A stretch of 64,000 nt of DNA. Origin: Methanobacteriota archaeon (lineage in GTDB: Archaea; Thermoplasmatota; Poseidoniia; Poseidoniales; Poseidoniaceae). The position numbers and the translations under genes are program-made. The DNA is taken from the NCBI GenBank assembly GCA_004195635.1, contig PSPT01000005.1:1-64000 (forward strand). Reading direction: 5' to 3'. The notes beneath the pieces are model-generated. The model was not told the DNA's origin, made no database searches, and saw only the letters and a list, made by a program, of their open reading frames with translations. This document shows, piece by piece, positions 1 to 64,000 of the stretch. How positions within the stretch are numbered: the stretch's first letter is position 1; each line of letters begins with the position of its first letter.

Positions 1-71
1 ACGAGATGTAGTTGCATCTCAATTGCCATTACTCATCACCAACACTGCGAGAAGGGCTTTGGTTTTATGTT

Positions 72-644
72 TCATGGAGAGGGAGTTGTGAGAATTCCCC
101 GTCTCCTACATGATTTAACAGCAGCCTCGAAAAGTAAATGAACGTATTCAAGAGCAGGGTCATCCTCATCTGTAAACTTTAAACTCGCTTTTCCCTTCCA
201 TCGTTTGTGAAGAATTTGCGGCATATTATTCATAATACTAGGGTCCTCATATAATGACATCATGTACAAGCCAACGTGCTTTTTTTGTACAACAGTTGCT
301 GCAAATGGTCTTTGTGGTAAAGTCCGCAAACCATTAATTCCACTTCTGCGAGGTGTTTCATAGCGATGATAACCAGGCTCGTCTTTGACCATTATAAGCA
401 AAGGGGCTAACTTGGTCAAAGGTTCCGTGAGGCGAAACCACAAAACTGCTAACTCGGGGTTCTTCACAATAATACCGAGAGGGATAGATGGTTTGAACAT
501 CACCCAATAATGTCCCGATGTTGCGCCGGTTTGAAGAACCCTAGACCAACCGCCCAACACGAGGAACAAGTCGCCAGCAGTAAAAGACGCAGGCGCAAAT
601 GGGTGTGAATGGATGGCTACAATCAAGGAACAGATTGCTGCCAT
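72..644 (-). CDS. DUF1801-like small protein (true start probably downstream of 644 on the minus strand, because the ORF overlaps the GTPase start)
   Basis: ORF track; C-terminal 'VVQKKHVGLYMM..LHKRWKGKASLKFTDEDDPALEYVHLLFEAAV' resembles the DUF1801 pattern. Confidence 0.5.
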   Translation of the reverse strand: MAAICSLIVAIHSHPFAPASFTAGDLFLVLGGWSRVLQTGATSGHYWVMFKPSIPLGIIVKNPELAVLWFRLTEPLTKLAPLLIMVKDEPGYHRYETPRRSGINGLRTLPQRPFAATVVQKKHVGLYMMSLYEDPSIMNNMPQILHKRWKGKASLKFTDEDDPALEYVHLLFEAAVKSCRRRGILTTPSP

Positions 645-1728
645 CCAAGCAGAAATTGATAAAACTCAGAAAAATAAGGCGACTGAACATCACGTCGGGC
701 GCCTAAAGGCGAAGATTGCCAAACTAAAAATGCAGGAAGAAAAAGTCCTAGCACATTCAAAGGCTGGCGGGCCGGCGAAAGGGTTTGAAGTGCGAAAATC
801 CGGTGATGCTTCAATTGCTTTAGTTGGATTTCCAAGCGTAGGTAAATCTACTTTGATTTCAAAATTAACCGGAGTAGAATCTGAAATTGGATCATATGAA
901 TTTACTACTCTTACTTGTATTCCCGGACTAATGCGTCATCGCGGCGCCAAAATACAAATTCTTGATTTGCCGGGTTTGATAAAAGGTGCATCTGAGGGAA
1001 AGGGTAGAGGTAAGGAGATTCTCAATGTCATTCGTAATTCAGACATGGTATTGTATATAGTTGACCCTTTTCAAGGTGCTCACTTTCGGATATTACACCG
1101 TGAATTGGAATTGGCTGGAATGCGCTTAAACCAAAGAAAACCACCAGTCTTTATTCATCGAACTAACAAAGGTGGAGTTGATGTTCGTTCGACTGTTGAA
1201 CAGACTCTTCTTACTAATCCCGAAATAGCAGATATTATTCGCGACTTCGGATATACCTCTGCAGTCGTTACCTTGAGGGTTGATGTAACCGCCGATATGC
1301 TTGTAGATACTTTGGCAGGAAGTAGAGTTTATTCAAAAGCGGTAGTAGCAATAAATAAAATTGATTTAGCAAAACCCGGTGACATTGAGAATACAAGGAG
1401 ACATCTTCCTCAAGATTGGCCGGTAATGGAAATATCTGCTTTTCACGGCACCGGCCTCGAAGATATGAAGGATTTTATTTATGACAATCTTGGATTTATG
1501 TCAATTTACCTCAAACCACAGGGGCAGGAAGCAGACATGGAGGAACCTCTTGTGGTAAAGGATACTTCAACAGTAGAGGAGATTTGTAGGAATTTGCACC
1601 GTGACTTTGTACGCAAATTCCGTTATGCCAAGGTCAAAGGCCCTTCGGCAAAATTTGACTGGCAGACAGTTGGCCTTGATCATCTATTGCGGGATGGAGA
1701 TGTACTTACTATTATCATACGACGCTAA
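613..1728 (+). CDS. DRG/Rbg-family Obg-like GTPase with C-terminal TGS domain
   Basis: G1 GFPSVGKST, G3 DLPGLIKGA, G4 NKID, C-terminal TGS-like 'VGLDHLLRDGDVLTIIIRR'. Confidence 0.93.
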   Translation: MATIKEQIAAIQAEIDKTQKNKATEHHVGRLKAKIAKLKMQEEKVLAHSKAGGPAKGFEVRKSGDASIALVGFPSVGKSTLISKLTGVESEIGSYEFTTLTCIPGLMRHRGAKIQILDLPGLIKGASEGKGRGKEILNVIRNSDMVLYIVDPFQGAHFRILHRELELAGMRLNQRKPPVFIHRTNKGGVDVRSTVEQTLLTNPEIADIIRDFGYTSAVVTLRVDVTADMLVDTLAGSRVYSKAVVAINKIDLAKPGDIENTRRHLPQDWPVMEISAFHGTGLEDMKDFIYDNLGFMSIYLKPQGQEADMEEPLVVKDTSTVEEICRNLHRDFVRKFRYAKVKGPSAKFDWQTVGLDHLLRDGDVLTIIIRR

Positions 1729-1791
1729 TCTCAAATAATTACCACAATGCCCATGAAGCCCAACCTCCACTGAGAGGTTAGAGGAGGTGGG

Positions 1792-3156
1792 ATGATGAGG
1801 CTGAGAACTTGGGCGATTGCTTTTTCAATAGTAGCCTTGATACTAGCCTCCATTGTTTTAGTTTTCCAACAACCACCACAAGAAGTAGTGAATAGCGGAG
1901 AAGGGAGAGATGATTGGCTCAATGGAGAGGCAAAGGATCTATCGGATTATATTGTTCAGCGCCAGCAAAATGATTTTGATTGGGCTAATATGACTGAAGC
2001 GCCAACTTGGAGAATCGGCGACAAATGGACATATGATGGCAGATTAGATGCCTCATCGGTTATTGATGATGCAGGAGTAGAAGGGGCTGCAATAAATGAC
2101 CTGCTAACTGGAGACAGTTTTTTACAGGTAGATGACCTTTCAATCATGCAATTTTCAGGAGAGGACACACTCACATACTCTCTTCATTTATGGGGTACTT
2201 TTTCTGGCCTAGCGACCTTTCCAGTTCCGCTATTACAAACTTATACCGATACACTTGTAGTTCGTTATGACGCCTATGAATACATACGAATGTCTGACTT
2301 AGCAATCATGAATAAATCGGAGAATTTGCAAATCGAATTTGAACATCCCTTTGGCGTTGAATCTATTGCAGATATTAGTATTGAATCAACTTACAACCCT
2401 CCCCTTGAATGGTGGGATTTTCCACTCGGACTAAATGAAACTTGGTTAGCAAATCATGAAATTACCGAGATTTATTCTGGTTCATCTAATTATGTGGATT
2501 TGCCGACTGAAGATGAAAAGGAGCAAAATAATTGGCGCTTTATTAATATTGAAGAAGGATTTGGAAAGGACCAAAATAGCGATTGTAATAATTCACGTAA
2601 TGTTACTGCATTTAATGAGGAAAACAAGGCAAAGGCTTGGCGCTGGTTTTGCCCATCTGTTGGGCAATGGTCATGGAGAGTTGGAGAAGTGCCTTTGGGA
2701 GTAACTGGTGATTTTAGGCTGACCTCATACCAACCATCTTCCACTCGCGAGAGTACTCCCGAAATCTCTGTAGAAATGATGCAAAGAGGTGTAAATAAAT
2801 CAATAACGGTTGGTTTGTGGGTTAATTCAACATACCAAAATATGTCCTTTGCCGGAGTTCAAGGAGAATTATTTTATGGTTGTTGTGAAATTATTTCATT
2901 CACTACCGATGAAAATGGAAGTGCGTGGATTACGCTAAATAGCGGAAATAATTTTGACACTACTCCGACCTTTGATGATCTAGCAAGCCATGGAATAATC
3001 GCGAAAATCAATGGCACAGACCAAGCAGGTATTGCTAGCCTGACCATTTATGGAAGTGCATTGGGCGAAGAACTTAGAACAAATGGGGCAACACAACAAT
3101 GGCAACCCCATTCTTTAGGAATACACCATCTTAGTATTGCCGCATCGGTGCTGTAA
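1792..3156 (+). CDS. Membrane-anchored/secreted protein of unknown function
   Basis: Intact 454-aa ORF with N-terminal hydrophobic segment and Asn/Thr-rich ectodomain. Confidence 0.8.
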   Translation: MMRLRTWAIAFSIVALILASIVLVFQQPPQEVVNSGEGRDDWLNGEAKDLSDYIVQRQQNDFDWANMTEAPTWRIGDKWTYDGRLDASSVIDDAGVEGAAINDLLTGDSFLQVDDLSIMQFSGEDTLTYSLHLWGTFSGLATFPVPLLQTYTDTLVVRYDAYEYIRMSDLAIMNKSENLQIEFEHPFGVESIADISIESTYNPPLEWWDFPLGLNETWLANHEITEIYSGSSNYVDLPTEDEKEQNNWRFINIEEGFGKDQNSDCNNSRNVTAFNEENKAKAWRWFCPSVGQWSWRVGEVPLGVTGDFRLTSYQPSSTRESTPEISVEMMQRGVNKSITVGLWVNSTYQNMSFAGVQGELFYGCCEIISFTTDENGSAWITLNSGNNFDTTPTFDDLASHGIIAKINGTDQAGIASLTIYGSALGEELRTNGATQQWQPHSLGIHHLSIAASVL

Positions 3157-3256
3157 GCAAGTTAATATTTCATCAAATTGTGATACTCTATACAGAGGAA
3201 GGGCCGCAGAGGCACTTTCAGCAAGAGAAAAAGGAATTGTACAAATTCACTCTCCC

Positions 3257-4261
3257 TTAGAATATGCGCTTTTTGGGGATAAGTACTGCTACCATAAACA
3301 AAGTTGCGACTACTCCAATAATTCCAAGCGATGGAGTTTCCACAGAGGTTTCCTTGACACCTGATATTGCAGCGGAATGGAAATTTGAAAGAGTCATTGA
3401 CATTGTCAAGGTGCCATTCTCATATTCTTCTGTCCTTATCGGCCAGCCAAATTCAGATAAGTAGGAAATAGAATAATTTTCTTCACCCAATCCTTGTTGA
3501 CGTAAACGCAGTGTTTGCCAATTTTCCTTGGCAGTATTTACATTTGCCTCATCCTCAACAGTATAAACAATAGTTTGGGTTTCCTCTCGTTCGGATAGTG
3601 ATTCATTCCACATACCCAAATTGATTCGCTGCCGCATTTCATCACGCTTTTGAGTTGTAACTGAACTTTGCCATGTGTCGCCTTTCTCCAGCATTTTTGG
3701 CTTTGGATTTGATTCTTCGGTGGTAATCTTGGTAGTTGTTTCAGTCTCAACCAGATTCATTTCATCATCGCCGCTAAACCATGAACGGAGAGATATTCTT
3801 CGTTGCTCAAAATGCCATGTAGAAGTTGAAAAAGGGCTCTCGCGGTGTATTTCTGAAGTGATATTTAGAAGCAATTTATCATCATCATATTGGGTAGTAT
3901 TTTCCGCCCACTGTAGCGTTATGTTGAGGTGATGTGCGCCAACACTTCGCAGACATGTGCCAGACCATTCACCAATTTCACAGGCTGCCTTTTCGGTCAC
4001 CTCAACTCTCAAAAGTTCATCCCAAACAAGTGTCCAGCCGACAAAATCGGCTCCATCAATTTGCGCATATTGATTTGCCATAGCGATAGCGAGAGAATTG
4101 CCATAACCATCATATTCAAACCAATCACCAACATTATTGCGCCTTTCTTCAACAACAACTTCTGCATTTGCAATTGGAGCAAGACTCGGCAATAGGAGGA
4201 AAACAGAAGCCACAAGGCAAACTCGCTTGGCTAACGAGATAGCTGCAAACGACTCCGCCAT
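3257..4261 (-). CDS. Secreted protein with signal peptide and C-terminal TM anchor, unknown function
   Basis: 334-aa ORF; N-terminal hydrophobic segment, C-terminal 'LGIIGVVATLFMVAVLIPKKRIF'. Confidence 0.8.
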   Translation of the reverse strand: MAESFAAISLAKRVCLVASVFLLLPSLAPIANAEVVVEERRNNVGDWFEYDGYGNSLAIAMANQYAQIDGADFVGWTLVWDELLRVEVTEKAACEIGEWSGTCLRSVGAHHLNITLQWAENTTQYDDDKLLLNITSEIHRESPFSTSTWHFEQRRISLRSWFSGDDEMNLVETETTTKITTEESNPKPKMLEKGDTWQSSVTTQKRDEMRQRINLGMWNESLSEREETQTIVYTVEDEANVNTAKENWQTLRLRQQGLGEENYSISYLSEFGWPIRTEEYENGTLTMSMTLSNFHSAAISGVKETSVETPSLGIIGVVATLFMVAVLIPKKRIF

Positions 4262-4379
4262 GAATGTGGAGTATAGGGATTACTCAAGAAGTTTCCACAA
4301 CAATATGGCAGTAATGATACGTATAAGATGCTCGAGGATAAAGAGGTGTTTAAATAACATAGAGAAGGGTTTGAGTGAA

Positions 4380-4703
4380 TCACCAAATTCCCATTTCCAT
4401 TTTCGCATCCTCGCCAGCATGAATTTTAGGGTCCCATCTTGGAGTCCAAACTAGATTCACATGAACACTTTCAATACCTTCCACTGATAATGCAGCCCGA
4501 TGAGTTGCAGCCATTATCTCAGGCGCAACAGGGCATCCTGGTGAAGTTAAGGTCATATCGATTTCAACATGACGGCCCTCGGCCCTATCTTCAAAACGCA
4601 AGCCATATACAAGCCCTAATTCAATAAGTGAAAAGTCCAATTCGGGGTCAATAACTTCATTCAATGCAACCATTACTTTTTCTTCTTCATTCACAATAAT
4701 CAC
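4380..4703 (-). CDS. MIP18/DUF59-family Fe-S assembly protein (SufT-like)
   Basis: 'EVIDPELDFSLIELGLVYGL..MTLTSPGCPVAPEI' DUF59 signature; overlaps SufE by 4 bp. Confidence 0.9.
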   Translation of the reverse strand: MIIVNEEEKVMVALNEVIDPELDFSLIELGLVYGLRFEDRAEGRHVEIDMTLTSPGCPVAPEIMAATHRAALSVEGIESVHVNLVWTPRWDPKIHAGEDAKMEMGIW

Positions 4704-5149
4704 TCCTTTAAATTCTTAGTATCCTCTTGAATCTTATGCAGCATATTTCTAAAACCATTGGCCCGGCTTGGTGAAAGAATGTTCATCAAGCCCATTTCAG
4801 AGGCGAAATCAGGCGAAAAGTTCACCACTTCTTCAAGACTTAATCCTTCAAGTCCAATAGAGGTTACTGCCATTAAGCCTTGAACTAATTTTGCATCAGC
4901 AGCGCCAATTAAATGAAAACCACTTTCCTGTGAAAAGGTGACCTTGATATGTGCTTCGGATTGACAACCGTGAACTATTGTTGATTCAGACCACTCGGCA
5001 GGTGGCAATTCGTCAATTTCTTCGGAATAATCAAACAATATCTCCAATCTTTCCATTTGGTCTTCAATTTCAGAAAACTCATCAATTATTTCTTGAAGTG
5101 CTGGTGGCCAATTGCCAGTTCCAAATTCTTTGCACATCCAAATACACAT
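4700..5149 (-). CDS. sufE: SufE-like cysteine desulfuration protein
   Basis: 'STIVHGCQSEAHI' active-site Cys motif; adjacent to sufS. Confidence 0.9.
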   Translation of the reverse strand: MCIWMCKEFGTGNWPPALQEIIDEFSEIEDQMERLEILFDYSEEIDELPPAEWSESTIVHGCQSEAHIKVTFSQESGFHLIGAADAKLVQGLMAVTSIGLEGLSLEEVVNFSPDFASEMGLMNILSPSRANGFRNMLHKIQEDTKNLKE

Positions 5150-5153
5150 CCAA

Positions 5154-6377
5154 TTAAGAGAACCTTTCTACCAATTTTTGCACAGTTTCAATGAGGAAAT
5201 CTGCCTCCTCTTCAGTGTTATAGAGATAAAATGAGGCTCGATTTGTACTTGTAAGACCAAGGCTTCGCAGTAAAGGCTGAGCACAATGATGTCCTGTGCG
5301 TATAGCGATTCCGTGCGCATCTAACATTTGTGCCATATCCGCTGCATGTAGAGAATCATGGATGAAAGAAATCAATGGGGCATCATCATTATCCTGTCTT
5401 CCAAGAACAGTCATACCTGGAATATTGCGGAATGCATCTGCAACCTTTTGGGCCAATTTAATTGAGTGCGAATGAGAGGACTCAAAACCGATATTTGAAA
5501 GCCACTTCACTGCTTCAGCCCACCCTATTGCCTCAGCGATTTTCGGAGTTCCGGCTTCAAATTTGAAAGAGCCTTCTTGGTAAGTTGAATGATCGAGAAA
5601 TACTTCTCTAATCATATCCCCTCCGCCCAAAAATGGCTTCATCTCAGTAAGCGTTTCGGCATTGACAAAAAGAGCACCAATACCGGTTGGCCCACTCATC
5701 TTGTGAGCAGAAACTGCGACAAAATCAGCACCTAATTCACTTATTCCGATTCGGTCATGCGGTGCTGCTTGCGCTGCATCAATAAGGACGCGTGCACCAA
5801 CATTATGTGCGAGGCTAATTATTTCCTCAACTGGATTGCGGATCCCAAGCACATTTGAGGTGTGAATGCAGCAAACCAATTTTGCATCTTCAAGTGACAT
5901 CTCAAAGGCAGCCATATCTAATTGGAAATTTTCTTTGTCAAAGGGGACCCATCTAAGTTCAACACCTGTTTCTTCTGCAAGCATTTGCCAAGGAACTATA
6001 TCAGAATGGTGTTCCATTTCGGTTAGCACAATCACATCCCCCTTTGATAAATTTGCTCGACCCCAAGAATGTGCGACTAAGTTAATTGCTTCAGTAGTGC
6101 CAGAGGTAAACAATAGATTTCCATCAGTCAGTCCAAACCAATCCGCAATCATTTCTCTTGCACCTTCATACGCATTAGTAGCCTCACTAGAAAGTGTATG
6201 AACTGCTCGGTGAACATTACTATTGTATTCTAAATAATATCTGCTCATAGCATCAATCACACAGGACGGTTTCTGAGTGGTAGCACTATTATCAAGATAG
6301 ACTAATGGCTTGCCATTAGGGAGAATTCGGTTTAAAATGGGGAAATCTTTGCGGCATGTGTACGGATCAAAAATCAC
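5154..6377 (-). CDS. sufS: Cysteine desulfurase SufS
   Basis: 'RKDFPILNR..LVYLDNSATTQKP', 'FVAVSAHKMSGPTGIGAL', 'IRTGHHCAQPLL'. Confidence 0.96.
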   Translation of the reverse strand: MIFDPYTCRKDFPILNRILPNGKPLVYLDNSATTQKPSCVIDAMSRYYLEYNSNVHRAVHTLSSEATNAYEGAREMIADWFGLTDGNLLFTSGTTEAINLVAHSWGRANLSKGDVIVLTEMEHHSDIVPWQMLAEETGVELRWVPFDKENFQLDMAAFEMSLEDAKLVCCIHTSNVLGIRNPVEEIISLAHNVGARVLIDAAQAAPHDRIGISELGADFVAVSAHKMSGPTGIGALFVNAETLTEMKPFLGGGDMIREVFLDHSTYQEGSFKFEAGTPKIAEAIGWAEAVKWLSNIGFESSHSHSIKLAQKVADAFRNIPGMTVLGRQDNDDAPLISFIHDSLHAADMAQMLDAHGIAIRTGHHCAQPLLRSLGLTSTNRASFYLYNTEEEADFLIETVQKLVERFS

Positions 6378-6395
6378 CTTTTCACGCCCATTATT

Positions 6396-7532
6396 TCACT
6401 CTAGCAAATCACAATCAAGGTGAACTAAAAGGCGGGTGCGCAAGTAGTTAACCAAAGACTCTGATTTGAATCCTGTGAAGGCATCCATCAAAAAGCCTTC
6501 AGTAAGCAAATCTTTTGCCATTTGTGGCCCGAGCCCTCTACTTTCAAGATAGAATAATTGCTCGGGATCAAGAGGGGCGCTGGCAGCACCATGTGCTGCA
6601 CTAACATCATCAGCAAATACCTCCAATTCTGGAATTGAATCCGCCTCAGCTTTGTCTGAAAGTAACAAATTCTTGAATACTTGCCCAGCATCACAACTTT
6701 GTGCTCCTTCGGCGATTATTAAACGACCAGTTCCAACATTTTTACTTCTCCCATCACAAGCCGAATGCATTACTAATTTACTTTGATTTTGCCCAACTGG
6801 GTGATTGATAACAAAATGGTGGTCATCCCGTCTTTGCCCATTACCGTGAACCCCAACATGTAATGATAATTCTGCTCCACTTCCCAATAATTCATGTCTT
6901 AAATCAGTTTTTAGGCGGCCCCCCCCAAGTGATAATGTGGCGCCGTTAAAGAGTGCATCGCGAGAAATTTCAACTCCTTCATTACGAACAAAGGTGCTTG
7001 TACTTGATAGCCGATTGTAAATCAAATCACGGAATATGGCACCTTTACCAACACTAATTTCCCGGAGGAATCCAAACCAGTCCGCTTTTCCACGAATCGC
7101 CGTTGTCAATTCAAATTGGGCCTCTTTTCCTACATTGATTAGAAGGTGCTGAATCGAAGTAGCCCCTAATGCATTTACTTCAATCATCAAAGGTTGACCA
7201 CCAACCCAACCCGAAGGAATGTCCAATAAATGAGCGCGACCTGCTGCGACTTCGCGCAAAAACACAGAAGATATTTCGGAAGTGGACAAAGCATTTGAAC
7301 TCAAATCTTCAAGGTCTTGAGGAAGTGCAGGGCGGAAAGTAACTTCAGAAGGAGGAAGTGTCCCATCTAGATTTAGAAGTCTAATCTCAGCAACTGGGAT
7401 AATTGGCACCTCTAGCAAATCACCCGTTGGATGAACACTTTGCCAAGAGGTATAGCGCCAAAGGTGGTCAGATCTATTTGGCACTGATATTACCGAATAT
7501 TGTTGAACATCTCCACTCATAATAATCACCAT
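6396..7532 (-). CDS. sufD: SufD-family Fe-S scaffold protein
   Basis: C-terminal 'LFYLESRGLGPQMAKDLLTEGFL' typical of SufB/SufD; operon context. Confidence 0.9.
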   Translation of the reverse strand: MVIIMSGDVQQYSVISVPNRSDHLWRYTSWQSVHPTGDLLEVPIIPVAEIRLLNLDGTLPPSEVTFRPALPQDLEDLSSNALSTSEISSVFLREVAAGRAHLLDIPSGWVGGQPLMIEVNALGATSIQHLLINVGKEAQFELTTAIRGKADWFGFLREISVGKGAIFRDLIYNRLSSTSTFVRNEGVEISRDALFNGATLSLGGGRLKTDLRHELLGSGAELSLHVGVHGNGQRRDDHHFVINHPVGQNQSKLVMHSACDGRSKNVGTGRLIIAEGAQSCDAGQVFKNLLLSDKAEADSIPELEVFADDVSAAHGAASAPLDPEQLFYLESRGLGPQMAKDLLTEGFLMDAFTGFKSESLVNYLRTRLLVHLDCDLLE

Positions 7533-7543
7533 TTACTGAAAAA

Positions 7544-8971
7544 TCATCCAATGGCACCTTCCATTTCTAACTCCAAAAGTCTATTCAACTCAACTGCATA
7601 CTCCATTGGCAATTCACGGGTGAAAGGCTCAAAGAAGCCATTGACTATCATTGCCATGGCTTCTTCCTCTGAATGTCCTCTTGTCATTAAATAAAATAAT
7701 TGCTCACCTGAGACCTTTGATACACTCGCCTCGTGCGTCACATTACATGTTGCATTAGCAACTTCCATAGTAGGATAAGTGTCAGAACGACTGTTCTCGT
7801 CTAGCATTAATGCGTCACAAACCACATTGACTTTGCAATTTTTGGCCTTAGGCGCCACTTTTACAAGACCACGATATGATGAACGTCCACCGTTTTTTGA
7901 AATAGATTTTGCGAGAATATTGCTTGTAGTTTTTGAAGCCAAATGGTGTATTTTTGTCCCAGCATCTTGATGCTGCCCTTCTCCGGAATAAGCAACTGAA
8001 ATTATCTCTGCATGGGCACCTTCGCCCTTTAGGATGACTGCTGGATATTTCATTGTCAGTTTTGAACCAATATTGCCATCAATCCATTCAATTGTTGCAT
8101 TTTCATTTGCAACTCCGCGCTTAGTAACTAAATTATAAACATTAGTTGACCAATTTTGAATGGTGGAATAACGAATTTTTGCACCTTTCATGGCTATTAA
8201 TTCTACAACCGCTGAATGAAGACTTTCGGTTGAATATGTGGGAGCAGTGCACCCTTCCACATAATTAATGCTACTTCCCTCATCTGCAATAATCAATGTT
8301 CTTTCAAATTGCCCCATATTTTTAGCATTAATTCGAAAATAGGCTTGCACTGGCATTTCAACTTGAACGCCTTTGGGAACATAGATGAAAGAACCACCTG
8401 ACCAAACTGCAGTATTTAGCGCACTAAATTTGTTGTCAGAATACGGAACTACTGTACAGAAATACTTCTTCACAATTTCGGGATACTCTCTCAATCCAGA
8501 ATCCATATCGAGGAAAATTACACCCTGTTCCTCCAAGTCTTCCCTAATACTGTGATATACCGCTTCAGATTCATATTGAGCAGTTACTCCACCCAACCAT
8601 TTTTTCTCTGCCTCAGGGATGCCGAGGCGGTCAAATGTACGTTTGATATCTTCGGGGACATCATCCCAATTATTTTCCGTCTTCTCGCTACTACGAAGAA
8701 AATATGTGACTGAATCAAAGTTAATTCCATTGAGCATTTCAGAATTACCCCAATCTGGCATTGGCCGCCCCACATAATGATGATATGCCTTTAAGCGAAT
8801 ATCCGTCATCCATTGTGGCTCATTTTTCAATTTTGAAATGTCTCGAACAACTTGCTCAGAGAGTCCATTGTCAAAACGAATGGTGGCATTTTCAGGGTCA
8901 TGAAAGCCATATTGGTATTCACCAACTGCATCCCTTGCGCCTTGCTTTGACAAACTCAGGCCTCCAACCAA
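7544..8971 (-). CDS. sufB: SufB Fe-S scaffold protein
   Basis: '[53 protein letters not shown]' and C-terminal '[22 protein letters not shown]'. Confidence 0.97.
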
Positions 8972-9696
8972 TCATAGCCTTTTTCTTCAATAACAAGGGC
9001 AAGTTCTGCCTCACCAGTTTTAACTATTTTTCCATCAATCATAATATGAATGACATCTGGATTTACATGATTTAGCAAACGCTGATAATGTGTGATTATT
9101 AAGCATCCTGCAGTTTTTGCAATTTCGTTTATCCCCTCTGCCACAGTGCGAAGGGCATCGACATCCAAACCGGAATCAGTTTCATCTAAAATTGCAAGTT
9201 GGGGCTTGAGTAATAGCATTTGTAGTATCTCAAGCCGCTTCTTTTCTCCGCCACTAAAACCATCATTTACATAGCGCGGAAGAAAAGATTTCTCAACGCC
9301 TAATTTCTTAAGAGATTCATTTAACTCAACCCTAAACTCACGTGCAGAAGGTGCATTTTCACCCCTTATTGCTTGAACAGACTTACGAAGGAAAGTTCCA
9401 ACTTGAACACCAGGAATTGCTTGGGGGTATTGGAATGAGAGAAACATACCTAATTTTGCTCGTTGGTGAACTTCTAATTCGGTAAGTGGAATGCCGAGAT
9501 AGTAGATCTCGCCAGAGGTTATCTCATATGCAGGGTGGCCCATCAAGACATATGCCAATGTAGACTTTCCAGCCCCATTTCGACCCATGATTGCATGAAC
9601 TTCACCAGCCAATATTTCAAGGCTCAAGCCTTTAATGATTGGAGTGCCATCAACGCTGACATGTAAGTCGGAAATCTTTAGTAGCGACTCTGACAT
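8956..9696 (-). CDS. sufC: SufC ATPase (ORF extends to 9723; likely start at MSESL)
   Basis: Walker A 'GRNGAGKST', '[36 protein letters not shown]'. Confidence 0.97.
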
Positions 9697-9752
9697 TACC
9701 TCTCCCCAAATATAGCCAGCCACCCCTCCTTTATGAAGCGGTGCATTTAACC

Positions 9753-9792
9753 CCTATGGCCCATTTAGAAAACCTATGGCCCATATAGAAAA
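9753..9792. repeat. 20-bp tandem direct repeat (2 copies, 1 mismatch) in the sufC / nifU-like divergent intergenic region
   Basis: cctatggcccatttagaaaa followed by cctatggcccatatagaaaa; a partial third copy 'catagaaaaatag' lies near 9853. Confidence 0.85.
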
Positions 9793-9892
9793 ATAGTAAT
9801 CCCTGACCCTTCATGGGCGAATATCTCTTATTTTAGAATATTATCGACCACTCATAGAAAAATAGACAAAACACACGCCCCTCCTAGCATAC

Positions 9893-10360
9893 ATGGCAGA
9901 TGAAGATCTTGTGGCTAAATATCGTTCGGAAGTTGACACGTCGGTTGCAAAAGAGGCAGAACGGAGAGTTGATGCGACAATGCCTATGAAGGAGCGCATT
10001 CGCTTGCGCTCACTTTCTCTATCTGATTTAGCAAAGGGTGAAATTAGTAACTCCGATTTTGTCCCCGCCCTTCTTGAACGGCTTGGTGCAGTGAGAGCCG
10101 CCTTGGATGGCCATGGAGGTGGAGTGGAATTAATGAAAGTAAGTCAAACAGAAGTTGGCTTAGAATTTGTTTTAGATTTAACTGGCGCATGTCTTTCTTG
10201 TGGTGCGGCACCGGGCACTTTGGCAGGAGTAAGGGCAGACTTAGAAAATGATCCTGAAATAGCACATGTTCGTTTTTCAAGCACTTTATTAGATACATTT
10301 GATGACCTTGGCCGTGAATTTGTGCTTGCCCATGGCGGCGTAGAATTTGTGGATATATAA
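9893..10360 (+). CDS. NifU C-terminal-like Fe-S scaffold protein
   Basis: 'GGGVELMKVSQTEVGLEFVLDLTGACLSCGAAPGTLAGVRADL' with CxxC. Confidence 0.85.
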   Translation: MADEDLVAKYRSEVDTSVAKEAERRVDATMPMKERIRLRSLSLSDLAKGEISNSDFVPALLERLGAVRAALDGHGGGVELMKVSQTEVGLEFVLDLTGACLSCGAAPGTLAGVRADLENDPEIAHVRFSSTLLDTFDDLGREFVLAHGGVEFVDI

Positions 10361-10454
10361 TAAAAAGTTGCCATTTTCTCATCCAAATCAATTAGCATTG
10401 TACACAATAGTAAGTCCATAGGATTCAAAGCGAGAGGGCGCGCCGGCAAGTTCG

Positions 10455-12614
10455 GTGAACAAGTTGTCTAGACCTGACCCCGAGGCTTGTCGTGAGCAAG
10501 ACCAAGGCAAATTTGAAGTCATCAGGAGAGATGGTTGGGCGCGGATTGGAAAATTCCACACCCAGCATGGAATTATTGACACACCTACGCTATTACCTGT
10601 GATAAATCCGAATATCAAAACTATTACTCCTCGCGATATGTGGGAAAATTATGGAGTGCAAGGGCTAATTACTAACTCCTACATTATTTGGAAACATGAG
10701 AAACTGCGTCAACCAGCACTAGAACATGGAGTGCATGAATTGATTGACTTCCCTGGATTCATAATGACTGATTCAGGCACTTTCCAAGCCTATGTATATG
10801 GTGATGTTGAAGTTGGTGCAGAAGAAATTGTTGAGTTTCAACGCAATATAGGAGTAGATGTTGCGACTATGCTTGACGTATTTACTCGTCCAGACATGAG
10901 TGTTAGGGAATGGGATGAAGCAGTAATAGAGACAGAAAAAAGAGCTGGCCCGGCAATAAATGCAGCAGGTTCAACAATGCTAAATGGGCCTATTCAAGGA
11001 GGTTTAGATTATTCTTTGCGCAAAAAAAGTTCGCAAATTATGAGCAAACATGCATTTGCAGTCCACCCAATTGGCGGCATTGTACCAATAATGGAACAAC
11101 AACGCTATCGTGAATTTTTTGAACTAATATTAACGTGCAATTCTGAATTACCATCAGACCGACCAGTTCACTTCTTTGGTTGCGGACATCCAATGCTCTT
11201 CCCACTCTCTATTGCGCTCGGAGCTGACCTTTTTGACTCAGCAGCATATGTCTTATTTGCTCGCGATGGGAGATTGCTTAGTCCCGAAGGAACAGTTCAC
11301 CTTGAAAAGTTGGAGGAGTGGCCAATTCATACTATTGCACTATATGGAATTACTCCAGATGAAGTAAGAAAAATGGATAAAAATGATAGAACTGAAATCC
11401 TAGCAAGAGCAAATTTGGAAATTACTTTTGCTGAATTGGCAAAATGTAGACAAGCAATTCGAGATGGAACTATTTGGCGCTTAGCCGAACAACGAAGTCA
11501 TTGTAACCCTGAATTAAGAGAGGCATGGATTGAACTCCAAAAGCAATTTCATAGTGGAAAGTGGGATAATATGTGCAGGGTGCAAAATCCTCACCGCAAG
11601 AGTGGAGTGAGATGCATTGATGAGTCAAGTGTCAATCGACCAGATATTCGCTCAGCCCACCTTAATCTTCAAACATATTGGAGAGAATATCCACCCTCAA
11701 GGGAAGGCAATGGCTTGCCGCCACTTGCCGTTATTTTCACCGGAGTACCTCAGCCACATAGAGCATACCTTTCAAGAACAATTAACCATTTGATGGCTAT
11801 TTATCCAAATGCTATTCCATTGATAAGTACTGCTGCCGGACTCGTTCCATATTCACTTGAGGACATTAGCCCATTCGCACATTTAGAAACAATTGCTGAC
11901 TTAGACAGGAGTGGAGATTCTGATTATATTATGGCAGGATTGGTGGATTTGGGCCTTAATGAAATGAACTTTGAAATCCTCGGATGGCAAGAAAAATATG
12001 CGCAAATGGAAGAAATATTGACGGCGATGGCAATCAAACTGAAAATTGGTGAGGAGGAATATTCACTATATCAAAACCAAGAAGTGAAGGATAAAGTGAG
12101 AACAATCACAGATAGAATTTCAATTCTGGATAAATTGACAGTCTTTACTCACTCGGATTACAAATTAGTATGGGAAGAAATTCAAAATGCTACTTTTCTT
12201 TATAGTCGCACAGGGCGGATAAAAAATATTCACCTCAAAGATGGGACTCATGTCGCATCACCAAGACTTACAGACGGTGGCATTTCTCTAACTGAAAAAG
12301 GTGCGGAGTGGTTGCATTCAATGCACACCTCAACATTGCCTTCAAATGAATCTTTTAATCTCAAGAACACCTACATCGGAATCCCACGCGTTGTTATTGA
12401 AGATGATGCAATACCCTTCATCCGCAAGGGCAGAAATGTATTCCATGGATTCATTATTTCTGTTGACTCATGGATACGCCCCGGATTCGCCTGCGTGATT
12501 ATTGATTCCAAAGGAGAGATAATTGGACATGGAATAAGCCGTTGTGAGGCCAAAGATATGCTTGCATTATCCAAGGGAATCGCAGTTAGAACTCGAGGCG
12601 GAATAAAACAATAA
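10455..12614 (+). CDS. tgtA: Archaeosine tRNA-guanine transglycosylase (TgtA) with C-terminal PUA domain
   Basis: 'FEVIRRDGWARIGKFHTQHGIIDTPTLLPVINPN', 'GPIQGGLDYSLR', C-terminal PUA-like 'VRTRGGIKQ'; GTG start. Confidence 0.93.
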   Translation: MNKLSRPDPEACREQDQGKFEVIRRDGWARIGKFHTQHGIIDTPTLLPVINPNIKTITPRDMWENYGVQGLITNSYIIWKHEKLRQPALEHGVHELIDFPGFIMTDSGTFQAYVYGDVEVGAEEIVEFQRNIGVDVATMLDVFTRPDMSVREWDEAVIETEKRAGPAINAAGSTMLNGPIQGGLDYSLRKKSSQIMSKHAFAVHPIGGIVPIMEQQRYREFFELILTCNSELPSDRPVHFFGCGHPMLFPLSIALGADLFDSAAYVLFARDGRLLSPEGTVHLEKLEEWPIHTIALYGITPDEVRKMDKNDRTEILARANLEITFAELAKCRQAIRDGTIWRLAEQRSHCNPELREAWIELQKQFHSGKWDNMCRVQNPHRKSGVRCIDESSVNRPDIRSAHLNLQTYWREYPPSREGNGLPPLAVIFTGVPQPHRAYLSRTINHLMAIYPNAIPLISTAAGLVPYSLEDISPFAHLETIADLDRSGDSDYIMAGLVDLGLNEMNFEILGWQEKYAQMEEILTAMAIKLKIGEEEYSLYQNQEVKDKVRTITDRISILDKLTVFTHSDYKLVWEEIQNATFLYSRTGRIKNIHLKDGTHVASPRLTDGGISLTEKGAEWLHSMHTSTLPSNESFNLKNTYIGIPRVVIEDDAIPFIRKGRNVFHGFIISVDSWIRPGFACVIIDSKGEIIGHGISRCEAKDMLALSKGIAVRTRGGIKQ

Positions 12615-12653
12615 TAATAATCGCCCAAGGGAAACCATTGAAGGGCTGCGCCT

Positions 12654-13685
12654 ATGGTGCGGGTACATGGTGAGGCTATGAGTGACTATGTCATAGAAAC
12701 TTCCGACCTCGTCAAATCCTATGGACCACATGTTGCATTGGATAGTATCAGTTTGAAAATAACGCCCGGCGCAACCGGTTTACTCGGACCGAATGGTGCC
12801 GGGAAATCAACAATGTTTAAATCCCTCTTAGGATTAATTGGGATTACCAGTGGACAAGGAAAAGTATTCGATTTGGACATTCGCACACAAGGCCCCGCAA
12901 TACGCCAACGAATCGGCTATATGCCCGAGTACGAATGTCTCAATCCAGGTATTGATGCGATTCATCAAGTGGCATATTCTGGTGAACTTCTTGGCATGAA
13001 TCCTGTGGTTTCTATGCAACGAGCACATGAAGTCCTCGAGTATGTTGGACTTAGAGAACAGCGGTATCGCGAAATTGGCACATTTTCAACAGGCATGAGG
13101 CAAGCAGCAAAACTTGCCACTGCATTGATTCATGACCCTGATTTGATAATTGCTGATGAACCAACAAATGGCCTCGATACAACGGCGCGAGACTTTATGC
13201 TAAATACCCTTGAACAAACTGTCACAATTGGACAATCAAGCCTTCTAATGGCTAGTCATTTAATGGATGATGTTGAGCGAATATGTAATCGTATTGTAAT
13301 GCTCCACAAGGGTAAATTAATTGCCCAAGGTAAAATAGAAGACCTAAAAGCAATTGACCAAGAGATTGAAATTCATAGTTGGGGCCACTCATCTGATTTG
13401 GAAGTGGAGTTGAAAAATAGAGGATACAATGTTCGCCGCACCGGGCGAGTGATGCGAATTGTAAAAAAGGATGAAAACGCTCACCACGACATTCTAAGTG
13501 CCGCAGCCAAAACCGGTTCACAAATCCGCCGAATGCAAGACCACGAAGCGAGTCTTGAGGATCTATTTATTGTCATTATGGAAAAACTTGGCTACTCCGT
13601 CAAATCCTCATCGGATTTACTCGCATCAGGACCAAGTGCTCGCAAAGTTGATGCGCCACTTGAAATGAAGGAGGCGGGAATATGA
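12654..13685 (+). CDS. ABC transporter ATP-binding protein (likely start at MSDYV, about 12678)
   Basis: Walker A 'GPNGAGKST', signature 'FSTGMRQAAKLATAL', Walker B 'LIIADEPTNGLD'. Confidence 0.95.
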   Translation: MVRVHGEAMSDYVIETSDLVKSYGPHVALDSISLKITPGATGLLGPNGAGKSTMFKSLLGLIGITSGQGKVFDLDIRTQGPAIRQRIGYMPEYECLNPGIDAIHQVAYSGELLGMNPVVSMQRAHEVLEYVGLREQRYREIGTFSTGMRQAAKLATALIHDPDLIIADEPTNGLDTTARDFMLNTLEQTVTIGQSSLLMASHLMDDVERICNRIVMLHKGKLIAQGKIEDLKAIDQEIEIHSWGHSSDLEVELKNRGYNVRRTGRVMRIVKKDENAHHDILSAAAKTGSQIRRMQDHEASLEDLFIVIMEKLGYSVKSSSDLLASGPSARKVDAPLEMKEAGI

Positions 13686-14827
13686 CTGATAACAATGAAC
13701 TGGATGGAGACGAAACTCCACCGGCACCTCAGCAAATTATTCCTCATTCCAATGGACAGTCCGAAAATCAAGATGCCCATGCGCAACCTTCGGAAACTCT
13801 TGGACGTGATGCAGAATTCATGGGTGAATCAGGAATTGGAGTCGGTGGGCAGACGAGAATGGAGGTTGCATTTGGTGCTGCAAGTGATGATGAAGTAATT
13901 GGAACTGCATCAGTTGCCGGAGGAACAAAGGATGCCCAAATGGGTGCTATATTTGAGCAGGTATATCGGCCTTGGAGAGGTACTTTGAATCCGCGCTGGG
14001 CACGTAATTGGGCAATATTTAGACACCATATTTATGGATTATTTAGCAAAGGACATCGCCCTTGGGGGTGGCCAACCAGATTGCTATTATTTGGAGCAAT
14101 TCTTGCAGCAATGTCTGATGTAGGTCTGTCATTTTTGGGTGCAATGCTTGGAGATGAAACCCTTTACCGCTTATTCGGCGTTTCACGCGATAACTTATAT
14201 GGTCATGTTCTTGGATTCTTTCCCCGAAATGCCATTTGCTTCCCCCTCATTGCTGCATTGATAATTGGTGGGATGATAAGTGACGACAGGACAAATGGCA
14301 CTTCAGCAATATACTTCTCACGCCCAATAAATAGAATTGACTATACTGCGATGAAATATGCTACTGTTGCAACAATTTTATCTATCCTCATCCTTGGGAC
14401 ATTATCTATATATTATCTGGCAAATATTCTATTTTTGGGTGAAGGGTGGGCATACTTATTGGATACATTGCCTTTGTTTTTGGCTGCTGCATTTGCAGGC
14501 CTTCTTCTTGTTATCACTTATTCGAGCATTGGCCTAGCCCTTTCAAGCGTCAGCCGCGGGCGCTTTTTTCCAGCAATATCATTACTCGGTTTGTTTTTAG
14601 GAACTAAATTACTGGCTTTCTTAATCTATCAATTATTCGACCAAAGTATTCTCTATCTCCTTTCTCCATACGATAGCATTGCACATGTTGGACAAGTGAT
14701 TATCGGCACAACCTCCACGTATGATCACCCTTGGAGTTGGAGTCTAGTCTCAATAATAATAATGAATGTTATTTCATTATATGTCCTCGCTAACCGCGTT
14801 TCCACAATGGAGGTGACTCGGGAATGA
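13682..14827 (+). CDS. ABC-2-type transporter permease
   Basis: Multiple hydrophobic helices, overlaps ATPase gene by 4 bp, 'ISDDRTNGTSAIYFSRPINRIDYTAMKY'. Confidence 0.88.
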   Translation: MTDNNELDGDETPPAPQQIIPHSNGQSENQDAHAQPSETLGRDAEFMGESGIGVGGQTRMEVAFGAASDDEVIGTASVAGGTKDAQMGAIFEQVYRPWRGTLNPRWARNWAIFRHHIYGLFSKGHRPWGWPTRLLLFGAILAAMSDVGLSFLGAMLGDETLYRLFGVSRDNLYGHVLGFFPRNAICFPLIAALIIGGMISDDRTNGTSAIYFSRPINRIDYTAMKYATVATILSILILGTLSIYYLANILFLGEGWAYLLDTLPLFLAAAFAGLLLVITYSSIGLALSSVSRGRFFPAISLLGLFLGTKLLAFLIYQLFDQSILYLLSPYDSIAHVGQVIIGTTSTYDHPWSWSLVSIIIMNVISLYVLANRVSTMEVTRE

Positions 14828-15807
14828 TGCCGGATATGAATCAAGTTGGTGGTGCGCCTCAAGCATGGCAGCCTCAGGAAAAAGTACCTACTGTAATGCT
14901 TGACCATGTTTCCAAATGGTATGGAAATATTGTAGGATTAAATGATGTTAGCATTGCTATCAGCGGAGGAGTAACTGGCCTGTTAGGTGCAAATGGTGCC
15001 GGTAAATCTACATTTTTTAAATTATTAGCAGGTAAACTAAAACCTTCGCAAGGTACTATTAGATTATTTGGCACAGATCCATGGAAGAATTCATCTCCCT
15101 ATTCCCGCATTGGCTATGTTTCTGAAAATGAAGAATTATATGACTGGATGACTGCAATTGACTTTGTTGCAACACTTGCTCGCCTCCACGGATATACTCG
15201 TGAAGAGGCTTTAGTTAAGGCAAAGAATGTACTTGAATTTGTAGATTTAGCCGATGTCGCACATAAGGAACTCGGGAAGTTCAGCAAGGGTATGCGGCAG
15301 AGAGTGAAAATTGCACATGCATTAGTTAATGACCCAGAATTGATAATCCTTGATGAACCCCTGCAGGGTTGTGACCCCTTAGCACGAACAACGATAATGA
15401 ATGTCATAAGAGAATTAGGTGCCATGGGCAGAACAATAATTGTCTCAAGTCACATCTTGCAGGAAATCGAAAGAATAACTGAACAGATTGTAATTCTTAA
15501 CAATGGTCGCTTACTAGCACTCGGAAATGTTCATGCAATTCGAGAAATGCTTGATGCACACCCGCATAAAATTTCCCTTACAACAAATCAACCACGAGAA
15601 TTGGCAAAAAAATTCATTGAACATGATGATGTCTTTGGTGTTACACTCCCTACTGATTCAAACCTTATCGTTCAAACACATAACCTTGGAGCAGTACACC
15701 AAGATCTCCCACAAATTATTTTAGATAGCGGTTGTATGGTTACCGCAATAGACAACCCTGATGATAATTTGGAGTCAATTCTCGGATATTTAACTGGAGG
15801 GCAATGA
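14824..15807 (+). CDS. ABC transporter ATP-binding protein
   Basis: Walker A 'GANGAGKST', 'FSKGMRQRVKIAHALVNDPELIILDEPLQGCDP'. Confidence 0.95.
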   Translation: MMPDMNQVGGAPQAWQPQEKVPTVMLDHVSKWYGNIVGLNDVSIAISGGVTGLLGANGAGKSTFFKLLAGKLKPSQGTIRLFGTDPWKNSSPYSRIGYVSENEELYDWMTAIDFVATLARLHGYTREEALVKAKNVLEFVDLADVAHKELGKFSKGMRQRVKIAHALVNDPELIILDEPLQGCDPLARTTIMNVIRELGAMGRTIIVSSHILQEIERITEQIVILNNGRLLALGNVHAIREMLDAHPHKISLTTNQPRELAKKFIEHDDVFGVTLPTDSNLIVQTHNLGAVHQDLPQIILDSGCMVTAIDNPDDNLESILGYLTGGQ

Positions 15808-15808
15808 T

Positions 15809-17146
15809 ATGTCGGCTAAAGACCGCCCCTTAGTTGACACAGTATATTCCAAACTTGACCGTAAGGCTACCGCCATTTTTGAATTCACAATGAGGCAATA
15901 CCGTACGCGTCTTTCAACTTGGGCTACTCTTGGAGTCGGCGCACTAATCTTGATGATTGTGATGTTGTTTTACATTGAAGGGATGACTGAGACAATTGAA
16001 GCAGTAGATAATGATGGTGACTCATTTGATTCGGATAATGATGGCTATGTTGATGGACAAGAGTTGCTATTGGGAACTGCAATTAATAATCCAGATGATC
16101 ACCCCGGTTTGCTAAACCCTCCTGTCCCCCCAGACCCTCCTGAAAAGTGGATTAACGAGGATGATTTTGATGTCAAATCTATTGGAAATAGCGCTTCTTA
16201 TGGGAATGATGATGATGGAGACTGCCAAGTAAGAGTGGGTCAAGTTGGTTTTGATGATTATACTGACGATAATAATAATGGCATTGACTGTGATATTAAG
16301 ATTCGTGAATCATTTAACCGTTACATAATTGATAAGGACCCAAATGTGGATGAAGACCCTGATGAAGATGCGTATTACAAGGAAACTGTTCACCGCGGAT
16401 TCATCTTAGGATTTGGGAAAATTGGCTTTGTATTCGTTCTTGGAATATTCCTACCTCTATTCCTTGCCACCGGACTAATTCGTGATGAGATGAGTGGGGG
16501 CACTTTGCATTACATTGTCGCCAAACCTATCTCTCGTGCAGAAGTACTGACCTACCGCTTATTAGGCTACATTGGATTAACTTGGCCTTACTTTGCGGTT
16601 TTAACAATTATTTCGGCAATAATTACCGGTTTAATGGGTCCTGGCGAGGGGTTTTTTAGATTCGCAGATTTATTTCTATGGTTTGGAATATTTATTGCAA
16701 CCATCCTACTTTCAACCGCCTATGCTGCTATTTTTATGACGATGGGAGTCATTCACAAATATGGAATGATTGGAGCAATTGTATTTGGAGTATGGGAATT
16801 TTCAATGGCAATTACCTCCGTCTTTTCACCCGAAACTACCGTTACTCAATTGTCATTAGCAAGATGGGGGATGATTATTGTTGACGGATTTGCCACCATT
16901 ACGTGGCCAGACTCGCAATTACTTGTCGCCCTTGGTCAATCGGTCACAGTCACAAATTGGGATTTTGGCTTTTCCTATGAATCCTCCCTTGAAGGAGCAG
17001 ACATTTTGGAAGGCTTTGCCCATAAGACTCCCTTAACCGGCGACCCTATCATAGATATCTTAATTTCCTGCACCCTCTTATTCACTATTACGGTGCTCAC
17101 TATTGTAATTGGCCAGAGTATTTTCAAAGGCAAAGAAATCGACTGA
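15809..17146 (+). CDS. ABC-2-type permease with an Asp-rich (EF-hand/TSP3-like) extracellular insert
   Basis: Hydrophobic helices; insert 'DNDGDSFDSDNDGYVDGQELLLGT'; 'IRDEMSGGTLHYIVAKPISRAEVLTYR'. Confidence 0.88.
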   Translation: MSAKDRPLVDTVYSKLDRKATAIFEFTMRQYRTRLSTWATLGVGALILMIVMLFYIEGMTETIEAVDNDGDSFDSDNDGYVDGQELLLGTAINNPDDHPGLLNPPVPPDPPEKWINEDDFDVKSIGNSASYGNDDDGDCQVRVGQVGFDDYTDDNNNGIDCDIKIRESFNRYIIDKDPNVDEDPDEDAYYKETVHRGFILGFGKIGFVFVLGIFLPLFLATGLIRDEMSGGTLHYIVAKPISRAEVLTYRLLGYIGLTWPYFAVLTIISAIITGLMGPGEGFFRFADLFLWFGIFIATILLSTAYAAIFMTMGVIHKYGMIGAIVFGVWEFSMAITSVFSPETTVTQLSLARWGMIIVDGFATITWPDSQLLVALGQSVTVTNWDFGFSYESSLEGADILEGFAHKTPLTGDPIIDILISCTLLFTITVLTIVIGQSIFKGKEID

Positions 17147-17155
17147 GGTGCTTTA

Positions 17156-18349
17156 ATGGAGCGCTTTGAAGGAGACTTGTCGCATCTGTGGAAATTGGGC
17201 GAAATGAAGCCACTTCATCGCCTAACTTGGGATTGGTGGTGGTGGTTGGTGATGCTAAGACATCCGACTGACCCTACAATAAGCCGACAATTGATGGTTT
17301 TATGGTCAACAAAGGATACTCCAGCCATAGATGTCTCGGGGCTTGAATGGAAAGGAGGACGGCCATTAATTGATGAAGAAGGTGGCTATTCAGTACCAGG
17401 CATGGTTGCCGCATGGTGGTTTGACGGAGAAAAAATGTGGGAACCTATCGTGCGCACACCTGTGCAAATGGCAGCAATACATTCGCGGCACAGTTTGTGG
17501 CCAAAGAAAACTTCAACGGAACCCATTGATGGTTCGGGAGCAGTTATTCCAATTTGTGAGAGGGATTTGTCAATGGGCTTGCGTGATGACGGAAGTTCTT
17601 TTTGGCTTCATTTAGAAGCAGATGAGAAGATGATTGAGCAGGGAAGTTCAAAAAAATTCGATCTAGAAATGACACCATGGACGAAACCAATGTCAACTGC
17701 TCGATGGGCGCATAAAGAATATGCTGCTGGAATGGGCTATGATATTTTGAGATTACATGGAGCTAAAGTTAATGGGGAAATTGATGGTGAAAAGGTAGAA
17801 GGAACTGCATATTTTCAAAAAGTCTGTGTTCAAGCACCGAGTCCACCGTGGTATTGGGGAATGCTCCACACAAATGATGGTAGTTACTTTGATTGGTTTA
17901 TGCCGCATCTCTCCCCGACAATAACTGCAAAGGATGACAGGCCTTGGAAATTAAGAGATACACCACATATTGCAATATCACCAGCGGGGCTATTTCATGA
18001 TGCACAAAGAGAGAGAAGTGAAAAATTTGAAAAGGTGCAGGTCCAAAAAATCCCGGGTGAGAGATGCGAGGGAGGAGATGGAAATTATCCCGATGCACCT
18101 TTGCCGGTTTTTGAGGTCAAAATGTGGAATGGAAGAACCACAATACATCTTAGGGCTGAAGCCGTTTCAAGAGCACACTGGACATTTGACCAGCCAACAA
18201 GAGGGCGAATGACCAGCCATTTGACATACAATGAATACCCTCTTAAAGTTACAAAAATGAGAATCAAGGATGAGTTAGGAGTTCGTACTTTGAAAGATTA
18301 TGAATGGATTACCGGCAATGGCGAGCACGCATGGGGAATTCTTCACTGA
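17156..18349 (+). CDS. Conserved hypothetical protein, possibly AttH/CrtC-like lipocalin fold
   Basis: 397-aa ORF; weak resemblance 'GTAYFQKVCVQAPSPPWYWGMLHTNDGSYFDWFMPHL'. Confidence 0.6.
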   Translation: MERFEGDLSHLWKLGEMKPLHRLTWDWWWWLVMLRHPTDPTISRQLMVLWSTKDTPAIDVSGLEWKGGRPLIDEEGGYSVPGMVAAWWFDGEKMWEPIVRTPVQMAAIHSRHSLWPKKTSTEPIDGSGAVIPICERDLSMGLRDDGSSFWLHLEADEKMIEQGSSKKFDLEMTPWTKPMSTARWAHKEYAAGMGYDILRLHGAKVNGEIDGEKVEGTAYFQKVCVQAPSPPWYWGMLHTNDGSYFDWFMPHLSPTITAKDDRPWKLRDTPHIAISPAGLFHDAQRERSEKFEKVQVQKIPGERCEGGDGNYPDAPLPVFEVKMWNGRTTIHLRAEAVSRAHWTFDQPTRGRMTSHLTYNEYPLKVTKMRIKDELGVRTLKDYEWITGNGEHAWGILH

Positions 18350-18540
18350 TTCAGGTGAACATATTATTGAATAGAACAAGTGTTTTCGCCTGTTTACTTA
18401 CTATTATCACTGTGAAACATTGATTTCCCCCTCCTCTTTGAAATGCTCAAGTCATGAAATTATACTAGAATTTGCCTCAGAGGGAGTAGTAATAATATCC
18501 CTTGTCGCCACAAGGTTCATGACTAACCCCCGCTGGTTGG

Positions 18541-19578
18541 GTGATAGGTGAGCCTATGTCCGATGAGTTAAGTGATGCTGCCAATGCCCCAAAAGGTGAA
18601 ACTGCCCCAGTTGTTGAAGTGCCCGCGGAAAAACCAGAAAAGAATAATTTTGACCTGATTTCAGGTGAAGATGTGGTGTTGAAATCAAAGCCAAGTGTTT
18701 TTGCCTTTTTCTCAATGCATGTTCTTGCCGTTTTAGTTTTTTTAGCCCATTTTACGTTCAATTTCATTGATATGATGGATGATCCCGAAAATGGTATTCT
18801 CGGCTTATTAAAGGGTTTTATTGGCACTGACTTGGGCCGAGCAATTGGTTTCCCAATACTTATGCTATTCATTGCATGGATAAACCGCTGGATGAATATT
18901 AGCACTAGTGGACGATGGTTTACAACATCATTGCTTTTTATTGCCGCGCTTCCGTTCCTGCTTGGCCTTAATTCAATTATTGGCGGAACTATGGATGATT
19001 ATCCTTTGGCCTTTATTCCCGAAAACTACCCCTATGAAATAATGGGTTTCATTTGGATGGGTGTTCTTATTGGATTTACCATCTACTATACTAATTCATT
19101 TACCTATGCAGTAACAACAGATGGGCTGATATTTAGACGCTCATTTATGCTTAACAAAAACCAACGCCGCATCCTCTTCGATAATATTGTTGAAGTGAAC
19201 ATGAGTCAAGGGCCGATTGGCACGATACTTGGATTCGGAACGGTAACTCCAATGACTTCATCAGGAATTGGAATCGGTGAGGAAAGTATAGGTTTGTCTC
19301 TTGGAGCGACTACTGCAAATATGACCGCAACTGATGCTAGCGACAGTACTCAAGAAAAGGTCACAAAAGGAATTTTCAAAATGCTATTCGGATTAATGGG
19401 TGCACAGAGAACCATTCGAACAATTCGTGCAGACCCTGCAAATTGTTTCTTCAACGTCCGCAAACCTCTTGATTTGAAGATGGAAATTAATGAAAGGCAC
19501 AAGGACCGTAGCCAATCAAATCAACTTACTGAAATGAAGGATTTACTGGCTCAATCGCTTGCAGCAAAAGAAGATTGA
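18541..19578 (+). CDS. Membrane protein with bacterial PH-like (DUF304/bPH2) domain
   Basis: TM helices followed by 'YAVTTDGLIFRRSFMLNKNQRRILFDNIVEVNMSQGPIGTILGFGTV'. Confidence 0.7.
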   Translation: MIGEPMSDELSDAANAPKGETAPVVEVPAEKPEKNNFDLISGEDVVLKSKPSVFAFFSMHVLAVLVFLAHFTFNFIDMMDDPENGILGLLKGFIGTDLGRAIGFPILMLFIAWINRWMNISTSGRWFTTSLLFIAALPFLLGLNSIIGGTMDDYPLAFIPENYPYEIMGFIWMGVLIGFTIYYTNSFTYAVTTDGLIFRRSFMLNKNQRRILFDNIVEVNMSQGPIGTILGFGTVTPMTSSGIGIGEESIGLSLGATTANMTATDASDSTQEKVTKGIFKMLFGLMGAQRTIRTIRADPANCFFNVRKPLDLKMEINERHKDRSQSNQLTEMKDLLAQSLAAKED

Positions 19579-19683
19579 ATCATTTTAGATGCCCAAAACT
19601 GAAAAAAGATGCCTTTTTCTACTTCATAATATTGAGCGTCAGCCTCATATGCTTGGGGCGACCGCCGAGGCATAGGTGAGTAC

Positions 19684-20199
19684 ATGAGTGAAGAACTAAT
19701 GCAAAATGCAGGCATGGCACTTGGAAGTGGCAACTTTGCTGAAGCAATGGAACTATTTGAGCAATATCGCAATGCAAATCCTGATGATGCCGCAGGCCAT
19801 TATGGTTGGGCTGAAGCTGCATTTATGCGAATTTCAATTGATATGAAAGAAGATGTGCCTGCAGGAAAAATAATGCAAGTTTACAAGAAGGCAATGCAAC
19901 TAGATGAGGATAATTTAGAGTATGTCGCTTCCTTCGCAAACTTCTGCTTAGATTGTGGACGTATTCCAATGGCAATAAAGGAGTACCAGCGCCTTGAGAA
20001 GATGTCTGAATTAAATGAAATTCCAGTTGAGGACACATTGTTTGATGCCAGCCGATTGATTGTTGAAGCAATTGAGAGAGTCGGTCAAGGAAGAGACAAC
20101 CCGATGATTCAGCCTTGGTTGAAGCAAGCACTCATTTGGGCAGTAGGTGGACTTGGATTCAATGCAGTTGATGCTGCTGAAACACTTTCCTCTGAGTGA
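19684..20199 (+). CDS. TPR-repeat protein
   Basis: 'GNFAEAMELFEQYRNANPDDAAGHYGWAEAAF' TPR-like helices. Confidence 0.7.
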   Translation: MSEELMQNAGMALGSGNFAEAMELFEQYRNANPDDAAGHYGWAEAAFMRISIDMKEDVPAGKIMQVYKKAMQLDEDNLEYVASFANFCLDCGRIPMAIKEYQRLEKMSELNEIPVEDTLFDASRLIVEAIERVGQGRDNPMIQPWLKQALIWAVGGLGFNAVDAAETLSSE

Positions 20200-21119
20200 A
20201 GGAGGCATACTATATGGAAGAGCCGGCATTGCTGGCAATTGCTATTGGCTACCTTGGCGAAGACTTTCACGGGAGCCAATATCAACCAAAAATAGAAACT
20301 GTTCAAGGAACTCTTGAGCAAATTGCCTATGAATTAACCTGGGGTGAAAAACCTCGTGAGAGGGTGCATAGCCTCAAACTCGCCAGCCGTACAGATGCGG
20401 GAGTAAATGTTAGAAAGAACATAGCAGTATTGGAATTGCCTAGACATATTTGGAAAGGCGTAGGTCAGCGTAAAATGGTGCAAGCTTTCAATGACAGACT
20501 TCCTGCAACCCTATGGGTGTGGGGGGTTTGTGAAGCACCAGTTGGGTTTGAACCACGGTTTCCACTAAATCGAACATATAGGTATAGATTAGAGGGTCTT
20601 GCAAATTGGCCCGGTTCATCTATTGAACAAATGGAAAAGTGGTTAGCAATATTTGTCGGTGAAAATGATTTCAGCAATTTTTGCAATCCAAGGGCAATTT
20701 CCGATCGGAAACGCACCATATTCTCAACTAAACCATGGGTAAATAATGGACAAGTCATTGGCTTTGAAATAACGGGGTACTCATTTATTTGGAATCAAGT
20801 GAGGAGGATCGCCCATGCTATTCTCTGTTTAGCAAGAGGAGATGTTACTATTAGTGAAGTGGAAGATGCACTATACAAACCTGAAATCCCATGTGATTTG
20901 GGAATGGCCGAACCTGATTGGCTCGTCTTGTGGGGAATGGTGCATGAAGAATTATCATTCCAAGAGCCGGAAGCAGATCTTTCACATTTTTCCAGCTCGC
21001 CAGAGTGGTTGACCTTTAGGCAAAGACAACATTGGTGTCGAGTTGCAAAAGCCGAAGTTAGAAGTTGGATGTTGCAAGACGGCTTGAGCCTTCGTTTGGC
21101 AAATTACAAGAAGGAATAA
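20196..21119 (+). CDS. truA: tRNA pseudouridine synthase A
   Basis: 'IGYLGEDFHGSQYQP', catalytic 'ASRTDAGVNVRKN', 'RFPLNRTYRYRLEG'. Confidence 0.92.
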   Translation: MKEAYYMEEPALLAIAIGYLGEDFHGSQYQPKIETVQGTLEQIAYELTWGEKPRERVHSLKLASRTDAGVNVRKNIAVLELPRHIWKGVGQRKMVQAFNDRLPATLWVWGVCEAPVGFEPRFPLNRTYRYRLEGLANWPGSSIEQMEKWLAIFVGENDFSNFCNPRAISDRKRTIFSTKPWVNNGQVIGFEITGYSFIWNQVRRIAHAILCLARGDVTISEVEDALYKPEIPCDLGMAEPDWLVLWGMVHEELSFQEPEADLSHFSSSPEWLTFRQRQHWCRVAKAEVRSWMLQDGLSLRLANYKKE

Positions 21120-21144
21120 TATTTGCCGCAACGGCAAGTAAAAT

Positions 21145-21627
21145 CTATGCTAATACTAGTGTCACAACATCGCCATCTTTCAAATCGTATTTCTCGCGCA
21201 AAAAGCGACTACAAATGACTTCCATTACACTCGTATGGCGGGTAAGATCAGGGATTAATATTGCACAGCCAAAGGGCTTCTCATTACCGGTAGAAAACCA
21301 TGCTGCAAAGGCGGTGGCCCCGCCAAATGATACTCCATCACGCATAAAACCTTCAATGCGATGAGAGGGAATATGATCCAAATCAATTTCGTTTGCAGAG
21401 GACATTACATTTGCACTTAAATCATGAGTTTCGATACCAGATAGATTCCTCAAGGCAACAAAACGACTCAAATCTTCTTCCTCAAGTGTCACATTTAGAG
21501 TCCCTGGCCATGCAGTCACCCCAAGAACTTGCTTAAATTGCTCTTGATAATGTGCTTGGGCCATGAAAATATGTGCCCGCCCTAGTCCACTACTGACAAT
21601 ACCCGTAAGGCTATAATCATCTCGCAT
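21145..21627 (-). CDS. ribK: CTP-dependent riboflavin kinase (archaeal RibK, DUF120)
   Basis: 'GIVSSGLGRAHIFM', 'WPGTLNVTL', 'SVMEVICSRFLREKYDLKDGDVVTL'. Confidence 0.9.
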   Translation of the reverse strand: MRDDYSLTGIVSSGLGRAHIFMAQAHYQEQFKQVLGVTAWPGTLNVTLEEEDLSRFVALRNLSGIETHDLSANVMSSANEIDLDHIPSHRIEGFMRDGVSFGGATAFAAWFSTGNEKPFGCAILIPDLTRHTSVMEVICSRFLREKYDLKDGDVVTLVLA

Positions 21628-21681
21628 GTTTCTCCCAACTCCCCATAGATGATGATGCTTTCCGAATAAATAACAAGTAAC

Positions 21682-22602
21682 TCAAAGGTTGATTACCATG
21701 CCCTCAAAGCCAATATTCCAACCCATCTCAATTACCTTTTGATATTCGGGAGAATTTTCATTGTGAAGGGGATTCGTATGATTGATGTGAATGAAGTAAA
21801 TTTGTGGATCTCCTTCCATTCGTGACCCTACCAGTTCTAAGGTTTGGGAAACCGGAGGGTGGGGGACTTTGGCTTGACTCCTTCCTGTCAATTCAATGCT
21901 TGACCAAAAGGTTCCATCAATTAAGGCAATATCAATTTCATATTTGTCAAGTAATTCTCGTATTGAATCTTGGCCGTGAAGTGTCAAAGTTTCCTCCCAA
22001 GTATCATGATCAGGAAGAAATAGGAGGGTCTTATTTGGACCCTTAATTATCATTGCATGCGTATCTGACAATTCATCTCTATGCGGGATTTTAAGAGGCA
22101 TTACCGAAAAACCAACTTCGCGTTCTGACTGGATAGAAGAGGGCGAATATTCTTTTCCACTTTCAAATGGCTTTGACGAAAACACTCCCCGACTTAGCAT
22201 CTCAAGCCAATGAGGTGTGTTTTTCATAAGTCTAAAAAAAGAAGGGCTCGTGTAAAGTGGCAAATCTCTCACATCCATTGCAGTTTTACCAAATAGTCCT
22301 AAACCATCTACATGTCCATGATGGGCATGGGTAATCCAAAGTGAATTAATTTGCGGAGAAATTCCTGTGCTCTTTCCCCATAATTGTAATTGCCATGCAA
22401 GGTCTCGAGTTGCTTCAAATAAATGTCCGCTACCATCGTCACCAATAATGCCAAGTGAAACCGGGTGGCGCTTATTTTCTGCAATAGATGCTAAGCCAGT
22501 ACAACATTCTTTTTGGCATCCAGGTTGGGGTCGTCCCCCGTCTTGGGCAATTCCCAATAGACAAACACTGACTGCAGTTTTCGCAGCATTGACATCTCCC
22601 AT
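21682..22602 (-). CDS. PqqB-like metallo-beta-lactamase-fold hydrolase (ORF extends to 22809 but likely starts at MGDVNAAK)
   Basis: 'VCLLGIAQDGGRPQPGCQKECC', 'ITHAHHGHVDGLGLFG', 'IHINHTNPL'; the upstream ORF extension overlaps kbl. Confidence 0.85.
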   Translation of the reverse strand: MGDVNAAKTAVSVCLLGIAQDGGRPQPGCQKECCTGLASIAENKRHPVSLGIIGDDGSGHLFEATRDLAWQLQLWGKSTGISPQINSLWITHAHHGHVDGLGLFGKTAMDVRDLPLYTSPSFFRLMKNTPHWLEMLSRGVFSSKPFESGKEYSPSSIQSEREVGFSVMPLKIPHRDELSDTHAMIIKGPNKTLLFLPDHDTWEETLTLHGQDSIRELLDKYEIDIALIDGTFWSSIELTGRSQAKVPHPPVSQTLELVGSRMEGDPQIYFIHINHTNPLHNENSPEYQKVIEMGWNIGFEGMVINL

Positions 22603-22690
22603 GGTACCGGCAGTAGTAGTATAGCCATATGTGTGACGGCGAAATACCCAAAGCCCACAAAGGTTAGCAGGTAGCATAGGAGAGTCTATT

Positions 22691-23872
22691 ATGCCCGGCG
22701 ACATGTCATGGATGAAAGCACGATATCTTGAATTAAGTAGCCAAAGTTTGCAATGGGAGCCACCTACATTAGAATCCGCGAGCACGCCTCGTTGTGTCTT
22801 TGATGGCAAGGAAATGATAATGCTTTCAGCAAATAATTACCTCAACTTGACGACTCACCCCAAAGTAATACAGGCAATGATTGAAGCAACTGCAAAGTAT
22901 GGAGCAGGTTCCGGCTCGGTGCGAGCTATTGCCGGCACGATGGATATTCACTTACAGGCAGAAGCAAAAGTGGCTGAATTTAAAAGAGTTGAAGCATGTT
23001 TAATCCATTCAGCAGGCTATACTGCAAATGTTGGATCAATCCCCACTCTCGTTAAGGGCAAAGATGATGTTATTATTTCAGATGCACTAAACCACGGTTC
23101 AATCATCGATGGAGTAAGATTAACCAAAGCAACTAGAGCAGTATATGGGCATAATGACATGGGTGAATTGGAAGCGGTATTAATTGCAAATCAAGACAAA
23201 GACCGAAAGTTGATTATTACCGATGGAGTATTTTCAATGGACGGAGATGTTGCCCCCTTAGACGAAGTAACAAAATTGGCTGAGGAATTTGGCGCCATGG
23301 TATATGTTGATGATTGCCATGGCGAAGGTGTGCTCGGAAAAGGCGGTGCGGGAATTGTTGATCACTTTGGGCTCCAAGGCAAGGTTGACTTTGAAATCGG
23401 TTCCTTTTCAAAAGCACTCGGTGTTCAAGGAGGAATTGTTGCTGGTTCTAAGGAGACTAAAACACATTTGCTTAACCACTCTCGTTCTTGGCTGTTATCT
23501 GGAAGTCAACCACCTGGAGTTGCTGCAGCGCAAAAAGCGGCAATTGAAGTCCTGATTGAAGAGCCGGAACATCATGCAAAACTATGGACTAATACCAACC
23601 ATTTCAGAAAAGAAATGGAGGGGCTTGGATTTGATTTGGGAGTTTCGACCACACCTATTATTCCAGTAATGTGTGGAGAATCATCTGTTGCCAAGGGCCT
23701 CGCAGAAGAGATGGGGAAACACGGAGTCATGGTTGGTGCAATTGTATTTCCGATGGTTGAGAGGAATAAATCTCGTGTCCGAAATCAACTATCAGCAGGA
23801 CTGGGTGAGACCGAATTAGATGATATTCTTCGAGCCTACGAGAGCGCGGGGAAGGCTATCGGACTTATCTAA
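22691..23872 (+). CDS. kbl: Glycine C-acetyltransferase / 2-amino-3-ketobutyrate CoA ligase
   Basis: 'ANNYLNLTTHPKV', 'GAGSGSVRAIAGTMDIHLQAE', 'VDDCHGEGVLGKGGAG', 'GSFSKALGVQGGIVAG'. Confidence 0.93.
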   Translation: MPGDMSWMKARYLELSSQSLQWEPPTLESASTPRCVFDGKEMIMLSANNYLNLTTHPKVIQAMIEATAKYGAGSGSVRAIAGTMDIHLQAEAKVAEFKRVEACLIHSAGYTANVGSIPTLVKGKDDVIISDALNHGSIIDGVRLTKATRAVYGHNDMGELEAVLIANQDKDRKLIITDGVFSMDGDVAPLDEVTKLAEEFGAMVYVDDCHGEGVLGKGGAGIVDHFGLQGKVDFEIGSFSKALGVQGGIVAGSKETKTHLLNHSRSWLLSGSQPPGVAAAQKAAIEVLIEEPEHHAKLWTNTNHFRKEMEGLGFDLGVSTTPIIPVMCGESSVAKGLAEEMGKHGVMVGAIVFPMVERNKSRVRNQLSAGLGETELDDILRAYESAGKAIGLI

Positions 23873-23907
23873 ATAATCAAGGAGCAATATTTTCCGATTA
23901 TTAGTTA

Positions 23908-24528
23908 TTATTCTTCTTCACCATTAGTAGATTCAAATGTTTCCACTACATTTAAAAGTTCATCATCGCCACCGGCAATATCTACATCTTCTTGAATTCG
24001 AATCGTCTTGCCTCCAAAAGGGTCATCGCCCGATTCAAGCATTGTAAGGTAACGCCATCTTGGTGCCCAGGTGACATGAACATAAATTGGGCCAGGAATA
24101 ATGATGAGCATCCATGCAATAGATGAGGTAGTTTGGATTAGTCCAGTAATAATTAATGTCAGCCACGCAAGTCCAACAAAAGGCATCAGATAGAGAATGG
24201 TACGCGGCACTTCCATGGGAGGGCGCTTGAAAATTGACATCATTATTCGAGAACAAAAACCCAAAAAGGAACATGCAAAAATAATGAATACGCCTTGATA
24301 AAACAAGGTAATCCCCCAAGTTGTTGAAACCCAACCGGTTTTGTATCCAATTGGAAAGGCTAATGCCAAAGTAATTAGAAGCCCATATAATCCTCCAATA
24401 TAGGATGGGTGATTTGCCCACAAGGGCCATGCTGCGAAACGTTGAGAAAGGCTACCCCCCAACACTACCCCTTGCTGCTCGGGATGCATCTCATTCAGCG
24501 CAGTACGCCAAGTCAATACCTTTGACAC
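23908..24528 (-). CDS. Multi-pass membrane protein, unknown
   Basis: 206-aa ORF with several hydrophobic segments. Confidence 0.7.
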   Translation of the reverse strand: MSKVLTWRTALNEMHPEQQGVVLGGSLSQRFAAWPLWANHPSYIGGLYGLLITLALAFPIGYKTGWVSTTWGITLFYQGVFIIFACSFLGFCSRIMMSIFKRPPMEVPRTILYLMPFVGLAWLTLIITGLIQTTSSIAWMLIIIPGPIYVHVTWAPRWRYLTMLESGDDPFGGKTIRIQEDVDIAGGDDELLNVVETFESTNGEEE

Positions 24529-24663
24529 ACATGACCCTCATGAATATAGGTAATATGTATAGGGGTAAAAAAAAGCCCTAATTAGCCGTTAATAACAATA
24601 ATACACTTATTCGACTATGCGAAAGATAATATCTATAGCAAATTTGTCAAAGTAATTTGGTGT

Positions 24664-25380
24664 TCACTTTCGAGTAGATGTAATTTCCACATATTCGTCA
24701 AGCGTACCAGGAGTAGTATCCCCCCATTCTCTGTCCAACAAACCACTCTCTTGATTTTCTCGCTCTCTGGCATTCAAAAAATGATCCTCGCTCGGAATCT
24801 CATTAGATAATAGAGCGTTTAGAATCGCAAAGTTAACCCATTGTAAAAAAGTTTTTTCTCGCCCTTTCATGACAGGAGGAAGATTTCCGAGGAAGGTGTT
24901 TTCCCCATCCTCTGCGAGAATTATTGAAACTCGAGACAAAGGATCTTTTGTCACTTTTAGAGGAGTATTCGGAATATCAAACCATCCCTTTTCTTCAGTC
25001 CAAATCTGCACTTTTGCATCCCTTTCACCAATTTCCAAATCAACCCATGGGTGATTTATGTTTACGGCCAAGGGAAAATGAAGGTAAATCCGATGAAGTT
25101 TGAATGCCATAAATAAACTGACGAAAATTACAATGGAACCAAGGAATAATATCAAGGATGACTTGCTGCTAATTGCAACTAGAAAAGTTGCGATAATAGG
25201 GGTAATGAAAAGAAACTTTATTTTTACTTTGCGATTAATATTTGCACCGATATTTGTGTGCAAAAAGTGAACCATCCCCCCATCTGGTTTGGACCACATC
25301 ATATGCCGAGAATAGCCATATGCCATTAACTCGGCGGTTTTGATTATACCTACAAAATGACCTCTAAGCATTACTATCAA
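24664..25380 (-). CDS. Membrane-associated hypothetical protein
   Basis: 238-aa ORF with two adjacent hydrophobic segments. Confidence 0.65.
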   Translation of the reverse strand: MIVMLRGHFVGIIKTAELMAYGYSRHMMWSKPDGGMVHFLHTNIGANINRKVKIKFLFITPIIATFLVAISSKSSLILFLGSIVIFVSLFMAFKLHRIYLHFPLAVNINHPWVDLEIGERDAKVQIWTEEKGWFDIPNTPLKVTKDPLSRVSIILAEDGENTFLGNLPPVMKGREKTFLQWVNFAILNALLSNEIPSEDHFLNARERENQESGLLDREWGDTTPGTLDEYVEITSTRK

Positions 25381-25431
25381 GCATTATGTTCAAATGTAAA
25401 AAAAGCACGAACATAAATTGAGGGCGTTAGC

Positions 25432-27795
25432 GTGGTTGAATTACCAAGAGGTGAAACTGTCGAAAACCGCCGCGGCGGCCCCGATGTTTTGCAGACTTTG
25501 GTACGTGATCAATTTGGTCAAAATGGCACTGGCTATATTCGAATTGAACGCATCCCAAAAACTGGCCATCCGCGAATTGGTCAATTGGTTATTAAAGATG
25601 GAAAACCACTCGCAGCGATTCATGAACAGGCCGCCATACGACATGGCGTTGAGGCTCTAATTGAAATTGAAGATGATGCACTATTCCTCCAATCACAACT
25701 TAGTGTCATTAAGGATGTTGAAATAGAACTGATTGCTCAACTTCATCCAGAAGCCCTCCTTAATATTTCAATGGCTTGGGAGGTGGATTCACCATTGTCA
25801 TCGGACAAGCACTGGTGGGAAGGAAGAAAGGCTACTGAAATAAAATGGTCAACAGTTGAAGAATTGCCAGAATATGAGACAGTTGTCGAGACACCAGAAT
25901 TCATTCAACGTGCTGCGGCGATAAAAAGGGCGCAGATGCAAGGGGAATTAGCGGGTGAATTGTTACCGGGCCATGTCCACCTTCTCGATGCAGAAAGGTC
26001 GGATGACGCATACAAACTCGCATTTGAGTTAGCCAGTATTGGTAGACCATTGTTGGTAATTTCAAGAACTGCGAGAGAATCTATCAGCGTAGAATATAAT
26101 ATTCCTCCATCGGCTTGTTGGTGGCTTTCAGAAAGACCAAGAAATGCCGAGCAATCCCTTGGCCCAAGATTTGAGGAAATTAGTAGAGTGATAAATGATT
26201 TCTTATGGGGCAATTTACGAGCAGTTGTATTATTCGACGGTATGGAATTTCTAAGTAGCATTCACGGCACAGAGCGGATGCTTGGATTCCTGCGAAGAAT
26301 TGCTGATGATTTCAACGATAGTGATAATTTATTGCTTATTCCTGCCGACCTTTTAGTCTGGCCTGAAAAGGAAAGAAGAAAGATTCAACGCGTAGCCGAT
26401 GAAATTCCAAGTAAATTAGTTAGTTATTGGCTTCAAGACCCTGAATTATTATCGCAGCACCCTTTTTGCGCCCCCCCCTCTGAGGAAGAAAGTAAATGGA
26501 TAGCAGATAGCCTAAAGTCTGCACTAGAAATAAGGAATAAACCTTTGGCTTCAACTGAAGAAAATAATTATCCTCGGCAACCAACCGCACAATTACCAAC
26601 AAATGATGAGGGGCTAAATGGTCCAATTTCCAACTCGGCAATACCTACTGAAGAAATTCTTGGCATTGCGAATAAATTTTCTGCTGGTGAACTTGCAAAG
26701 CAATTGCTTAGCGAAGATGAACTACAAAATGTTGATGTGAAAAGCATTAGTGTTGATTCTATTGAACAAGTTGGTCCTTCTGAAGATTGGATTCCGACCT
26801 TCCATTCTGCGGCCCCTCCAAGCGCCTCACAATCCATACCCGCCGAGCCACATCTCCCACAAACAATTACCCCTGAAACGGAGGGAAGCTACACAGAAGG
26901 GATTGCCACAAACGTTGAAAAACCACACGAAAAATACGAGGACTTAGATGAAGGTGATGAGGTTGAAGTCACTGTTAATGACCTCCCAGCAGCCGTCTTA
27001 CAGACGCTTCATAATCATCTTCCGAGAGGAAAAATAATTTCTGCTGAGTTGGAAGTAGAAGATGGACAAATGCACTATGAATTGAATGTATTTCAAGATG
27101 GTGTTGAATATGAAATTGAGATTACTCCCGAGGGCTTTGTGGTTGAGTTAGAAATAGAGTCGAGACAGGGCCCACGGAGTCCGGTTTACCTTGGGCAACG
27201 AAAAGATTTGCGAAGTGGGAGCAAATCAACTGAGCATATTTCATTAAATCTAAACGAACTTTCTGCTGCTGCGACTCTCGCAGAGAATATCTCAACAATA
27301 CCCCTTGAACACAGAGTTAAACTAAATGATAGATTGGCTAAGGCCAAACAAGCATTAGAAGCAGTAAGTACTGCAAGCATTAGTGCCGACATAAGGATTA
27401 CAAAGGCTCAATTACCTCGCCCTAGCGGTGATATTGAAAGAGAGAGGGTTGTTGGCGAATGGAACCAAGTCGCTAATTCAGCATCACTTCCACAAATAAA
27501 AAATGAGGTCCAAGCACCTCGAAAGTTACCCGATTCATGGTCAGCAGCGGCATCACATATTGGACGGCGCAAACATGATGGGCTGGAAAATATAGAGGGT
27601 ATTGGTTCTCCGCTTAGCGCCAGACCTGGAATTGAAATTACCTCTGAAGATAGAGGGAGGGAAATGTCAAGACGAGGGCAACGAGACATGTCGCTTTCAG
27701 CAATATCGCGACGTATTGCAGAACAAGATGCAATACGTATGAGAGAGGAGAAAGGAGCAAAGGTAGTAACTAAAAATCGGGGTGTAAATAAATGA
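25432..27795 (+). CDS. PATAN/DUF4388-like plus DUF835-like multidomain protein
   Basis: N-term 'GYIRIERIPKTGHPRIGQLVIKDGKPLAAIHEQAAIRHGVEAL'; middle 'RPLLVISRTAR..FLWGNLRAVVLFDGMEFLSSIHGTERMLGFLRRIADDFNDSDNLLLIPADLLVW' resembles DUF835; GTG start. Confidence 0.7.
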   Translation: MVELPRGETVENRRGGPDVLQTLVRDQFGQNGTGYIRIERIPKTGHPRIGQLVIKDGKPLAAIHEQAAIRHGVEALIEIEDDALFLQSQLSVIKDVEIELIAQLHPEALLNISMAWEVDSPLSSDKHWWEGRKATEIKWSTVEELPEYETVVETPEFIQRAAAIKRAQMQGELAGELLPGHVHLLDAERSDDAYKLAFELASIGRPLLVISRTARESISVEYNIPPSACWWLSERPRNAEQSLGPRFEEISRVINDFLWGNLRAVVLFDGMEFLSSIHGTERMLGFLRRIADDFNDSDNLLLIPADLLVWPEKERRKIQRVADEIPSKLVSYWLQDPELLSQHPFCAPPSEEESKWIADSLKSALEIRNKPLASTEENNYPRQPTAQLPTNDEGLNGPISNSAIPTEEILGIANKFSAGELAKQLLSEDELQNVDVKSISVDSIEQVGPSEDWIPTFHSAAPPSASQSIPAEPHLPQTITPETEGSYTEGIATNVEKPHEKYEDLDEGDEVEVTVNDLPAAVLQTLHNHLPRGKIISAELEVEDGQMHYELNVFQDGVEYEIEITPEGFVVELEIESRQGPRSPVYLGQRKDLRSGSKSTEHISLNLNELSAAATLAENISTIPLEHRVKLNDRLAKAKQALEAVSTASISADIRITKAQLPRPSGDIERERVVGEWNQVANSASLPQIKNEVQAPRKLPDSWSAAASHIGRRKHDGLENIEGIGSPLSARPGIEITSEDRGREMSRRGQRDMSLSAISRRIAEQDAIRMREEKGAKVVTKNRGVNK

Positions 27796-29801
27796 AATCC
27801 CGAAAAAAGGCCAAACTTACCAATGCTATTGAAAGTAGCAAATCTCTAATTGATTACGAAGCAATTGATTCCGCAGACAAATCCCACTCCCGATTTGCCG
27901 AACTTGCAGGAATTCCAAAAGGAAAGAAGAGGGCGAAAATCTCACTATTTCAAAAAGCCGCAACAGGTGACAAGAGAGCTTCTTTCGCACGAATTGCAGA
28001 CAATGTACTTGGTGAAGAATCAAGGCACTCAAGTAGAGTCTTGGAGTTTACCGAGAACGAAATTGATCAACAAGTCGGACTTGGACCTTGGATTCAATCT
28101 CGTATTGATGTTCTGCGCAGTGACAATATTGAGAAGTTAGAAAATGTCGCTGAATCAGCAGGATGGGCAGGACATAACGAGAGTGGCGAGCCCTTTTGGA
28201 AAGTTGTTTTAAATGAACGCAGAAATACCGCTACTTGGGAAAAAGATGACAATGCAGGCAAGGAAACATGTCTAAGCGACGCGCTTCCTTCGCTTGAAGA
28301 ACCACTTGCTGAATTTTCAAAATGGCCACCTCATTTGCCTCGTAACGAACAGCGGACTTTTAAAAACTTCCACGCATGTAGAGAAAATGACCTAGCTTCA
28401 CTTAGCGTAAATGAAATTTTGGATAAGCCGGCTGGCAAAGTAAATCCACTTTTGATTATTGGGGAAAATGGCACTGGTAAAACACACCTCCTTTGGGCGA
28501 CAGGCTGGGCTTTTTCCAAACAAATGCCTTGTGATTGTGTTAGACTATTTTCTTGCTCAATTTTTGATGCTGATTTTAACCTACCAAATAATTGGAATGA
28601 GATGCTTGACAGAACAAGTGCATTGTTAATTGATGATATTGATTTGATCTATTCAATGCCAGATACGATGCACGCTATTGGCCTAATTATTGACTGGGCA
28701 ATGAACATAGGCATTCAAGTCGTGCTAACTGCCTCCACTCAATACACAGGTGTCGCCAATAATCGCCTAAGCGAAGTATTGCGTTCAGCAGTCGTTACAG
28801 AATTACAAACTCCAAGTATTGACTCTCTGTTAATGATGCTTCGTCAACGAATTTCAGGAAGGCAATTGTTGCTTACTGATTCAATGCTAGAAGTGATTAT
28901 TTCAGAATCTGATAAATCCTGGACCTCTTGTCAAGCAACTCTTGAGAAAGTGGCAATCGGAATTGAAGGCGGAATGGAAATAAGTGATAGTAATGATGTT
29001 GCTATGTTATTAAGAAATCCAAGTGAGATGAGGGGGACTGAACAAATTGAAGAATCATATGCTGATATTAACCTTGAAGAAAAGGGAGCAGAAATTGCCG
29101 CAGAAGTGCTTGATACTGTATTTGCCGACCCTCTTTCACCGGCGATAGAGATTCACACAGAGTTACCAAATATTGGATCGGATGATTACATTCCACCTGA
29201 CTTAATGCCGGATGATTCAGAGGCTGCAATAAATGCAATTGTTCAGCGGCATCTTGGTGAAGAACTCGAGCAACTAAACAAGCGGAGAGACCATGCGCTT
29301 AGAGTAGATGAAAGAGATGCACACCTGATAACCAAGGCCCCAGAATTGGATGCTGAAATAAGGGAAAAAGTTGCAGAACAATTATCGCCTCTTGAAATGG
29401 TTGCAACAGCTGGATTTGGCAGAATCCAAGATGAATTATTGGAGCATCAAAAGCGGCTTGCTAAGTATGAAAAAGAATTATTTGAAATTGGAACACAAGT
29501 TGAAACTGCCGATGCTAAAGAACTGATTAATCTTGTTGACAAGTTACGAGATGTCCAAATCAACTTGGCAGAAATTGACCCCGATTCACTACCTCTGCCA
29601 GAGTTTGTTGATGTAAAAATTAGGAGGAGACCGGTGCGGAAAAAACCTGAGATCGTTCGCCTCCCTGTCCTAACCCCCCTCCCCATATTGCCAGTAAAGA
29701 GGGATACAGCGCATATCGTGCCGGTTTTTGACCCCGTATTGATTCCAGTAAATAATGCCCACTATTTTTCAATCAAAGATAGTAACTCAGTCAAAGTTTG
29801 A
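27792..29801 (+). CDS. DnaA/Hda-type AAA+ ATPase with long C-terminal helical/Pro-rich tail
   Basis: 'RTFKNFHACRENDLASLSVNEILDKPAGKVNPLLIIGENGTGKTHLLWATGWAF', Walker B 'ALLIDDIDLI', sensor 'VVLTASTQYTG..RLSEVLRSAVVTELQTPSIDSLLMMLRQRI'; 4-bp overlap with upstream gene. Confidence 0.82.
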   Translation: MKSRKKAKLTNAIESSKSLIDYEAIDSADKSHSRFAELAGIPKGKKRAKISLFQKAATGDKRASFARIADNVLGEESRHSSRVLEFTENEIDQQVGLGPWIQSRIDVLRSDNIEKLENVAESAGWAGHNESGEPFWKVVLNERRNTATWEKDDNAGKETCLSDALPSLEEPLAEFSKWPPHLPRNEQRTFKNFHACRENDLASLSVNEILDKPAGKVNPLLIIGENGTGKTHLLWATGWAFSKQMPCDCVRLFSCSIFDADFNLPNNWNEMLDRTSALLIDDIDLIYSMPDTMHAIGLIIDWAMNIGIQVVLTASTQYTGVANNRLSEVLRSAVVTELQTPSIDSLLMMLRQRISGRQLLLTDSMLEVIISESDKSWTSCQATLEKVAIGIEGGMEISDSNDVAMLLRNPSEMRGTEQIEESYADINLEEKGAEIAAEVLDTVFADPLSPAIEIHTELPNIGSDDYIPPDLMPDDSEAAINAIVQRHLGEELEQLNKRRDHALRVDERDAHLITKAPELDAEIREKVAEQLSPLEMVATAGFGRIQDELLEHQKRLAKYEKELFEIGTQVETADAKELINLVDKLRDVQINLAEIDPDSLPLPEFVDVKIRRRPVRKKPEIVRLPVLTPLPILPVKRDTAHIVPVFDPVLIPVNNAHYFSIKDSNSVKV

Positions 29802-29810
29802 GGCGCTATT

Positions 29811-30296
29811 ATGAAGCGAAGGAAAATGAAACTTAGAGAATGGTGGAGTGAAGGACTTAATTTCACTTGCTTAGATGAATGTGGGAAATGTTGCGATGAA
29901 CCAGGTGGTATTGTTTACCTTTCACCTGATGATGCAATTAGAATTAGTTCGCACCACAATCTGGAAGTTACTAAATGGTTGCAACGCGATTGCCGGCGAA
30001 CATTGGACGGGAGGTGGATTCTTAATTCCCGGCCTAAAGATGATATTTGTATTTACTTAAATCGAGAAAAAAAATGTGACATTTACGAGGTCAAACCAAC
30101 CCAGTGTTCAGCATACCCATGGTGGCGTGAGAATTTGCGGAGTGAAAAATCATGGAATAAAACGCTTGAATTTTGCCCAGGCCTCACAAGTGATGATGCA
30201 ATTTTAATTGATGGAGATACCATTCGCTTATGGGTTGATGCAGATAATGAAGCACAACGAGGTTTTCGGCAATGGCCACCGATGAGGAAAAAATGA
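29811..30296 (+). CDS. YkgJ/UPF0153-family Cys-rich (Zn/Fe-binding) protein
   Basis: 'FTCLDECGKCCDEPGGIVYLSPDDAIRIS..CDIYEVKPTQCSAYPWW'. Confidence 0.88.
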   Translation: MKRRKMKLREWWSEGLNFTCLDECGKCCDEPGGIVYLSPDDAIRISSHHNLEVTKWLQRDCRRTLDGRWILNSRPKDDICIYLNREKKCDIYEVKPTQCSAYPWWRENLRSEKSWNKTLEFCPGLTSDDAILIDGDTIRLWVDADNEAQRGFRQWPPMRKK

Positions 30297-30319
30297 ACCG
30301 GCCATTATGACGAAAGAAG

Positions 30320-30787
30320 TTAGAAATCAAAAGGATTTTTGTAATCAGCAGAAGATGGTGGCGCCTTTTTTCCGTGCGTGGCGCTTACGAGTATTGTAGA
30401 TGCATCTGAAGTAGGAGGGGTCTCCATATCCAAATCTCCAATATCACCAAGAATCCCAAATGTCCTACGGCCGCCGTAGGTTGAAACTCTTAGTTGCTCT
30501 AGTCGCCGGCGGCGGAAAATGAAAGATACAATTGTAAGTGTTGAATAAATGAGGAAATTAACTAACCCTATTACAAGACTTTCAGTAATCGCAAATTGAA
30601 ACTCACAAAAACCACCGCATTCAGTAATTGGTGAATTAAGTGAAGAATAGTTATGTGCAAGACCAATAATTACACTCAAACTAAGTACACTCCCGACAAT
30701 AATTCCGAGAATTTCTCCAACCGGCCTAAGGCTAACCATTCGATTCCAACCTCGGCTCAACCTAAGGCATTTCAATAATTCCCACAT
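30320..30787 (-). CDS. Small membrane protein, unknown
   Basis: 155-aa ORF with two hydrophobic segments. Confidence 0.6.
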   Translation of the reverse strand: MWELLKCLRLSRGWNRMVSLRPVGEILGIIVGSVLSLSVIIGLAHNYSSLNSPITECGGFCEFQFAITESLVIGLVNFLIYSTLTIVSFIFRRRRLEQLRVSTYGGRRTFGILGDIGDLDMETPPTSDASTILVSATHGKKAPPSSADYKNPFDF

Positions 30788-30949
30788 TACTCAAAAAAAA
30801 GTAATGTTTCAACATTTACTGGCGGTGCGCCGCAGCAAAGTTAGTGTCGGAAGCAACACCGAGTTTATGTAAATTCACCACTACGTTCATCAAAAATAAT
30901 AGTTCGCCTTATACACATGTTCTGTTTGGGCATGAAATGAGGGAAAGAG

Positions 30950-32125
30950 ATGACACCAAATCCGGCTCCAAAATCTCTCATTGAAATAACCGAGGCGCAC
31001 CTAAATACTGGGCTTCGCGGCGTCCCAGTTGGAACTTGTAGAACCTCATTTGTTACACCTGAAGGCGGTGTACATTATGTCGGATATCCAATTGATGAAT
31101 TGGCCGAGTTAGACCCCGAGGATGTTGTCTTCCTTCTCCACTATAAACATCTTCCAAATCCGGATGAAGCATCCTCTTTTCGCAAAGATTTAGCAGCGCG
31201 TGCAACCCTTCCTCCACACGTAGCCAATGTACTTCAAGCAATGCCCAAAGAAGGCCACCCCATGGATTGGCTCGCAGTTGGCCTTCAAACATTGGGCTCT
31301 GCAAATAAAACTGAGGACTGGCGAGAAGATGCACTCAATATGACTGCTTGCATGCCCGAACTTATGGCTTTGATTTTCCGAATACGTGAAGAGCGTTTTG
31401 AAGGCATGCCAGAATCACGGCCTAAACTTGGCTTGGTTGCAAACTTCGTCCATATGCTTGACCTTCCTGGAGCTGATAAGTGGGCTTTGACCAAAGTACT
31501 GCGGGTTTTCCTTGTCCTTCACATGGATCATGGAGGAGGCAATCTCTCCACCTTCACCGGTAAAGCAATTGCAAGTAGCCACTCCGATATGTATGCATCA
31601 ATGGTCGGGGCAATGAATGCTCTATTTGGACCATTACACGGCAGAGCAAATCAATCCTGCCTAGACTTTGTGCGCCGCATTGGTACAGATGATAGCGATG
31701 CAGTTGAAAAATTCGTCCGCGCCGAACTTGCTGCAAAGAGACCAATATTTGGTTTCGGCCATGCCGTTCTCCGAACAGAAGACCCACGGGCTGCAATTCA
31801 GTTTGCACTAGGTGAAAAAATATGTCCAAATGATTCAAATTTTAAAATTATTAGAACACTTAGAGAAGTTGTCCCTCGAGTCCTTAGCGAAATCCCAAAA
31901 ATCAGCAATCCAAATGCAAATGTGGATATTTCTTCCGGTACATTGCTAAACTATGTTGGACTCGTTGATTCTGAATATTACACTACATTCTTTGGCTGGG
32001 CGCGAACTGCTGGAATTGGAGCCCAGATTGTTGATGAAAGAACAATTATGCGCGCTGGGCGTGGCGTACCTCTTTACCGACCAAAATATATCGCAGAAGA
32101 ACAGCAAGAGCAACATATTGAATGA
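30950..32125 (+). CDS. Citrate synthase
   Basis: 'HMDHGGGNLSTFTGKAIASSHSDMYASMVGAMNALFGPLHGRANQ', 'GFGHAVLRTEDPRA', 'RAGRGVPLYRPKY'. Confidence 0.95.
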   Translation: MTPNPAPKSLIEITEAHLNTGLRGVPVGTCRTSFVTPEGGVHYVGYPIDELAELDPEDVVFLLHYKHLPNPDEASSFRKDLAARATLPPHVANVLQAMPKEGHPMDWLAVGLQTLGSANKTEDWREDALNMTACMPELMALIFRIREERFEGMPESRPKLGLVANFVHMLDLPGADKWALTKVLRVFLVLHMDHGGGNLSTFTGKAIASSHSDMYASMVGAMNALFGPLHGRANQSCLDFVRRIGTDDSDAVEKFVRAELAAKRPIFGFGHAVLRTEDPRAAIQFALGEKICPNDSNFKIIRTLREVVPRVLSEIPKISNPNANVDISSGTLLNYVGLVDSEYYTTFFGWARTAGIGAQIVDERTIMRAGRGVPLYRPKYIAEEQQEQHIE

Positions 32126-32203
32126 ATCGTCTGCCCATCTTGGCTTTCTCAGCCTCAAGATATTGCAGACAGTTAGTTTGCAGTAATCAATCTCGTGTTG
32201 AGG

Positions 32204-33355
32204 CTAATAAATTGGCCGTTGACTTTTCCCACAGCCTCTATGCCCAATTAGTCGAACTGCTTCCCAAGGCATGGTTGAAGTTGAGCAGGACTCCATCAGT
32301 TCATCAATGCTCTTTTTCCATTCATAGCGATTACGCCAAAGCGTAACTACATTTTTTTGCTCAGAATAATTCATTTCATGCCACGGGGTTAATTCCGAAT
32401 ATGCCTGGGAGATAAGTTTCTCATGCTCTTCTTGGGCCGAGGAAGAAAAGTGATTGATCCATTCATCGGAAAGTGGAAGATTTGCAGGTTTTTTCCAGCG
32501 AGCAGAGCCGCAAGGCAGTGTATGGATAGATGGGTCTGCATTATCAGTTAGAGGTGTAATTCCTGCGTTAATCAATTCTGCTTCTAGATATAATTTACCA
32601 GGCCAAACATATATTGGAAACCCACCCGTTGCTTGACGTAATTTCTGCAATTGCTTACCCTTGAGCCCAACCGAAGACCCGAGAGGCAATTTGTTTGTAG
32701 GCGGAATAAAGTATTCTAATGCACATGGAACCATTGGAGAATTATTGGCTCTTTGCTTTCTTATTAACCGGGAAAGAGGAGTTGTGAGATACTGAGGAAT
32801 ACAAACTGTACGCTTGAATGTTCTCCCCCCGAAACGGGGTATGATTGGCCATAATATTGAGGCGGGGCGATGGATTTTTGCCTTTGTGGTAATAGCAGGT
32901 AAACCCTTGAAAAATGCATAATATACGCTATTTTGAATTGATACTGAATATTCGGACAATTTTTCTTCTGCGGCCATCACTAACTTTTTCATTTGGGCTC
33001 TTTGCTTACCACTTGCAAGCCAACCACCAGAGGCGCCAGATGAAGGATGAGGTGGTTTTAGTTCAACGCAAATCATCGCCGCCTGTTCATTTAGTCGCAT
33101 TAAAACATCCTTATTGGCTAGAAAATTTTCAAATGATGTAAAGCCCAAAGCACATAAATCATCAAGACTATTTTTTTCTACCCAAGGAGATTCAAGTCCA
33201 GAACGAACTTCTTCGCAAGTACTTACTTTGGCATCATGATGAATGATTACCCCTCCATCCTTTGTTAATCGTAAATCAAATTCAACTCCATCAAAATCAA
33301 TGAGGCCTTGGCGCAAAGACTCAAGGCTGTTCTCGGGTGGTTGAACCCATTCCAT
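32204..33355 (-). CDS. Glycerophosphodiester phosphodiesterase-family protein, apparently circularly permuted
   Basis: N-term 'PPENSLESLRQGLIDFDGVEFDLRLTKDGGVIIHHDAKV', 'ICVELKP', 'IYVWPGKLYLEAELINAGITPLTDNADP', C-term 'VRLIGHRGCGKSQRPIY' stop. Confidence 0.85.
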   Translation of the reverse strand: MEWVQPPENSLESLRQGLIDFDGVEFDLRLTKDGGVIIHHDAKVSTCEEVRSGLESPWVEKNSLDDLCALGFTSFENFLANKDVLMRLNEQAAMICVELKPPHPSSGASGGWLASGKQRAQMKKLVMAAEEKLSEYSVSIQNSVYYAFFKGLPAITTKAKIHRPASILWPIIPRFGGRTFKRTVCIPQYLTTPLSRLIRKQRANNSPMVPCALEYFIPPTNKLPLGSSVGLKGKQLQKLRQATGGFPIYVWPGKLYLEAELINAGITPLTDNADPSIHTLPCGSARWKKPANLPLSDEWINHFSSSAQEEHEKLISQAYSELTPWHEMNYSEQKNVVTLWRNRYEWKKSIDELMESCSTSTMPWEAVRLIGHRGCGKSQRPIY

Positions 33356-33458
33356 ACACCGGCGATTGTTTACCTATTGATAAAAAAGACCCCTGATACA
33401 CTGCTATAATGAGGAAGTATCAAAAGAGAATAGACCTTGCTTATGATGGGAATAGATC

Positions 33459-35234
33459 ATGAAGACATTAAAGGAGAAGCGGGCAAATCGTAGTGATGAG
33501 CAAAAAAAATCCATTTTCGGCTATGGAATGTATGATTGGGCTAAGTCTGCATACGAAACAAGTGTAGTCACCGCAATATTACCAGCATGGTTTACCTATC
33601 TGTTCATAAGAACAAATGGTTCTGCCTTTACTTTGCTCGGTGATTTTACGATAACTGCAGATATCGCTTGGGCATTTGCAACTATGGCCTCAGCAATGCT
33701 CATCGCATTTGTGTCACCGGCATTGGGAATAATTGCCGATAGAACTACAATAAAAATGTGGATGTTGCGGCTATTTACAATTATTGGAGTTATTGGCACT
33801 ATTGCTCTTGCAATTGGAGGTTATCTTGGCGCTGGTGCTTGGCTTTGGGTCTGGGTTGCTTATTTCTTTGCTAATTTAGGATTAAACGGTGCAAGTGTAT
33901 TCTACAATGCAATTCTCCCCCACATGGGTGATGAAGATGAAATGGATGAAATATCCAATAAGGCATTTGCTTATGGTTACCTTGGAGGGGGCATATTATT
34001 ACTTATTCACCTTGTAATGGTTCTCAGTTTAAGCGGCGATTGGGTAATTCCTTTTACTTTGGTCAGCAGTGGTCTATGGTGGTATGGTTTTGCATATTAC
34101 ACCTTTAAACATATACCTGAGCCAGAGGTTGAAAATCCACTTGAAATCACAGGAATAGGCCATGCTACAAAGATCGCATTATCCGAATTGAGGCAAACTG
34201 TAAAGGAAATCAGTAAATTCAAGGTATTAACAATCTACATGATTGCATATTTCCTATTTATTGATGGAATTAATTCCGTTACTGCACTTGCAGGTTCATT
34301 TGGCTCAGCAGTATTAGGAATTGACATTGGAACCCTAATGCTCGTAATCATGATTGTTCAATTTGTAGCAGCACCTGCCGCTATTGGATTTACCAAAATG
34401 GCCGAGGCGACTTCAACAAAGTCAGCATTAACGATAGCATGTGTTGGCTGGTGCGTGGTGGTTATTTTGGCAGTAGGGTTTGCTCCACTTGAACTTGAAA
34501 GCCACTCTGAGTATGATGTCCAACTTACCTATAATGAAACTACTGGGGAATATGATGTTATGACAATAAGCGACCCCGACGATTTATTTGGAGGAGGCGC
34601 AAGTGACAAGGCAATCCTTGCGGTTTTTGATACCGATGCTGCAAGTATGCCAACAATGGAAGTGGGAGATTCTTGGTCAGACGATGCAATAGCGGGTTCG
34701 ATGTCTCAAAGCGCAATTGATTCAGGTTTTACCGGCCTGTTTTCTGATTCAAGATTTAGTGTTTCAATTGAGGGCTCTCCTTTAAATGATTCAACTACTG
34801 TTGGTTTGGATCATCCAACAAATATTGGTGATGAAGCAGGAGATGGCTTTGCGGTGTGGTTACGAGATAACTTTTGGGCACCATATTCCTTTTCAGTTTC
34901 AACCCAATTCTTGCTGCTCGGAGTAATGTCTGGCTCATTATTAGGTGGAAGCCAAGGTTTAGCGCGTTCATTATTCTGTCAAATTATCCCAGAAACACGT
35001 TCAACAGAATTCTTTGGGTTCTTTGGATTTTTTGGAAAAGTTGCTGCATTTATGGGTCCATTCTTGTATGCCTTTGTAGGTGGGTTTTTCGGCAGTAGAA
35101 TGGCATTAGTTAGTATTGCGCTATTGATAGTTGCAGGAACTTTGATGTTGAAAGCAGTTGATGTTGAAGAGGGTATCCGAGTTGCAGCCGAGGAAGATTT
35201 ACGAAATCGTGGATTTTATGCCGAGGCTGAATAG
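33459..35234 (+). CDS. UMF1/Atg22-like MFS transporter with a large hydrophilic insert
   Basis: 'FGYGMYDWAKSAYETSVVTAILPAWF', 'ALGIIADRT', 'GGSQGLARSLFCQIIPETRSTEFFGFFGFFGKVAAFMGP'. Confidence 0.9.
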   Translation: MKTLKEKRANRSDEQKKSIFGYGMYDWAKSAYETSVVTAILPAWFTYLFIRTNGSAFTLLGDFTITADIAWAFATMASAMLIAFVSPALGIIADRTTIKMWMLRLFTIIGVIGTIALAIGGYLGAGAWLWVWVAYFFANLGLNGASVFYNAILPHMGDEDEMDEISNKAFAYGYLGGGILLLIHLVMVLSLSGDWVIPFTLVSSGLWWYGFAYYTFKHIPEPEVENPLEITGIGHATKIALSELRQTVKEISKFKVLTIYMIAYFLFIDGINSVTALAGSFGSAVLGIDIGTLMLVIMIVQFVAAPAAIGFTKMAEATSTKSALTIACVGWCVVVILAVGFAPLELESHSEYDVQLTYNETTGEYDVMTISDPDDLFGGGASDKAILAVFDTDAASMPTMEVGDSWSDDAIAGSMSQSAIDSGFTGLFSDSRFSVSIEGSPLNDSTTVGLDHPTNIGDEAGDGFAVWLRDNFWAPYSFSVSTQFLLLGVMSGSLLGGSQGLARSLFCQIIPETRSTEFFGFFGFFGKVAAFMGPFLYAFVGGFFGSRMALVSIALLIVAGTLMLKAVDVEEGIRVAAEEDLRNRGFYAEAE

Positions 35235-35348
35235 AACAGTAGTATTCATTTCACTGACAATTCCTTTTTCAAGCAGGGCAAAATGATTGCACAAAAGAAA
35301 CTGTACAATCCGATTTAGAAAAGAAACTCCAGTAATACTACGCGGTAA

Positions 35349-36167
35349 TTATTGCTGTGATACTGCGCCAACCTTCTTCTTTGGCATCATCATTTCAAGT
35401 ATTAATGCCAATTCAAAAAGTAGTACAATCGGCCCTGCAACCAAGAAAAGGGAAAGGGGGTCTGGAGGGGAAAACAATGCCCCCAAAATAGTCGCTCCAA
35501 ACCAAATATGTCGACGCCATTTTGTTAAATCAGCGCGTGATAATAATCCCGAACGAAGAACTACCATTGTCATGAGAGGTGTTTGAAATCCAAGCATACT
35601 TGCCAAAGTCATGTTCAAAATAAAACCCAAATATGCTGAAAGGCGCCACTCGGTTTTAAGGCCAGCAGATGCTGCATCATTTGCTAAATACTCTAATAGT
35701 AATGGCAGTAATAAACCATAGGAGTATGCAAGTCCGGCAATAGCGAGCAAAGGTATGAACAATATGACGATAATCATCTTTGCATTCATCTTTGGAATAT
35801 GCAAATCAGCCTCTTCAACCCTTTCCCAAAGTGATTGTGAATTGAGGCCAATTTTCACGACATCATAGATTAACATTAAACTGGCCATTAATATCCCGAA
35901 GCCTGCTGCAAAGCGCATCTTTATTGCGATAAACTCAACTGGAGTAAGAACTGCAATACTTGTATCAGTTGGTGCAAGGCTAGCATCGGTAACCAACCAT
36001 TCAACAATGTAGGATGCAAGAGGATAACCGCCAATTAGTCCGAGAAAAAAAATCCCCGCAAGTAGGGGTAATCTGTGCATCACATGAGTTCGTATTTCAA
36101 GAATGATTCTTCCGCCGGGACTATCCATCAGATTCTCGAGGTTTATTTCGAAATCGGAGTCAGTCAT
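35349..36167 (-). CDS. tatC: Sec-independent translocase TatC
   Basis: 'RLPLLAGIFFLGLIGGYPLASYIVEWL', 'PVEFIAIKMRFAAGFGILMASLMLIYDVVKI', 'GFQTPLMTMVVLRSGL'. Confidence 0.85.
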   Translation of the reverse strand: MTDSDFEINLENLMDSPGGRIILEIRTHVMHRLPLLAGIFFLGLIGGYPLASYIVEWLVTDASLAPTDTSIAVLTPVEFIAIKMRFAAGFGILMASLMLIYDVVKIGLNSQSLWERVEEADLHIPKMNAKMIIVILFIPLLAIAGLAYSYGLLLPLLLEYLANDAASAGLKTEWRLSAYLGFILNMTLASMLGFQTPLMTMVVLRSGLLSRADLTKWRRHIWFGATILGALFSPPDPLSLFLVAGPIVLLFELALILEMMMPKKKVGAVSQQ

Positions 36168-36323
36168 AATCGGGCCTCAGTTTTCGGGTAGGGCTCTTAT
36201 CCATCAAATCACCGGAGAGGAAAAGATAGGAGAACGAGCCACTTTCAAAGTTGAGAACCTCTCAAAAACCAATACTGCAACGCCGAGATAATGAAATATA
36301 AGTCCGAAAAAAGTATTTGGACT

Positions 36324-37424
36324 CTAGAACAAACTTGAGAGGTCAGGCATATCTGAGAGTTCATTTGACCTACTTGATGGAGGAGCTATTTCTGCTGGTT
36401 GAGGTATGTCATTAGGCTGAACTACCTCTTCCAATAATTCAGATAAATCAGGCATTCCTATTGTGGCTGAAACTACAACCGAGGGTTTAGATTCTAATTT
36501 GTCCGACCCTATAATTTCAGCCGACGGTTCTACTGGAGGTTGGCTTGAGGGTGAAGGTTCATTATCCACGCTAGCGGAATCAAATAGATTGCTAATATCG
36601 GGCATTTCATCACTATGTAATTCATCATTTTGAGGTTGAGGTTGGGGCTCGGTTTGAGATTGTACAGAAGGTGTGGATAAAGGTAAGGGTACATTTTTTG
36701 CCTGAATAGCCTCTGCATTAGCGACTACTTGAGGGGGTAATGAATTACTTTCTTCGCCGTCTTTGGGTAAAGCAACTGAAATATTATTAGATGGAGCAAA
36801 GGGCATTTTTACTTCAGGAGCGTCATCAAGAATCAAATTATCTATCCCTGGGATCTCATTGTACGCATTGCTCTTTGCAACTTCCTTCACAGGGAGTTCA
36901 GGTGTAACTGCGGCAAGCAAGTTTGAGGCAGATGAAATTGCTGCTTGATTAACTGTTTCTGCTTCGGTGATTATTGAATCTACAATGGAAGATGTCGTTG
37001 GATTGATGAAAGGTGAATTTCCACCTTTGAGGTAATTATCAGATGTAGGGCCAGTAGTGCTTACGGCACTTGCGGAAACCACGGTTGCTGAAAACTCATC
37101 TCCCGAGTCAATAGCATCTCCTCCTGTTGGCACTACAAAATTGGGCCTAAAGCGCCCCGCCCACTTGCCACCAGCAAAAGAAATAATTGCGAGGACCAGA
37201 AGTAGAATCTCCTGTGAACTCCAAACTCCGTCCGGCCCAAAAACTGGTTGGCTATTCCCAAGTCCAAATAAATTTTTCAAAAAAGGAAGACCATAATATT
37301 TCTCGCCAAAATGGCCGGGCCAAGGGCCGCCGATGAGGACATTTAAAAGAGTGAAAAGAACAACCGAAACGGATAAGCCAAACAGGGCTTGACTGAGGGC
37401 CGGATAATATCGTTCCGAGGTCAT
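36324..37424 (-). CDS. Membrane-anchored low-complexity protein with recurring MPD(L/I)SxL motifs
   Basis: N-terminal TM region; 'EMPDISNLFDS', 'GMPDLSELLEE', 'DMPDLSSLF'. Confidence 0.7.
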   Translation of the reverse strand: MTSERYYPALSQALFGLSVSVVLFTLLNVLIGGPWPGHFGEKYYGLPFLKNLFGLGNSQPVFGPDGVWSSQEILLLVLAIISFAGGKWAGRFRPNFVVPTGGDAIDSGDEFSATVVSASAVSTTGPTSDNYLKGGNSPFINPTTSSIVDSIITEAETVNQAAISSASNLLAAVTPELPVKEVAKSNAYNEIPGIDNLILDDAPEVKMPFAPSNNISVALPKDGEESNSLPPQVVANAEAIQAKNVPLPLSTPSVQSQTEPQPQPQNDELHSDEMPDISNLFDSASVDNEPSPSSQPPVEPSAEIIGSDKLESKPSVVVSATIGMPDLSELLEEVVQPNDIPQPAEIAPPSSRSNELSDMPDLSSLF

Positions 37425-37559
37425 TCAAATACCCGCAACCGGTTGAGTAAATCAAACCTTCCGCCCATATGACTGCTTATAATTAACATTTTTTCACCCA
37501 AAGGGCGCAATATTCTGCCCAGAAAGCATCCTTGAATCGGAAGTGCTGAGTGTGAAAAA

Positions 37560-38477
37560 TTACATTTCGGCAGCACGCACAGTATTAGCCATGAGCATCG
37601 CGATTGTCATTGGCCCAACACCTCCGGGTACCGGTGAAAGTGCTGAAGCAACGAGGGCGACATCTGGATGAACATCGCCTGCAAGCCGGTAACCTCTCTC
37701 TCGCGATTCATCGTCAACGCGATTTACGCCCACATCAACGACCACCGCCCCTTTCCTTACCCATTCGGGTTTGATAAATTCCGGCCGCCCAACTGCGGCG
37801 ATAATTATATCTGCATTCCTGCATTCCTCCCCAATATCCTTGGTACGTGAATGAGTAACTGTAACTGTCGCATCGGCTCCTTTTCTTGATAATAATAAGG
37901 CTTGAGGCATCCCCACAATTCTGCTTCTTCCAACAACAACTGCTCGCTTTCCAGATAATTCAACCCCTCCCCAATTTAGCAAACGCATTACACCATGCGG
38001 AGTACATGGAAGTAATCCATCTACCCGACCTTGAACAAGACGGCCCAAATTTGTCGGATGGAAACCATCAACATCTTTTTTAGGATCAATTGTGTCAGTT
38101 AATGACAATTCGTCCATTTCCTTTGGTAGAGGAGATTGGACTAAAATACCATGCACTAAATCATCATTATTTAATCGCTCAACTTCTTCTAAAACATTTT
38201 CAAAACTAGCATTAGATGGCATTTTCACGTGTGTTGATTTAATTCCCAAACGCTTGCATGCTCGGATTTTTGCACCGACATAAACATGACTAGCAGGGTC
38301 GTCTCCGACAATAATTACTGCTAAATGTGGGTCAATACCTTTGGCTTTCAAATTACTCACTCTTACGATGAGTTCTGATTCAACCTCGGCAGCACACGCC
38401 TTGCCATCCAAAACCCTCGCAGACATATCTCTCAATATACAGGGGATAGCCCACCCTCTTTCACTCTTACCACCCAA
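37560..38477 (-). CDS. folD: Bifunctional methylenetetrahydrofolate dehydrogenase/cyclohydrolase (likely start at MSARVLDG)
   Basis: 'HGILVQSPLPKEMDE', 'DPKKDVDGFHPTNLGRL', 'VVVGRSRIVGMPQALLL', 'PGGVGPMTIAMLMANT'. Confidence 0.95.
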   Translation of the reverse strand: MGGKSERGWAIPCILRDMSARVLDGKACAAEVESELIVRVSNLKAKGIDPHLAVIIVGDDPASHVYVGAKIRACKRLGIKSTHVKMPSNASFENVLEEVERLNNDDLVHGILVQSPLPKEMDELSLTDTIDPKKDVDGFHPTNLGRLVQGRVDGLLPCTPHGVMRLLNWGGVELSGKRAVVVGRSRIVGMPQALLLSRKGADATVTVTHSRTKDIGEECRNADIIIAAVGRPEFIKPEWVRKGAVVVDVGVNRVDDESRERGYRLAGDVHPDVALVASALSPVPGGVGPMTIAMLMANTVRAAEM

Positions 38478-38584
38478 TCACAAGAAAATATTTTTCTGGG
38501 CGGCCATAAAACATCTGCATTTGGATGAAGAATTACAGAATTATAGCCATAGCATTGATGAAGCAGAGGTCGTCGCAGGGCCGC

Positions 38585-38661
38585 GCCGACATAGCATAGC
38601 CCGGTTGTGCGGCTGATTTGTAATCAGCAGGTCGAGGGTTCGAATCCCTCTGTCGGCTCCA
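38585..38661 (+). tRNA. tRNA-Thr (anticodon TGT), CCA encoded
   Basis: Acceptor stem gccgaca/tgtcggc, anticodon stem-loop gctga-tttgtaa-tcagc, T-arm gagggttcgaatccctc, discriminator t plus cca. Confidence 0.93.
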
Positions 38662-38794
38662 TAATTTGCATTATATTAAATGCCATTTTGCCGCTGTAAT
38701 ACTTGTCACAAAGTCCAAATTATTGCAAAATCCAATAATTTGCATTTACATCGGAAAGACCCTACCTTGATATGTGAGCGATTAGTCCACAATA

Positions 38795-41700
38795 ATGCGA
38801 GGTATTACCATGAAGACCCACACTATCGTAACTTTATTGCTGTTAACTGCACTTTTCGCCCCTTTGGGTAGCCAGTTTGTCTCCGAGCCTATTGCTGAAG
38901 CCTTTGACATTACCCAAGAAGAAAATGAGGGTTTTATTCTGCTAAAAACTACACCTTCTGCTGAATTGAAAAATGACATTAGAACTACTTTTCAAGCCGG
39001 AGCACGCGCACCTTGCCCAGCTTTACAAAGTGACGGTGGAACCGCAGGAGATTCGGGCAATAATTCAAACACATCCAAACCCTTGGGCACTGACCCTACA
39101 AAATCCCTCACCGGTTGTGTGGACTCTATTGATACATCAGATTGGTATTCATTTTCGTTGACATCAGGTAGGGATATTGATGTTGAATTATCAGTTCCTG
39201 CGGGTGCAGATTTTGACCTTTATCTTGTTAATTCAGCAGGAACTGCCGCGCTCGATGCTTCAGAGTATAATGATCCTCTTGAACGAGTTTCCAGTTCAGG
39301 CACCTCTATTTCTGGCGTGGCGGGCACTTATTACATCGCAATATACCAATATTCTAGCGATGGAAATTATAATCTTGAAACTTGGACAAATGAATCCGTA
39401 AATTGCGACAATTGGTGGAATCAAAGCCAAGATGATGGTGGAACTGGAGGGGATGCTGTTGCAAACTGGACAGATAGCCCAACCAATATGGGGTCAAATG
39501 TTACCAGTGTATACACAGGATGCATAGATGGTACAGATCGAAATGATGTTTTTGCTTTTGATGTTCCTGCCAACCATACCATTGAGGTAGAACTTACCAT
39601 GCACGATAACACTTCAGACCTTGACATTTTTATTCATGCACCTAATGGTTCGGTAGCAGATTCAGGCTACACCATCTCGAATCCGGAAACTGCATCAACA
39701 TCAGGTGGCCAATGGGATGGAGTGAATGGAACTTATTTTGTAAATGCATCACAATGGTCAGGAGTTTCCAACTATACTCTCAAGGTTTGGACAAACTATT
39801 CAATACCCGGGCCAAACCTTGTTATTGATGACATCAATGTCCCCTCTGGGGCACAACAAGGTGATTCAATTAGCATAGATGTAGATATCAATAATACAGG
39901 AAGCCTAGATACTAGTGAAGTATTCAACATTAAGTTGTGGCTATCGGTTGATTATCTCCACATTAACTGGATTGACCACATGATTGCCAACCAAACCATA
40001 AATGGTGCGTTGATTGATGTGACTCAGGTTGTTTCAATTAATGCGGTAATCCCAAACGATTTAATTGGCGGTGCTTATTATTTGTCTGCAAAAATAGACA
40101 CTGAAGAGGTCATCGAAGAAAAATCAGAGAGCGATAATACCATTGACCCAACTTCACAAATAACCATTGGCACTTCTCAAACAGCATGCCCCACTTCACA
40201 GAATGATGCTGGCAGTGGAGGAGATGCCGGCGGAAACTCCCCTGGTGCGATTAGTCTCGGAACTGATATTGAGCAAGAATTCCGCGGTTGTCTTGATAGT
40301 TCAGATACAACTGATTGGTACAAAGTCACCGTATCATCTGGAATGCCGCTCAATGCCACTTTAGTTTCAGCACCAGGAGGTGCTGATTACGATATGGATT
40401 TACTTACCAATTCTGGAGAGCAAGTTGATAGCAGTATCTCATGGTGGTCTGATGATTTTGTTTCAACTGAAGAGACTACTTGGAATCTTACCTCCGGAAC
40501 CTATACCTTAATCATCAATAGATCTAGTGGCGAAGGAGACTATCGTTTGTTCATTGGAGAGCCTACACAAGGCACTTGGGTCCCACCATTTTCTTGTGAT
40601 GGTGCTTCTGACCTTTCACTTGGCCAAGATGCAAGTGATGAAAGTAACAACCCAAGTAACATCGGAACAAATCCAATGGAATCCGGCACAGGTTGTGTTG
40701 ATGGAAGTGATGTTGTTGATGCATATCAATTCACATTATCCGAGTTTAACAATGTAGAAATATCCCTAATTCAAACTGAAGCCACAGCATTTACTGCTAC
40801 TCTTTACACTCAAATGGGCTCAATAATCGAGGGATGGGAATACCCTAGCGTAGATGAGATGAGATGGCATAGCCTCAATAATACTGCACACGAGGGAGAA
40901 GATAGAACATATGTATTGATGATTGGTTCAAATGGAACAGTTGGGAATTACACCCTTGCAATCACAACAACAAATCCTGCACCTGCTGATTTGGAGCCAA
41001 ATAGTTTCTCATGCCTATCAAATATTACGAGTGGAGAAAGTGGCTTTGCATCATATAGTATCACCAACCTTCGTGGACCACTTGACTCATTTGGCTGGGA
41101 TATCATGTTACTTGACGAAAGTCTCCAGTCGGTTGCAACTCTAATCTCTGGTTCAGTAACTGACGATGCTACCTATGGCAATATTATCGCTTCCGGAAGC
41201 GAAATTGTTGAAATACCTCAAAATATTTCTTCAGGCAACTATTACTGCCAATTTGTTGTCGATTCAAATAATGAAATAATGGAATCAAATGAATCAAACA
41301 ATGAAATTTTAGGACAAATGTTCTATATTCAAAATTATGGAGAATTGTGGGCTAATGACATTGACCAAGATGGCTACAATACGACTGATACTGGAGACGG
41401 AATAATTGATGAATGCCCAACGACATATGGTGAGTCAACAGACCCAATGTTTGGCTGCCCTGACCTTGATGGTGACGGCTGGGCTAATTCTATTGACTTT
41501 AATCCACAAGATTCAACTCAATGGGTAGATGCCGATAATGATACCTTTGGTGACAATCCTGACGGAACTGATGGAGATAAATGTCCAACTGTAGCCGGAG
41601 TTGCTGATGGAGATGATGGCATGGGATGCCCAAAAACCCCTGTAGATAGCGATGGAGATGGCGTGGAAGATGCTGTCGACCAATGTGCTAATACTCCAGC

Positions 41701-42208
41701 AGGTACTGTAGTTGACACAACTGGATGTGAAGTGGTTGATGACAGTGGAAATAACACTAACAATGGAACTAACAGTAACAACGGAAGTGGCACTACAAAT
41801 AACAACGGAAGTGGCACTACCAATAACAACGGAAGTGGTACTACCAATAACGGCAATGATAATGTTGATGATGATTCAGGAGATGTTGAAAGTGATGGCC
41901 TCCAGAGCATACTTGAAAATCCAACAGTATTAATTGGCGTTGGCTCTGCGATCTTAATTATTGTTTTACTTACTTTCTTTATGGTTGGAAGAAAGGGTAG
42001 GGGCTCCGTAAAGGATGATGCTTTTGTTAATGCTGCTTTCTCAGATGCAGCCTTTGGTGGTGGCATGGCAACAATGCCTGGAGGCGTACTACCCTATGAT
42101 GCAATGATGACTGCTGAGCAGTTACAATATGAACAGCAATTAGTTGCACAAGGACACCCCCCTCAAACTGCTCGCCAATATGGTAACCAATACTTTAGGC
42201 AAGGTTGA
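38795..42208 (+). CDS. Large surface protein with several PPC (pre-peptidase C-terminal)-like domains, CARDB-like domains, TSP3-like repeats and C-terminal TM
   Basis: Repeated 'D..D.Y.f.l..g..i.v.L....gaDfDLYL' blocks, 'DIDNTGSLDTSEVFNIKLWLSVD', 'CPDLDGDGWANSIDFNPQDS', NNGSGTT linker, C-terminal 'VLIGVGSAILIIVLLTFFMVGRKGRG'. Confidence 0.85.
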   Translation: MRGITMKTHTIVTLLLLTALFAPLGSQFVSEPIAEAFDITQEENEGFILLKTTPSAELKNDIRTTFQAGARAPCPALQSDGGTAGDSGNNSNTSKPLGTDPTKSLTGCVDSIDTSDWYSFSLTSGRDIDVELSVPAGADFDLYLVNSAGTAALDASEYNDPLERVSSSGTSISGVAGTYYIAIYQYSSDGNYNLETWTNESVNCDNWWNQSQDDGGTGGDAVANWTDSPTNMGSNVTSVYTGCIDGTDRNDVFAFDVPANHTIEVELTMHDNTSDLDIFIHAPNGSVADSGYTISNPETASTSGGQWDGVNGTYFVNASQWSGVSNYTLKVWTNYSIPGPNLVIDDINVPSGAQQGDSISIDVDINNTGSLDTSEVFNIKLWLSVDYLHINWIDHMIANQTINGALIDVTQVVSINAVIPNDLIGGAYYLSAKIDTEEVIEEKSESDNTIDPTSQITIGTSQTACPTSQNDAGSGGDAGGNSPGAISLGTDIEQEFRGCLDSSDTTDWYKVTVSSGMPLNATLVSAPGGADYDMDLLTNSGEQVDSSISWWSDDFVSTEETTWNLTSGTYTLIINRSSGEGDYRLFIGEPTQGTWVPPFSCDGASDLSLGQDASDESNNPSNIGTNPMESGTGCVDGSDVVDAYQFTLSEFNNVEISLIQTEATAFTATLYTQMGSIIEGWEYPSVDEMRWHSLNNTAHEGEDRTYVLMIGSNGTVGNYTLAITTTNPAPADLEPNSFSCLSNITSGESGFASYSITNLRGPLDSFGWDIMLLDESLQSVATLISGSVTDDATYGNIIASGSEIVEIPQNISSGNYYCQFVVDSNNEIMESNESNNEILGQMFYIQNYGELWANDIDQDGYNTTDTGDGIIDECPTTYGESTDPMFGCPDLDGDGWANSIDFNPQDSTQWVDADNDTFGDNPDGTDGDKCPTVAGVADGDDGMGCPKTPVDSDGDGVEDAVDQCANTPAGTVVDTTGCEVVDDSGNNTNNGTNSNNGSGTTNNNGSGTTNNNGSGTTNNGNDNVDDDSGDVESDGLQSILENPTVLIGVGSAILIIVLLTFFMVGRKGRGSVKDDAFVNAAFSDAAFGGGMATMPGGVLPYDAMMTAEQLQYEQQLVAQGHPPQTARQYGNQYFRQG
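41777..41848 (+). repeat. 3 x 24-bp in-frame tandem repeat encoding NNGSGTTN linker
   Basis: aacaacggaagtggcactac(a/c)aat repeated three times, third copy with one further substitution. Confidence 0.9.
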
Positions 42209-42311
42209 ATTTCACAACAAATCAGTGATTCTACCATTGGTAGAAAGGTGAAAAAATATTTTGGCTAAAGGTATCAAATGAATAACAGGAAAAAGTTGAG
42301 GAGGTGTTGGA

Positions 42312-43637
42312 ATGGAGGAAAATATGCTTGCGACGGGAGAGGATTATTCACCATCACCATTATTGCTAAATCCACATGCCCAAACGAAGGGAGGAGATGA
42401 CCCCATTTTTCATTGGTTTAGCCGTAGTATGGCTGCGAAAGCCGAAGGTTTTGATGTGGTGAATGGTACTCTTGGGAGTCTATTACATGAAGATGGAACA
42501 CTAATGGTGAATAAAACAGTTGAGGCCCATATTCGACAACAACCAGAGCGAGAATTATGCGGATACGCACCTTTGAAAGGATTACCGCCTTTTCGTGAAT
42601 TAGCAATTGAAATGGCCCTAGGCGACCAACGAGTTCCACTTGAAAAGTTGGGACTCTCAGCAATCTCAATTGCCACCCCCGGCGGTTGTGGAGCATTATC
42701 CGTAAGTGCTACAAACTTTATTGATCGAGGCGATAATCTCCTGCTGAGAAACCGTCATTGGAGTCCATATCAGACAATCATCCACGAGCAGAATTGTGGA
42801 ATTGAAACTTGGCCATTAATTCCGGAATCACCTGTAAACGGCTTGGAAAATTATGATGGACACGGATTCACGTCGGCACTAACAGGCCTAGTTGAGCGAC
42901 AAAAGCGAATTCTCATTTGGTTAAATGACCCGGCACATAATCCAACTGGCCTGTCACTTTGCCGAAATGAACGTTCAGCCTTACTAAATGACATATGGGG
43001 TTTTGCAGTTGCCCATCCCAGCACAGGGTTTACCTTACTAATTGATGCAGCATATTCATTGTATGCAAATGAGCCATTCGGATGGGCTGAATCTATTTTG
43101 GAGAAAATGAAAAGCGAGCGGAAATGGCCAACAAATTTGATGCTTTGTTTCGCCGTTTCATGCTCGAAATCGCACACCGTATATGGCTTGAGAACTGGCG
43201 CTCTAGTTTGCCTCCACCCAGATAAAAAGTTCCTAAATAATGTTAGTGATGTACTACTTCATTCAGGTAGAGGTACTTGGTCAGCTGCTCCGCGAGTCGC
43301 TCAGAGAGCCATTTCAGAGATACACAATGATGCACAACTTCTTGAAAAATGGACTGTAGAGCGTGATGCATTTAAGCAATTATTAGCCGCAAGAAGAGAA
43401 GCACTGCGAAGTTCGGCAATCACCAATGGATTATCCATAAACCCTACCCATGATGGCTATTTTGCCTTTCTTGAATGCGAGGAAAATCATGCTATTTGCG
43501 AGATGGCTGCGAAAGACCACCAAGTGTATTTAGTTCCTCTAAAAGGGGGAATTAGAATTGGAGTTTGTGCAATTCCCGAAGAAAAAATGGAAAGGGTTGC
43601 TGTTGCTCTTGCAGATGGATTAGCGAGAACTAGGTGA
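42312..43637 (+). CDS. PLP-dependent class I/II aminotransferase
   Basis: 'LNDPAHNPTGLSLC', 'LLIDAAYSLYANEPF', 'FAVSCSKSHTVYGLRTGALVC'. Confidence 0.88.
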   Translation: MEENMLATGEDYSPSPLLLNPHAQTKGGDDPIFHWFSRSMAAKAEGFDVVNGTLGSLLHEDGTLMVNKTVEAHIRQQPERELCGYAPLKGLPPFRELAIEMALGDQRVPLEKLGLSAISIATPGGCGALSVSATNFIDRGDNLLLRNRHWSPYQTIIHEQNCGIETWPLIPESPVNGLENYDGHGFTSALTGLVERQKRILIWLNDPAHNPTGLSLCRNERSALLNDIWGFAVAHPSTGFTLLIDAAYSLYANEPFGWAESILEKMKSERKWPTNLMLCFAVSCSKSHTVYGLRTGALVCLHPDKKFLNNVSDVLLHSGRGTWSAAPRVAQRAISEIHNDAQLLEKWTVERDAFKQLLAARREALRSSAITNGLSINPTHDGYFAFLECEENHAICEMAAKDHQVYLVPLKGGIRIGVCAIPEEKMERVAVALADGLARTR

Positions 43638-43641
43638 TTCT

Positions 43642-44031
43642 ATGCAAGGTGTTCGCCAAAACTTACTCATTTCAGGACTTACATGCCTTAGCATTGGAGC
43701 AATTATTACCTTGAGTCTGGATCCAGCGCTTGCTCCTTTTGGGGTAACAATTGGATTGGCAGGAATTGTTATATTCATTTGGGGTTTTTCCACAAAACCA
43801 GATGAGCATGGTTTAAGCCTCGAAGAAATTGTTGCTTGGCAGCCAAGCGAAGGCCAGTTACCCGACTCAGGGCGTGTGATGTATCGCATTGACACCACTT
43901 TAGATGAACCAATAACTACGACTATTTTATGTGGGGCTTGTGGAGATGTTGCCACAGTTGAAGGGAGAAAACCCAATTCATGGGATTGCCCTTCTTGTGA
44001 TGCTTTTCTTTGGCATAATGAAGAGGAATAG
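43642..44031 (+). CDS. Small membrane protein with C-terminal zinc ribbon
   Basis: Two hydrophobic segments, then 'CGACGDVATVEGRKPNSWDCPSCDAFLW'. Confidence 0.7.
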   Translation: MQGVRQNLLISGLTCLSIGAIITLSLDPALAPFGVTIGLAGIVIFIWGFSTKPDEHGLSLEEIVAWQPSEGQLPDSGRVMYRIDTTLDEPITTTILCGACGDVATVEGRKPNSWDCPSCDAFLWHNEEE

Positions 44032-44132
44032 TATTGGGATTAAATTTCAAACTTCCTCCCTCCCTACATAATCTCATTATTTCTATCATTTGACCCGTAA
44101 GGGTCAAGTCAGCGAGATGGGTCAAGCGATTT

Positions 44133-45635
44133 ATGAGCGAGGAGGGACTATCAAACTCCGAACGGCGAATGCTTGGAAAAATGCAAGCAGATTCCGTCCG
44201 ACAATGGTCCCTAAACGAGTTACTGAAAAGTTGTTCTTGGTCAGACCAAGCAACTGTCGTAACCGCTGGACATGGATTATCAAACAAGGGACTAGCCACC
44301 ATTAACGAAGTTATCAACAAAACGTGGACTCTTGGTGCAGAAGGAGAGGTGGCATTGACTAATGGGCTACTTGAAGATCGGTTGTTAAAGTGGTTAGTCA
44401 CCCAGCCAGAAGGTGAAAGAGGAATGCGTGACCTTTCAAATTCATCTTTTGAAAAGCATGAGTCAGGCCCCGGTGTTGGATTGTTGAAGGGACTTGGCGT
44501 GACAATTCAGGCTGGCTCACTTTGCCTGCCGGAAGATTTTGAAACTGTGGAATCTGTAATTGCAACCCGCTTTGCTTTCCTTGAGCAACTTCGTGACGGT
44601 TGTGAAGAATTACAATTGGATACTGATTTACTCAATCATTTTCGAGGAAGAAAAGGATTGCTCGTATCAACTGAGGCAACAATACGAACTTGGCAGATTA
44701 CGGAAAAGGGGCGTGGAATCTCGTCTGGAAATCTAGCCGAAGTGGAGCAAATAATTTCTATTACTCCCGAATTGCTTGCAAATGATGCATGGAAAAGTGC
44801 CGAATTCAAGCCCTATGATGTAAGTCTTGAATCAAAAACTCCAATAACCGGCAAATCTCACCCGATGCAGGCACTTATTGAGCGTGTAAGAGCGGTATTC
44901 CTCGAAATGGGATTCTCAGAAATTGAGGGTAATTTCGTTCAGTCAGCAGGATGGAATATGGACGCCTTATTCATCCCCCAAGACCACCCTGCAAGAGAAA
45001 TGCAAGACACATTCTACTTGGATAACCCTGCCACCTTTGATATCCCAAGTGAACGGCTTGAGCAATGGAAATCAATCCATGAAGACGGCGGAGACACCGG
45101 TTCAATCGGATGGGGGGGGGCTTATTCTACGGATATTTCACAAAAAGGCCTCTTACGCACGCACACCACCGTTAATACCATTCAACATCTTGCCGCAAAC
45201 CCAAATGCCCCTTGCCGAATATTCTCTGTGGGACGGGTGTTTAGAAAGGAGAGTATCGACCGAACCCACCTTCCTGAATTCCATCAAATTGAGGGAATAA
45301 TCATGGAGCCTGGAGCAAATTTGCCTATGCTCGTTACAATGTTAAAAACATTCTATGCCAAAATGGGCTACCCTGAAGTGAGAGTTAGGCCTGCATATTT
45401 CCCATACACCGAACCCAGTTTGGAAGTGGAAGTCAAGTGGCGTGGTAAATGGTTGGAATTAGGCGGCGCAGGAATTTTCCGGCCCGAAGTAACCGAGCCG
45501 CTTGGTTGTAGTGCGCCGGTTTGTGCTTGGGGCATGGGGCTCGAAAGGCTGGCAATGCTGGTATTAGATTTGGATGATATTCGTCAATTGTACATTTCCG
45601 ACCTTGAATGGTTGAGAACGCAACCGATATTGTAG
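44133..45635 (+). CDS. pheS: Phenylalanyl-tRNA synthetase alpha subunit
   Basis: 'HPMQALIERVRAVFLEMGFSEIEG', 'PQDHPAREMQDTFYL', 'LPEFHQIEGIIMEPG', 'CAWGMGLERLAMLVLDLDDIRQLY'. Confidence 0.96.
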   Translation: MSEEGLSNSERRMLGKMQADSVRQWSLNELLKSCSWSDQATVVTAGHGLSNKGLATINEVINKTWTLGAEGEVALTNGLLEDRLLKWLVTQPEGERGMRDLSNSSFEKHESGPGVGLLKGLGVTIQAGSLCLPEDFETVESVIATRFAFLEQLRDGCEELQLDTDLLNHFRGRKGLLVSTEATIRTWQITEKGRGISSGNLAEVEQIISITPELLANDAWKSAEFKPYDVSLESKTPITGKSHPMQALIERVRAVFLEMGFSEIEGNFVQSAGWNMDALFIPQDHPAREMQDTFYLDNPATFDIPSERLEQWKSIHEDGGDTGSIGWGGAYSTDISQKGLLRTHTTVNTIQHLAANPNAPCRIFSVGRVFRKESIDRTHLPEFHQIEGIIMEPGANLPMLVTMLKTFYAKMGYPEVRVRPAYFPYTEPSLEVEVKWRGKWLELGGAGIFRPEVTEPLGCSAPVCAWGMGLERLAMLVLDLDDIRQLYISDLEWLRTQPIL

Positions 45636-46384
45636 GTGTTTTATTGCAACCTTATACTGTTGCTGTTTCAACACATAATCTGCAGCAACCGAGTCCTTGG
45701 TGGCACTGGGGACTTGCCCTTTTCATTGCAATGGTGTCTGTATTGAGTGGCTTCAATGCACTTGCCACAGGATATATTTACAAAAGTAATATCCTTGATA
45801 TGGATTTTGGCCAATTAGACCTAGGCCCCTTTCCCGAAAATGGGTCAAGCTCTGAGCAACAACAATGGAATGAAACAAATGAGGGGAATCAAGCATTAAA
45901 TGACACGCGGGGACTGATGGATGATTTAAAAGAAAGTGGTATTATTGAAATGCAGATAATCTTTGCAACAATAGGTTGCCTTTGCGGATTATTGGTCGCC
46001 GGATTATTAGCTGCAAAAATGAAATATTCTTTTCATGCAGCCGGAATTTGGGTTGGATATTCTACGATTTCAGCAATCGTATTAACTGTAATGAGTAATT
46101 CTATAATGTCTGAATTTTACCAATCACAGGAATATTACCCCGCTAACATGAATATTATTGGAATGATTGCAGGTATTGGCCAAGTTATTTTCTGTAACCT
46201 CATGTTTGCTGCAACTATTTTCTTTTGTTGGATGAATACACGGCAAGGATTAAAGCAGGTTCCTGAAAGTGGTTTTCATAATAACCCCATTGATTTTGTT
46301 ATTGTGACACCGGATATTGAGGCATCTACAGAAGCAATCCTAATTACCCCTGAAGCCCAAGCAAAAGAGCAACTCAAAAAATGA
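45608..46384 (+). CDS. Multi-pass membrane protein, unknown (start may lie downstream of the pheS overlap)
   Basis: 258-aa ORF with four hydrophobic segments. Confidence 0.65.
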   Translation: MVENATDIVGVLLQPYTVAVSTHNLQQPSPWWHWGLALFIAMVSVLSGFNALATGYIYKSNILDMDFGQLDLGPFPENGSSSEQQQWNETNEGNQALNDTRGLMDDLKESGIIEMQIIFATIGCLCGLLVAGLLAAKMKYSFHAAGIWVGYSTISAIVLTVMSNSIMSEFYQSQEYYPANMNIIGMIAGIGQVIFCNLMFAATIFFCWMNTRQGLKQVPESGFHNNPIDFVIVTPDIEASTEAILITPEAQAKEQLKK

Positions 46385-46875
46385 AAAGGTCACATTTTCT
46401 TTCTTTATCCACTCTACTTTTTGCCATCACTTCTCCTCTCCTTACCTTTCAGATGCTTAGCTTTCTAAATTATTGTGGAGAAACGGGACAAAAATTGAAT
46501 AACTTGCCCCATAGTGGCTCTCCCATGCAACCCAATACTGGGACACCACAAGTAGCACAAATCGCTCTTTCCAACATAGAGACAATTCCTGGAAGAACAA
46601 TTATTCAATCTCTCGGAGTAGTAACAGGCTCAACAGTAAGAGCAAAACATATTGGCAAAGACATTATGGCAGGATTTAAGAATATTGTAGGTGGAGAATT
46701 GAAGGGGTATACAGAATTACTACAAGAATCACGTAATGAAGCATTACAACGCCTTGTCTTAGATGCAGCACAAAGAGGAGCAAATGCTGTAGTCAATGTT
46801 AGATTTGCAACTTCAGCAATAGCGGGCGGGGCGGCAGAATTATTCGCTTATGGGACTGCAGTAATAATCCAGTGA
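46381..46875 (+). CDS. YbjQ/UPF0145-like protein with N-terminal hydrophobic segment
   Basis: 'ETIPGRTIIQSLGVVTGSTVRAKHIGKDIMAGFKNIVGGELKGYTELLQESRNEALQRLVLDAAQRGANAVVNVRF'. Confidence 0.88.
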   Translation: MKRSHFLSLSTLLFAITSPLLTFQMLSFLNYCGETGQKLNNLPHSGSPMQPNTGTPQVAQIALSNIETIPGRTIIQSLGVVTGSTVRAKHIGKDIMAGFKNIVGGELKGYTELLQESRNEALQRLVLDAAQRGANAVVNVRFATSAIAGGAAELFAYGTAVIIQ

Positions 46876-47372
46876 TTTTCATGCCTGATATAGAATACAT
46901 GTTTGTGGTAGGCATCTACTCTCTCTCACTTCTTTCGCCGATAATAATATTTTTGATTTCCTGGTTTGGTGGTAATTGGCACCAAAAGAAATTGCGATAT
47001 GATTTACTGGCGCGAGAAAAGGCAATGACTAGAGATAATGTTTCAACCTTACGAAACCCATTCCCTGGGCGTCAAGTTATTCGTTCAGACTTATTAGCAA
47101 TCAATATCGTTGCTGCTCCGTCACATTGGCAATTATTCAATGCGCGAATAAAGACTATTTTTGGTGGCAATATTAAATCTCTTGACAAGATCCTTGACTG
47201 GGGGCGCCAAGAAGCAATCCAACGCTTGCGGGAATTGGCTATCTCAAATGGATTTGATGAGGTCCTAAATTTGAGATTGGAAACTTCAACAATTCAAGCA
47301 GACCAAACTGGCAAAAGTAAAAATGCCTCAGTGGAAATACTTGCTTATGGAACTGGTGTATCTTACCAATGA
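46872..47372 (+). CDS. Divergent YbjQ/UPF0145-like protein with N-terminal TM
   Basis: 'INIVAAPSHWQLFNARIKTIFGGNIKSLDKILDWGRQEAIQRLRELAISNGFDEVLNLRLETS'; 4-bp overlap with its paralog. Confidence 0.75.
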   Translation: MIFMPDIEYMFVVGIYSLSLLSPIIIFLISWFGGNWHQKKLRYDLLAREKAMTRDNVSTLRNPFPGRQVIRSDLLAINIVAAPSHWQLFNARIKTIFGGNIKSLDKILDWGRQEAIQRLRELAISNGFDEVLNLRLETSTIQADQTGKSKNASVEILAYGTGVSYQ

Positions 47373-47452
47373 ACGACCCCAAAACAAGTGAGGGCTCCTA
47401 TTATTCCCTCTTTCCCAACAAATAATCTGGCCTAGATTCGACACATTTCCTA

Positions 47453-48286
47453 TTAGAGAAATTTTGAAATATCAACAACATAGCGAATCCAAATGAGACA
47501 CAAGAGGCCGAAGAAAATTGCTATCACGACCTTTGTAGGGAGGTATTTCAAACCAACTTTTGCACCTATCGAAGCACCAGCAATTGCGAATAATGCAGCG
47601 CAAGGTAGGAGGTAATAACCACCCTCGGAAATGAGGAAATCAAAGTGCTCAGCAGTTAATGCAGAACTATGAGTCAATAGAGCAATTGGTACAACTATCA
47701 TCATCATACTGAGGCTTGTCCCAATTGCCCTACGCGCAGGTACATGCGCATATTGGCGTAATACTGGGATATAAATGACACCGGCACCAATTCCCAATAC
47801 TGCTGAAAGCCCCCCTCCGATACTTGCTCCAATGCGCAATGGGATTGTTTCTACTACTTTTTCACTATCTTCCGCAGGAGTATTAATAGGTTCATTACGA
47901 AGTTTTTTCCAAGTTTTTTGGATTGACCAGGCTATCATGACAACGCTTATTGATTTGAAAATAATTCCCATATTGCTTCCCATCACAAGAAATAGCCCGA
48001 CACCGGCAAGCGCTCCTGGGATTGCCCCTAAAAGAGCGGTATTTCTCACTGACTTATCCCAATGACCCGCATTAATGTGTGTCGTGCCTGAACCAAAAGA
48101 CACTACTGCAGTAAGTAGTAGGGAGGTGATCATTAAGGGGCTTTCAATTGGCCATCCCGCAATGTAATGAAATATGGGCACAAATAATAGACCTCCCCCT
48201 AAACCTAATGGAGCGAATAAAAAACCTGTGATAAATATGAGTGCAAAAATGAGGATTAGCGTACCGAGTTCCATTTTAACTTTCAT
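47453..48286 (-). CDS. TauE/SafE-family (sulfite/organosulfonate exporter-like) permease
   Basis: 'FAPLGLGGGLLFVPIFHYIAGWPIESPLMITSLLLTAVVSFGSGTTH', 'GGGLSAVLGIGAGVIYIPVL'. Confidence 0.9.
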   Translation of the reverse strand: MKVKMELGTLILIFALIFITGFLFAPLGLGGGLLFVPIFHYIAGWPIESPLMITSLLLTAVVSFGSGTTHINAGHWDKSVRNTALLGAIPGALAGVGLFLVMGSNMGIIFKSISVVMIAWSIQKTWKKLRNEPINTPAEDSEKVVETIPLRIGASIGGGLSAVLGIGAGVIYIPVLRQYAHVPARRAIGTSLSMMMIVVPIALLTHSSALTAEHFDFLISEGGYYLLPCAALFAIAGASIGAKVGLKYLPTKVVIAIFFGLLCLIWIRYVVDISKFL

Positions 48287-51062
48287 CCTCTTTTATGTAG
48301 AAATGCTCCTTCTTTGGTTGAAGCGGGCGCTTGAACCAAAGAGGTCTGCGCTCACCGCGCGGGTGAGTCTCCTTGTCCTTAGCCCACTGATTCCACTTTT
48401 GATAGTATGCAAAAGATTTCTTCGGGTCAACCTCTATGTCTCCGTACTTTTCCCCCTCAGCAGGTAAAGATAACAGTACTTTCTGCAGCCAACAATGATG
48501 ACCACTAATTGGATCGGGTTGGACCGCATGAGTGATGTTTTGATGAACCCCTCCGTCTCTCCACCACACTCTATTTGTATCTGCATCATTAGATTCCCAT
48601 GGTTCAATTCCACTTACTGTTTCCATTCGATAAGAACCTGATTCGGTTTTTGTGATATTTACTTCATTTGTCATTAAGCGGTTTCCCTGATCTTGTTTTC
48701 TGCGCCAACGACCAATGTGGTGAGAACATCCTACAACACCTGGTTTTATTCCTTCAGTAATCCAGACCTTATCAATGAAGAAACCAATTTCAGTTTGCAC
48801 CTTTATTAAATCTCCATCGGCCACTCCCAAATTATTGGCATCAATTGGGTGCATCCAAACTGGATTGCGATGGGCTATTTCAGCGAGCCATTTTGAATTT
48901 GCAGAACGCGAGTGGATGTGCGTTGGTAGTCTGAAATTTGGTAGCAAGCAATAGGCATTTTCCTCTTCTAAAAAATCAGGGTGAATGTGACTCTTGACTC
49001 GGTAATGAGGTATTGCATGTTCCGGATAACCAAACTCAATCATCGTTTGAGAATAGAATTCCTGCTTCTTCGAGGGAGTTGGCCAACCCTCCATTTGCTT
49101 ACCATCAATAATAATTCCACCTTCCTTTACTTCATCTTCATGGCGTTTGTAAATCGCCTCATCTACTAAGAATGCGCCATGTTTTTTCATGAATTCAAGA
49201 GGACCAAGGCCTTCTAATTCTGCCTTTTCCTTCAGGCCGGGAACTCTATCAAAAATATACTGATAATACTCATCAATGTTAATTTTCTCTCCTTCACGAT
49301 AAGGTGAGATAAAGTGCTCGCGAATGCCCATTGTACCATCATCAATGCGCCATGATAATTCTATCCAAAATTCATCTTCCTCCCAAACTTGACCGGGATT
49401 TATCTCATGGGTAAATTCTACGTCCTTACCTTGACGCCGTGCATATTCTCGTAATACAGGTTGACGGAATGCTATCCATTTTCCAGCATGAGTTTCGTAC
49501 GAATTGAGATCATGCCTCTCACTTGAATGACCCATGGGCAAAACATAATCTGCGAAGAATGCGGTTTCATTCCATGTAGGAGTTAATGCAATATGGCAAC
49601 CAATTGCGTCTTCATTTTCAAACATATCAATCCAAGAAAAACCATCAGGGAATGTCCATACTGGATTGAATACTCGGCTAAAGTAAACATCCATTGCACC
49701 TCTCCCTTCCTTAACCAGATGGGGCAAAATATGACTCATTTCATAATGATTCAAAGTATATTCGGGCGGGAAATGCAATTCATTCCAACCATCAGGGCCT
49801 TCTGGAACATCAAAGAATTCAGGTTGAAATTTGTTCCAAGCACTTGGGGAAGTTCCTCCTTCAGTGCCTACAGAACCTGTCAGCACATTTAGGAAATGAA
49901 GTGTTCTTGCTGCCTGCCAGCCACCCAAATTACCGATAGCTGCCGACCTCCAAACATGGGTTGAAAGTTGACTACCGGCATCAGCAACAAGTTCGGCAAC
50001 ACGCTTTACTTGTTCAATAGGGATTTGACACTCTTCGGCAGCGAATTCATCCGAATAACACTGATATTCAGCAATTAATAGTTCAATGAATGTTTCAAAC
50101 GTCTGTGGAGTGTCAGGATGGTCTGCTTTGAGCCAATCATCCCAATTAGTCCATTTTTCCATGAATTCACGATCATATTTACCAGACTCAAGAATATGTC
50201 GGGCAATGGCCAAAAATAAGGCTGGCTCAGAGCCAGGGTAAGTTGGAACCCATTCATCTGCCATTGATGCTGTGTTAGAAAGTCTTGGATCAATTACGAT
50301 TAACTTCGCACCAGCCATCATTCCTTCCATTATTCTTTGAGCATGAGGATTGAAATAATGACCGGTCTCGAGATGCGAAGAGGTAAGAAGAATTACTTTA
50401 GCATTTGCATGGTCGGGGCTTGGCCGGTCATACTTATGCCAGATTGCATATCCTGTTCGCGCCCCCCCTGAACAAATGTTTGTATGGCTATTATGCCCAT
50501 CAACACCCCATGCTTTGAGAACTCGATTTGCATATCCTTCGTGCCCAGGACGACCTACATGGTAGACGACTTTGTCTTTTGCTCCACTCTTTAATGAGGT
50601 GCGAATTTTGGCTGCAATTTCATCAAGAGCAGTGTCCCAAGTGATTTGTTCCCACTCGCCAGACCCTCGCGGCCCTTTGCGGCGCAGAGGGTAAAGAATA
50701 CGCTCAGTATCTTTGATTTGGTTTATTGTAGCAGGGCCTTTGGCGCAATTTCTTCCTCGGCTCCCTGGATGATGTGGGTTTCCCTCAAATTTAGTGACTG
50801 TTTCTGTTTCTTTGTCCACATATGCTAATAGCCCACACGCGGATTCACAGTTAAAGCAAGTTGTTGGTACAAGAGAGTAGTTTTTCTCAATACGGTTGGG
50901 CCATGCTTGAGCATCAAATTCGATATGATTATCCCATTCACTCGGGCTTGGGAAGTTTTGCAATTCCCCATCAGCACCCTTTACCTCTATTCGATTTGAA
51001 ATCTTTGGAATAATACCAATTCCCTCGGCGAGTTTTTCAATGAATGACCTTTTTACTACCAT
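48276..51062 (-). CDS. Molybdopterin oxidoreductase catalytic subunit (SoeA/Psr/Phs-like), no evident Tat signal
   Basis: 'TTCFNCESACGLLAYV..GNPHHPGSRGRNCAKGPATINQI' 4Fe-4S motif; 'HTNICSGGARTGYAIW'; C-terminal molydopterin dinucleotide-binding 'HRNPVWMHPIDANNLGVADGDLIKVQTEIG'. Confidence 0.92.
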   Translation of the reverse strand: MVVKRSFIEKLAEGIGIIPKISNRIEVKGADGELQNFPSPSEWDNHIEFDAQAWPNRIEKNYSLVPTTCFNCESACGLLAYVDKETETVTKFEGNPHHPGSRGRNCAKGPATINQIKDTERILYPLRRKGPRGSGEWEQITWDTALDEIAAKIRTSLKSGAKDKVVYHVGRPGHEGYANRVLKAWGVDGHNSHTNICSGGARTGYAIWHKYDRPSPDHANAKVILLTSSHLETGHYFNPHAQRIMEGMMAGAKLIVIDPRLSNTASMADEWVPTYPGSEPALFLAIARHILESGKYDREFMEKWTNWDDWLKADHPDTPQTFETFIELLIAEYQCYSDEFAAEECQIPIEQVKRVAELVADAGSQLSTHVWRSAAIGNLGGWQAARTLHFLNVLTGSVGTEGGTSPSAWNKFQPEFFDVPEGPDGWNELHFPPEYTLNHYEMSHILPHLVKEGRGAMDVYFSRVFNPVWTFPDGFSWIDMFENEDAIGCHIALTPTWNETAFFADYVLPMGHSSERHDLNSYETHAGKWIAFRQPVLREYARRQGKDVEFTHEINPGQVWEEDEFWIELSWRIDDGTMGIREHFISPYREGEKINIDEYYQYIFDRVPGLKEKAELEGLGPLEFMKKHGAFLVDEAIYKRHEDEVKEGGIIIDGKQMEGWPTPSKKQEFYSQTMIEFGYPEHAIPHYRVKSHIHPDFLEEENAYCLLPNFRLPTHIHSRSANSKWLAEIAHRNPVWMHPIDANNLGVADGDLIKVQTEIGFFIDKVWITEGIKPGVVGCSHHIGRWRRKQDQGNRLMTNEVNITKTESGSYRMETVSGIEPWESNDADTNRVWWRDGGVHQNITHAVQPDPISGHHCWLQKVLLSLPAEGEKYGDIEVDPKKSFAYYQKWNQWAKDKETHPRGERRPLWFKRPLQPKKEHFYIKEDES

Positions 51063-51072
51063 CAGTTACACC

Positions 51073-52512
51073 TCACGCTAAAGTCTCCATTTGCGGATAA
51101 AGCACTACATGTTTACCGTGGAAAAATGCGACACTCAGTACGAATGCTCCAATAATAGCATTTAGTACACTGGGCATTAGTAGAGGAATCGCAACTGCTG
51201 AACCAATGGCAATTGTTTCAAGAAGAAACTTGGCTGGCAGCATCTTGTCATTGGACCAAGAACGGCCCTTTGCTTGCTGAAATAACCACGCAGTATAAAC
51301 GCCTGTTAATAGCGACAATGGAACTCCTATGTATGCCAAATATGTAAGATAATTTGTATCTAGGCCTAAGATTAATACTCCGGCACTGGCAGCCAATATC
51401 CCACTAAATCCGGCCAAAATATATGCGCCTTTTACAAGCCATGATGACCAATTTGGCCGCAACATTACGTACAAAAAGCGAGTAGGGCGGTCGAGGTCAA
51501 GAATAAGTAAAACGCCGGTAATTCCGAGGAATACAAAGCCGATTATGATAACTGCCCACCACTGAGTTTGAGTTACTTCCATCCCCATGAGCATCATCAA
51601 TGCAGCAATCAAGTATGTACCTGAGGCAATGCCTTTTGTCCATATATATGCAGAAACTTCCCAGCCCCATAGGATACCTTTACTCGGCTGGTCATATACT
51701 CGCTTTGCTGAACTCGATTGATTTGCATGCGGAGCCATTCCGGCATTTCGCTCAGCAAGTTTGTCCATCACATCATTAATTACTGCGCGGTCTCGAGGAT
51801 TAGATTCTTCAGATTTCCGCTGAAGGGCTAATTGAACAATCATTGAATGAGTATCTGCTGCACCAGATTTTTTATGAGCATATTTAGCGTAATGTCCTAC
51901 ACCTGCTGCCTGCTCAGACCACATTCCTGAACCAGTTCTCTCAGTTGCAGAAGGGTCAAGCATTACTTCACTACCCTTGATATAAAATAAATTAGGTTTG
52001 GTACCGGCTTCAGGTTTTCGTACTGTGGTTTCATTTTCAGATACCAGTTTAGAAATATTTGAGTGGGGGTCATCAAGGTCTCCAGAAATAATAGATTGTG
52101 TCGGACAGACCACAACGCATGCTGGCTCGTAAGAGTTTTCAATTCGGTGAACACAGTAATTACACTTAGCCGCAGTGCCATTATTTGGGTCGATATAAAG
52201 TGCATCATATGGGCACGCTTGCATGCAAGATTTGCAACCTATACAACGTTCATTGTCAAAATCCACAATTCCATCTTCGCGAGTAAAGAGGGCGGTGGTT
52301 GGGCAAATTGTAGTGCAGGGTGAATCCTCACAATGGTTACATCGGTGAACGCTAAATTCACGAGTTGAATTGGGGAACTCTCCTTTTTCGATATACTTCA
52401 CAAATGTTCGGTTAACCCCAATTGCCACATCATGTTCAGACTTACATGCGACTGTACAGGCATGACAACCAATACAAGTCCTATTGTCAATTACGAAGCC
52501 ATAATTTGTCAA
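51073..52512 (-). CDS. Fusion of 4Fe-4S electron-transfer subunit and NrfD/SoeC-like membrane subunit
   Basis: Four Cys clusters ('CIGCHACTVACK', 'CNHCEDSPCTTIC', 'CIGCKSCMQACP', 'CNYCVHR..ACVVVC') followed by about 200 aa of TM helices. Confidence 0.9.
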   Translation of the reverse strand: MTNYGFVIDNRTCIGCHACTVACKSEHDVAIGVNRTFVKYIEKGEFPNSTREFSVHRCNHCEDSPCTTICPTTALFTREDGIVDFDNERCIGCKSCMQACPYDALYIDPNNGTAAKCNYCVHRIENSYEPACVVVCPTQSIISGDLDDPHSNISKLVSENETTVRKPEAGTKPNLFYIKGSEVMLDPSATERTGSGMWSEQAAGVGHYAKYAHKKSGAADTHSMIVQLALQRKSEESNPRDRAVINDVMDKLAERNAGMAPHANQSSSAKRVYDQPSKGILWGWEVSAYIWTKGIASGTYLIAALMMLMGMEVTQTQWWAVIIIGFVFLGITGVLLILDLDRPTRFLYVMLRPNWSSWLVKGAYILAGFSGILAASAGVLILGLDTNYLTYLAYIGVPLSLLTGVYTAWLFQQAKGRSWSNDKMLPAKFLLETIAIGSAVAIPLLMPSVLNAIIGAFVLSVAFFHGKHVVLYPQMETLA

Positions 52513-52553
52513 AATATCACATCCAATTCTTCACAGAAATCCCCGCCTATGGG

Positions 52554-53714
52554 TTAAGCATTTTCTATGCCGCCGTGCTTGGAAGCAGCACACTCATTCT
52601 TTCCGAGATCCATAATATTCTGTTCATTCTCACATGGAGTAAGTTTGCCAAAATTTACTAGTCTAATTTGCCCATATATTTCTGGCTGATTACGCATATT
52701 GCCTTGAATATATGTGACGAAATCATCGATATTTGCGATGCTATAAATCTCTTCATTCATTGCCTTAACAGTTGCGAAATCATTCATTATTCTATATTCC
52801 GAATCAGCCTCTGCCTCCCAGTCAGTATAGTGTCCAGGCAAAACAATCAAATCGTCAGGCATTACTGAAATACGTTTGTGTAAAGTGTCGTATAGCATTT
52901 GTGCCCATTCAACTGCCATCTTTCCCAAGTCAGGTCGGCCAATGCTAACAATAAAAATCGTGTCTCCAGAAATCATATATTTTTCTCCGATGAGATAAGT
53001 CATTGAGCCGGGTGTATGACCGGGAGAATGTACACAAGAAACAACAGGACCATTCTCGGTTGAAAAATTAATTTCCTCACCATCAGTAACCGAATGGTAT
53101 TGATGAAGCGCTTCGGAGTAATCTCCATCGTGGGCAACTAATACTGCACCAGTCATTTCTACAATTTTGGGGCTTCCAGAAATATAATCTGCTTGTAAAT
53201 GAGTCTCGAGGGCATGAGTGATTATTGCACCACGTGATTCAGCAAATTGCAAGTAATAATCAACATTTCTTGAGGGGTCGAAGAGGAACATTTCCTTTCC
53301 AAAAACAAGTCCATATGAACAAGATGCCTTTCCCGGACGATTGAACTGCCAAACTTCATAATCATCGGATTCGGAATTAACTCTTTTTGAAACCAACAAA
53401 TTACCCCAGGAAATAATCCCTCCATCTAAATGGCTAACATTTTCACGACCCAGCCCTTCGAGTAAATTCGCTACGAACTCCGAAGAACCAACCTTTGCGC
53501 ATACAACTCTAACCGGCTTATCATCGGGTACTTGAGCAACCATTTCCTCTGGCTCTTCAATGAAATCGAAATATGGAATATTCATCATCATTACTTCATT
53601 TGGACCTTCAATGGAGAAACGCTTGTGATCCTCTTCATTTCTAACATCAAGCAGGAGGAAATCCTCCTTCTCCTCAATTGCAGAATATAGTTCATGTGCA
53701 GTAAAAATCGTCAT
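52554..53714 (-). CDS. Rhodanese - persulfide dioxygenase (ETHE1-like MBL) fusion
   Basis: N-term rhodanese 'FLLLDVRNEEDHKRFSIEG..VVCAKVGSSEF..HLDGGIISWGN'; MBL 'THALETHLQADYISG', 'SPGHTPGSMTYLI', 'ISGDTIFIVSIGRPDL', 'VLPGHYTDW'. Confidence 0.9.
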   Translation of the reverse strand: MTIFTAHELYSAIEEKEDFLLLDVRNEEDHKRFSIEGPNEVMMMNIPYFDFIEEPEEMVAQVPDDKPVRVVCAKVGSSEFVANLLEGLGRENVSHLDGGIISWGNLLVSKRVNSESDDYEVWQFNRPGKASCSYGLVFGKEMFLFDPSRNVDYYLQFAESRGAIITHALETHLQADYISGSPKIVEMTGAVLVAHDGDYSEALHQYHSVTDGEEINFSTENGPVVSCVHSPGHTPGSMTYLIGEKYMISGDTIFIVSIGRPDLGKMAVEWAQMLYDTLHKRISVMPDDLIVLPGHYTDWEAEADSEYRIMNDFATVKAMNEEIYSIANIDDFVTYIQGNMRNQPEIYGQIRLVNFGKLTPCENEQNIMDLGKNECAASKHGGIENA

Positions 53715-53723
53715 ATTACCAAC

Positions 53724-54242
53724 TCAAATAAATAACTGAATATCTGCCTCTGAAGCAAAGTCAAGGAAGGTTGCCGCCCCACCGATTGTTACTCCTTCAA
53801 TGAAATCCTCTTTTTCAAATCCAAATACATCCATAGTCATTTGGCAGCCAATCATCTCAACACCTAATTCCAAACACATTTCTCGTAATTCAGTAACTGT
53901 CGCAACACCCTTATTTTTAAATGTCTTCTTCATTAAACTAGTTGCAACTGTTTCAAACCCTGGTAAATTTCCACTTACCATATTTGGTATTGGCCAATCA
54001 AAACCTTGGAAGAACTTAGGGCCAAAGGGCATTTTCATAGGCATTGCTGGATTGCTTGAAGGTGATACTTTGGCCTTAATTTTATGGCTCAATAGCGGAA
54101 GTCCGTAAAAGGTAAAGAAAATCTTCACCTCCATATCCATTGCTGCAGCTGTTGATGCCAAAATGAATGGAGGGTATGCCCAATCTAAAGTTCCTTGGCT
54201 GGCAATTATTGCCATCTTTTTCTTTTCGCTCATATTAAGCAC
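53724..54242 (-). CDS. DsrE2-like DsrE/F-family sulfur-transfer protein
   Basis: 'KMAIIASQGTLDWAYPPFILASTAAAMDMEVKIFFTFYGL' and 'LGVEMIGCQMTMDVFGFEKEDFIEGVTIGGAATFLDFA'. Confidence 0.88.
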   Translation of the reverse strand: MLNMSEKKKMAIIASQGTLDWAYPPFILASTAAAMDMEVKIFFTFYGLPLLSHKIKAKVSPSSNPAMPMKMPFGPKFFQGFDWPIPNMVSGNLPGFETVATSLMKKTFKNKGVATVTELREMCLELGVEMIGCQMTMDVFGFEKEDFIEGVTIGGAATFLDFASEADIQLFI

Positions 54243-54468
54243 CTCGTTTTACATAGAAAACATATTTGTCACCTTCTTCACAATTGGAGAGGATTTCATG
54301 CCCCACTTTTCCTGCCCATGCAGGTAAATCATTACAGGCACCAGGGTCTGTTGTGATTACACGTAATATTTTGCCGGCATCCATTTTGTCAATCTTTAGT
54401 TTTGTCTTTAGTACTGGCATCGGACAATTTAATCCGCTACAATCTAATTCATCATCATGTTCTTTCAT
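54235..54468 (-). CDS. tusA: TusA/SirA-like sulfur carrier
   Basis: 'LDCSGLNCPMPVLKTKLKIDKMDAGKILRVITTDPGACNDLPAW'. Confidence 0.93.
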   Translation of the reverse strand: MKEHDDELDCSGLNCPMPVLKTKLKIDKMDAGKILRVITTDPGACNDLPAWAGKVGHEILSNCEEGDKYVFYVKRGA

Positions 54469-54494
54469 ATTTCATTCCCCCTATTTCTCAAACT

Positions 54495-54860
54495 TCAATC
54501 CAAATAAGATAACGCATCACATTCCATGTTTACTTGAGTCTCCCGTAAACAAGTTAATAATTTGAAAATAAGCGGATTGGCAACGAAGTACATCATTTTG
54601 TTACCATCCCTGTGCCTGTCGACTAAGCCTCTCTTCCTCATCTGCATTAAATGCTGACTTGTAATGGGTTGTGAAAGCCCCATGTATTCCTGTATTGAAG
54701 AAACACAATGCTCACCGGTTTGAAGTAATTCAACAATTCGAAGGCGATCGGGGTGGCCAAGCATTTTGATTATGCCCGCTGCTTTTTGCAAGAAAGCCGG
54801 GTCGAGTTTGACCGATTCGGAAATTGCTGCTCCTATCATAGTCCCGCCTATGTTCGGCAC
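54495..54860 (-). CDS. ArsR-family HTH transcriptional regulator
   Basis: 'GHPDRLRIVELLQTGEHCVSSIQEYMGLSQPITSQHLMQMRKRGLVDRHRDGNKMMYFV'. Confidence 0.93.
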   Translation of the reverse strand: MPNIGGTMIGAAISESVKLDPAFLQKAAGIIKMLGHPDRLRIVELLQTGEHCVSSIQEYMGLSQPITSQHLMQMRKRGLVDRHRDGNKMMYFVANPLIFKLLTCLRETQVNMECDALSYLD

Positions 54861-54871
54861 AAAGAGCCAAA

Positions 54872-54894
54872 CATATATAGGTTCTCATATATAG
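54872..54894. promoter_or_regulatory. Candidate operator/TATA region: catatatag direct repeat upstream of the ArsR gene
   Basis: catatatag-gttct-catatatag immediately upstream of the ArsR ORF start. Confidence 0.5.
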
Positions 54895-55006
54895 TGAAAA
54901 TAATATACACTGCTGAGAATACGGGTTAGAACCGCTGACCACATTAACGCTCGAAAGCGTACTGCAATTCGAAATCAATATTTACAATTGGAATCTATTC
55001 TGTGGA

Positions 55007-57595
55007 TTAAGCAGTGAGTTCTTCGGCAGATTTGACATTTATTCCGCCCCATTTAGTTAGCATTGCAGGTAATATGAATACACAAGCGGCTTGGGCAAGA
55101 ATTACCATTGCAATCATTACTTTTCCAAACATTGCAAACATCGGCATGACTGAAAGTAAAAGGACACTGAATCCAACAATATCTGTAAAGCCACTGGCAA
55201 TTAATGCAGAACCAGTGTGGCCCATCATCCCCTCAGTCCACCTCTCCATGCCCGCATCAGGGCGTCTGTTCTTCTGCTCGCGAATGGCCTGAGTGACATG
55301 AATTGCATAATCCAAACCTAACCCTATTGCAAGACTTGCAACTTGAAGAGTAACTAAATTAAGACTTACTCCGGCAATATTCATTCCCGCATATAGCCAA
55401 AGTGAAACTGCAATTACTGGCGAGATAGTCAATAGACTTAGCCTAACATCTCTAAATACGATAAATAGGATTACAAAACAAGCAACAACGGCCAAATAAA
55501 TGCTGCTTTGGAAGGAAGTTGTCATCGCATTTACATATACATATCTTTGAAATGACTGCCCGGTAAGTATTGCTTCTTGGTCACCGTTTAGAATCACTTC
55601 TTGGTCAATTAGTTCTTCAACTTGAGCTTTGTAATCTGTCATCCAAGGCCAATCATGAGCTATTCCAACTTTCATCGGCAATATCATCATTTCCAATTCA
55701 CCAGTTTCGGAATTAATCTTTGACAGTTCGGCCACCCCGCCCGGCGTTACCATTGAACGAGGGTCGGCGGGGTCATAGGTACCATTTCTTTGAATATCCA
55801 GTAACATTAATTGGATATCAGAGGTTTGACTTGGCAAGCCGGTATCATTATTGATTGATTGAGATTCAAATCCAGGTCCACCTTGCTTAACTAACTGATT
55901 TTGCCAAACTAACATATCTACGATTGAATCCTTGCCATAAGTCCAGTTATTTTCATCCATTTTCTTCATGAATTGTTGAATGCTTTCTAGAGTCTCATAT
56001 TCCGCTAAATCGATACCGTTGCCATTGACAAAAATATACCCTGGTTCTCCCTTATCTTCAATCTCAAATGTCAACTCAGTCACTTCCAAAGATCGCATCA
56101 TTCTTGAATCGTTGTCAACATAATCCTTTGCATTGAAATCGGTATCTGGTTGACCTATTGCCAACGCACTTCCAGTTAATAGAAGTAAAATAAGAATAAA
56201 TGGCATGGGCTTACGCACTTGAATGCCGGCCAATTTGCGCATTTTGGCGGCAAACTTTTCCTGTGGGTCACCCACCTTTACCTTATTTCCAGAACGCAAC
56301 ACCACAGTGAATATCCCAAGTAATAAGTATGCTTCAAAGATAAAAATTACAGCTAATACCCCCCATTCTGCCAAATCGGGAATTGATGAAAAAGCAGCAG
56401 TTCCAAAAGCAATCATTGTTGTAATAGTTGCTAGTCCCAATGCGGGTCGCAATTCCTTAATGCTCATCCATGCAGCGGCTAACCTTGCTTCCTCGTCACC
56501 ACCATTTTTGTTTGCCATTGCCCGCCAACGATGCAAACCATGAAATGAAAAATCAACACCCAAGGCTAACAATAGAATTGGTAGCATTGAGGATATTTGC
56601 GTTTGAGGGTAACCAAGCCATGCTTGGGTTCCATACATCCAGCCCATCAATAATCCAAGACCAGCAGATGCGGCTGCAACGTCCCTAATATCTCGGAAGA
56701 ATACCCCTAAAATTATCACCATCAGAATGAAACTTATGCCAATAAGAGGCAGCGTTTGTGCCACTTCGTCATTAATTTCTGTGTCTATGGCTAAGTAGGA
56801 CCATACATGAACTTCCTCGCCTGTGTTAGTCATAGGACGAGAGTAAATATCATCAATCATTATTTCCCATTCTTCGAAGAAGGGTTTTGTATCTTCAGGA
56901 ATCAATGAGTACTCGCCTTCTGGTCCAACCAAACTTGACATGTCGGCCTCGCCGAAAATAAAACTGGCACTGCCAGTCCATACCCCTTGGCCATCTTTCT
57001 CCAGGCCACTTATTGATGCCGCATATGGATGTGAACCGTCGGGCATTTCAATTGAGAAAAGTCTAGTTAATGCATCATTAATTTCCTCGGAGGATGCATT
57101 CTCAAAAGTTGAACCATTCCAGTCAATTTGCTGACTAACAGGTGATTGTTGATTCATTATGGAGCGGACGGTATTTGCAAAAGCCCAAGGTCCAGTGACA
57201 TTCATTTGAACCTGCCAAGAATATCTCGTTGCAAAATGCTCAGTTATCTCTTCATTTGACATTACTTCATCATATCGTGCCACTACTTCGTTCAATACCG
57301 AATGGGCTAGAATATTTCCGCCCTCGTTCTCCCATGAAGGGCCAATGAATAATACTACATCGCGCATTTCAGATGGCATTTCAGCCTCAACTATCATTGC
57401 TGCTTCCCATGTAGGGTCTCCCTCAAGAGAGAAAGCCGTCCTACCATTTCCACTTGGTCCGAATTCAAAACCGGAGAGCAGGAAAATAGTGACAAAGGCA
57501 AATGCCGCTATGGTGATTCGACGTCGTTTGCGCAAATCATGCAATGCACTTGATGCCTCAATTTGCTCCTTGGCCATGAACCGAGGGGCAGGCAT
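55007..57595 (-). CDS. RND-superfamily (MMPL/SSD-like) exporter
   Basis: 862 aa, two repeats of TM clusters; 'LGVDFSFHGLHRWR', 'LGLDYAIHVTQAIREQ'. Confidence 0.9.
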   Translation of the reverse strand: MPAPRFMAKEQIEASSALHDLRKRRRITIAAFAFVTIFLLSGFEFGPSGNGRTAFSLEGDPTWEAAMIVEAEMPSEMRDVVLFIGPSWENEGGNILAHSVLNEVVARYDEVMSNEEITEHFATRYSWQVQMNVTGPWAFANTVRSIMNQQSPVSQQIDWNGSTFENASSEEINDALTRLFSIEMPDGSHPYAASISGLEKDGQGVWTGSASFIFGEADMSSLVGPEGEYSLIPEDTKPFFEEWEIMIDDIYSRPMTNTGEEVHVWSYLAIDTEINDEVAQTLPLIGISFILMVIILGVFFRDIRDVAAASAGLGLLMGWMYGTQAWLGYPQTQISSMLPILLLALGVDFSFHGLHRWRAMANKNGGDEEARLAAAWMSIKELRPALGLATITTMIAFGTAAFSSIPDLAEWGVLAVIFIFEAYLLLGIFTVVLRSGNKVKVGDPQEKFAAKMRKLAGIQVRKPMPFILILLLLTGSALAIGQPDTDFNAKDYVDNDSRMMRSLEVTELTFEIEDKGEPGYIFVNGNGIDLAEYETLESIQQFMKKMDENNWTYGKDSIVDMLVWQNQLVKQGGPGFESQSINNDTGLPSQTSDIQLMLLDIQRNGTYDPADPRSMVTPGGVAELSKINSETGELEMMILPMKVGIAHDWPWMTDYKAQVEELIDQEVILNGDQEAILTGQSFQRYVYVNAMTTSFQSSIYLAVVACFVILFIVFRDVRLSLLTISPVIAVSLWLYAGMNIAGVSLNLVTLQVASLAIGLGLDYAIHVTQAIREQKNRRPDAGMERWTEGMMGHTGSALIASGFTDIVGFSVLLLSVMPMFAMFGKVMIAMVILAQAACVFILPAMLTKWGGINVKSAEELTA

Positions 57596-57708
57596 TACTC
57601 ACTTATAGAGAATGGTTCAATAATGTCTGCTTGATGAAACATTTTCATCTTTTTATAATTTGTAAAAAATGATTACTCAATACTGCAATAGCAATATCTC
57701 ACCCCAAC

Positions 57709-59160
57709 CTATTCAGCGCCAATTATTTCCCCATTGGCATTTATTTTGTAAAGTCTAACAGTGCTTGTTGGACCACCCATAGCCAATGGACTTCCGGAAA
57801 TTACCACTATTATTTCATTTACTTTTACTCGTCCGCTATTGAGCAAACTAATTATAGCATTTTGCATAGTGATTGAACCTCTCTCATGCTCCTCAACAAT
57901 TACACAATCAACACCCGGTAGTAGATGGGAACGGCGAGCAGCACGTATACGATTAGTTACTGCAGTAATGGGTATTCCGGGATTGTACCCTGATACCAAT
58001 CGAGGGGCATTTCCATGTTCAGTTGCAACAATTATTCTATTTGCTTTAGCAATTTTTGCCAATTCAACTCCAGCATGTGCAACTGCTCTTGTGGACTTAA
58101 ATTTTGCAAGGCTGCTTGGATTGATGCCTTGTATAGCCAAACCGTTTTCAGTTGCTTCAGCAATCCTAGCCATCGTTTCAACCGCAACCAAAGGATAATC
58201 TCCTGATGCGGTTTCACCCGACAACATTACTGCAGTTGCTCCATGCCTGATTGCAGTTGAAACATCACTTGCTTCTGCTCTTGTGGGTCGTGGATTATAA
58301 GTCATTGATTCAAGCATTTGAGTAGCGACAATCACTACCATTCCACGCGATAATGCCCCATCAATAATCCTCTGTTGGACCACAGGCACCTCCTCAAGTG
58401 GAATCTCCACTCCCAAATCGCCTCTTGCAACCATTACGGCATCTGCATAATCCAAAATTTCATCCAAGTTTATTAGGGCTGCAGGATGCTCAATTTTTGC
58501 AATGACTGGAATGTGCATTCCGGCTGCAATTATCGCCTCTTTGGCCGGATGTAAATCCTTTGCACAACGAACATAACTTACTGCCACATAATCGGCACCT
58601 GCCTCTATTGCATGAGCCAATGCAGCCTCATCCCGTGGCCCAATTGCCGGGAGGTCAACCATAGTACCCGGCACATTTATTCCCTTGCGGGCACTAACTG
58701 GGCCGCCATCCTCAACCTCACAAATAACTACACCTCCTGCACAATCAGGTGTGGATTTTACCATTAAGCGAATTAATCCATCGGCAATCAATACAGGATC
58801 CCCAGCCTGCAATTCAGCTGATAACCCCGGATAAGCCACAGGTATTTTCTCAGGGCTTACATCTGCCATTTCGGCCACTCCGCAATGAAGTTCGACAATA
58901 CTATCCTGTTTGAGAAATATCACACCTTCAAAGTCCCCCAAACGAAGTTTTGGCCCAGGTAAATCAGCCAAAATACAAGTAGGGTGTCCAAGTTCTTCCT
59001 CAAAGCCTCTAATTCGCTGATAAATCTCGGATTTATCTGCTGGTGCGCCATGTGAATAATTGAGACGGCAAACATCTACACCAGCGCGGAGGAGAGAACC
59101 CAATATCTCCTTTGAATCTGAGGCTGGGCCGATTGTTGCGATGATTCGGGTTCTCCGCAT
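57709..59160 (-). CDS. pyk: Pyruvate kinase (ORF extends to 59208; likely start at MRRTRI)
   Basis: 'RTRIIATIGPASDS', 'VMVARGDLGVEIPLEEVPVVQQRII', 'ATQMLESMTYNPRPTRAEASDVSTAI', 'MLSGETASGDYP'. Confidence 0.96.
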   Translation of the reverse strand: MRRTRIIATIGPASDSKEILGSLLRAGVDVCRLNYSHGAPADKSEIYQRIRGFEEELGHPTCILADLPGPKLRLGDFEGVIFLKQDSIVELHCGVAEMADVSPEKIPVAYPGLSAELQAGDPVLIADGLIRLMVKSTPDCAGGVVICEVEDGGPVSARKGINVPGTMVDLPAIGPRDEAALAHAIEAGADYVAVSYVRCAKDLHPAKEAIIAAGMHIPVIAKIEHPAALINLDEILDYADAVMVARGDLGVEIPLEEVPVVQQRIIDGALSRGMVVIVATQMLESMTYNPRPTRAEASDVSTAIRHGATAVMLSGETASGDYPLVAVETMARIAEATENGLAIQGINPSSLAKFKSTRAVAHAGVELAKIAKANRIIVATEHGNAPRLVSGYNPGIPITAVTNRIRAARRSHLLPGVDCVIVEEHERGSITMQNAIISLLNSGRVKVNEIIVVISGSPLAMGGPTSTVRLYKINANGEIIGAE

Positions 59161-59335
59161 GGAACCCCTAACGGGGGTTATTGTAAAGCCACTTTCTATT
59201 GAGTACATTTTTTGGGCCCTATAGTTTCATGAAAATTATTTCACTATTGAAGTTCAAGGACACACCGTGGGGAGCGTCCATGACGACTCATGTTGATGTA
59301 TTTATTATTGTAGGAACAGGATATTGATGGCAACA

Positions 59336-62041
59336 TCACTTGGATTGTATTCGCAATCCGCGTTGAAGTAATCCACCAGCATGCTCTTGCTCAATTTCAT
59401 GGAGCACTATATCTTCCTCCTCTTTCTCTTGACCTAAAGACCGGTAAGTCAACGTGAGGGAGGCAAAAAGAGCGCCAAATATCGCAAGCCAAATGAAGAA
59501 TGGAAGAAGATCGAATGGTGTGTCAAAATTCATCCAGTACGTGAAGTGATTCTGGTTTTGAACGATTGAACTCTCCATCGTTTCCGCATCCAAATCCCCT
59601 ATCATTGACGAGGATTGAATCTCAAATACTGGGGCGAGGTCACTCATTGATGGTTTTGTATTCATTGCATTAGCATCTCTTGTATCGATATAAAACCGAG
59701 TTGTTGAATCACCAGCAATAATGAGTCCAGAAAGTTGTTCAGACTTGACTTCAATTTCACTACCCAAATATATAGGTAAGGCACTTGGCATAGCATCAAG
59801 TAGTGAGAATGTCTTTAGTAAATTAGCCTGAATGGAACGTTCAGTAGGCTCTACTGAAGCCTCACATGTGTTGACAGGGATGCCCTTTACGACATCTGTA
59901 CCTGAACAGATAACCTCCGTGACTGCATAGCCAGAAACATCGACTTTGTCATCGCTTCCAGTAAGAAACCCGCCAGTCGTACCAGAGAGGTCCTCTGGGG
60001 TGATCAGCCCTAATGTTGCTTCATGCATTGCATCGTTCCGCCATGACAATTGAGTTGAACCGTCTTGTCGTAGCAACTCACCTTTTTCGCAAACAGGCCT
60101 CTCACCTGTACATATCGTGTAATTGGTACCATCCCCATTGACAACTTCATCAGAACCGTAGTAAGTCTTGTTGGATTCTAAAGAAGCCCAACCAACACCC
60201 ATATTGCTCGCATTTCCTGATGCCAGAATTGCGCTGACAGGGTCATGCCATCCGAGTAGCCAACTGTTGACTGATTGGGTGAGGTAGGGATGCGCTCCAA
60301 AACTCGTTACCAATAAATTTTCAACGAACTCGCCAAAAATATCCTCAACTACTAATTCTTGAAGGGCCCTTGCTTCATTTGTTTGAATATTGTAGGCTGC
60401 GGCAATCAAATCAAGGTTCCAATTCTGTGTTGCTGATAGTGGCGTTCCAAGGTATCCAGGTGGAGCCTTACCGGACAGTTCGCCGTAAAGGAAGAGCAGT
60501 GCTCCGTCCGTTGTGGTCAGTCCCAATGGTCCATACAATATTTCAGCCGATTGTTCGGGTGTGAGTTCAATGTCTGGAAGCAAATGTTGTGTCGCCCAAT
60601 CACCACCCTGATTCAAACTGTATTGCAAAAAACCGCCACTAATTGGATCTTTAGCACCAAAACTTGTGTTGACAAATTGCTTGGCGTTGATTGTACCATT
60701 GCCGCCAAGTAAAGCCATTTGAAGTGAAGATATGGAGTTGGCCCATCCATTTGCCCAAGAGGTTATCACATCGTATTGCTCTTGGCTTAAATCAAAAGTA
60801 GACATTGCTTCTGATGGAGATAATTCTAAAAATCTGCTTAGTCCAAATCCCGTACCTCCTGAATTTTTAGCCAACAAACCAAGTGGGCTACTGGTTCCAT
60901 TACCGTTCAGCATCAAATTTAGACAGTCCACATCAGAGAAATCCATCCCAAATAAGTTGCTTAAACGGTCAGCAATATCCTCGCTATCGGTGTATGGTGA
61001 ACCTCCACCATTCGATTGGAATTCAAAACCAATTCCAACATACAACGCCCAATCTCTAATCAGTGTTTGGGCATAATCGATGCTTTCGGAGTCGTCAAAA
61101 CCGTCACCATTCGTGTCAACCATTTCAGAAGCCAAGTAGCCGTAAGCTCTCGCTCGCTTGACCGTGATTGAATCGGTTGGATTGGCTTCAAGTTCGGATA
61201 ATAAGGCATCTGGTTCTCCCATTGAAACAAAGGCAACAGGGCCCAAATCATCTAGTAATGAAATATTAAACAGGGGGTCGGATGGATGAAATGAGGAATT
61301 CAGTGCTGTATCAAGACCTGCAAGAAAGTTGGCTATTGGTAATATATTTCCATCAAGAGTATTGGGCAGCAGTACGCTCACTTGTCCAGCGGCTTCGGCT
61401 GCAGTTAGTGCTGCGTATGAATATGAGCCAAAACCAGCACCTCCAATTGTACCGGCCATCGAGTCAATGAACTCTGCCGTAGCTATTCCTGCTTGAGTCG
61501 TATTCAGGTCTTGATTCATCATTCCACTTGAAAAACCAACTTTCGTCAAATCCATGATGCCCTTGAAAGCCATCCCAGTTGCCCCGATTAATTGCGGTCG
61601 AAACTGAATATTCAATTGAGTCAAATCCTCATCACAAGAGTTCGCACTCTCAGTAGAGCAGTAGTAACTTTTGACAACATTGTAGGTGAGTTCACCGTTC
61701 TGTTCATCATGTTCCAAAAGTGTTTTTTCCGAAGTTATTTCGTAGGTGTATGGGCCTTTCTTCTCATATCTTGGTTCAGCATCCTCTGCTAATACGTCTT
61801 CTAAATTCGCAAGATTCCAGGCATAATAATCACGAGTTGCAGTCGAAGTGGCCCAATTATCCTCGACACTCTCGCAGTTACCGTCTTCACCACAGGCAGA
61901 ATCGAGTGGAAAGGTAGCAAATTTTTCCTCTACCGCACTAGGGACTGCACCGGTGAAAACTATTGGCAAGAGTATCACATTCATGAGTAAAAAAAAGGTA
62001 GCAGCACCGAGTAGAAGCTTGTTCGGGCGGGAGGCCTGCAT
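59336..62041 (-). CDS. CD36/scavenger receptor class B-like protein (N- and C-terminal TM, large ectodomain)
   Basis: 'YYAWNLANLEDVLAEDAEPRYEKKGPYTYEITSEKTLLEHDEQNGELTYNVVKSYYC' matches the CD36 'NPxEVL..KPxxxExGPYxYxE' block; 'TGERPVCEKGELLRQDGSTQLSWRNDAM' resembles the second CD36 block; TM at both ends. Confidence 0.75.
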   Translation of the reverse strand: MQASRPNKLLLGAATFFLLMNVILLPIVFTGAVPSAVEEKFATFPLDSACGEDGNCESVEDNWATSTATRDYYAWNLANLEDVLAEDAEPRYEKKGPYTYEITSEKTLLEHDEQNGELTYNVVKSYYCSTESANSCDEDLTQLNIQFRPQLIGATGMAFKGIMDLTKVGFSSGMMNQDLNTTQAGIATAEFIDSMAGTIGGAGFGSYSYAALTAAEAAGQVSVLLPNTLDGNILPIANFLAGLDTALNSSFHPSDPLFNISLLDDLGPVAFVSMGEPDALLSELEANPTDSITVKRARAYGYLASEMVDTNGDGFDDSESIDYAQTLIRDWALYVGIGFEFQSNGGGSPYTDSEDIADRLSNLFGMDFSDVDCLNLMLNGNGTSSPLGLLAKNSGGTGFGLSRFLELSPSEAMSTFDLSQEQYDVITSWANGWANSISSLQMALLGGNGTINAKQFVNTSFGAKDPISGGFLQYSLNQGGDWATQHLLPDIELTPEQSAEILYGPLGLTTTDGALLFLYGELSGKAPPGYLGTPLSATQNWNLDLIAAAYNIQTNEARALQELVVEDIFGEFVENLLVTSFGAHPYLTQSVNSWLLGWHDPVSAILASGNASNMGVGWASLESNKTYYGSDEVVNGDGTNYTICTGERPVCEKGELLRQDGSTQLSWRNDAMHEATLGLITPEDLSGTTGGFLTGSDDKVDVSGYAVTEVICSGTDVVKGIPVNTCEASVEPTERSIQANLLKTFSLLDAMPSALPIYLGSEIEVKSEQLSGLIIAGDSTTRFYIDTRDANAMNTKPSMSDLAPVFEIQSSSMIGDLDAETMESSIVQNQNHFTYWMNFDTPFDLLPFFIWLAIFGALFASLTLTYRSLGQEKEEEDIVLHEIEQEHAGGLLQRGLRIQSK

Positions 62042-62373
62042 AATTATTGATGGAAAATATTGGTTGTTAAAGATTGAGGCGACAAAAAATCTAAGGGGCT
62101 CAATTTGTCGTGAATGTTTGAACTTCGGATCTGTTCAATCATGGTCCAAGTGCTCGATGCAGCCGAGAAGGGTTGGCATGCGACCGATACAATCGCCTCC
62201 ACCCAACAAGGGATGCAAAGCAGCCTTGGGTCGAGCAAATGCTTGGCAGTGACGCATTTTGAGGCACAGTCGTGCATCAACCCACCCCTGCTAAATAGCA
62301 AACTGCGATGTGCCAAACTAAGCAGGTAAGGGTTCTTGAGAATTTTTGCCCGGAATCAAAGGTGATGATTACG

Positions 62374-64000
62374 ATGAATAAAGATGCGATTTGGGGCATA
62401 TTAGTGATAATTCTTGTTGCGAGCCTTGCAGCAGCCATCATCGATACGGGGGAGGTCGAGATTGACCCAGAATCATCGGTTGAACACGAAGAACAAATCG
62501 TGGTCAATGAAACAGCCCTTCCGCACGATGACGGGCATTTGCATGCTGCTCCAGTCCTCAGTCTGATCGCAGCAGAAGACGATGGTGCGAGCATCTCCCT
62601 GAGTGGATTCACAATACATGCCCATCCTGACCAAGTGACGGTCGATGTTGTCTTTGAAAATGAAAGCATCATGCAATTCTCGCCGGATGCCTCAGGGCTC
62701 TGGAATGTATCATTCAATACCAATGCAAGCGGTTTGGTGAGTCTGAACCTGACGGCCACACATGCGCTTGAAAACACAACTTCTGAACCAATGGTGGTCG
62801 ATGTTGATCGTGGTGTGGAGGAATATCAGGAAGAGACTGGCAGTGGAGGCTCCGATAACAACACTGGCAACAGCACCGGCAATTCAACCGATAACGGTAG
62901 TGGCAATCAATCCGGGAACACCACCGATGGTGGTTCGGACAATAGCACTGGCAACAGCACCGATAACGGAACAGGCACGCCGACAGGGCCAACCTACAAC
63001 GCTTCAGATCTTGGCCAATTTTGGCTTGACATGTTCATGTGCCAATCCGATGATGAGGTGACCCCAAGCGATGACTTGACCACTTCTGCTGTCGAAGAGC
63101 ACGAGTGCATGGTCAGCATCACGATGAACGCCACCCACCTCACCATCACCAGCAACGGGTTGCCAAATCATGATTTTGAATCAACGCTGGCATGTTCACA
63201 AGGCGGCGACTGCACTGCAGCTCAGGCCTATGAGTGGTCGATTCCACGTTCACCTGTGAACGATACCACCGGCGGCCATGATGCCGCCAATTGCCCAAGC
63301 GCAAACGGTGCCTACACCTGCGCCCCAGACCGCAGCGACATCGCCATTGCCGTAAACGGCGTCCCGTTCTTCGGACCTGAAGACGGACCTGGTGGCGATG
63401 CGGTTGCTTCTCATCACGGTGTCTTTGAAGAAGACCGCCAACCCATTGAATTGGGCGTGTGCCACGGGCATTCAGCCCAGGGCGGCACCTACCACTACCA
63501 CGCTGATGCCAACTGCTTGCACTGGCACGCAGAAGAAGGCGAGACCATCCTCGAGGACTATGACAACAGCATTCCAGAAGCCGTTGCGGCCAACACCAAC
63601 ACTGGAAACCATTCCGAAGTCATTGGTGTGGCCTTGGATGGCTACCCAATTTACGGGTTCTGGGGCTACGATGCCAGCATGAACACCACTGAGATGACCA
63701 GTTCATACCGGCTTAAAGCAGGTGAAACGGGTTACAATGGCATTGATGATTACGAATACATCGAAGGCCTCGGTGATCTCGATGTCTGCAATGGGCACTT
63801 CGGCCCGACGCCCGATTTCCCTGACGGCATCTATCACTACCATTCGACGATACTCAACGGTGAAGGTGACATGGGTTTCCCTTACTTCCTCATCTGCTAC
63901 CATGGCGAGGTTGACCTAGGTGATGGTGGTGCTGATTGTTCTGGCTTTGGTGAAACATGGGGCCCTGGCATTGGCCCGCCACCTGAAGGTTGTGAAAGTG
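62374..64000 (+). CDS. YHYH-domain secreted protein (partial; runs off the right edge)
   Basis: Manual translation from ATG 62374: MNKDAIWGILVIILVASLAAAIIDTGEVEIDPESS...; N/S/T/G linker; 'CHGHSAQGGTYHYHADANCLHWH', 'IGVALDGYPIYGFWGYDA', 'CNGHFGPTPDFPDGIYHYHSTI'. Confidence 0.85.
   Translation, partial: MNKDAIWGILVIILVASLAAAIIDTGEVEIDPESSVEHEEQIVVNETALPHDDGHLHAAPVLSLIAAEDDGASISLSGFTIHAHPDQVTVDVVFENESIMQFSPDASGLWNVSFNTNASGLVSLNLTATHALENTTSEPMVVDVDRGVEEYQEETGSGGSDNNTGNSTGNSTDNGSGNQSGNTTDGGSDNSTGNSTDNGTGTPTGPTYNASDLGQFWLDMFMCQSDDEVTPSDDLTTSAVEEHECMVSITMNATHLTITSNGLPNHDFESTLACSQGGDCTAAQAYEWSIPRSPVNDTTGGHDAANCPSANGAYTCAPDRSDIAIAVNGVPFFGPEDGPGGDAVASHHGVFEEDRQPIELGVCHGHSAQGGTYHYHADANCLHWHAEEGETILEDYDNSIPEAVAANTNTGNHSEVIGVALDGYPIYGFWGYDASMNTTEMTSSYRLKAGETGYNGIDDYEYIEGLGDLDVCNGHFGPTPDFPDGIYHYHSTILNGEGDMGFPYFLICYHGEVDLGDGGADCSGFGETWGPGIGPPPEGCES

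Follow-up and report, generated by a model that had tools for sequence, protein, structure and literature searches.

Natural circular permutation of a TIM barrel is known and structurally solved in the GH70 glucansucrases, an unrelated family with a different cut point from the protein described here. The closest described relatives of this protein are the glycerophosphodiester phosphodiesterases (GDPDs) of family PF03009, for which we used PDB 2pz0 (T. tengcongensis), 4oec (Thermococcus kodakarensis), and 7e0v (Pyrococcus furiosus) as compared examples. Here, we analyzed a stretch of 64,000 nucleotides of archaeal DNA (the window) that contains a minus-strand ORF at 32204-33355, identified by ORF calling and by reading of the sequence, with an ATG start and a length of 383 aa. 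Like the PF03009 enzymes, the encoded protein has HRG, PEN, ExD, HD, ExK, W, and TD motifs, a GDPD-like predicted fold, and significant profile matches. Unlike them, it has no HRG at the N-terminus; HRG and strand 1 instead follow an added helical linker at the C-terminal end. It is also about 130 aa longer than linear archaeal GDPDs.

The protein is almost certainly a circular permutation of a GDPD, as a sequence-only reading of this DNA had proposed; the order of the motifs, the effect of rejoining the termini, the relatives, and fold prediction all support that reading. It is also very likely that the whole account holds, namely a natural circular permutant of the GDPD TIM barrel that was fixed in the ancestor of the Poseidoniales. 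It is uncommon for a natural permutation to carry a catalytic motif from one end of an enzyme to the other and to become fixed in an entire order. Open PMC full texts (with subscription papers and preprints outside the scope) yielded no permuted GDPD and no GDPD in Poseidoniales, and the one literature candidate for a permuted GDPD contained conventional GDPD toxin domains only. We therefore provisionally describe this protein as an order-wide natural permutant of GDPD with no earlier account in the open PMC full texts.

Order of motifs in the protein

The N-terminal residues of the ORF are MEWVQPPENSLESL, and the start of the chain corresponds to the loop immediately preceding PEN. The chain terminates in AVRLIGHRGCGKSQRPIY, and its HRG-bearing C-terminal end is LIGHRGCGKSQRPIY. 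Reading in frame toward the ATG, the codons are TAG GTA AAC AAT CGC CGG TGT ATG, and the TAG at 33374-33376 means that no N-terminal extension with an HRG was missed. Between TDNADP and HRG lies a stretch of approximately 80 aa that is mostly helix. The sequence-only reading had described a C-terminal HRG with its codons at this position (H372-R373-G374 at 32242-32234, minus strand), an in-frame stop a few codons upstream of the ATG, and an extra helical region of about 80 aa before HRG, and each of these observations held. A Pfam profile search of the host MAG (1.75 Mb) returned this ORF as the sole match to PF03009. See Table 1 for the coordinates of all features.

Table 1. Coordinates of the GDPD gene, its sequence features, and its convergent neighbor
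Feature	Position	Strand	Basis
GDPD gene, almost certainly permuted, 383 aa	32204..33355	(-)	ORF; PF03009 E 7e-10; homologs in 296/319 Poseidoniales genomes
In-frame TAG, 7 codons upstream of ATG	33374..33376	(-)	Read from sequence
P7-E8-N9 (PEN) loop, first residues after permutation point	33329..33337	(-)	E8, N9 invariant in 28 homologs
E25-F26-D27, predicted metal-site ExD, strand 2	33275..33283	(-)	Invariant; aligns with E44/D46 of PDB 2pz0
H40-D41, predicted second catalytic His-Asp	33233..33238	(-)	Invariant; aligns with H59-D60 of 2pz0
E98-L99-K100 (ExK), predicted metal/phosphate site, strand 4	33056..33064	(-)	Invariant; pairs with invariant E101/K103 of linear GDPDs
W251 of YVWP, strand 7	32603..32605	(-)	Invariant; pairs with W199 of linear GDPDs
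T270-D271-N272, last canonical strand (TDxP equivalent)	32540..32548	(-)	D271 invariant; hhalign pairing with ITDHP
Helical linker, residues 284-362, old C-terminus to relocated strand 1	32270..32506	(-)	Alignment and AlphaFold2 model
Relocated beta-1 segment, residues 363-383, PWEAVRLIGHRGCGKSQRPIY	32207..32269	(-)	HRG in 173/174 complete ORFs; AlphaFold2 strand 370-372
H372-R373-G374, predicted catalytic HRG	32234..32242	(-)	R, G invariant 173/173; aligns with linear HRG after rejoining
Citrate synthase gene, convergent conserved neighbor, not part of the enzyme	30950..32125	(+)	PF00285

The motifs run PEN-ExD-HD-ExK-W-HRG along the protein instead of the family order HRG-PEN-ExD-HD-ExK-W, which is a cyclic shift. 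In the native order, residues 7-71 match PF03009 profile positions 9-69 (E 7e-10), with a score of 39.9 bits against a gathering cut-off of 23.6, and the first profile positions, which carry HRG, have no partner at the N-terminus of the protein. We then rejoined the termini by placing the tail, beginning with the Trp-containing PWEAVR or GWKAVR, in front of the chain. The score rose from 39.9 to 46.1 bits for the window protein and likewise for four homologs (L003, 39.2 to 43.5; L007, 54.5 to 58.3; L042, 51.4 to 57.1; L044, 48.1 to 54.5). In all five pairs, the rejoined match reached profile position 1, and the gain of 4-6 bits bears out the proposal that joining the C-terminus to the N-terminus recreates a canonical GDPD start.

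Comparison with alignment A3, built from 13 linear GDPDs of archaea in the same phylum, gave the same picture. The invariant residues of A3 are H7, G9, E16, N17, E34, D36, H49, D50, E101, and K103, and each has a one-to-one counterpart in the permuted protein, cyclically shifted. Aligned in native order with hhalign, query positions 4-282 paired with template positions 19-242 at 99.2%, and neither strand 1 of the template nor the tail of the query was paired. After rejoining, the alignment began at template position 8 and included IGHRG, at 99.1%; the AVRLIGHRG of the rejoined tail was paired with the MVLVIGHRG of the linear families. By both hhalign and Pfam, the N-terminal part of the protein is thus homologous to the C-terminal part of the family and its C-terminal part to the family N-terminus, as in a circular permutant. 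Mapped onto 2pz0, E25/D27/H40 correspond to E44/D46/H59, and H372-R373-G374 correspond to H17-R18-G19 by way of a composed, hand-joined consensus peptide that serves for numbering only.

Predicted fold and conserved residues

AlphaFold2 modeled the window protein, with 28 family members, at a pLDDT of 95.4 and a pTM of 0.92. The tail forms a strand at residues 370-372, and the tail block has a pLDDT of 92-97. A member of the sister family was modeled with a pLDDT of 91.8, a pTM of 0.91, and a strand at residues 356-359. Both models are confident GDPD folds, and Foldseek searches of the PDB with them returned almost exclusively GDPDs as top matches (E down to 1.8e-7 and 1.1e-8). Taken as predictions, the models and the Foldseek matches show the TIM-barrel fold of the PLC-like phosphodiesterase superfamily. 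Against linear GDPDs, the models reach moderate TM-scores (mostly 0.4-0.7), which is expected, without being proof, when a sequential aligner meets a permuted and enlarged barrel.

The chain would begin just before PEN, in the loop that connects strand 1 to helix 1, pass through strands 2-8 in the usual order and then the added helical linker, and finish with the HRG-bearing strand 1. The AlphaFold check suggested in the sequence-only reading agrees in that the tail is a beta strand. Homology, the strand assignment, and the missing strand 1 lead us to infer that this last segment takes the beta-1 position, where it most likely slots between strands 8 and 2 and closes the barrel. The active site would then be completed by H372/R373 with E25, D27, H40, E98, and K100. 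In mean-field DCA, the pair 268-369 (strand 8 to strand 1) was third of about 71,000, while MI-APC placed it at rank 3128; as the suggestive DCA rank found no support in MI-APC, we do not count coevolution as evidence. The sequence evidence for a permuted GDPD would be identical if the protein were a domain-swapped permutant, an obligate oligomer in which each barrel is completed by the C-terminal HRG strand of a neighboring subunit, and the 80-aa helical linker before the tail could reach a partner. We consider this very improbable, as the AlphaFold2 monomer models place the tail confidently, and genera g3 and g10 keep the W...R.[ILM]GHRG.G tail behind a linker that is 30-45 aa shorter and so has less reach.

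We collected 174 distinct, stop-to-stop complete homologous ORFs from the fetched loci. A [G/C]HRGxG motif lies within the last 40 aa in 173 of them, so the motif is not a chance occurrence. In all 173, the HRG keeps its R and G, and the Arg ahead of the motif (R368) is present in 171. The lone ORF without the tail is L214 (genome G291), and no plausible GHRG was found downstream in any frame of the fetched sequence; the absence may reflect either natural loss or a MAG error. Start codons placed mechanically mostly cluster immediately before PEN. Two other apparent placements of HRG were rejected. An HRG in an extension upstream of the usual start was seen in 2 of the 174 ORFs, and both also have the C-terminal HRG; the internal 'HRG' near residues 146-174 of some homologs belongs to an unrelated FHRGM/FHKGM segment.

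The invariant columns of a 28-sequence alignment include E8, N9, E25, D27, H40, D41, E98, K100, W251, and D271, followed in the tail by R368, G371, H372, R373, G374, and G376. The metal-site residues E25, D27, H40, D41, E98, and K100 are therefore all among them. An alignment of the sister family has a closely matching invariant set, and identity to the window protein is as low as ~30%. Comparison with the nearest relative, at 91% identity, gives a dN/dS of 0.11; over the last 23 residues, the two genes differ by about 5 synonymous and 0 nonsynonymous changes. The tail also resembles a Walker A (P-loop) nucleotide-binding motif of the form GHRGxGK[ST], in which case its likeness to HRG would be incidental: GHRGSGKT fits GxxxxGK[ST], as do 130 of the 173 sequences. 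This identity is extremely improbable, and we rejected it on conservation, since the Lys is missing in 27 of the 173, whereas the R and G of HRG never vary. Moreover, the chain ends 7-19 residues after the His, which leaves no room for the P-loop domain that would follow the motif; the protein has a predicted GDPD fold, and rejoining improves its match to the GDPD profile.

Predicted activity and its implications

Because all residues of GDPD catalysis are invariant, a metal-dependent glycerophosphodiesterase is the most likely activity, and the protein is probably an active phosphodiesterase. The expected reaction would convert glycerophosphodiesters to glycerol-3-phosphate (G3P) and an alcohol with a divalent metal, as in linear GDPDs. 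A permuted protein with changed catalysis, acting on another diester (for example, in the manner of a lysophospholipase D) or serving in binding, would account for the long insertions relative to linear GDPDs (383 versus about 240 aa), the strong extra conservation outside the active site, and the lysophospholipase D structures of the GDPD superfamily among the Foldseek matches. Such a change is unlikely given the invariance of the catalytic and metal residues, and the G3P product could be used, since a GpsA-like G3P dehydrogenase (PF01210) was present in all nine Poseidoniales genomes tried. The FGGY kinase family was present in one of these nine. The gene context gave no pointer to a specific substrate of the putative phosphodiesterase.

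Poseidoniales are reported to lack the archaeal glycerol-1-phosphate (G1P) enzyme and to have a G3P dehydrogenase (PMC6461757, PMC6962369). Release of G3P by the permuted GDPD would fit this lipid background, although the link is weak because archaea with standard lipids can have linear GDPDs as well. The protein is also relevant to the lipid metabolism of Poseidoniales, in particular to their glycerol-phosphate chemistry.

The permutation itself might be functional. Since the catalytic His and Arg lie only a few residues before the chain ends, the active site would form only after the whole chain leaves the ribosome, and this late formation could gate activity, an idea we regard as quite unlikely. 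If it is true, both free termini would lie beside the active site, and activity could be gated by release, binding, or trimming of the tail, in archaea that are reported to rely on G3P and to have no G1P enzyme. For annotators, this case offers a concrete rule: as the motif of highest diagnostic value is not in its usual place, profile methods give permuted GDPDs low scores, and such homologs are easily annotated as partial or inactive.

Distribution, origin, and locus

Homologs were found in 158 of the 171 genomes of the host's own family (Poseidoniaceae) and in 296 of the 319 genomes of the order Poseidoniales (MGII archaea, which are abundant in the surface ocean), in both families. Among near-complete genomes (at least 90% complete and at most 5% contamination), the count was 33 of 35. 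Family f1 is Poseidoniaceae; f2 would be Thalassarchaeaceae, the published second family (PMC6461757), and f3, a sister clade in the same class as Poseidoniales, is presumably MGIII on the basis of the same paper. The closest named relatives come from Euryarchaeota/Candidatus Poseidoniales (Marine Group II) genomes. A contig search gave 297 relatives, and the 80 kept were titled as Poseidoniales or unclassified Euryarchaeota with one exception, L119 (CALDQY010000035.1). This contig is titled 'uncultured Rhodobiaceae bacterium' and carries a typical Poseidoniales permuted GDPD, so it is probably a mislabeled bin. No relatives were found in the viral contigs, phages, and plasmids searched. One genus g3 genome (G016) has three copies (L034, L035, and L036), one full-length and two with a shortened linker.

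The sequence-only reading had also suggested looking for the same order in related genomes, and it was present throughout Poseidoniales; in none of these relatives does this protein have a normal N-terminal HRG. This distribution bears on a more trivial explanation, an artefact of assembly or binning or a normal GDPD with a frameshift, given that the source MAG is fragmented (31 contigs, 80% complete). We rejected this explanation, whose probability is negligible, because the same order recurs in 296 genomes from independent assemblies, including the single-contig 2.06-Mb chromosome CM001443 (L011/L088) and single-cell genomes. The neighboring gene is also conserved, and the GDPD gene is under purifying selection. 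Of 80 loci retrieved from named genomes, 76 have an ORF homologous to citrate synthase beside the permuted GDPD, and this conserved convergent neighbor indicates that the loci are orthologous.

The linear GDPDs checked outside Poseidoniales in Thermoplasmatota, including those of f3 (L222 and L223), share the catalytic residues and the archaeal phylum with the permuted protein but have the canonical order, with H[RK]G on the N-terminal side. Their likeness to the permuted profile does not extend beyond roughly its first 100 positions; of the matches listed, all those outside Poseidoniales are partial in this way. As these outgroup proteins are linear, the permuted order appears to be derived and would most simply have arisen in the ancestor of Poseidoniales. 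Within Poseidoniales, we also observed a linear HRGG protein (L216). Some members of the order encode short GHRLG proteins (L072, L073, L074, L077-L079, L217, L234, and L238) with a GDPD-like N-terminal half. These differ from the permuted GDPD in being linear, about 200 aa long, and in having the Leu-interrupted HRLG in place of HRG; the second half of the barrel is apparently absent. In genus g10, a lipoprotein-like gene is found near them.

Other genes of the window have features of their own. The divergent neighbor of the GDPD gene, at 33459-35234 (+), encodes an ATG22-like/MFS transporter whose middle part is interrupted by an insertion rich in Asp, Ser, and Thr that is unusually long, at roughly 140 aa. 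Further away, directly after the gene for a DUF835 protein (25432-27795), the archaeal protein encoded at 27792-29801 (+) matches the bacterial DnaA ATPase domain PF00308 (E 6e-14).

Follow-up and report, generated by a model that had tools for sequence, protein, structure and literature searches.

The 64,000-nucleotide window analysed here carries, between positions 47453 and 54860, seven genes on the minus strand in the order ArsR, TusA, DsrE2, rhodanese plus persulfide dioxygenase (PDO), FeS plus NrfD fusion, Mo-bisPGD enzyme and TauE. All seven open reading frames were confirmed, with intergenic gaps, from ArsR to TauE, of +26, -8, +9, +41, +10 and -11 bp, and their domains were assigned with Pfam and NCBIfam profiles at scores over the cut-offs. 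Some dozen Poseidoniales genomes show the same gene order. Therefore, the arrangement is not due to chance, and the compact same-strand operon seen in a preliminary description of the locus holds in its reading frames, domains and recurrent order. Related genomes point to a marine member of the Poseidoniales (Marine Group II, MGII) as the host, an aerobic archaeon with COX1; the window genome is 80% complete. A literature search for Poseidoniales together with sulfur oxidation, SoeABC or rhodanese returned no description of this operon.

Regulator, sulfur carriers and dioxygenase

The gene for the ArsR-family HTH regulator (54495..54860; HTH_5 2e-14, HTH_metalloreg over cut-off) heads the operon in the relatives as well, and its translation probably begins at the ATG at 54839 rather than at the GTG at 54860, because that is where the closest relative starts. 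The idea that this protein is a two-cysteine sulfane sensor survives in part: C104 is kept among the Poseidoniia copies, while C52 is confined to the window genus and a few others, leaving C104 as the one conserved member of the cysteine pair typical of sulfane-sulfur-responsive ArsR proteins (SoxR, sHdrR and BigR). The score against the BigR profile, 47.8, lies below the threshold of 155. The intergenic leader before ArsR (54861..55006, minus strand), read directly from the sequence, is a candidate promoter/operator region; in promoter and terminator scans, the numbers of sites were no higher than in shuffles.

The two following genes encode sulfur carriers. TusA (54235..54468; PF01206 9e-25, 87 bits) has its carrier Cys15 in 32 of 32 aligned homologues. 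DsrE2 (53724..54242), translation of which may start at an inner ATG, scores 211.8 bits against NF047629 SulfCarrDsrE2 (cut-off 210) and 175 bits against the Pfam DrsE_2 profile; Cys133 is found in 29 and Cys123 in 25 of its 30 homologues.

The fourth gene (52554..53714) encodes a rhodanese domain (PF00581) fused to an ETHE1-like PDO (PF00753, Lactamase_B), and the fusion matches both ETHE1 (4chl) and BpPRF (5ve3). As in BpPRF, rhodanese and MBL domains share one chain, and the 2-His-1-Asp triad of the ETHE1 type is kept. The rhodanese C72 is conserved, and H172, H233 and D251, which we take to be the counterpart of the residues that bind the mononuclear iron in ETHE1, are present in 13 of 13 Poseidoniia sequences. 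In contrast to BpPRF, the rhodanese domain is N-terminal in the window protein, and in a departure from ETHE1 the second metal-site His is replaced (HLQADY), again in 13 of 13. The score against the NCBIfam bifunctional Blh profile (32, cut-off 625) falls far below the threshold. Glutathione persulfide, which had been suggested as the substrate, is not supported for this PDO, because no GCS2-type gamma-glutamylcysteine ligase was found in the 80%-complete window genome by a search whose control was positive in Haloferax; glutathione is thus an unlikely acceptor.

The molybdoenzyme complex

The catalytic subunit (48276..51062; Molybdopterin, Molydop_binding and Molybdop_Fe4S4 domains) has the FS0 cysteines C69, C72, C76 and C106 as well as C197, a probable Mo ligand, all of which are invariant in the alignment. 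The twin-arginine motif is absent from all 24 Mo N-termini examined; therefore, the subunit appears to be cytoplasmic. Its structural model (pLDDT 79, pTM 0.83) is closest to PsrA (2vpw_A; Z 26.3, rmsd 3.0 over 667 residues), in a near-tie with ArrA (Z 25.3) and acetylene hydratase (Z 25.2). The best NCBIfam score is that of PhsA, with 193 bits against a cut-off of 694; ArrA scores 117 (cut-off 1600) and TtrA 98 (cut-off 1750). Measured against the NCBIfam cut-offs, identity as a tetrathionate, arsenate, thiosulfate or DMSO reductase was rejected, and the separation from tetrathionate and arsenate reductases on which the preliminary description depended is borne out. Synthesis of the Mo cofactor, also considered as a marker for the enzyme, was uninformative, as MoaC occurs in 136 of the 145 genomes of the order.

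The partner protein (51073..52512; Fer4_11 and NrfD in one protein) combines a PsrB-like subunit, which has four [4Fe-4S] clusters, with an NrfD anchor that is shortened. Its 16 cluster cysteines, in four groups, are invariant across the alignment, and Foldseek matched the model to 2vpw_B and 2vpw_C. The NrfD half is predicted to have six membrane helices instead of eight (284-308, 315-340, 358-382, 387-413, 425-445 and 447-464). Complete Poseidoniia copies of the fusion are 468-482 aa long, compared with about 500-560 in bacteria.

With SoeABC of Allochromatium vinosum and Aquifex aeolicus, the complex shares a Mo-bisPGD subunit with N-terminal [4Fe-4S] cluster and Cys ligand, a four-cluster FeS protein, an NrfD-type anchor, the lack of TAT export and neighbours for sulfur oxidation. 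However, in SoeABC the anchor is a separate, eight-helix subunit, whereas here FeS and NrfD form one protein with six modelled helices, and the host is an archaeon. Because the anchor is fused and has six helices, we class the complex as SoeABC-like and not as SoeABC. The likeness is one of architecture and neighbourhood, and both the SoeA-like label and sulfite as the presumed substrate are drawn from context. The bSreA/SoeA lineage has five archaeal members in the literature (PMC10100899). Nesting in the tree may hint that the archaeal Mo gene came from bacteria, but the outgroups are long-branched and do not form one clade.

The last gene, for a TauE/SafE-family protein (47453..48286; PF01925 2.4e-26, 93 bits), encodes a candidate sulfite exporter. 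A TauE-like gene adjoins the Mo gene in most relatives, with only 30-44% identity outside the genus, and a second TauE adjoins ArsR in loci L046, L054, L062 and L160.

Distribution and exchange of the inner cassette

Among the 145 genomes of the order surveyed for co-occurrence, the Mo gene is present in 42. PDO was found in 15 genomes, 14 of which also have the Mo gene (Fisher p 6e-8), and DsrE2 in 16, 15 of them with the Mo gene (Fisher p 1e-8). Together with the shared gene order, this co-occurrence confirms that the neighbours are conserved in relatives. About 26 of the 42 Mo genomes are without PDO, DsrE2 or sHdr; FeS-NrfD is present wherever the locus was read, and several loci hold FeSNrfD-Mo accompanied by TauE or DUF2061 only.

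In the genomes G046, G117 and G147, a complete sHdr set (HdrC1-B1-A-Hyp-HdrC2B2, accompanied by LbpA, EtfAB and an EMO-like protein) stands in the place of PDO, between ArsR-TusA-DsrE2 and FeSNrfD-Mo. HdrC1, HdrB1, thioredoxin and LbpA in G046 and LipS1/S2/LplAB in G147 were tested with HMMs; the remaining genes of the clusters were identified by tblastn or reading of open reading frames. Genes resembling LipS1, LipS2, LplAB and LipT lie close to the sHdr cluster in G117 and G147, and none was seen within the stretch read from G046. This set matches the described sHdr-LbpA oxidation with lipoylation by sLpl(AB), LipS1/S2 and LipT (PMC6067878, PMC10332631). In these relatives it directly precedes the same Mo complex, whereas the 80%-complete window genome carries the PDO cassette instead, and a search of it for the hypothetical protein encoded in the sHdr cluster found nothing.

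The exchange is seen most closely in a congeneric pair, G078 with PDO and G046 with sHdr. Their flanks agree at 89-91% of nucleotides, FeSNrfD at 96.6% and Mo at 95.0%; homology ends at the start of FeSNrfD, and the inner cassette is the sole difference. PDO, DsrE2 and TusA of G078 are 89.5, 97 and 87% like those of another genus. The Mo tree, which covers 25 Poseidoniia, requires at least seven state changes. The two cassettes have a common product, sulfite.

At 80 bacterial loci, the neighbours of the Mo gene include PDO (28), SulP sulfate permease (18), TusA (14), DsrE2 (12), TauE (5) and SQR (4), and these fall to near zero at a distance of 6-10 kb. In Sulfobacillus, TPY_0113-0115 encode a complex of the SoeABC type, and the genome also has sHdr, TusA and rhodanese, but SoeB and SoeC are separate genes there and have no linkage to a PDO fusion. 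The Sulfobacillus operon is strongly induced by elemental sulfur (PMC5114278), and sHdr cluster II of Sulfobacillus includes EtfAB together with an HdrC-like membrane protein (PMC4378227).

Proposed pathway and competing readings

On the basis of gene content, gene order, motifs, fold, co-occurrence and cassette exchange, all read from sequence, we infer the reactions, direction of flow, quinone link and regulation as follows. The locus is likely a cytoplasmic sulfane-sulfur oxidation operon under ArsR control, in which a SoeABC-like sulfite:quinone oxidoreductase stands behind interchangeable sulfite-making cassettes. TusA and DsrE2 would carry persulfide sulfur to the rhodanese domain and on to the ETHE1-like iron dioxygenase of the same chain, where O2 would serve to convert it to sulfite. 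The Mo enzyme and FeS-NrfD would oxidize sulfite to sulfate at the cytoplasmic face of the membrane, passing the two electrons to the quinone pool of the aerobic respiratory chain; surplus sulfite would leave via TauE, and ArsR would switch the operon according to the load of reduced sulfur. In the relatives, the sHdr cassette would make the same sulfite without O2, the regulator and Mo complex staying in place. The course already outlined in the preliminary description, from sulfane relay through PDO to a SoeABC-like complex in the cytoplasm and on to an exporter of sulfite, is supported by the synteny, the co-occurrence and the natural cassette swap.

Several observations count against this scheme: the roughly 26 Mo genomes devoid of PDO, DsrE2 and sHdr, the loss of about two NrfD helices, the low Blh score and HLQADY departure of the PDO, and the absence of any SQR match in the window genome (80% complete, search run without a positive control). 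The Mo-only genomes must therefore have another source of sulfite, or the enzyme another substrate there.

That the complex is instead a quinol-driven sulfur, polysulfide or thiosulfate reductase of the PsrABC/PhsABC type, with the sulfur carriers serving reduction, we judge improbable. The closest fold and partner subunits are those of T. thermophilus PsrA/B/C and the best profile is PhsA, but the PhsA cut-off is missed and PsrA is hardly ahead of ArrA and acetylene hydratase. Moreover, Psr and Phs catalytic subunits are TAT-exported and periplasmic (PMC10100899), unlike the Mo subunit; the host is aerobic, and the genes that recur nearby encode a dioxygenase dependent on O2, sulfate permeases and sHdr. 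It is also rather unlikely that the Mo enzyme has another sulfur species as its substrate, e.g., a thiosulfonate bound to a carrier, or takes its sulfite from an unrelated pathway, e.g., sulfonate breakdown, with PDO and sHdr as merely frequent partners. The Mo genomes that lack both and the loci reduced to FeSNrfD-Mo with TauE or DUF2061 favor this possibility; however, many bare loci keep TauE, and SulP in the bacterial loci fits sulfite in and sulfate out.

A role mainly in detoxification, in which persulfide is converted to sulfite for export by TauE and the Mo complex oxidizes what is left without a real gain in energy, deserves more weight, although we consider it somewhat unlikely. No energy is conserved in PDO reactions (PMC12345210), TauE closes the operon and recurs beside ArsR in four loci, and the anchor is without NrfD helices 7-8, which are part of a proposed ion path (PMC8076601). 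On the other hand, no part is as well conserved as the Mo complex, which is retained when PDO and TauE change, and EtfAB and the EMO-like protein of the sHdr variants suggest electron harvest.

Marine Group II archaea are usually regarded as photo- or chemoheterotrophs. If the operon ends in a sulfite-to-sulfate complex, many of them could gain electrons from, or detoxify, reduced sulfur. More tentatively, and short of thinking it probable, we suggest that planktonic Poseidoniia, uncultured and among the most abundant groups of archaea in the ocean, may hold a plug-in operon as an unrecognised lithoheterotrophic energy source. In it, a fixed regulator and sulfite:quinone oxidoreductase would surround an exchangeable cassette, either PDO, which uses O2, or sHdr, which yields electrons, and such cassettes would pass from genus to genus through recombination. 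The natural replacement of PDO by sHdr before a single Mo complex argues cleanly, on genetic grounds, for what a large and as yet uncharacterised clade of molybdoenzymes acts on, and it makes this substrate directly testable; the clade has members in Actinomycetota, Chloroflexota, Bacteroidota, haloarchaea and others. The DsrE2-TusA-FeSNrfD-Mo-Mrp cluster on pRHL3 of Rhodococcus jostii RHA1 has the same parts, with a Mo subunit 52% identical to that of the window, but differs in that PDO is divergent (as is ArsR), Mrp/NBP35 takes the place of TauE and DUF202 genes are present.

A modular operon with exchangeable cassettes

As judged from sequence, the operon is a clear modular system with an ordinary-looking annotation. 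Seven ORFs were read on the minus strand at window positions 47453-54860, separated in order by +26, -8, +9, +41, +10 and -11 bp, and because the spacing is only -11 to +41 bp, they very likely form one transcript. The domains named for these genes in the preliminary description were all recovered by Pfam and NCBIfam: ArsR, TusA, DsrE2, rhodanese plus ETHE1-like dioxygenase (PDO), a fused FeS and NrfD protein (FeSNrfD), the Mo-bisPGD catalytic subunit (Mo) and TauE.

In three relatives (G046, G117 and G147, the last of which may belong to Marine Group III), PDO is absent and an sHdr-type gene set lies between DsrE2 and FeSNrfD-Mo. The swapped loci begin with ArsR-TusA-DsrE2 in G046 and G117 and with TusA-DsrE2 in G147, where the order around ArsR is less clear. 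The cassette then encodes a DsrE-like protein, a GcvH/LbpA-like protein, HdrC1, HdrB1, HdrA, a hypothetical protein, an HdrC2B2 fusion, EtfB, EtfA and an EMO-type membrane FeS protein, followed by FeSNrfD and Mo. Genes for LipS1, LipS2, LplAB and a LipT-like flavoprotein adjoin the cluster in G117 and G147; none was seen in the stretch read from G046. In content, this set corresponds to the published sHdr system, which brings lipoylation genes of its own (PMC6067878, PMC10332631).

The exchange can be followed between G046 and G078, a PDO-bearing genome of the same genus. Their flanks are 89-91% identical in nucleotides; identity is 85% for ArsR, 96.6% for FeSNrfD and 95.0% for Mo, and homology stops at the FeSNrfD start. 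The TusA, DsrE2 and PDO of G078 are 87, 97 and 89.5% identical to those of G044, from another genus, and its TauE is 93% identical. Mapped onto the Mo tree for 25 Poseidoniia, the cassettes require no fewer than seven changes of state, and the window's family is not a clade there (p-AU 1e-5). As sulfite is the common product of PDO and sHdr, the unchanged Mo complex behind both cassettes would most simply take sulfite. The parts and mechanisms of the operon are already known singly; what sets it apart is a fused anchor with six helices, a marine archaeon as host and the natural replacement of PDO by sHdr ahead of a single Mo complex.

The Mo complex and the dioxygenase

The Mo subunit (928 aa) carries FS0 cysteines C69/C72/C76/C106, and its C197, aligned to a PsrA cysteine, occupies the Mo-ligand position. 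It is the sole PF00384 enzyme found in its own genome (80% complete), and a twin-arginine signal is absent from the Mo subunits of 24 of 24 relatives. The predicted structure (pLDDT 79, pTM 0.83) is nearest in fold to polysulfide reductase PsrA (2vpw_A), which aligns over 667 residues at an rmsd of 3.0 (Z 26.3); arsenate reductase and acetylene hydratase score almost as high. FeSNrfD joins an NrfD domain to a PsrB-like one that carries 16 cluster cysteines, and measures 468-482 aa among complete Poseidoniia copies. Its model has six membrane helices and lacks the C-terminal part of bacterial relatives. Since the NrfD quinone site has been placed in helices 1-4, with helices 5-8 forming part of the proposed ion path (PMC8076601), quinone reduction may be retained and ion pumping weakened.

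In 13 of 13 Poseidoniia, PDO keeps its rhodanese cysteine (C72) and the H172/H233/D251 triad, and the usual second-site histidines are substituted (HLQADY), which fits a mononuclear iron persulfide dioxygenase rather than a two-metal hydrolase; its PDB matches include ETHE1 and BpPRF. Glutathione persulfide, earlier proposed as its substrate, is unlikely because no GCS2-type ligase was found in the 80% complete genome, while the same search was positive in Haloferax; a persulfide bound to a carrier or to CoA is the likelier substrate. Unlike the SoxR/sHdrR type, the ArsR retains only one of two cysteines.

Distribution and wider family of the Mo gene

The relatives' genomes (1.2-2.3 Mb) represent one order with two main families. 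Taken with the marine setting proposed in the preliminary description, this would be consistent with Poseidoniales (Marine Group II). Mo occurs in 42 of 145 genomes of the order, PDO in 15 (14 of them with Mo) and DsrE2 in 16 (15 with Mo); the sole exception without Mo, G035, is a contig-end fragment. Fisher tests gave p ~6e-8 for PDO with Mo and ~1e-8 for DsrE2 with Mo, values that count each genome as an independent observation and thereby exaggerate the association. Across a 389-genome sample of the phylum, Mo is confined to members of the same class. Some 26 genomes in the order carry Mo without PDO, DsrE2 or sHdr, so the Mo complex there must have another sulfite source or another substrate. 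Some relatives' Mo genes (loci L016, L017, L022 and L027) contain one in-frame TAG or TGA each, marking pseudogenes or sequencing errors. In G034 (L158, 17167-17408), DsrE2 and TusA match only in fragments, through decay or assembly error, and the PDO, FeSNrfD and Mo genes appear whole. At L047, L052, L155 and L158, Mo or TauE has one or two genes for DUF2061 membrane proteins beside it.

Named genomes hold at least 580 relatives of the Mo gene, the best 80 of which come from Actinomycetota, Chloroflexota, Bacteroidota, Acidobacteriota and others. When all genes within 7 kb of Mo were clustered with no families preselected, and one cluster of apparent antisense frames was set aside, the commonest families were FeSNrfD, PDO, SulP sulfate permease, ArsR, TauE, DsrE2, Mrp and TusA. 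PDO density is 7.7 per 100 kb at a distance of 1-3 kb and falls to 0.3 at 6-10 kb, and that of SulP falls from 4.1 within 1 kb to 0.3 at 6-10 kb; TusA, DsrE2, TauE, SQR and YeeE drop likewise. The adjoining sulfate permease fits sulfate as the product of the Mo enzyme. An Mrp/NBP35 FeS-assembly ATPase gene lies directly downstream of Mo in actinobacteria and a haloarchaeon (L037, L039, L066, L076, L079). The Mo genes of Poseidoniia fall into a single clade that branches among those of Bacteroidota, KSB1, Calditrichota and haloarchaea, with ~61-63% identity to the Bacteroidota copies, which suggests transfer between domains, in either direction.

Host genome and flanks

The host genome (1.75 Mb, 80% complete) is archaeal, since it encodes a TATA-binding protein, and its COX1 heme-copper oxidase indicates a probably aerobic host. 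An imperfect inverted repeat, ATATATGAGAACCTATATAT, upstream of ArsR (window ~54874-54893), is a possible operator. Immediately upstream of the operon, and in the same orientation, lies an MMPL/HAE3-type RND transporter gene (Pfam, NCBIfam; window 55007-57595). At window 62001-64000, G+C is 0.52 versus ~0.42 elsewhere, and Rfam found no RNA genes at 60-64 kb. A further TusA-family gene of this genome lies away from the operon (G000:C23:5792-5995). A YbjQ-family gene pair (putative heavy-metal-binding; window 46381-47372), convergent with the operon, adjoins TauE, as also in G095 (locus L043).
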